The translations under genes and the position numbers were made by a program. A DNA stretch of 17,266 bases from Rubrobacteraceae bacterium (GTDB lineage Bacteria; Actinomycetota; Rubrobacteria; Rubrobacterales; Rubrobacteraceae), in NCBI GenBank assembly GCA_030447045.1, contig JAUJMB010000015.1:1-17266 (forward strand), read 5' to 3'. Shown in pieces: positions 1 to 17,266 of this stretch; the first letter of the stretch is position 1; every line of letters begins with the position of its first letter. The notes beneath the pieces were generated by a model. It was not told where the DNA came from, did not search any database, and was given only the letters and a program-made list of their open reading frames with translations.

Positions 1-1
1 C

Positions 2-199
2 TTTGTCACCGACGCCGACGGCACGGAGTACACCTACAAGGTCTTCAAGGAGTTCACCGTCGGCCCCTCGGACACCTCCGTCACGAAAGCGGAGCCGGGC
101 AAGAACATTCTCACCCTCCAGACCTGCACGCTGCCGGACTACTCCCAGCGCCTGATCATCCAGGCCGAGCTCACGGATATCTCCGAAAAGGCGGCGTAA
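2..199 (+). CDS. Sortase, C-terminal part (5' end outside window)
   Basis: The first 65 codons read in one open frame to a TAA stop. They carry the C-terminal core of a sortase transpeptidase: a TLQTC strand with the catalytic cysteine (residue 42 of the fragment), then eight residues on the catalytic arginine (residue 50, in QRLIIQAEL). Sortases cleave sorting signals of secreted proteins and join them to cell-wall or pilin acceptors on the outer face of the membrane. The catalytic histidine and the N-terminal membrane anchor lie upstream of the window. The TLQTC form and lack of a C-terminal membrane segment fit the housekeeping-like class D/E sortases of Gram-positives; the class is inferred. 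The gene converges on the SDR gene, with about 130 bases between them and no clear terminator hairpin. Confidence 0.85.
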   Translation, partial: FVTDADGTEYTYKVFKEFTVGPSDTSVTKAEPGKNILTLQTCTLPDYSQRLIIQAELTDISEKAA

Positions 200-330
200 G
201 CGCCGGACACCATAAACGGAGAGCTCCTCGAAGGGCAACTCGCGTACTACAGGGCGCGGGATGGCGCATCTCCATGCGTACGATCGAGCACCTCCTCTAC
301 GGCTTCGGCGAGCCCCTGGCTTAGACGGCC

Positions 331-1050
331 CTAGGAAGCCCGCGTCCGCCCGAACTCCTGCGCCTTGAATCGCCTTCCCGTCACCCCTCCTGACTCGTCC
401 GAGGCCAGGTAGAGGAAGACGGCGGTGTTCTCTTCCGGGGTGATGCGCGTCTGGGGGTCCTCTTCGGGGTAGGCGGCGGCGCGCATGGCGGTGCGCATCC
501 CGCCGGGGTCCACGGCGTTGGAGCGGATGTTGCGGCCTTCGAGCTCGGCGGCCAGTATCTGCGAGAGTCCTTCCATCCCGAACTTGCTGACGGAGTAGGC
601 GCCCCACTCGGCGCGGCCCTCGACGCTGACGCCACTCACGACGTTGATGATCGAAGCCCCCTCGCGCAGGTGGGGGATGGCCGCCCTGGAGACGAGGTAG
701 GGGCCGGTGAGGTTCGCGTCGAGCACACGCCGCCACTCCTCCTCGGGGTACTCTTCTATGGCGACCCTTGGCCCGAGAAGGCCCGCGTTGTTGACGAGGA
801 CGTCGATCCCCCCGAATCGTCCGACCGCTTCGTCCACCAGCCGCTTTGCGTCCTCGCCCTTCGACACGTCCGCGGCGACGGCGAGCACCTCAGCACCTAG
901 CCCTTCGACCTCCTCGGCCACGGGCCGGATGCCCTCCTCGCCGCGGGAGTTGACGACGAGCGAGGCGCCCTCCTTCGCGTAGGCGAGCGCGAGCGCCCTC
1001 CCGAGACCCTGGCTCGCGCCGGTGACGAGGGCGACTTTACCTTGCAGCAT
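331..1050 (-). CDS. Short-chain dehydrogenase/reductase (SDR)
   Basis: A 239-residue classical SDR, an NAD(P)-dependent oxidoreductase with a Rossmann fold. Visible motifs are the cofactor-binding TGASQGLG (residues 10-17), D61-V62 contacting the adenine, NNAG (87-90), catalytic Ser139, and the YxxxK pair Tyr152/Lys156. The DPGGM segment after the active site is also typical. The open frame extends much further upstream, but I chose the ATG at 1050 because the family's N-terminus (MLQGKVALVTG) starts exactly there and is preceded by GGAGG about eight bases away. The length is normal for the family. Substrate cannot be told from the sequence; the C-terminal tail after the last conserved segment is short and arginine-rich. 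It stands alone on the minus strand between the sortase and a long non-coding stretch. Confidence 0.9.
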   Translation of the reverse strand: MLQGKVALVTGASQGLGRALALAYAKEGASLVVNSRGEEGIRPVAEEVEGLGAEVLAVAADVSKGEDAKRLVDEAVGRFGGIDVLVNNAGLLGPRVAIEEYPEEEWRRVLDANLTGPYLVSRAAIPHLREGASIINVVSGVSVEGRAEWGAYSVSKFGMEGLSQILAAELEGRNIRSNAVDPGGMRTAMRAAAYPEEDPQTRITPEENTAVFLYLASDESGGVTGRRFKAQEFGRTRAS

Positions 1051-1899
1051 GTACGAACCTCCGGTTCTTGGCGATCGGCCGTCAGCCGTCAGCTTAAACT
1101 CTTCTCGTCGAAGCGTCGCGCACGCCGATGGGACCCGAGCGCGCTCGCAGACGAACGGACGGGTCAATCCCCGCGGGCACAGGCGCGCCCGGATACGTCT
1201 TGTCCCCGGGAGCTGAAGGATTAAAGCTGGCGGCTCCACTGCAATCCTTCGAGATGGAGGAGCGCAAGGTTCGTGAGGCCGGGGAGCTAGCCGAGACACG
1301 TAGGCGGAAAAAGCCGGGCCGCTTGACCTGGGAGGGGGGATACAGGACGCGCTCCCGGCTTCTCGGCGGGTATTGTAATGCCGAGAAAGGCCCGCGCGCA
1401 TACCCCAAATGGGGGATTTTCTCGGCGGTCGCTGTGTGTTTCGATGGGGGCCTGGGGGGGAAGAGGGGCCGCAGGCGAGCGGCCCCTCCCTTCTCGTGTG
1501 GCGAAACCGCGCGGTTGCCCCAAGCCTCTACACGAGAGGGCCCGGGTAATGCGGCAATGCCGGGAGCGTATGGGCCGTGACGTCCGGACGCCATACGCGC
1601 TTCGGGCCACCTCTGCGAAAGGCGCTGACGGCGGTGCCCAACGACGATCTCTCGCGACCCCGGGTGCTCGTCTTTGCGGAGGAAGTTCGTGCGTCAACCC
1701 GCTTCGGGAGCCCGACGCTCCCGTAGGATACCTTCGTAGACCGCCTGGCTTGTCGGGACCTTTCCCTTCGGGCCGGGTCCCCCTGGCTTCATCGCGTGGG
1801 TGGACCGAAGGCGGATGACGGTTCGTCGTACTGCAATCCTTCGCCACGTAGCGTATAAAGGGATCGTGAAGCGCCGATATCCAGAGAGGACCTCTCCCC
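1051..1899 (+). other. Long gene-free region with hairpin array (candidate structured RNA or leader)
   Basis: About 850 bases lie between the divergent SDR and regulator genes. Open frames here have arginine- and proline-rich, family-less translations and look like shadows. The part from about 1355 to 1785 is packed with exact inverted repeats: 1360-1367/1380-1387 (8 bp), 1463-1472/1479-1488 (10 bp, 6-base loop), 1489-1499/1530-1540 (11 bp with one G-U, enclosing a second hairpin 1500-1508/1513-1519), 1541-1545/1560-1564, 1566-1573/1591-1598 (8 bp), 1705-1711/1717-1723 (7 bp) and 1755-1760/1776-1781 (6 bp). Four of these follow each other with at most one unpaired base. The single wobble pair reads as U-G only in the plus-strand RNA, which weakly favours plus-strand transcription. 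I did not recognise RNase P RNA, tmRNA, SRP RNA or a known riboswitch. Confidence 0.5.
1854..1859 (+). promoter_or_regulatory. Candidate -10 box for the FNR-type regulator
   Basis: TATAAA lies 40 bases ahead of the regulator start in otherwise GC-rich DNA. No good -35 hexamer is seen at 17 bases; instead the 14-base repeat ACTGCAATCCTTCG (1830-1843) covers that position, which could suit activator-dependent initiation. A transcript starting 6-7 bases downstream would have a leader of about 34 bases carrying the GAGAGGA ribosome site at 1884-1890. Confidence 0.5.
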
Positions 1900-2652
1900 G
1901 TGTACGGTGAGAACGCGCCGCCTTCCTGGGCGCGGTTGCCGGGGGCGCGGTGCCGGGCGGTGGAGCACCTGACCAAGCTCGAGGGGCTCAAGGAGTTCGA
2001 GCTTTTGGAGGGGCTCGAAGAAGGGTTCTTCCAGGCGCTCGCGATCTCGGCCGAGGTGCTCGAGCTCGGCGCTGGCACCACGCTCTACCGGGAGGGCGAA
2101 CCTTCCGGGGCCGTGTACTTTGTGCGCGAGGGGCGCGCCAAGCTCTACCGCTCCTCCGGTGGGCCGAAGGCGCGAGACCAGATCCTCGGCGTCGTCGGCG
2201 ACGGCTCGGTCCTCGGCCTCGGCGCGGCCCTCGAGGGCCGCCCGCAGAGCCAGGGCGCAACGGCGCTTACCGACTGCGTGCTCTACGCCGTGTTCCGCGA
2301 CGACCTCTTCGACGTCATGGGCCGCTTCCCAGGGGGCGCCGTCCGCCTGAACCGGGTCCTCGCCGTCCGCGCCCGCGAGCTCGAGGACCTCATAGGCGAC
2401 CTGGTCTTCCGCAGCGCCCCGCAAAGGGTGGCCCGCATGCTCCTGAACCTCGCCACCGAGGAGGGACGCGTGACCAAGCGGGGCGTGGTCTTCGAGCCCT
2501 CGCTCTCGCGCCAGGAGATGGCCGAGGCCACCGGCATCTCGCGCGAGGCCCTCTCCCGCGCCCTCTCCCGCCTCGCCCAAGAGGACATCCTGGACCTCGA
2601 CGGCAAGACCGTGACCATCCTTAAGCCGGCCGAGCTCCGCTCCCGTACCTGA
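1900..2652 (+). CDS. CRP/FNR-family transcriptional regulator
   Basis: A 250-residue regulator with an N-terminal cyclic-nucleotide-type beta-roll (about residues 36-135, including EGEPSGAVYFVREGRAKLY), a long dimer helix (about 148-165) and a C-terminal winged helix-turn-helix (about 200-241). The recognition helix SREALSRALSRL contains E216-x-x-S219-R220, the ExxSR signature with which FNR-type proteins read TTGAT half sites. There is no N-terminal cysteine cluster (only Cys18 and Cys126), so it should not hold an FNR-type Fe-S cluster; a haem, redox or other ligand is possible. The GTG start at 1900 follows GAGAGGA by nine bases. A matching TTGAT-N4-ATCAC site lies 37 bases past its stop, ahead of a ferredoxin gene, so control of that gene (and perhaps redox metabolism) is a reasonable inference. 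Specific identity is not assignable. Confidence 0.9.
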   Translation: MYGENAPPSWARLPGARCRAVEHLTKLEGLKEFELLEGLEEGFFQALAISAEVLELGAGTTLYREGEPSGAVYFVREGRAKLYRSSGGPKARDQILGVVGDGSVLGLGAALEGRPQSQGATALTDCVLYAVFRDDLFDVMGRFPGGAVRLNRVLAVRARELEDLIGDLVFRSAPQRVARMLLNLATEEGRVTKRGVVFEPSLSRQEMAEATGISREALSRALSRLAQEDILDLDGKTVTILKPAELRSRT

Positions 2653-2688
2653 GAATCCTTCCCAATAACCCCCCGATTTGCGGGTAAT

Positions 2689-2702
2689 TTGATCCAGATC
2701 AC
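2689..2702. promoter_or_regulatory. FNR/DNR-type operator
   Basis: TTGATCCAGATCAC matches the FNR/DNR consensus TTGAT-N4-ATCAA at nine of ten positions. It sits between the FNR-type regulator and the ferredoxin gene. If transcription starts about seven bases after the -10 box at 2777-2782, the site is centred near -93, a distance that is on the same face of the helix as class I CRP/FNR activation sites. The predicted ExxSR recognition helix of the adjacent regulator suits this half site. Confidence 0.7.
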
Positions 2703-2710
2703 ACCCCGCG

Positions 2711-2745
2711 ATGACCCGGGTCATGGGCGGCGATGACGGTCGTCA
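2711..2745. promoter_or_regulatory. Two palindromes upstream of the ferredoxin promoter
   Basis: ATGACCCGGGTCAT (2711-2724) is a perfect 14-base palindrome. Ten bases further, TGACG-GT-CGTCA (2734-2745) is another inverted repeat sharing the TGAC half site. Both lie between the FNR-type site and the ferredoxin promoter, where operators would be expected. The protein that binds them is unknown. Confidence 0.5.
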
Positions 2746-2773
2746 ACGGCGGGTGGTTGGGCCTCTGTGTGGC

Positions 2774-2782
2774 TGCTATAAA
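2774..2782 (+). promoter_or_regulatory. Extended -10 promoter of the ferredoxin gene
   Basis: TGCTATAAA forms an extended -10 element (TGn plus TATAAA). A TGGTTG hexamer lies 17 bases upstream as a weak -35. The predicted leader of about 30 bases contains a strong ribosome site (GAGAGGAGAAG) before the ATG at 2820. Confidence 0.65.
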
Positions 2783-2819
2783 GCCGCCACAGCGAGAGGA
2801 CAGCGAGAGGAGAAGCGCG

Positions 2820-3053
<234 letters not shown>

Positions 3054-3071
3054 GGGCGAACCGGCAACGTG

Positions 3072-3098
3072 AAGGGGGCCCCTCGGGCCCCCTTTTTT
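3072..3098 (+). terminator. Rho-independent terminator of the ferredoxin gene
   Basis: An 8-bp GC stem (GGGGGCCC, 3074-3081, with GGGCCCCC, 3085-3092) with a CTC loop, extended by two A-T pairs, is followed by six T residues (3093-3098). It begins 19 bases after the ferredoxin stop codon. Confidence 0.95.
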
Positions 3099-3114
3099 GG
3101 TGCCGCCGGGTCTC

Positions 3115-3696
3115 TTACCCGGAGCGGTGCGGGCGGGCGGGTTTGAAGCCCGCCCCTACGATGTCCCTGGCGTGATGCCGGGCTCCGGGTCGGTGACCTT
3201 CGACGATCGGCCCCACCAGCACCCGCGCCTCGTCGCCCGCGACCAGGCGTCCTAGCCTGGCGAGGGCGCGCTTTAGGTGCGTCCGGGCCGCGCCCCGGGC
3301 CGCCGCGCCCCGCGCCAGGGACGCCAGAAACGGGTCCGTCGGCGAGAGCGCAGTCCGGAATGATGCCAGGGCGCCCCCTCCGACGTCCTCTATGGAGCAC
3401 CCGCCCCAGCCCCCGAACGGCCCGTCGTACGTCCAGCGCAGCAGGGAGGGGCTCTCCGCCTCCTCCAACACGCTGCGGACCGTCTTCCCGAAGCCGAGAA
3501 ACGAGACCTCCCACTCGGAGAGCATCCCGGCCCCTCCCGCGCCCGAGATCACCTCGACCCGCCGCACGCCGGGCGCCCACGCCGGGAAACCGCGCACGTC
3601 GAGCACCGCCTCGTAGAATTCTTCGGGCGCGACCGGCGCGAAGACGGCCGCCCCCAACTCTATCTCTCCGGCCTTGTTCGATGTCGATACGTCCAT
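3115..3696 (-). CDS. SRPBCC/START-like ligand-binding protein
   Basis: A 193-residue protein of the SRPBCC (Bet v1/polyketide cyclase-like) fold: an N-terminal strand with a VAPEEFYEAVLDVRGFPAWAP segment, then a WEVSFLGFGKTVRS strand, an LLRWTYDGPFGG strand and a long C-terminal helix (about 120-150). Members bind hydrophobic ligands in a deep cavity; no specific ligand or enzyme activity can be assigned. The last 13 residues (GAGFKPARPHRSG) are encoded by the REP-like element, so the native C-terminus was probably replaced when the repeat inserted. The ATG at 3696 has no ribosome site; a perfect TATAAT lies eight bases ahead of it on the minus strand, so the mRNA is probably leaderless. It diverges from the Nudix gene across 40 bases. 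Confidence 0.75.
   Translation of the reverse strand: MDVSTSNKAGEIELGAAVFAPVAPEEFYEAVLDVRGFPAWAPGVRRVEVISGAGGAGMLSEWEVSFLGFGKTVRSVLEEAESPSLLRWTYDGPFGGWGGCSIEDVGGGALASFRTALSPTDPFLASLARGAAARGAARTHLKRALARLGRLVAGDEARVLVGPIVEGHRPGARHHARDIVGAGFKPARPHRSG
3127..3175. repeat. REP-like palindromic element
   Basis: A 7-bp inverted repeat, GGGCGGG (3135-3141) and CCCGCCC (3149-3155), flanks TTTGAAG, followed by CCTACGATGTCCCTGGCG. A GC palindrome around a TTTGAA-type loop with an attached GTAGG arm is the form of intergenic repeats scattered through many GC-rich genomes, whose translations give strings such as GFKPAR or GLKPAP. Only one copy is in the window, so repetitiveness is inferred. It overlaps the 3' end of the SRPBCC gene. 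Confidence 0.5.
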
Positions 3697-3736
3697 GTAA
3701 CAAGATTATACAGGCGACGGGGCTATACTCCGGCGC
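3697..3736. promoter_or_regulatory. Divergent leaderless promoter pair
   Basis: Within this 40-base gap, the minus-strand gene has TATAAT (3705-3710) eight bases before its ATG, and the plus-strand Nudix gene has TATACT (3724-3729) seven bases before its ATG. Neither gene has a Shine-Dalgarno sequence. Transcription normally starts 6-8 bases after the -10 box, so both messages should begin at or next to the start codon. Since the two -10 boxes are only 13 bases apart, simultaneous open complexes are unlikely. Confidence 0.7.
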
Positions 3737-4291
3737 ATGGAAGACGGGAGCTGGCGGACGCTTGGGCGGGAGTACGTGTACCGGAGCCCGTGGTGCGCGT
3801 TCCGGGTGGACGCGGTGGAGTTGCCCGGTGGCCGGGCCATCGAGTACGGGGTGCTGGAGAGCGGCGGGTTCGCGGCCGTCGTCGCCGTGACGGTGGGAGG
3901 CGACGTGATCCTCGTCCGCCAGTGGCGCCAGCCGCTGGGCCAATTCACGCTGGAGCTGCCGAGCGGCGGGGTCGACGATGGGGAGGACGCCGAGGAGGCG
4001 GCGCGGCGGGAGCTCCTGGAGGAGGCCGGGTACAGGGCCGAGGGGCTGGAGCGGCTGACGAGCGTGCATACGAGCACCGGGCGGAGCACGGAGGTCGGGC
4101 ACGTCTTCAGGTGCCTGGCGGTAGAGGACGGGCGGGGGCCCTCGCCGGAGCCTACGGAGTTTATCCGGGTGGTGGAGGTGCCCTTCAGGGAGGCCCTGGG
4201 GATGGTCAGGGACGGGCGCATCTCCGACGCGGCGACGGCGCTCGGGCTGTTGTGGGAGGCGGGCGTGGCGCGGGGGGCGTCCCTCCGGTAG
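3737..4291 (+). CDS. Nudix hydrolase, ADP-ribose pyrophosphatase-like
   Basis: A 184-residue Nudix enzyme with an intact box GX5EX7REUXEEXGU at residues 77-99 (G77, E83, R91-E92, E95-E96, G98). The preceding VILVRQWRQPLGQFTLELPSGG segment is typical of the ADP-ribose/NDP-sugar pyrophosphatase subgroup, which hydrolyses the diphosphate bond with Mg2+ held by the box glutamates. Exact substrate is not readable. The ATG at 3737 follows a TATACT box by seven bases and lacks a ribosome site, pointing to a leaderless message. It ends 17 bases before the first TPP riboswitch. That adjacency, plus a double-Nudix gene later in the thiamine operon, raises the possibility of a role in pyrophosphate chemistry around thiamine, but this gene lies outside the riboswitch control and may be independent housekeeping. 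Confidence 0.85.
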   Translation: MEDGSWRTLGREYVYRSPWCAFRVDAVELPGGRAIEYGVLESGGFAAVVAVTVGGDVILVRQWRQPLGQFTLELPSGGVDDGEDAEEAARRELLEEAGYRAEGLERLTSVHTSTGRSTEVGHVFRCLAVEDGRGPSPEPTEFIRVVEVPFREALGMVRDGRISDAATALGLLWEAGVARGASLR

Positions 4292-4294
4292 ACT
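4289..4294 (+). promoter_or_regulatory. Candidate -10 box for the first thiamine transcript
   Basis: TAGACT overlaps the TAG stop of the Nudix gene and lies about 14-20 bases before the riboswitch core. It is the only AT-containing hexamer at a suitable distance, and no good -35 is visible. Read-through from the Nudix gene is also possible. Confidence 0.4.
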
Positions 4295-4307
4295 AGGGGT
4301 ACAAACA

Positions 4308-4400
4308 ACCGGGGAGCCGCGAGGCTGAGAGGGCAGAGGGACCGAGAGGTCCGGAGCCGACCCGCTGAACCTGATCCGGGTAATGCCGGCGCAGGGAGAT
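4308..4400 (+). promoter_or_regulatory. TPP riboswitch (THI element) 1
   Basis: The THI-box landmarks appear in order: GGGGAGCC, then GGCTGAGAGG (P2 and the pyrimidine-binding CUGAGA), a P3 arm with the hairpin 4339-4343/4348-4352, then CCCGCTGAACCTGATC, GGGTAAT and GCCGGCGCAGGGA (P4/P5, binding the pyrophosphate). This aptamer binds thiamine pyrophosphate and lowers expression of genes downstream. It lies immediately ahead of thiT and the kinase-like gene. The P1 closing helix is not obvious from the flanking bases. Confidence 0.97.
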
Positions 4401-4414
4401 AAGAGAGTCTCGTC

Positions 4415-4448
4415 AGCGCATCCCCGGTCACCCGAAGGAGGGTGCGCT
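4415..4448 (+). promoter_or_regulatory. Expression platform of riboswitch 1 (ribosome-site hairpin)
   Basis: AGCGCATCC (4415-4423) can pair with GGGTGCGCT (4440-4448), giving nine pairs with one G-U. The 3' arm takes in the end of the AAGGAGG ribosome site (4435-4441) and lies directly against the TTG start at 4450. Formation of this hairpin would hinder initiation, so translational control is likely. The run TTTT after the stem (4448-4451) also allows weak termination. Confidence 0.6.
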
Positions 4449-4449
4449 T

Positions 4450-5007
4450 TTGAACGCTTTCAAGGACACGAGGGTATTGACCGAGGCGGCGCTCGCCATC
4501 GCGCTCGCGTTCGTCCTGGGCTTTATCAAGGTCTTCAAGATGCCCTACGGGGGATCCATCTCCCTCGAGATGGTGCCGCTGATACTGCTGGCCCTCCGCC
4601 AGGGGCCGTGGGTCGGGGTGGTCTCCGGCGTCGTCTACGGCGTGCTCAACCTGGTCTCCGAGCCGGCCGTCTTCCATCCCATCCAGGTCCTGCTCGACTA
4701 CCCGCTGGCCTTCGGCGCCCTCGGCCTCGCCGGCTTCTTCCGGCCCACCGTGAGGGGAGCGATTATCGGGGCTACGGTGGCGGTGCTTGCGCGCTTTGTC
4801 TGCCACTTCGTCTCGGGGGTGGTCTTTTTCGCCTCCTACGCGCCGGAGGGCTGGAACCCTTACGTCTACTCGGCCGCTTACAACGCGGCGTACCTGGTCC
4901 CGAGCCTCGCCATAGCCCTGGTGGTCGTGGTGGTCTTGTTGCGGGCGCTTGAGGGGGCGCAGCCGTCGCCGCGCCAGGTCCGGTACCGGCGCTCGATCGT
5001 GCACTAG
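4450..5007 (+). CDS. thiT: Thiamine-specific ECF transporter S component ThiT
   Basis: A 185-residue integral membrane protein with about six hydrophobic helices. It is the substrate-binding (S) subunit of an energy-coupling-factor importer for thiamine. Family signatures are KVFKMPYGGSISLEMVPL (about residues 27-44), HPIQVLLDYPLAFGALGLAG (76-95), RFVCHFVSGVVFF (115-127) and PYVYSAAYNAAY (137-148). His119 and the Tyr144-Asn145 pair match thiamine-contacting positions known from ThiT structures. The start is a TTG at 4450, nine bases after AAGGAGG; no ATG or GTG fits better. The ATPase and T subunits of the ECF complex are not in the window, so it probably shares a common ECF module encoded elsewhere. 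It is directly controlled by riboswitch 1, as expected for a thiamine importer. Confidence 0.93.
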   Translation: MNAFKDTRVLTEAALAIALAFVLGFIKVFKMPYGGSISLEMVPLILLALRQGPWVGVVSGVVYGVLNLVSEPAVFHPIQVLLDYPLAFGALGLAGFFRPTVRGAIIGATVAVLARFVCHFVSGVVFFASYAPEGWNPYVYSAAYNAAYLVPSLAIALVVVVVLLRALEGAQPSPRQVRYRRSIVH

Positions 5008-5008
5008 G

Positions 5009-5659
5009 TTGCGCGCGGCCGTCTTCCTCAACGGGTCTGCGGACCCGCCGGACCTCTTGCGGCTCGTCGCCGGGCGGGCCGACCTCGTGGTCGCGGCCGA
5101 CGGCGGCGCCCTTCACGCGCTGCGCGAGGGCATCGTCCCCGACCTCGTCGTCGGCGACATGGACTCGCTGGGGGAGGAGGGGGCGCGAGAGTTGGGGGAT
5201 CGGGGGGCCTCCCTGGAGCGCCACCCGTCGAGGAAGGAAAAGATGGACGGGCACCTGGCCGTGCTGGCCGCCGGCAAGAGGGGGGCGGCCGACATGGACC
5301 TTCTCTGCGCCGCGGGGGGGAGGCTCGACGCCGTCTTTGCGCTGCCGCACCTGCTGCTGGCGGCGGAGCGTCTCGGGGCCCGGGCGACCGCCCTCGCCGC
5401 CTGGGGGGAGATGTTCGTGGTCGAGGACGGCTCCCGCACGGTGGAGGGGGAGGTGGGGGAGAGCGTCTCCGTCTTTCCGGTCGCCGGGCCGGCGCTGGGC
5501 GTCACTCTCGAGGGCTTCGAGTACCCGCTCCGGGACGCTCGACTGGAGGCGGGGGACACTTTAGGGTTCCATAACGAGCTGTCCGCCGGGAAGGCGTGGG
5601 TGGCCGTGGGGGAGGGCGCGCTGTTGGTGATCCGCGAGAAGGAGAACGCGCCCGCGTGA
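5009..5659 (+). CDS. Thiamine pyrophosphokinase-like protein with altered motifs
   Basis: A 216-residue protein of the thiamine pyrophosphokinase family (thiamine + ATP to TPP + AMP). ADGGA (30-34) and GDMDS (49-53) of the N-terminal domain are intact. Other signatures deviate: the family KDxTDxE appears as KEKMDGH (76-82), GGRxDH as GGRLDA (103-108), and the thiamine-contacting SNE as HNE (188-190). The C-terminal beta domain (about 140-210) is otherwise recognisable. The chosen start is TTG at 5009, one base after the thiT stop; the open frame extends upstream only inside thiT. Translation is probably coupled to thiT. Position beside a thiamine importer supports pyrophosphorylation of imported thiamine, but the changed residues leave room for another substrate or weak activity. 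ThiL in the same window gives a second way to TPP. Confidence 0.8.
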   Translation: MRAAVFLNGSADPPDLLRLVAGRADLVVAADGGALHALREGIVPDLVVGDMDSLGEEGARELGDRGASLERHPSRKEKMDGHLAVLAAGKRGAADMDLLCAAGGRLDAVFALPHLLLAAERLGARATALAAWGEMFVVEDGSRTVEGEVGESVSVFPVAGPALGVTLEGFEYPLRDARLEAGDTLGFHNELSAGKAWVAVGEGALLVIREKENAPA

Positions 5660-5796
5660 AGGGTACGTTGGAAGGGGCAAGCCTTCCCGACGGAAACGCA
5701 CGCGCCGCCCAGGAGCGTGCGGGCCGCAAGAGATGGGGAGATTTGGAAGAGCATCGGGCGTCGGTCCGCCAGACGACAACGTCGAAGGAGAGAAGA

Positions 5797-5859
5797 TTGC
5801 TTGTACCATTTATCGAGGTTCGGGGCATTGCGAACGGCCCTTGGCGGGACGAGTTGTGA
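5797..5859 (+). CDS. Candidate 20-codon leader peptide ahead of tenA
   Basis: In the 196-base gap after the kinase-like gene, the best ribosome site (AAGGAG, 5785-5790) does not serve tenA but lies six bases ahead of a TTG at 5797. That TTG opens 20 codons ending at a TGA (5857-5859) which overlaps the tenA GTG as GTGA. The peptide starts MLVPFIEVRG. tenA itself has only a poor ribosome site, so translation of this mini-ORF may deliver ribosomes to it. Codon third positions are less GC-rich than in neighbouring genes, so the peptide sequence itself may not matter. The same gap also holds hairpins 5670-5675/5682-5687 and 5697-5703/5715-5721. This is inference from geometry only. Confidence 0.35.
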   Translation: MLVPFIEVRGIANGPWRDEL

Positions 5860-6479
5860 AGGCCCGCGAGCTGGTCCAACGGCACGCGGAGGCCTGGCGT
5901 AAAGCGACCCGGCACCCGTTCCTCGACGGCGTGCGTGACGGGGGGCTGCCCGAGGGGGCCTTCGAGGCCTGGCTCGTGCAGGACTACCTGTTCGTCTCCG
6001 ACCTTCTGGTGTTCCAGTCGCGTCTGCTCGCGCGGGCGCCCCGCCCGGCCCAGGCCGTAATAATCGGCGGACTGGTGGCGCTTGAGGAAGAGCTCGGATG
6101 GTTCGAGGGCCTCGCGGCGGACCAGGGGCTCGCGCTCGACGTTTCGCGTCACCCGACGACCGCCGCCTACCGAGATCTGCTCTCCGACCTGGAAGACGGG
6201 TCTTACCCGGCCGGGATCGTGGCGCTCTGGGCCGCCGAGCGGGCCTACCTCGATGCCTGGAAGGGCGCGGCGCCGGGCCATCCGGACTACCGCCCCTTTG
6301 TCGAGCACTGGACCGTCCCCGGTTTCGCCGGCTACGTGGCCGGGCTCGAGGAGGCGGCCGACGGCGCCCTCGACGGGGCGGCGGGGGAGGAATGCGAGGG
6401 GGCGGAGGAGGCCTTCCTGGCGGTCGCCCGGCTGGAGCGGGATTTCTGGGGGATGGCCTTCGCCGGGGGGGCCGCATGA
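5856..6479 (+). CDS. TenA-family protein, cysteine-less (TenA_E-like)
   Basis: A 207-residue all-helical TenA/haem-oxygenase-fold protein. The pocket aspartate is seen in VQDYLF (Asp43), and the ARLERDFW helix near the C-terminus carries the family glutamate (about Glu194). Where classical TenA has its nucleophilic cysteine, this protein has ALWAAERAYLDAW with no cysteine and a glutamate, marking the TenA_E subgroup. Plant TenA_E enzymes hydrolyse formylaminopyrimidine and aminopyrimidine, breakdown products of thiamine, toward HMP (family knowledge). The GTG at 5856 starts just ahead of the first conserved helix; the frame is open further upstream, but no ATG, GTG or TTG closer than the one at 5733 fits. 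The stop overlaps the next tenA start as ATGA. Co-location with a pyrimidine transporter supports a salvage role. Confidence 0.82.
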   Translation: MKARELVQRHAEAWRKATRHPFLDGVRDGGLPEGAFEAWLVQDYLFVSDLLVFQSRLLARAPRPAQAVIIGGLVALEEELGWFEGLAADQGLALDVSRHPTTAAYRDLLSDLEDGSYPAGIVALWAAERAYLDAWKGAAPGHPDYRPFVEHWTVPGFAGYVAGLEEAADGALDGAAGEECEGAEEAFLAVARLERDFWGMAFAGGAA

Positions 6480-7102
6480 GCCTCGCCGCCGCCCTGTGGA
6501 AGGAGAACGCAGATCTCGCCCGGGCGGCGCTCGGGCACCGTTTCGTACGGGGCCTCGGTGACGGGACCCTGCCCCTCGGGGACTTCCAGGATTACGTGGC
6601 CCAGGACGCCTTCTTTCTGGAGGCCTTCGCCCGCGCCTACGCGCTCGCCCTCGCCCGCAGCCCGGATCGCGGCGGCGTAGAAGCCTTCGCGGGGCTCGTG
6701 TCGGGCGTGATCGAGGAGCTGGAGTTGCACGGCGGCTACGCGGAGCGGTGGGGGGCGTCCCTCGACGGGGTCGGGCCGGGGGAGGCGACGCTCGCCTACA
6801 CGGAGTTCTTGCTCTCAACCGCCGCGCTCGGGGACGTCGGCGAGATCTGCGCGGCGATGACGCCCTGCATGAGGCTCTACGCCTTTCTCGGGCGCTCCCT
6901 CGCCGAGGAGGGGCACGACGAAGAGGGCCCGTACGCGGAGTGGATCCGGACCTACGCCGACCCCGGGTTCGAGGCGCTCGCCGCCCGGCTGGAGGGGCTG
7001 CTCGACCGCTACGCCGACGACACCCCCGCCGTGCGGGCCGCCTACCGCCGGGCGATGAGGCTAGAGGTCGCCTTCTTCGAGGCGAACGCGGGGAGGGCCT
7101 GA
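6476..7102 (+). CDS. tenA: Aminopyrimidine aminohydrolase/thiaminase II (TenA_C type)
   Basis: A 208-residue TenA of the classical cysteine type. AAMTPCMRLYAFLG (127-139) places Cys131 and Tyr135 where the Bacillus TenA nucleophile (Cys135) and Tyr139 lie; Asp44 in AQDAFF and Glu197 in the C-terminal MRLEVAFFEAN helix complete the pocket, with Tyr108 matching a further conserved tyrosine. The enzyme hydrolyses 4-amino-5-aminomethyl-2-methylpyrimidine to HMP, which ThiD can then phosphorylate. The ATG overlaps the preceding stop as ATGA, so the two TenA proteins are likely made together. It is followed seven bases later by the ABC ATPase gene. The two TenA proteins share fold and length but differ in the catalytic centre, so they are not simple duplicates. 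Confidence 0.9.
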   Translation: MSLAAALWKENADLARAALGHRFVRGLGDGTLPLGDFQDYVAQDAFFLEAFARAYALALARSPDRGGVEAFAGLVSGVIEELELHGGYAERWGASLDGVGPGEATLAYTEFLLSTAALGDVGEICAAMTPCMRLYAFLGRSLAEEGHDEEGPYAEWIRTYADPGFEALAARLEGLLDRYADDTPAVRAAYRRAMRLEVAFFEANAGRA

Positions 7103-7109
7103 TCCGCGC

Positions 7110-7895
7110 ATGAAGAACACCGGGACGCGACTGACCGGGCCGGTGGGTACGGAGCCGAAGCTTGCCGTCCGGGGCGTGGGGGTTACGAGGGGTGGGGTGA
7201 GGATCCTGGAAGGCATGGACCTCGAGGTCGAGCCGGGAACCTTCGTCGCCCTGATCGGGCCCTCCGGCGCGGGCAAGTCTACCCTGCTCGGCCTCCTCGC
7301 CGGCCTCGAAGTCCCCGACGAGGGTGCCGTTCTCCTCGACGGCGTCCCGCTCACGGGTGCCGGCTCCGTCGCCTACATGCCCCAGAGCGACCTGCTCCTA
7401 CCGTGGCGCAGCGTCCTCGCCAACGTCTCCTTGGGCCTGGAGGCCGGCGGGACGCCCAGGAGGGAGGCGCGTGCCCGGGCGGCGGAGGCGCTCGCGAGGT
7501 TTGGGCTCGGGGACTTCGCGAAGAGGCCGCCGTGGACGCTCTCGGGCGGGATGCGCTCGCGCGCGGCGCTCCTGAGGACGGCCCTGCTCGGGCGCGACGT
7601 CTTGCTGCTCGACGAGCCGTTCGGGGCTCTCGACGCCCTTACCCGCCGGCACCTCCAGGAGTGGCTCCTCGGTGTCCGGGACAAGCTCGCCGCGACGATC
7701 GTCCTCGTCACCCACGACGTAGACGAGGCGCTGCTGCTCGCCGACCGGGTCGTCGTCCTCACGGCGAGGCCGGCCCGCGTCGCCCTGGACCTCCCTGTGG
7801 ACCTCGAGCGTCCCCGCACGATGGGTGTCGAGACCACGGGCGGGTTCGCCCGCCTCAAGGGAAGGCTCCTGGGCGCCTTGGGGGTGGCGGTTTGA
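7110..7895 (+). CDS. thiZ: ABC transporter ATPase for thiamine pyrimidine precursor (ThiZ)
   Basis: A 261-residue nucleotide-binding subunit. Walker A is GPSGAGKST (50-58), the Q-loop glutamine is Gln92 in MPQSDLLLPW, the signature is LSGGM (144-148), Walker B is LLLDEP (165-170) and the switch histidine is His202 in VTHDVDEA. The sequence style is that of the nitrate/sulfonate/taurine and ThiXYZ group. It powers import of the formylaminopyrimidine or related HMP precursor through ThiX. The ATG at 7110 follows GGGAGGG (7091-7097). Its stop overlaps the permease TTG start as TTGA, so ATPase and permease are translationally coupled. ThiZ rather than another ABC ATPase is inferred from the permease, the NMT1/THI5-type ThiY and the surrounding thiamine genes. 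Confidence 0.88.
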   Translation: MKNTGTRLTGPVGTEPKLAVRGVGVTRGGVRILEGMDLEVEPGTFVALIGPSGAGKSTLLGLLAGLEVPDEGAVLLDGVPLTGAGSVAYMPQSDLLLPWRSVLANVSLGLEAGGTPRREARARAAEALARFGLGDFAKRPPWTLSGGMRSRAALLRTALLGRDVLLLDEPFGALDALTRRHLQEWLLGVRDKLAATIVLVTHDVDEALLLADRVVVLTARPARVALDLPVDLERPRTMGVETTGGFARLKGRLLGALGVAV

Positions 7896-8668
7896 GGGGC
7901 CGGGCCGGGCGCGCGCTGCCGGCGGCCCTGCTCGCCGTCCTGGTTCTGGCGGGGTGGGAGGCCGTCGTGCGCCTTTTCGGGGTGCCGGCGTTCTTGCTGC
8001 CCGGACCCGCGGCGATCGCCGGGGCGTTCTGGGAGTCGCGCGGGTTGCTCCTGGAGCACGCGCTGCCCACGGCGGGGGAGGCCGTCGCGGGGTTCTTGGG
8101 GGCGGTCGTCGCCGGGGTGGTCTCGGGGGTCGTCATCAACCGATCGCCACTCATGGAGAGGTCGCTCTACCCGTGGCTCGTCGCGTCGCAGACCTTGCCT
8201 ATCATCGCCGTCGCGCCGATACTCGTCACGTGGTTCGGGTACGGGCCCCTGCCGAAGGTGCTCGTGGTGGTCTTGTTCTGCTTTTTCCCGATAACGGTGG
8301 CGACGGTGGACGGGCTACGGGCGACGGAGCCGGACCTGATCCGGCTGATGCGCTCGTTCGGGGCGGGACGGTGGCGCACGTTTTTTATGGTCGAGGTGCC
8401 GGGGGCGCTGCCCTTCCTGTTCGGGGGGTTGAGGCTCGCCGTGACGTACAGCGTCGTCGGGGCTGTGATCGGGGAGTGGGTGGGGTCGAGCGCGGGGCTG
8501 GGGTTCCTCATGATCCAGGACAAGGCCCAGTTCGAGATACCGCGCCTCTTTGCCGAGATAGCGCTCCTCTCCGCCATGGGCGTCTCCCTCTTCCTCGCTG
8601 TCGCCCTCCTGCAACGCCTAGCCGCCCCTTGGACCTTACGGCGCGGGCGGGAGGGGACTCTGCTATAG
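7892..8668 (+). CDS. thiX: ABC transporter permease for thiamine pyrimidine precursor (ThiX)
   Basis: A 258-residue inner-membrane permease with about six hydrophobic segments (for example 8-28, 62-82, 100-116, 121-140, 184-200 and 222-242). The cytoplasmic EAA coupling loop is at about 144-170 (EPDLIRLMRSFGAGRWRTFF), which docks on the ATPase. It belongs to the BPD_transp_1 family of the sulfonate/nitrate/ThiXYZ group. The frame is open far upstream, but the upstream part is the shadow of the ATPase gene; the TTG at 7892, overlapping the ATPase stop, is the only sensible start. Its stop TAG (8666-8668) lies inside the TATAGT box that drives the second thiamine transcript. The partner binding protein ThiY is encoded just beyond riboswitch 2. 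Confidence 0.87.
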   Translation: MRGRAGRALPAALLAVLVLAGWEAVVRLFGVPAFLLPGPAAIAGAFWESRGLLLEHALPTAGEAVAGFLGAVVAGVVSGVVINRSPLMERSLYPWLVASQTLPIIAVAPILVTWFGYGPLPKVLVVVLFCFFPITVATVDGLRATEPDLIRLMRSFGAGRWRTFFMVEVPGALPFLFGGLRLAVTYSVVGAVIGEWVGSSAGLGFLMIQDKAQFEIPRLFAEIALLSAMGVSLFLAVALLQRLAAPWTLRRGREGTLL

Positions 8669-8669
8669 T
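8661..8669 (+). promoter_or_regulatory. Extended -10 promoter of the second thiamine transcript
   Basis: TGCTATAGT is an extended -10 element (TGn plus TATAGT). It overlaps the last codon and stop of thiX and lies about 14 bases before the start of riboswitch 2, so transcription from it would begin just ahead of the aptamer. No convincing -35 is visible, which the extended -10 may offset. Confidence 0.65.
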
Positions 8670-8682
8670 CCGCACAACAAAC

Positions 8683-8785
8683 CACGGCGGAGCTTCCCCG
8701 GAGACCCGGGGCGGCTGAGAGTCGGCGATCGGCCGAGACGCTTTGAACCTGAAGTGGGTAATCCCACCGGAAGGGAGTGAGCCTG
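8683..8785 (+). promoter_or_regulatory. TPP riboswitch (THI element) 2
   Basis: The THI landmarks are present: CGGAGC with a P2 arm lengthened by a 6-bp hairpin (CCCCGG 8696-8701 with CCGGGG 8706-8711), GGCTGAGAG, a P3 hairpin GTCGGC/GCCGA, then CTTTGAACCTGA, GTGGGTAAT, CCCACCGG and AAGGGAGTGAGC. It lies between thiX and thiY, so it can throttle the binding protein and the downstream kinases separately from the transporter core. Confidence 0.96.
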
Positions 8786-8801
8786 ATGGTAGCCGTCACG
8801 T

Positions 8802-8848
8802 AACCCCCCGTCGCGCACCGGTCCCGTTCAATCGTGCCCAGGGAGGTT
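8802..8848 (+). promoter_or_regulatory. Ribosome-site sequestering helix downstream of riboswitch 2
   Basis: AACCCCCC (8802-8809) can pair with GGGAGGTT (8841-8848) with one internal mismatch. The 3' arm is the ribosome site of thiY, whose TTG start is at 8852. This suits a TPP-dependent translational switch. No T-rich tract follows, so transcription termination is less likely. Confidence 0.55.
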
Positions 8849-8851
8849 CCC

Positions 8852-9856
8852 TTGAGAAAAGCTTTTGTGGTTGTGCTCGTAAGTTCTCTGTGCGCCGCGC
8901 TCGCGGCGTGCGGCGGGGCCTCGGGGAGCGAAGGCTCCTCCAGGGGTCCCGAGAAGGTGACGCTGACGCTCGACTGGTACCCAAACGCCGACCACGCCGG
9001 CATCTACGCGGCCCAGGAGAGGGGTTTCTTCGGGGACGCCGGCCTGGAGGTCGCCATCCGTCAGCCCTCCGACCCGGCGGCCGTGCTCCAGCTCGTCGCC
9101 GCCGGGCGCAGCGAGTTCGGCATCTCTTACGAGAACGAGATGACCAACGCCGCCGCGCGCGACGTGCCCGCCGTCTCCGTCATGGCGGTAATGCAGGAGC
9201 CGCTGAACTCCATCATCAGCCTAAAAGATTCCGGCATCACGGGGCCCGAGGACCTGGCGGGCAAGAAGGTCGGCTACGCGGGGACCCCGTTCGGGACGGC
9301 GGTCATAGACACCGTCCTGCGCGAGGCCGGCGAGGACCCTTCGAGCGTCGAGAAGGTAAACGTCGGCTACGACCTCAGGCCGGCCCTGACCTCCGGGCGG
9401 GTGGACGCCGTGGTGGACGCCTACTGGAACATAGAGGCCGTCGAGCTCGCCCAGGAGGGCTTCGAGACGAACGTCATAAAGCTCTCCGAGGTCGGCGTTC
9501 CGAACTACAACGAGCTCGTCGTCGCCACGAGCGACGGCTACGCGCGCGAGGAGCCGGAGACCGTGCGCCGGTTCGTCGGCGCCCTGGCCAAGGGCCACGC
9601 CTACGCCGCGGAGCACCCCGGGTCCGCCAGGGACGCCCTGACGAACGCCAACGAGGAGCTAGATCCAAAGGTGGTCGAGGAGACCCTGCGCCTGACGGCG
9701 CCCCTCTTCGTCGAGAAGGGGGAGCCGGTCGGCTACCAGGACCCCGAGGAGTGGGAGACCTACGTGGACTGGGCCGTCGAGAACGGGGTTCTCCCCCGGC
9801 CCGTCGAGGTGGACGCGGCGATGACCAACGAGTACCTGCCGGAAGGAGGCTCTTGA
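8852..9856 (+). CDS. thiY: Pyrimidine-precursor ABC binding lipoprotein (ThiY)
   Basis: A 334-residue NMT1/THI5-like solute-binding protein. It has a lipoprotein signal: MRKAF, a hydrophobic stretch, and the lipobox LAAC with Cys20 as the lipidated residue, so it is tethered outside the membrane. The mature part opens with LTLDWYPNADHAGIYAAQERGFF (about 38-60), the ThiY/THI5 hallmark, followed by two-lobed binding-protein segments such as VGYAGTPFG and VDAYWNIEAVEL. It should deliver N-formyl-4-amino-5-aminomethyl-2-methylpyrimidine or a similar HMP precursor to ThiX/ThiZ. I chose TTG at 8852, five bases after GGGAGG, over the GTG at 8834, which precedes that ribosome site and would add residues ahead of the signal peptide. 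Its stop overlaps the thiD start (TTGA). Confidence 0.9.
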   Translation: MRKAFVVVLVSSLCAALAACGGASGSEGSSRGPEKVTLTLDWYPNADHAGIYAAQERGFFGDAGLEVAIRQPSDPAAVLQLVAAGRSEFGISYENEMTNAAARDVPAVSVMAVMQEPLNSIISLKDSGITGPEDLAGKKVGYAGTPFGTAVIDTVLREAGEDPSSVEKVNVGYDLRPALTSGRVDAVVDAYWNIEAVELAQEGFETNVIKLSEVGVPNYNELVVATSDGYAREEPETVRRFVGALAKGHAYAAEHPGSARDALTNANEELDPKVVEETLRLTAPLFVEKGEPVGYQDPEEWETYVDWAVENGVLPRPVEVDAAMTNEYLPEGGS

Positions 9857-10647
9857 AAAGGGTGATGAGCATAGCGACGAGCGATTCGGGGGCCGGGGCC
9901 GGCATACAGGCGGACCTCAAGGCGTTCTTGCGCTGCGGGGTCTACGGTACGACCGCCATCGTCGCCACCACCGCCCAGAACACCGTTGGCGTCACGGACA
10001 TCTACCCGTTCCCGCCCGAGGTGGCGGTAAAGCAGATAGAGGCCGTGGTCGAGGACATAGGGGCGGACGCCGTAAAGACCGGGATGCTGTTCAACGCCGG
10101 CATCATCTCCGCCGTGGCCGGTGCGGTGAGGCGCCTGCGGCTCCCGAAAGTCGTCGTAGATCCCGTGATGGTCGCCGAGAGTGGGGCGACGCTGCTGGAA
10201 CCCACGGCCGTGGAGGCCTACAGGGCCGAGCTCTTCCCGCTCGCCAGGGTTATCACACCGAACGCGAACGAGGCGTTTGCGATCCTCGGCGAGCCCGTGG
10301 AGGAGGGGAGGATCGAGGAGGCCGCGGCGGCGCTCCACGAGCTGGGGCCCGAAGCCGTGCTCGTCACCGGCGGGCACACCTCTTCGGGCGCGGACCTCCT
10401 CTACGACGGCCGGAGGTTCGAGAGGATAGAAGGACCCGTGTATCCCTCGGGGAACGCCCACGGATCGGGCTGCACGCACTCCTCGGCGCTCGCGAGCTAT
10501 CTGGCGCGGGGCCTGGATGTGACGGAGGCCGCCCGGCGGGCCCGGTCGGTCGCCTCCGAGGCGGTCCGGCACGGGCTCGGGGAGATCGGGGCCGGCGCGG
10601 GCCCGGTCCACGCGCTCGGCGGTCTTTTGGAAGGGGTAGAACGATGA
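9853..10647 (+). CDS. thiD: Hydroxymethylpyrimidine (phosphate) kinase ThiD
   Basis: A 264-residue ribokinase-fold kinase that converts HMP to HMP-P and then HMP-PP with ATP. Conserved elements are TSDSGAGAGIQADLKAF (9-25) for pyrimidine and phosphate binding, VDPVMVAESGA (102-112), ITPNANEA (134-141) and the anion-hole/catalytic NAHGSGCTHSSALA (201-214, Cys207). Length is standard. The start is TTG at 9853, just after a strong GGAAGGAGG (9841-9849), and overlaps the thiY stop. Its own stop overlaps the thiM ATG as ATGA. No fused ThiE or TenA domain is present. It takes HMP made by the upstream TenA enzymes. Confidence 0.95.
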   Translation: MKRVMSIATSDSGAGAGIQADLKAFLRCGVYGTTAIVATTAQNTVGVTDIYPFPPEVAVKQIEAVVEDIGADAVKTGMLFNAGIISAVAGAVRRLRLPKVVVDPVMVAESGATLLEPTAVEAYRAELFPLARVITPNANEAFAILGEPVEEGRIEEAAAALHELGPEAVLVTGGHTSSGADLLYDGRRFERIEGPVYPSGNAHGSGCTHSSALASYLARGLDVTEAARRARSVASEAVRHGLGEIGAGAGPVHALGGLLEGVER

Positions 10648-11441
10648 ACGCTTCTGGGGCGCTGCGCGCGCTCGGGAAAGGGCGACCGCTCGTCCACCAC
10701 CTGACCAACTACGTCACCGTCAACCTCGTCGCCAACGCGACGCTCGCCACGGGGGCCCTGCCGGTGATGGCGAACGCCGTCGAGGAGGTGGAGGAGATGG
10801 CGGCGGCCGCCGCAGCGCTCGTTATCAACATGGGGACGCTGGACGGGGCCTGGGTTGAGGCCATGATCCTGGCCGGCAGGGAGGCGAACCGCCGCGGCAT
10901 CCCGGTGGTCCTCGACCCCGTCGGCGTAGGCGCCACCGGCTTTCGCACCGCGACCGCCGAGAGGCTCTTGTCCGAGGTGGGCTTCGCGGCCGTCTGCGGC
11001 AACGCGGGCGAGGTCTCCACGCTCGCTGGCCTCGACGCGGAGGTGCGCGGTGTCGAGAGCATCGGCGGCGACGCCGGGGCCGCCGCCGTAGCAGCCGCCG
11101 GGCGCCTCGGCACCACCGTCGCAGCTACCGGCGAGGTCGACTACGTGTGCGACGGGGAGCGGCTCTTCGCCGTGAAGAACGGCCACCCCCTGATGGGCCG
11201 CATCGTCGGGAGCGGCTGCGCCTCCACGGCCGTGGTCGGGTGCTTCGCCGCCGTCTCCGGCGGCGCGGAGACGGTCTCCGGGGCCCTGGCCTATTTCGGG
11301 CGGGCGGGGGAGGTCGCCGCGGGGGCGGCCGAGGGCCCCGGCACCTTCGAGCCCCGGCTGCTGGACGCCCTGGCCGCCCTCGCCGCCGACCCCGGCGGCC
11401 TCGACGCGCGCCTCGCGGTGGAGGAGGTGTCGCTTGCGTAG
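10644..11441 (+). CDS. thiM: Hydroxyethylthiazole kinase ThiM
   Basis: A 265-residue ribokinase-like kinase that phosphorylates the thiazole moiety (4-methyl-5-hydroxyethylthiazole), a salvage reaction. Family signatures are VHHLTNYVTVNLVANATLA (17-35), VVLDPVGVGATGFRT (88-102), a CGNAGEVSTLAG stretch (118-129) and the catalytic loop GRIVGSGCASTAVVG (185-199, with Cys192). Length is normal. The ATG at 10644 overlaps the thiD stop, and a GGAAGGG ribosome site lies within thiD. The thiW start overlaps its end by eight bases. Together with ThiW it forms a thiazole uptake and activation unit. Confidence 0.95.
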   Translation: MNASGALRALGKGRPLVHHLTNYVTVNLVANATLATGALPVMANAVEEVEEMAAAAAALVINMGTLDGAWVEAMILAGREANRRGIPVVLDPVGVGATGFRTATAERLLSEVGFAAVCGNAGEVSTLAGLDAEVRGVESIGGDAGAAAVAAAGRLGTTVAATGEVDYVCDGERLFAVKNGHPLMGRIVGSGCASTAVVGCFAAVSGGAETVSGALAYFGRAGEVAAGAAEGPGTFEPRLLDALAALAADPGGLDARLAVEEVSLA

Positions 11442-11955
11442 CGCGCTTGGCGGTAGCTCACCCGGCGGTAGCGCGGGCGGCGCCACGCGCAGGCTCGTGC
11501 TCGCCGCGCTCTTCGCGGGGCTGGGCGTTTTGCTCTCCTCCTTCGCCGTGCCCGTAGGCGCCGCGCGCGTCTTCCCCTTCCAGCACGCCATCAACGCGGT
11601 CGCCGGGGTCCTGCTCGGACCGTGGTGGGCCGCGGGCTCGGCGCTCGTCACCGCGACCTTGAGGTTCTCCCTGGGCACGGGAAGCATCTTCGCCTTCCCC
11701 GGGAGCCCCTTCGGGGCGCTCGCGGTCGGCCTCGCCTACAGGTTCCTGCGCAGGGACGAGGCCGCGCTCTTCGAGCCGGTCGGCACCGTGCTCCTCGGGG
11801 CGACGCTCGGGGCGGTCTTGATCTCGCCGTTCCTCGGGGCGGCGGGCGGTGGGCTGGTCGCCTTGATGATCGCCTTCGCCCTCTCCAGCATCCCCGGCGC
11901 CGTTATAGGCTACGTGCTCCTGAAAGCCTTGAGAAGGTCCGGGCGGGTCGGATGA
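11434..11955 (+). CDS. thiW: Thiazole ECF transporter S component ThiW
   Basis: A 173-residue membrane protein with about five to six hydrophobic segments (for example 20-40, 52-75, 90-103, 115-135, 138-165). The segment RVFPFQHAINAVAGVLLGPWWA (45-66) is the ThiW hallmark. ThiW is the predicted substrate-binding subunit for the thiazole moiety in an ECF-type importer and is usually next to thiM, as here. The TTG start at 11434 follows GGAGGAGG (11420-11427) and overlaps the thiM end; the N-terminal 18 residues are a Gly/Ser-rich extension before the first helix. The stop overlaps the next ATG as ATGA. As with ThiT, ECF energising subunits are not in the window. Confidence 0.92.
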   Translation: MRSALGGSSPGGSAGGATRRLVLAALFAGLGVLLSSFAVPVGAARVFPFQHAINAVAGVLLGPWWAAGSALVTATLRFSLGTGSIFAFPGSPFGALAVGLAYRFLRRDEAALFEPVGTVLLGATLGAVLISPFLGAAGGGLVALMIAFALSSIPGAVIGYVLLKALRRSGRVG

Positions 11956-12794
11956 GCGTGGCGCGAGACCGGACGGCGGGGACGCCGTTCACTGAAGGGG
12001 AGGGGGAAAGGGATTATCTTTTGGGCATGAGCCGGACGCCCGGGGCAGGGGAGATCTTGAAGAACGCGGACCACCGCGCGTACCCGGTGCCCGCCGGTCC
12101 ATGGGCCCTGAGCATGAGCTGGCACGACCTGCTCTTCATGCACTGGCCCGTCCCCGCGGGCGGGCTGCGCCCGCTCGTGCCCCCCGCGCTGAACCTCGAC
12201 ACCTTCGACGGCGACGCCTGGCTCGGCGTCGTCCCGTTCCGCATGAGCGGCGTGAGGCCCCGCTTGGTGCCGGCCGTGCCGGGGCTCTCCAACTTCCCCG
12301 AGCTGAACCTCCGCACGTACGTCAGCGCCGGCGGGAGGCCCGGCATCTGGTTCTTCTCCCTTGATGCGCACAACCCCGTGGCCGTCCGCCTCGCGCGGGC
12401 CACCTTCCACCTGCCTTACTTCGACGCCCGGATGTCCTCGCGGAAGGAGGGCGAGGAGATCCACTACCGCAGCGTCCGCACCCACCGCGGCGCCCCGCCG
12501 GCCGAGTTCGCGGGCCGCTACCGGCCCGCGGGCGCCCCGTTCGAGAGCCGGCCGGGGTCGCTGGAGAACTTTCTGACGGAGCGCTACTGCCTCTACGCCG
12601 CGGACAGCAGGGGCACCGTCCGGCGCGGAGAGATCCACCACCAGATGTGGCCCCTGCGGCCCGCCGAGGCCGAGACCGAGACGCTGCGCATGACGGAGAG
12701 GATAGGCCTCACCCTGCCGGACTCGCCGCCGCTCCTGCACTTCTCCGAACGCCTCGACGTGCTCGCCTGGCCGCCGAGAAAGTTGGAGTCGTGA
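11952..12794 (+). CDS. DUF2071 (YqjF-like) protein within the thiamine operon
   Basis: A 280-residue protein of the YqjF/DUF2071 family, of unknown biochemical function. The domain begins near residue 45 with WALSMSWHDLLFMHWPVPAGGLRPLVPPAL, continues with DTFDGDAWLGVVPFRM and a NFPELNLRTYV strand, and ends before LDVLAWPPRKLES. These tryptophan/proline-rich motifs are the family's signature; no catalytic residues are known. The ATG at 11952 overlaps the thiW stop (ATGA). An internal ATG at 12027 is also plausible: conserved sequence begins after it, and a TATCTT box lies six bases ahead, the geometry of leaderless promoters elsewhere here. Its stop overlaps the thiE GTG. Being locked between thiW and thiE under riboswitch 2 suggests, but does not prove, a thiamine-related role. 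Confidence 0.8.
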   Translation: MSVARDRTAGTPFTEGEGERDYLLGMSRTPGAGEILKNADHRAYPVPAGPWALSMSWHDLLFMHWPVPAGGLRPLVPPALNLDTFDGDAWLGVVPFRMSGVRPRLVPAVPGLSNFPELNLRTYVSAGGRPGIWFFSLDAHNPVAVRLARATFHLPYFDARMSSRKEGEEIHYRSVRTHRGAPPAEFAGRYRPAGAPFESRPGSLENFLTERYCLYAADSRGTVRRGEIHHQMWPLRPAEAETETLRMTERIGLTLPDSPPLLHFSERLDVLAWPPRKLES

Positions 12795-13402
12795 AGGTCG
12801 GCGACGACCGGCTGCTTCTGGTTACCGACCCGCGCCCCGACCTCGTGGACCGCGTGGAGGCCGCCGTCCGGGGCGGGGTCGACATCGTCCAACTGCGGGA
12901 CAAGAGGTCCCCGAGGGGGGACCTGATCCCGCTCGCCGAAAGACTGAAGGACGCGTGCCGGCGGGCCGGCGCCCGGTTCACCGTCAACGACGACGTGGAG
13001 CTCGCCCGGCTCGTCGGCGCCGACGGCGTGCACCTCGGCGAGGACGACGCCCCCACGCCGCACGCCCGCCGCGTCCTCGGCCCGGGCGCCGTTGTTGGGC
13101 GCTCCGCCGGGAGCGTCGACGTCGCTCTGGAAGCCGTCCGGGGTGGCGCGGATTACCTTGGCGTCGGGGCCGTCTTTGCCACCCCGACAAAGCCGGAGGG
13201 CGAGGTGGCCGGGCTTGCCCTGATCCGGGCCCTGGCCCACGAAGACCCGCCCGTCCCGTGGTTCGCCATAGGCGGCGTGACCCTCGAAACCGCGGGCGCC
13301 ATCGCCGCCGCCGGCGCCCCCGGCTTCGCCGTCGTCCGCGCCGTGCTCGACGCCGAAGACCCGGAGGCCGCCGCCCGCGAACTGCGGTCGATGCTGGGGT
13401 AG
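12791..13402 (+). CDS. thiE: Thiamine phosphate synthase ThiE
   Basis: A 203-residue TIM-barrel enzyme that joins HMP-PP and thiazole phosphate to give thiamine monophosphate. Signatures are VQLRDKR (33-39), FTVNDDVELARLVGADGVHLGEDD (63-86, with the Mg2+/pyrophosphate ligands Asn66, Asp67 and Asp86), GVGAVFATPTKPE (124-136) and WFAIGGV (157-163), followed by a GFAVVRAV phosphate loop. The GTG at 12791 overlaps the DUF2071 stop (GTGA); the frame is open upstream only as a shadow. It lacks the ThiN- or ThiD-type fusions seen in some relatives. It is the last gene before an internal promoter, and the product goes to ThiL, encoded three genes on. Confidence 0.95.
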   Translation: MKVGDDRLLLVTDPRPDLVDRVEAAVRGGVDIVQLRDKRSPRGDLIPLAERLKDACRRAGARFTVNDDVELARLVGADGVHLGEDDAPTPHARRVLGPGAVVGRSAGSVDVALEAVRGGADYLGVGAVFATPTKPEGEVAGLALIRALAHEDPPVPWFAIGGVTLETAGAIAAAGAPGFAVVRAVLDAEDPEAAARELRSMLG

Positions 13403-13437
13403 GGACCGAGGCTTAGGGCCAGAACGTGAGAACCAAG

Positions 13438-13457
13438 CCGAAAGATATACTCTTCGG
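13438..13457 (+). promoter_or_regulatory. Internal promoter with -10 box inside an inverted repeat
   Basis: TATACT (13446-13451) lies in the 84-base gap after thiE and is framed by CCGAA (13438-13442) and TTCGG (13453-13457), with an additional GA/TC pairing inside. A palindrome centred on the -10 box is a natural operator position. No good -35 is seen. The transcript would begin at or near 13458. Confidence 0.5.
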
Positions 13458-13490
13458 ATGCCGAACCCTGCGGAAAACTCCCTGTTATGA
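13458..13490 (+). CDS. Candidate leaderless 10-codon leader ORF
   Basis: An ATG lies exactly seven bases after the TATACT box, where transcription should start. It reads MPNPAENSLL and stops at a TGA (13488-13490) that overlaps the ATG of the double-Nudix gene as TATGA. That Nudix gene has no ribosome site of its own. A leaderless mini-ORF feeding ribosomes into the next start by termination-reinitiation would explain this. The evidence is positional only; no peptide function is implied. Confidence 0.4.
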   Translation: MPNPAENSLL

Positions 13491-14356
13491 GGGCGGACCT
13501 CGTCGCCGGCATCCTGCCGGTTCGGGACGACGGCCGGATGCTCCTGCTGCAGCGGCCGACGGGCACCTGGGAGCCGCCGGCCGGGCGACTGAGCCTCGGC
13601 GAGGGCTTCGAGGAGGGGGCCGTGCGGGAGCTCTACGAGGAGACGGGGATGCTCGTCGCCCCGCAAGACATCCTCGCGACCTGGGTGGGGGAGGCCCCGA
13701 GCGGGCGCGCGCTGGCCGCCGTCACCTTCGTCGGCAGGACCGTCGAGGATGAGGTGAGGATCTCCCACGAGCACCTCGACCACCGGTGGGTCACCCTCGA
13801 GGAGTGGCTCGAGCTGCCAAGCTGGTGGAGCCGTGAGAACGTCCGCCGCGCGGCCGGGCCCCTGGGGGAGCTCGGGGAGGCCACCCCGCGCCCGCCCGCG
13901 CCGGCCGGCGGGGACGACGGCGGGGTCGCCAACGCCGTCCTTGGTGCCGGCGTGGTGATAGCGGACCCCGACGGCCCCGAGCCGCGCGCCCTGCTCATGC
14001 GGCGCAGAAAGCCGCCCGTGGGGCTGTGGGAGAACCCCGGCGGTATCCTGGAGCCCGGCGAGGACTTCGTGGCCTGCGCCAGGCGCGAGGCGGTGGAGGA
14101 GACGGGCCTGGAGATCGGGGCCTCCCTGCGGCCGTGGTGGACGCGGGTCGAGCCCTGGAAGGCCCCGGACGACCCGGAGCTCTACGCGGGGGTGGGCTTT
14201 CTCGCGCGCTGGGACGGAGGCGCGGTGCGGTTGGAGGAAGCGGCCCACGACGACCACCTGTGGGCGACGGAGGAACAGTGGCGCGGCCTGCGCACCTGGT
14301 ACACGCCCGAAGACTCCGACCGGCTGTGGGCCAGAATCCGGGCGATGGGGAGTTGA
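13487..14356 (+). CDS. Tandem double-Nudix hydrolase
   Basis: A 289-residue protein with two complete Nudix domains joined by a proline/glycine-rich linker (about 130-147). Box 1 spans residues 33-55 (G33, E39, R47-E48, E51-E52, G54) and box 2 residues 186-208 (G186, E192, R200-E201, E204-E205, G207); both keep every residue of GX5EX7REUXEEXGU, so both could be active. Nudix enzymes hydrolyse X-linked nucleoside or other diphosphates. In other organisms Nudix proteins act on damaged or excess thiamine pyrophosphate derivatives or HMP-PP (family knowledge), which makes such a role here plausible but unproven. The start lacks a ribosome site and overlaps the mini-ORF stop. Its own stop overlaps the next TTG start. 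It is transcribed toward thiL. Confidence 0.85.
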   Translation: MRADLVAGILPVRDDGRMLLLQRPTGTWEPPAGRLSLGEGFEEGAVRELYEETGMLVAPQDILATWVGEAPSGRALAAVTFVGRTVEDEVRISHEHLDHRWVTLEEWLELPSWWSRENVRRAAGPLGELGEATPRPPAPAGGDDGGVANAVLGAGVVIADPDGPEPRALLMRRRKPPVGLWENPGGILEPGEDFVACARREAVEETGLEIGASLRPWWTRVEPWKAPDDPELYAGVGFLARWDGGAVRLEEAAHDDHLWATEEQWRGLRTWYTPEDSDRLWARIRAMGS

Positions 14357-14628
14357 CGGGTACGCCCGGAGAGCCCCTGGGCGGGTCCCCCGGACGCGCG
14401 CGGTACCTCGGGCTTGGACCTCTCGCGCTCGCCCTCCTGATGTGGGCGCTCGTCCCCGTCTTCCTGCCGCCGCTCCCCGCCGGGCAGAAGGGCCGGACGA
14501 CCGCCGCGCTGCTCGTCGTCGGCGAGGCGGCCCTCTGGGTCTCGGCCGTCCCCTTGGGGCGGGAGGTGGTCAGGCGCTACCGGTCCTACCTCGACCCGCA
14601 CCGGCTCTTCCGGCGCGAGGGACCGTGA
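14353..14628 (+). CDS. Small two-helix membrane protein
   Basis: A 91-residue protein with a short Gly/Pro-rich N-terminus, two hydrophobic segments (about 20-41, ending VFLPPLP, and about 50-69, including VVGEAALWVSAVPLG) and a basic tail (REVVRRYRSYLDPHRLFRREG). The second segment plus basic tail resembles the short suffix domain attached to some transporters in actinobacteria, but I cannot assign it. The start is TTG at 14353, overlapping the Nudix stop (TTGA), close behind GGGGAG. The stop overlaps the thiL GTG (GTGA). Overlaps on both sides make it a true part of the operon despite its small size. Function unknown. Confidence 0.7.
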   Translation: MTGTPGEPLGGSPGRARYLGLGPLALALLMWALVPVFLPPLPAGQKGRTTAALLVVGEAALWVSAVPLGREVVRRYRSYLDPHRLFRREGP

Positions 14629-15557
14629 ACGAGTTCGACGTCGTCCGCCGGCTCTCCGGCCTGCTGCCGCCCGCACCGGACGAGGTGGTCGTGCCCATCG
14701 GGGATGACTGCGCGGTGGTGAAGATAGGGGGCGAGTCATGGGCCGCCGCCTCGGACATGCTCGTCGAAGGCCGCCACTTCAAGGGGTGGGCCACGCCGGA
14801 GGACGTTGGCTACAAGGCCGTCGCCGTCAACGCCTCGGACGTTGCGGCCATGGGCGGGACCCCGCGGTTCGTCCTGGTCTCGGGGGCGGCGCCCGATCCG
14901 GAGACGGCCCTCGGGCTTTTCGCGGGGGTGGCGGAGGCCTGCCGGGAGTTCGGCCTCTACCCCTTGGGCGGTGACACCACCAGCGCCGACGCCATCGCCG
15001 TGGACGTCGCCATCCTCGGCGAGCTGGGGGCGCCGCCCGTCTTGCGCTCCGGGGCGAGGCCGGGGCACCTGCTGGCCGTGACGGGGGAGCTTGGCGCCTC
15101 GGCGGCCGGGCTGCTCGCCCTCGAAGGGGGCGTGGACGGTTTCGGGAGGCTGAAAGAGAGGCTCCTGCGGCCCCGGCCGAGGGTTGGGGTCGGGCTGGCG
15201 GCGGCCCGGCTCGGGGTGGGGGCCATGATCGACCTCTCCGACGGCCTCGCCTCCGACGTGCGCCACGTGTGCGCGGCGAGCGGGGTCGGCTGCGCGGTGG
15301 ACCTCGACAGGCTCCCCATCTCCGACGATACGCGGAAGTTCGCGGCGTCCCTCGGGCGCGACCCCGGGGCGCTCGCCGCTGGCGGCGGGGAGGACTACGA
15401 GCTCCTCATCTCCGCCCCCGAACGGGTCCTCGAGGATCTGGCCGAGGCCGTCGAGGTGCCCGTAACCGTCGTGGGCGAGGTCACCTTATCCGGCATCGCC
15501 TTCCGGCGCGGGAACGGGACGGTCGAGGCCCTCTCCGGCTGGGACCACTTCGCCTGA
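14625..15557 (+). CDS. thiL: Thiamine-monophosphate kinase ThiL
   Basis: A 310-residue PurM-like ATP-dependent kinase that makes thiamine pyrophosphate from thiamine monophosphate. Motifs are VPIGDDCAVV (23-32), ASDMLVEGRHF (42-52), KAVAVNASDVAAMGG (64-78), LGGDTTSAD (114-122), the glycine-rich DLSDGLASD (203-211) and GGGEDYELLISAPE near the C-terminus. These aspartates bind Mg2+ and ATP. The frame is open upstream, but GTG at 14625 gives the family's start (NEFDVVRRLSGLLP) and overlaps the preceding stop (GTGA), with GAGG just ahead. Its last 72 bases overlap the convergent lipoprotein gene on the other strand. It completes the salvage pathway. Confidence 0.95.
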   Translation: MNEFDVVRRLSGLLPPAPDEVVVPIGDDCAVVKIGGESWAAASDMLVEGRHFKGWATPEDVGYKAVAVNASDVAAMGGTPRFVLVSGAAPDPETALGLFAGVAEACREFGLYPLGGDTTSADAIAVDVAILGELGAPPVLRSGARPGHLLAVTGELGASAAGLLALEGGVDGFGRLKERLLRPRPRVGVGLAAARLGVGAMIDLSDGLASDVRHVCAASGVGCAVDLDRLPISDDTRKFAASLGRDPGALAAGGGEDYELLISAPERVLEDLAEAVEVPVTVVGEVTLSGIAFRRGNGTVEALSGWDHFA

Positions 15558-15938
15558 GGGCGAGGAGAAGGCGTCGTTCCGCGCGGCGTCCGCCAGCCGC
15601 TCGGCGCCCTCGCTGCCGGGACGTCTATCCCAGACGGAGACCCTCGTATCGTAGGAGCCCGCGGCCCCGAGCGGGCCCGTCGAGATCTCCTGGGCGCCGG
15701 GCTCCAGGAAGACCGGACGGGGCGGCGCGTCGTACCAGCGGCCCTCGCCGTCCCTGACGCTGTAGCCCACCCAGAACGTCGTGGCGTTCGTGCCCCTGTT
15801 CGCGACGCGCACGGAGGCGGACGCGGGCTCCCCGCCCTGCAAGACTCCCGAGGGGGGCTCGAACGAGGTGATCCCGGCGGGCACCGCGCCGGCTGGGCCG
15901 CCGCACCCTGCCGCCGGCAGGAGGAGGCAAGGGAGCAT
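15486..15938 (-). CDS. Small secreted lipoprotein with beta-sandwich-like domain (possible 5' frameshift)
   Basis: A 150-residue open frame starting at ATG 15938 (MLPCLLLPAAGCGG). PAAGC looks like a lipobox with Cys12 as the lipid site, but the signal lacks a charged n-region and is very short, and the ATG has no ribosome site. The middle (about 25-95) has alternating strands such as ASASVRVANRGTNATTFWVGYSVRDGEGRWY, like a CARDB/DUF4352-type extracellular beta sandwich; the last 40 residues are disordered-looking. In the adjacent frame, a TTG at 15984 overlaps the upstream phosphatase stop (TTGA) and would give an Arg-containing n-region leading into this signal if one base were added or lost near 15940-15955. 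So the true start may be 15984 with a frameshift. Its 3' end overlaps thiL. Confidence 0.55.
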   Translation of the reverse strand: MLPCLLLPAAGCGGPAGAVPAGITSFEPPSGVLQGGEPASASVRVANRGTNATTFWVGYSVRDGEGRWYDAPPRPVFLEPGAQEISTGPLGAAGSYDTRVSVWDRRPGSEGAERLADAARNDAFSSPSGEVVPAGEGLDRPVPAPEGDAG

Positions 15939-15980
15939 AACCGCGCGGCCCGGCCAGCCCGAGGGCTGCCCTCGCGTGGA

Positions 15981-17171
15981 TCAACCCGGCCCGCGCCGAG
16001 CGCGTCCTTCGGCGCCGGCCTGGTCCGCTCCCTTCGGGGCTTCCTGGTTCAAGCCCCGCTCTACGGCCTCGAAGCGCTTGGCGTCGAGGAAGTCGTGCAC
16101 GTAGACCTTCCCGTCGGCTTCCCTTACGTGGCGCACGACCTTTTGCGCGGCGCCGGGGTCGGGGGAGAGGGGGTCGAGCGGCATCAGGGTGAACTTCAAG
16201 CCGTTCTCCTCGGCGATCTTGCGCTCCTCCTCGATCCAGGGCGCGTCGTCGGGGTTGTCGGGGTCGAGGGTGGAGACTATCTCGTCGACGTCCCGGCGCA
16301 GCACGTACTCGAACCACTCCTCCTCGGTGGGGTAGGGGCCGAGGATGATCCTCTCCCCCTCGTAGGTCTTCACCCGCCCCCGCTCGAAGCGGTAGGGGAG
16401 GTCCACCTCCCGCTCCGTCGGGTCGGGTGCTTCGGCCTCGAGCTCCTGCCTCACGATGTCCACGCGGTGCTTGCCGAGGTAGCAGTGGATGTAGAACTGC
16501 TTGTCCTCCTGGGAGGCGAGCGCCTTTATGGCCTCCAGGGAGGCCTCGTTGCCCGAGATCCAGGGCAGCATCGGCCGCGAGTAGACGCGGATTCCCGCGC
16601 TCTTGCCGTTGTCCTCCTCCTGCTCGAGGAGCACCCTCTCGAAGGGCACCTTGGGGCTCAGGAGCGCGATCACGCCATCATACCCTTCGGCTTCTAGCTC
16701 CTCGAGCCGCTCCGCGTCCGGGTAGGGCCCGAAGACCAGCCTCTGGTCCTCCTGGGCCGACTGCTGGCCGAGTTGGCCGGCGGCCGCCAGAAAATCGTTG
16801 TCCAGCATCAGGAAGAAGACCACCACCGCGCCGGCCACGCTCGCGACCGCGACGGCGCCCGCGCCGAGCAGGCCCCTGCCGCGCCGCAGAAAGAGGCGGG
16901 CGTAGAGCCCGGTGAGCAAGAACCCGACGAGGACCCAGCCCAAGATCAGGACGTCCAGCACCACGTCTATGGTCCCCTGCGAGGTCCCGGAATCGACCAG
17001 CCACTGCTCGAAGGGAACGAGAAAGAACAGCAGGTACAGGACGCCCCCGGCGAACCCCAACGTCGCGAGAAAGACGAGCGCCAGAAACAGCCGCAGGAAG
17101 AGAGCCTTCCTCCCGAACTTCGCCCTCGACTCGTAGTACTCGTACATGGTGGATGCGTAACTTTCTCTCAT
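15981..17171 (-). CDS. Membrane-anchored tandem phosphatase/pseudophosphatase
   Basis: A 396-residue protein with three N-terminal hydrophobic segments (about 26-53, 69-91, 101-123) and two related domains. Domain 1 begins RLVFGPYPDAERLEELEAEGYDGVIALL and ends with FYIHCYLGKHR: His229, Cys230 and Arg236 form the HCX5R loop of tyrosine/dual-specificity phosphatases. Domain 2 begins RIILGPYPTEEEWFEYV and ends with VYVHDFLDAKR, where the nucleophilic cysteine is Asp360 while His359 and Arg366 remain, so it should be inactive and perhaps binds phosphate or regulates domain 1. The repeated FGPYP/LGPYP openings indicate internal duplication. The ATG at 17171 is used; ATG 17147 is an alternative. 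Neither has a good ribosome site. It is upstream of, and probably cotranscribed with, the lipoprotein gene. The substrate is unknown. Confidence 0.8.
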   Translation of the reverse strand: MRESYASTMYEYYESRAKFGRKALFLRLFLALVFLATLGFAGGVLYLLFFLVPFEQWLVDSGTSQGTIDVVLDVLILGWVLVGFLLTGLYARLFLRRGRGLLGAGAVAVASVAGAVVVFFLMLDNDFLAAAGQLGQQSAQEDQRLVFGPYPDAERLEELEAEGYDGVIALLSPKVPFERVLLEQEEDNGKSAGIRVYSRPMLPWISGNEASLEAIKALASQEDKQFYIHCYLGKHRVDIVRQELEAEAPDPTEREVDLPYRFERGRVKTYEGERIILGPYPTEEEWFEYVLRRDVDEIVSTLDPDNPDDAPWIEEERKIAEENGLKFTLMPLDPLSPDPGAAQKVVRHVREADGKVYVHDFLDAKRFEAVERGLNQEAPKGADQAGAEGRARRGPG

Positions 17172-17172
17172 G

Positions 17173-17195
17173 GGGACCGCGTGGAATCCGGTCCC
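17173..17195. promoter_or_regulatory. Inverted repeat just upstream of the phosphatase start
   Basis: GGGACC (17173-17178) and GGTCCC (17190-17195) form a 6-bp inverted repeat with an 11-base spacer, ending two bases before the ATG on the minus strand. It could be an operator or a leader hairpin. A TAGTCT box on the minus strand (17213-17218) is a possible -10. No gene is supported from 17172 to the window end. Confidence 0.35.
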
Positions 17196-17266
17196 GTCCT
17201 TATGCGACCCTTAGACTAGCCCCCCGCCGAGTGTACCCTATGCTTCTCGCCATCCCCGTCCGTCGG

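Follow-up and report, generated by a model that had tools for sequence, protein, structure and literature searches.

6C RNAs (RF01066), which belong to the Actinobacteria, are defined by two hairpins with C-rich loops. In M. tuberculosis, 6C has been reported to base-pair with mRNAs via these loops, without chaperones (PMC7308464), and extra 6C copies are reported from some mycobacteria (PMC9569102). The family that we describe here, from the Rubrobacterales, is similar to 6C in having C-rich loops (PMC9569102), but it often has a single hairpin, with CCCCCCUCC(U) in the loop, and it has a predicted operator of its own. In the alpha-r14 RNAs ("cuckoo", RF02344), the anti-Shine-Dalgarno motif CCUCCUCCC is described as unpaired in hairpins with differing stems, a conserved upstream stretch is thought to control expression, and one member, NfeR1, is reported to act on ntrB by pairing with its translation start (PMC10746234). 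Our family resembles alpha-r14 in its unpaired anti-Shine-Dalgarno motif and its conserved upstream stretch, but alpha-r14 RNAs have three hairpins and are from a distant phylum (Alphaproteobacteria).

The loops of CcsR1-4 contain CCUCCUCCC as well. CcsR1-4 are described as a multi-copy, stress-related group of sRNAs in Rhodobacter sphaeroides (PMC10253847). Unlike the present family, they are co-transcribed with ccaF1, have an RpoH promoter, and are processed by RNase E. RsaA of the Firmicutes is reported to be Sigma-B-dependent (PMC3961350). RNAs of the RsaA / RsaE type are similar to ours in that a C-rich segment pairs (or, here, would pair) with Shine-Dalgarno sequences, but their lineage and structure are different: in the Rubrobacterales, one hairpin would be both the seed and the terminator. 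By analogy, the family's mode of action would be that of 6C and alpha-r14, which are also C-rich sRNAs.

Rubrobacter is a deep branch of the actinobacteria and is heat and radiation tolerant. Our literature search on riboswitches and small RNAs in Rubrobacter found no sRNA paper for this group by title or by the start of the abstract.

A predicted small RNA gene

We analyzed a stretch of 17,266 nucleotides from a Rubrobacteraceae bacterium (the window). The original prediction was that a dense array of hairpins at 1355-1785, upstream of an FNR-type regulator, is an unknown structured RNA on the plus strand. We read the locus as follows:

331-1050, minus strand: short-chain dehydrogenase (SDR) gene, adjoining the element (Pfam PF00106)
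1305-1365, minus strand: predicted small RNA of about 60 nt, starting near 1365 (computed from the -10) and ending at the U-tract (R3 match; -10 and U-tract of the family)
1308-1312, minus strand: U-tract UUUUU after the stem, partly pairing into the stem (sequence; T count in the family)
1308-1364, minus strand: hairpin with 11 bp, internal loops, 3 and 4 bp, and a 12-nt loop; the terminator stem in this reading (fold and covariation)
1331-1342, minus strand: C-rich loop UAUCCCCCCUCC with the anti-Shine-Dalgarno-like CCUCC (fold; CCTCC count)
1372-1377, minus strand: -10 hexamer TACAAT, 31 nt from the dyad centre (sequence)
1400-1417, no strand: dyad ATACCCC-AAAT-GGGGGAT, 18 bp, with 6 of 7 positions symmetric; a probable activator operator, centred at about -42/-43 of the predicted start
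1463-1488, no strand: 10-bp GC hairpin of the originally predicted array, with a positional counterpart in close copies (alignment)
1489-1598, no strand: other stems of the main array; no homologous DNA found by blastn
1900-2652, plus strand: Crp/Fnr-type regulator gene, divergent from the predicted sRNA (Pfam PF00027 and PF13545)

We consider it probable, from sequence comparisons, that positions 1417-1305 on the minus strand are an activator-controlled gene for an sRNA of about 60 nt with an anti-Shine-Dalgarno loop. A dimeric activator would bind the dyad at 1400-1417, and RNA polymerase, recruited to the -10 at 1377-1372, would start transcription near 1365 and stop at the U-tract behind a single hairpin. 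The resulting RNA would be about 60 nt long, and its one hairpin would be both the terminator and the effector. The loop UAUCCCCCCUCC could then pair with G-rich ribosome-binding sites in mRNAs and block translation or alter stability; across the family, the loops would present CCCCCCUCC(U) to G-rich leaders. Comparison among genomes supports a covarying hairpin, a -10 and a U-tract on one strand only, a fixed spacing from operator to -10, and the presence of the operator before protein-coding genes; transcription, the activator, the mRNA targets, and the anti-Shine-Dalgarno action are what we infer. As for the features that mark C-rich anti-Shine-Dalgarno sRNAs, CCUCC is unpaired in the loop of the window fold, and the element has its own promoter and intrinsic terminator as sequence signals only. 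We do not claim that fnr is controlled by this element, because it is some 400 bp away from the fnr promoter.

A conserved family in Rubrobacterales

When we compared 1100-1829 to 39 Rubrobacterales genomes with blastn, 5 genomes had matches. There are eight of these; they are short, and the majority fall within 1310-1423. The intergenic copies have a common order on the plus strand: a GC hairpin whose loop is G-rich, then ATTGTAnTACC, and then CATACCCCAAATGGG. Starting from the window element, we built covariance models (R1, R2, and R3) from a growing set of copies. R3 identified 88 places in 35 of the 39 genomes (E <= 0.01), and some of these places are the dyad only. In the window, R3 scores 73.1 bits at 1304-1438, a match that we read on its opposite strand, and there is no second match below E 4.

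We also ran R3 across 396 genomes that were sampled evenly from the phylum, with stricter filters that lose weak matches. R3 matched 35 of these genomes, including 34 from the 39-genome set; the single match outside that set is one weak place in G300 (E = 0.0047). The window element is most likely one member of a multi-copy family that is restricted to the Rubrobacter-type lineage. A distant blastn search with 1100-1900 gave no match to a plasmid and, in the capsid gene of a phage, one match of 39 bp; the family's motif was not found in viral contigs.

For the analyses below, we aligned 50 of the 88 R3 places and the window (51 rows). Five of the 51 rows have no hairpin, and leaving these out gives 46 hairpin-bearing copies from 24 genomes and the window.

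The conserved part at 1304-1420 is mostly beside the array that was originally predicted. The stems of that array are real (every named stem is present at its stated position), but mostly the wrong ones had been chosen. Allowing one wobble, the region 1355-1785 contains three stems of 10 bp or more that do not overlap each other, versus 0.16 +- 0.42 in 100 dinucleotide shuffles, none of which reached three. There are four stems of at least 8 bp (1.8 if shuffled, and 5 of 100 shuffles reached four) and six of at least 7 bp (4.1 if shuffled, and 14 of 100 reached six). So the longest stems do exceed chance, but the 5-bp stem at 1541-1564 and the 7-bp stems at 1705-1723 and 1755-1781 do not on their own. 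Folded as a whole, the region is slightly better than shuffles on the plus strand (z -1.69, 4 of 100 shuffles as good); on the minus strand, z is -0.54 and 33 of 100 shuffles are as good. No convincing coding frame was expected here, and the four overlapping ORFs have no match in Pfam. As for conservation in relatives, most of the stems fail: blastn of 1100-1829 against the 39 genomes gave no match inside 1489-1598 or 1755-1781 at E <= 0.01, and the sole match touching the 1705-1723 stem overlaps it partially (33 nt at 1711-1743, from G007, E = 0.006). Within the array, the hairpin at 1463-1488 is alone in having a counterpart at the corresponding position of close copies. At this place, L031, L037, and L051 have a GC hairpin and then TTTT on the plus strand, which is terminator-like.

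The hairpin and its loop

Covariation among relatives is found in the hairpin family at 1304-1420. In the conserved inner part (1313-1359), 88.9% of cells in the 51 aligned matches are paired, and 11 of the 11 modelled pairs change on both sides. The both-sided changes amount to 67 cells, versus 21.4 +- 3.6 in shuffled data, and sliding the partner by one column lowers the pairing to 41-50%. The alignment was fitted to the hairpin structure, so these numbers favor that structure. Stem variants include GCCGGGC/GCCCGGC, GTCGGGC/GCCCGAC, and GGTCGG/CCGACC. The minus-strand fold of 1303-1366 has a free energy of -26.9 kcal/mol, with a z of -2.6; 3 of 200 shuffles fold equally well. CCTCC is present in 42 of the 46 hairpins, compared to 15.6 in shuffles.

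The window copy has one hairpin. C-rich hairpins occur as tandem pairs in L205, L206, L196, L197, and L200, with z from -0.97 to -4.03; the folds of L205 (z -1.87) and L206 (z -0.97) are weak. We also considered a pseudoknot between the G-run of the loop and the C-run of the dyad, and dropped it after inspection by eye because copies with an altered C-run keep the loop.

Strand

We assigned the element to the minus strand because the -10, the U-tract, and the operator spacing are all on that strand. Among the 46 copies, the 30 nt before the hairpin on the minus strand contain a -10-like hexamer with a z of 6.6 over shuffles, versus -2.0 on the plus strand. The hexamer is TACAAT in 11 copies, TAGAGT in 6, CATAAT in 6, and other forms in the rest. 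The 9 nt after the hairpin on the minus strand are 55% T, and at least five of these nine are T in 33 of 46 copies, versus 2 of 46 on the plus strand and a background of 1.8%. In many copies, the tail is pyrimidine-rich and is not a pure U-run. These counts are non-independent of the search, as the model includes the A-rich and ATTGTA positions. We did not identify a -35 element.

The main alternative is that a structured RNA (a riboswitch or a long non-coding RNA) is transcribed from the plus strand and runs toward fnr, which is what was first proposed. A covarying hairpin would be expected from such an RNA too, and if all 11 pairs are read on the plus strand, there are 28 G-U versus 12 A-C wobbles. 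(Across the nine interior pairs, there are 8 and 10, so wobble pairs leave the strand undecided, and they do not favor minus.) Also, many copies are 5' of a plus-strand gene; these include eight copies, in eight genomes, that precede genes whose products begin with a receiver domain (crude gene calls). However, there is no -10 signal before the hairpin on the plus strand, T-rich plus tails are found in just 2 of 46 copies, the spacing from dyad to -10 is fixed on the minus strand, and, by eye, there is a AATAGAAT-like promoter between the element and the receiver-domain genes. We consider a plus-strand RNA unlikely, and we gave up the idea of a plus-strand riboswitch once the -10 and the U-tract proved to be one-sided. 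The plus-strand transcript of 300-500 nt that was originally envisaged becomes a minus-strand transcript of about 60 nt in our reading. What survives of the unknown structured RNA is a conserved and covarying hairpin without an Rfam match at the cut-off; its strand and its place do not.

The operator

In the predicted minus-strand gene, the dyad lies beyond the -10. Its form in the family is AT-N5-AAAT-N5-AT, and in many copies there is a second dyad 24 bp further out, which is not evident in the window copy. The distance from the centre of the dyad to the -10 is 30 nt in 18 copies and 31 nt in 15 copies (33 of 46, with the dyads picked by a heuristic score). The distance from the -10 to the hairpin varies from 3 to 22 in the same 46 copies. 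If the -10 is chosen freely between the dyad and the hairpin, then 30 of 40 are at 30/31 nt, compared to a mean of 1.5 and a maximum of 6 in shuffles. Activators that are centred near -42 occupy the class II position, which is established for CRP/FNR-type promoters.

The search that gave the 46 copies used a model containing these same positions, so we tested sites that were found by the dyad alone. The dyad pattern (up to 2 mismatches) occurs 125 times in 28 of the 39 genomes, versus once for the reversed control. We read 31 of the 125 matches, which lie within 30 fetched loci. The best -10 is at 30/31 nt in one direction for 24 of the 31 sites (shuffles: mean 1.6, maximum 5) and in the other direction for 2. 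R3 had also identified nine of the 31; among the other 22, 17 have the -10 at 30/31 nt. This test is independent of the R3 model for the operator and the -10 only.

At 8 of the 31 sites, a C-run/CTCC match is within 130 nt downstream. Of 19 other dyad sites, 18 have a reading frame behind them (called by a script and crude). We searched ten of these 18 frames against Pfam: RTX-type calcium-binding repeats are found in three, a fourth is a trypsin/PDZ protein, RDD, GYD, FAD-binding, and BTAD domains occur in one each, and two have no family. The same operator would precede protein-coding genes as well. We also considered that the dyad might be a terminator on the plus strand. We rejected this because the commonest form, ATCCCCC/GAGTGAT, is mismatched and because the distance to the minus-strand -10 is fixed.

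Genomic context and mobile elements

As predicted, a FNR-type regulator is downstream on the plus strand: the gene at 1900-2652 has Crp/Fnr-type domains. Its protein is 95% and 96% identical to proteins from two uncultured Rubrobacteraceae genomes (L001 and L002). In relatives, the sequence before fnr is conserved from about 1831 onwards (window numbering). In the window, some 780 bp separate the SDR gene from this conserved stretch. We measured the SDR-fnr gap in 18 relatives, and in most of them it is about 140-290 bp in total. The gap is longer, and filled with unrelated sequence, in L001, L012, L017, and L026. This sequence differs from one to another, and so does the sequence 5' of fnr in L003, L010, and L011; some of the gap sequences have open frames, one of which appears by eye to be recombinase-like. 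It is possible that the SDR-fnr gap is a hot spot for insertions in these relatives.

Alternatively, the family could be a mobile repeat of the REP or MITE kind, with palindromes that play no part in regulation. An exact 14-bp direct repeat, ACTGCAATCCTTCG, at 1238-1251 and 1830-1843, bounds window positions 1238-1843, and its second copy is the start of the conserved pre-fnr stretch. A repeated 14-mer of any kind is found in just 5 of 1,000 shuffles of 1051-1900, so this repeat may mark an insertion. Several copies of the family are present in G033 and in G001, with some adjoining transposase genes or inverted repeats (crude gene calls), and one variant copy (A-type, see below) is between identical 66-bp repeats. 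On the other hand, copies precede homologous receiver-domain genes in eight genomes, the spacing from operator to -10 is fixed, and the Y1 transposase that is associated with REP elements (PF01797) is found in 3 of 39 genomes (G011, G013, and G016), none of them the copy-rich G033 or G001. We rejected a REP/RAYT repeat on this last ground, and we think it improbable that the family is a mobile repeat of any such kind.

Known RNA families

At Rfam's gathering score, the sole match in the whole window is a TPP riboswitch at 4300-4414 (RF00059, 62.3 bits); by eye, translations of the genes after it resemble thiamin transport and synthesis. No family reached its cut-off over the hairpin region, and the original prediction likewise named no known RNA class. 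With E up to 5, a search of 1080-1960 gave a match to Magnesium-II at 1489-1586 on the plus strand (24.4 bits, cut-off 40, E = 0.02), which we take to be due to chance because the underlying stems have no homologs. In three other loci that contain copies or the motif, all matches were sub-threshold.

The models for 6C and alpha-r14 do not list the window region at E <= 5. Among 13 loci that we scanned for alpha-r14 (RF02344), one copy, L200, has a match on the minus strand that is far from the cut-off (24.1 bits versus 58.8, E = 1.9), which is a weak negative. Also, alpha-r14 RNAs have three hairpins, each with an unpaired CCUCCUCCC, while the copies in Rubrobacterales have one or two, with CCCCCCUCC(U) in the loops. 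For 6C, none of the 39 genomes is over the cut-off; this test is weak because none of 14 control genomes passed the cut-off either (C. glutamicum did have a match, below it). It is quite improbable that the family is a diverged member of 6C: it is in the same phylum and has C-rich-loop hairpins, with two in tandem in L205, L206, L196, L197, and L200, but the window copy has one hairpin, and the 7 places with 6C matches at E <= 1 (in 6 of 39 genomes) are at other places than our copies. As the copies do not satisfy the Rfam models of either 6C or alpha-r14, we file the family under neither. From these searches, the Rubrobacterales family most likely consists of C-rich sRNAs with their own operator and is not recognized by any catalogued RNA family.

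A possible regulon

We ran Pfam on four of the eight receiver-domain genes that follow copies and on five other neighbors. All four have receiver, PAS, and HisKA_3 domains; three also have HATPase, and the fourth is cut by the end of the locus. These kinase genes lie beyond the dyad as seen from the hairpin, so the predicted sRNA and the kinase would be divergent (by eye), and they could share one dyad.

Some copies, which we call A-type, have the same kind of hairpin without the dyad; these are strong in G001, G002, and G033. In 5 of 11 A-type copies, the minus-strand leader contains GTTTG-N-GGGTA, which we take to be a sigma-B-like motif. Model R1 gives the window hairpin just 6.3 bits (E = 1.4), so the kinship of A-type copies to the window element rests on alignment by eye. 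At most A-type loci, there is a second hairpin about 120 nt from the first, and its loop is complementary.

A broader scenario, which we offer as speculation and think more doubtful than not, is that RNA makes up one arm of an as yet undescribed regulon in Rubrobacterales. A single dimeric activator, for which a NarL/LuxR-type response regulator would fit given the dyads and the neighboring kinases, would turn on genes for secreted and membrane proteins and, through the same operator, one-hairpin anti-Shine-Dalgarno sRNAs that damp translation; sister hairpins would be expressed from sigma-B-like promoters, and the second hairpin about 120 nt off, with its complementary loop, might be a built-in sponge. 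The 125 operator matches provide a candidate regulon. As a promoter, an operator, an effector loop, and a terminator are all predicted for the family, control by sRNAs in Rubrobacter becomes directly testable. If the loops act as we propose, then C-rich anti-Shine-Dalgarno loops arose in yet another lineage.

We also note some other repeats at these loci. The complementary hairpin loops of A-type loci match over about 10-12 nt (CCCCCTCCTAGG / CCTAGGAGGGGG), for instance at L082 2665-2900, L087 8289-8498, and L081 6594-6797. A dispersed repeat of 40-65 bp around CACTCGGGTGAATAGAC occurs at L082 118-182 and 2932-2994, L088 4596-4661, L093 6294-6358, and elsewhere; perhaps it is a common type of promoter. 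The inverted repeat TTCTTATGT...ACATAAGAA is right before several copies (L031, L037, L047, and L051) and perhaps represents the ends of a small mobile element. In L085, the identical 66-bp direct repeats that flank one A-type element are at 376-441 and 730-795, and an open frame at 825 resembles a transposase by eye.
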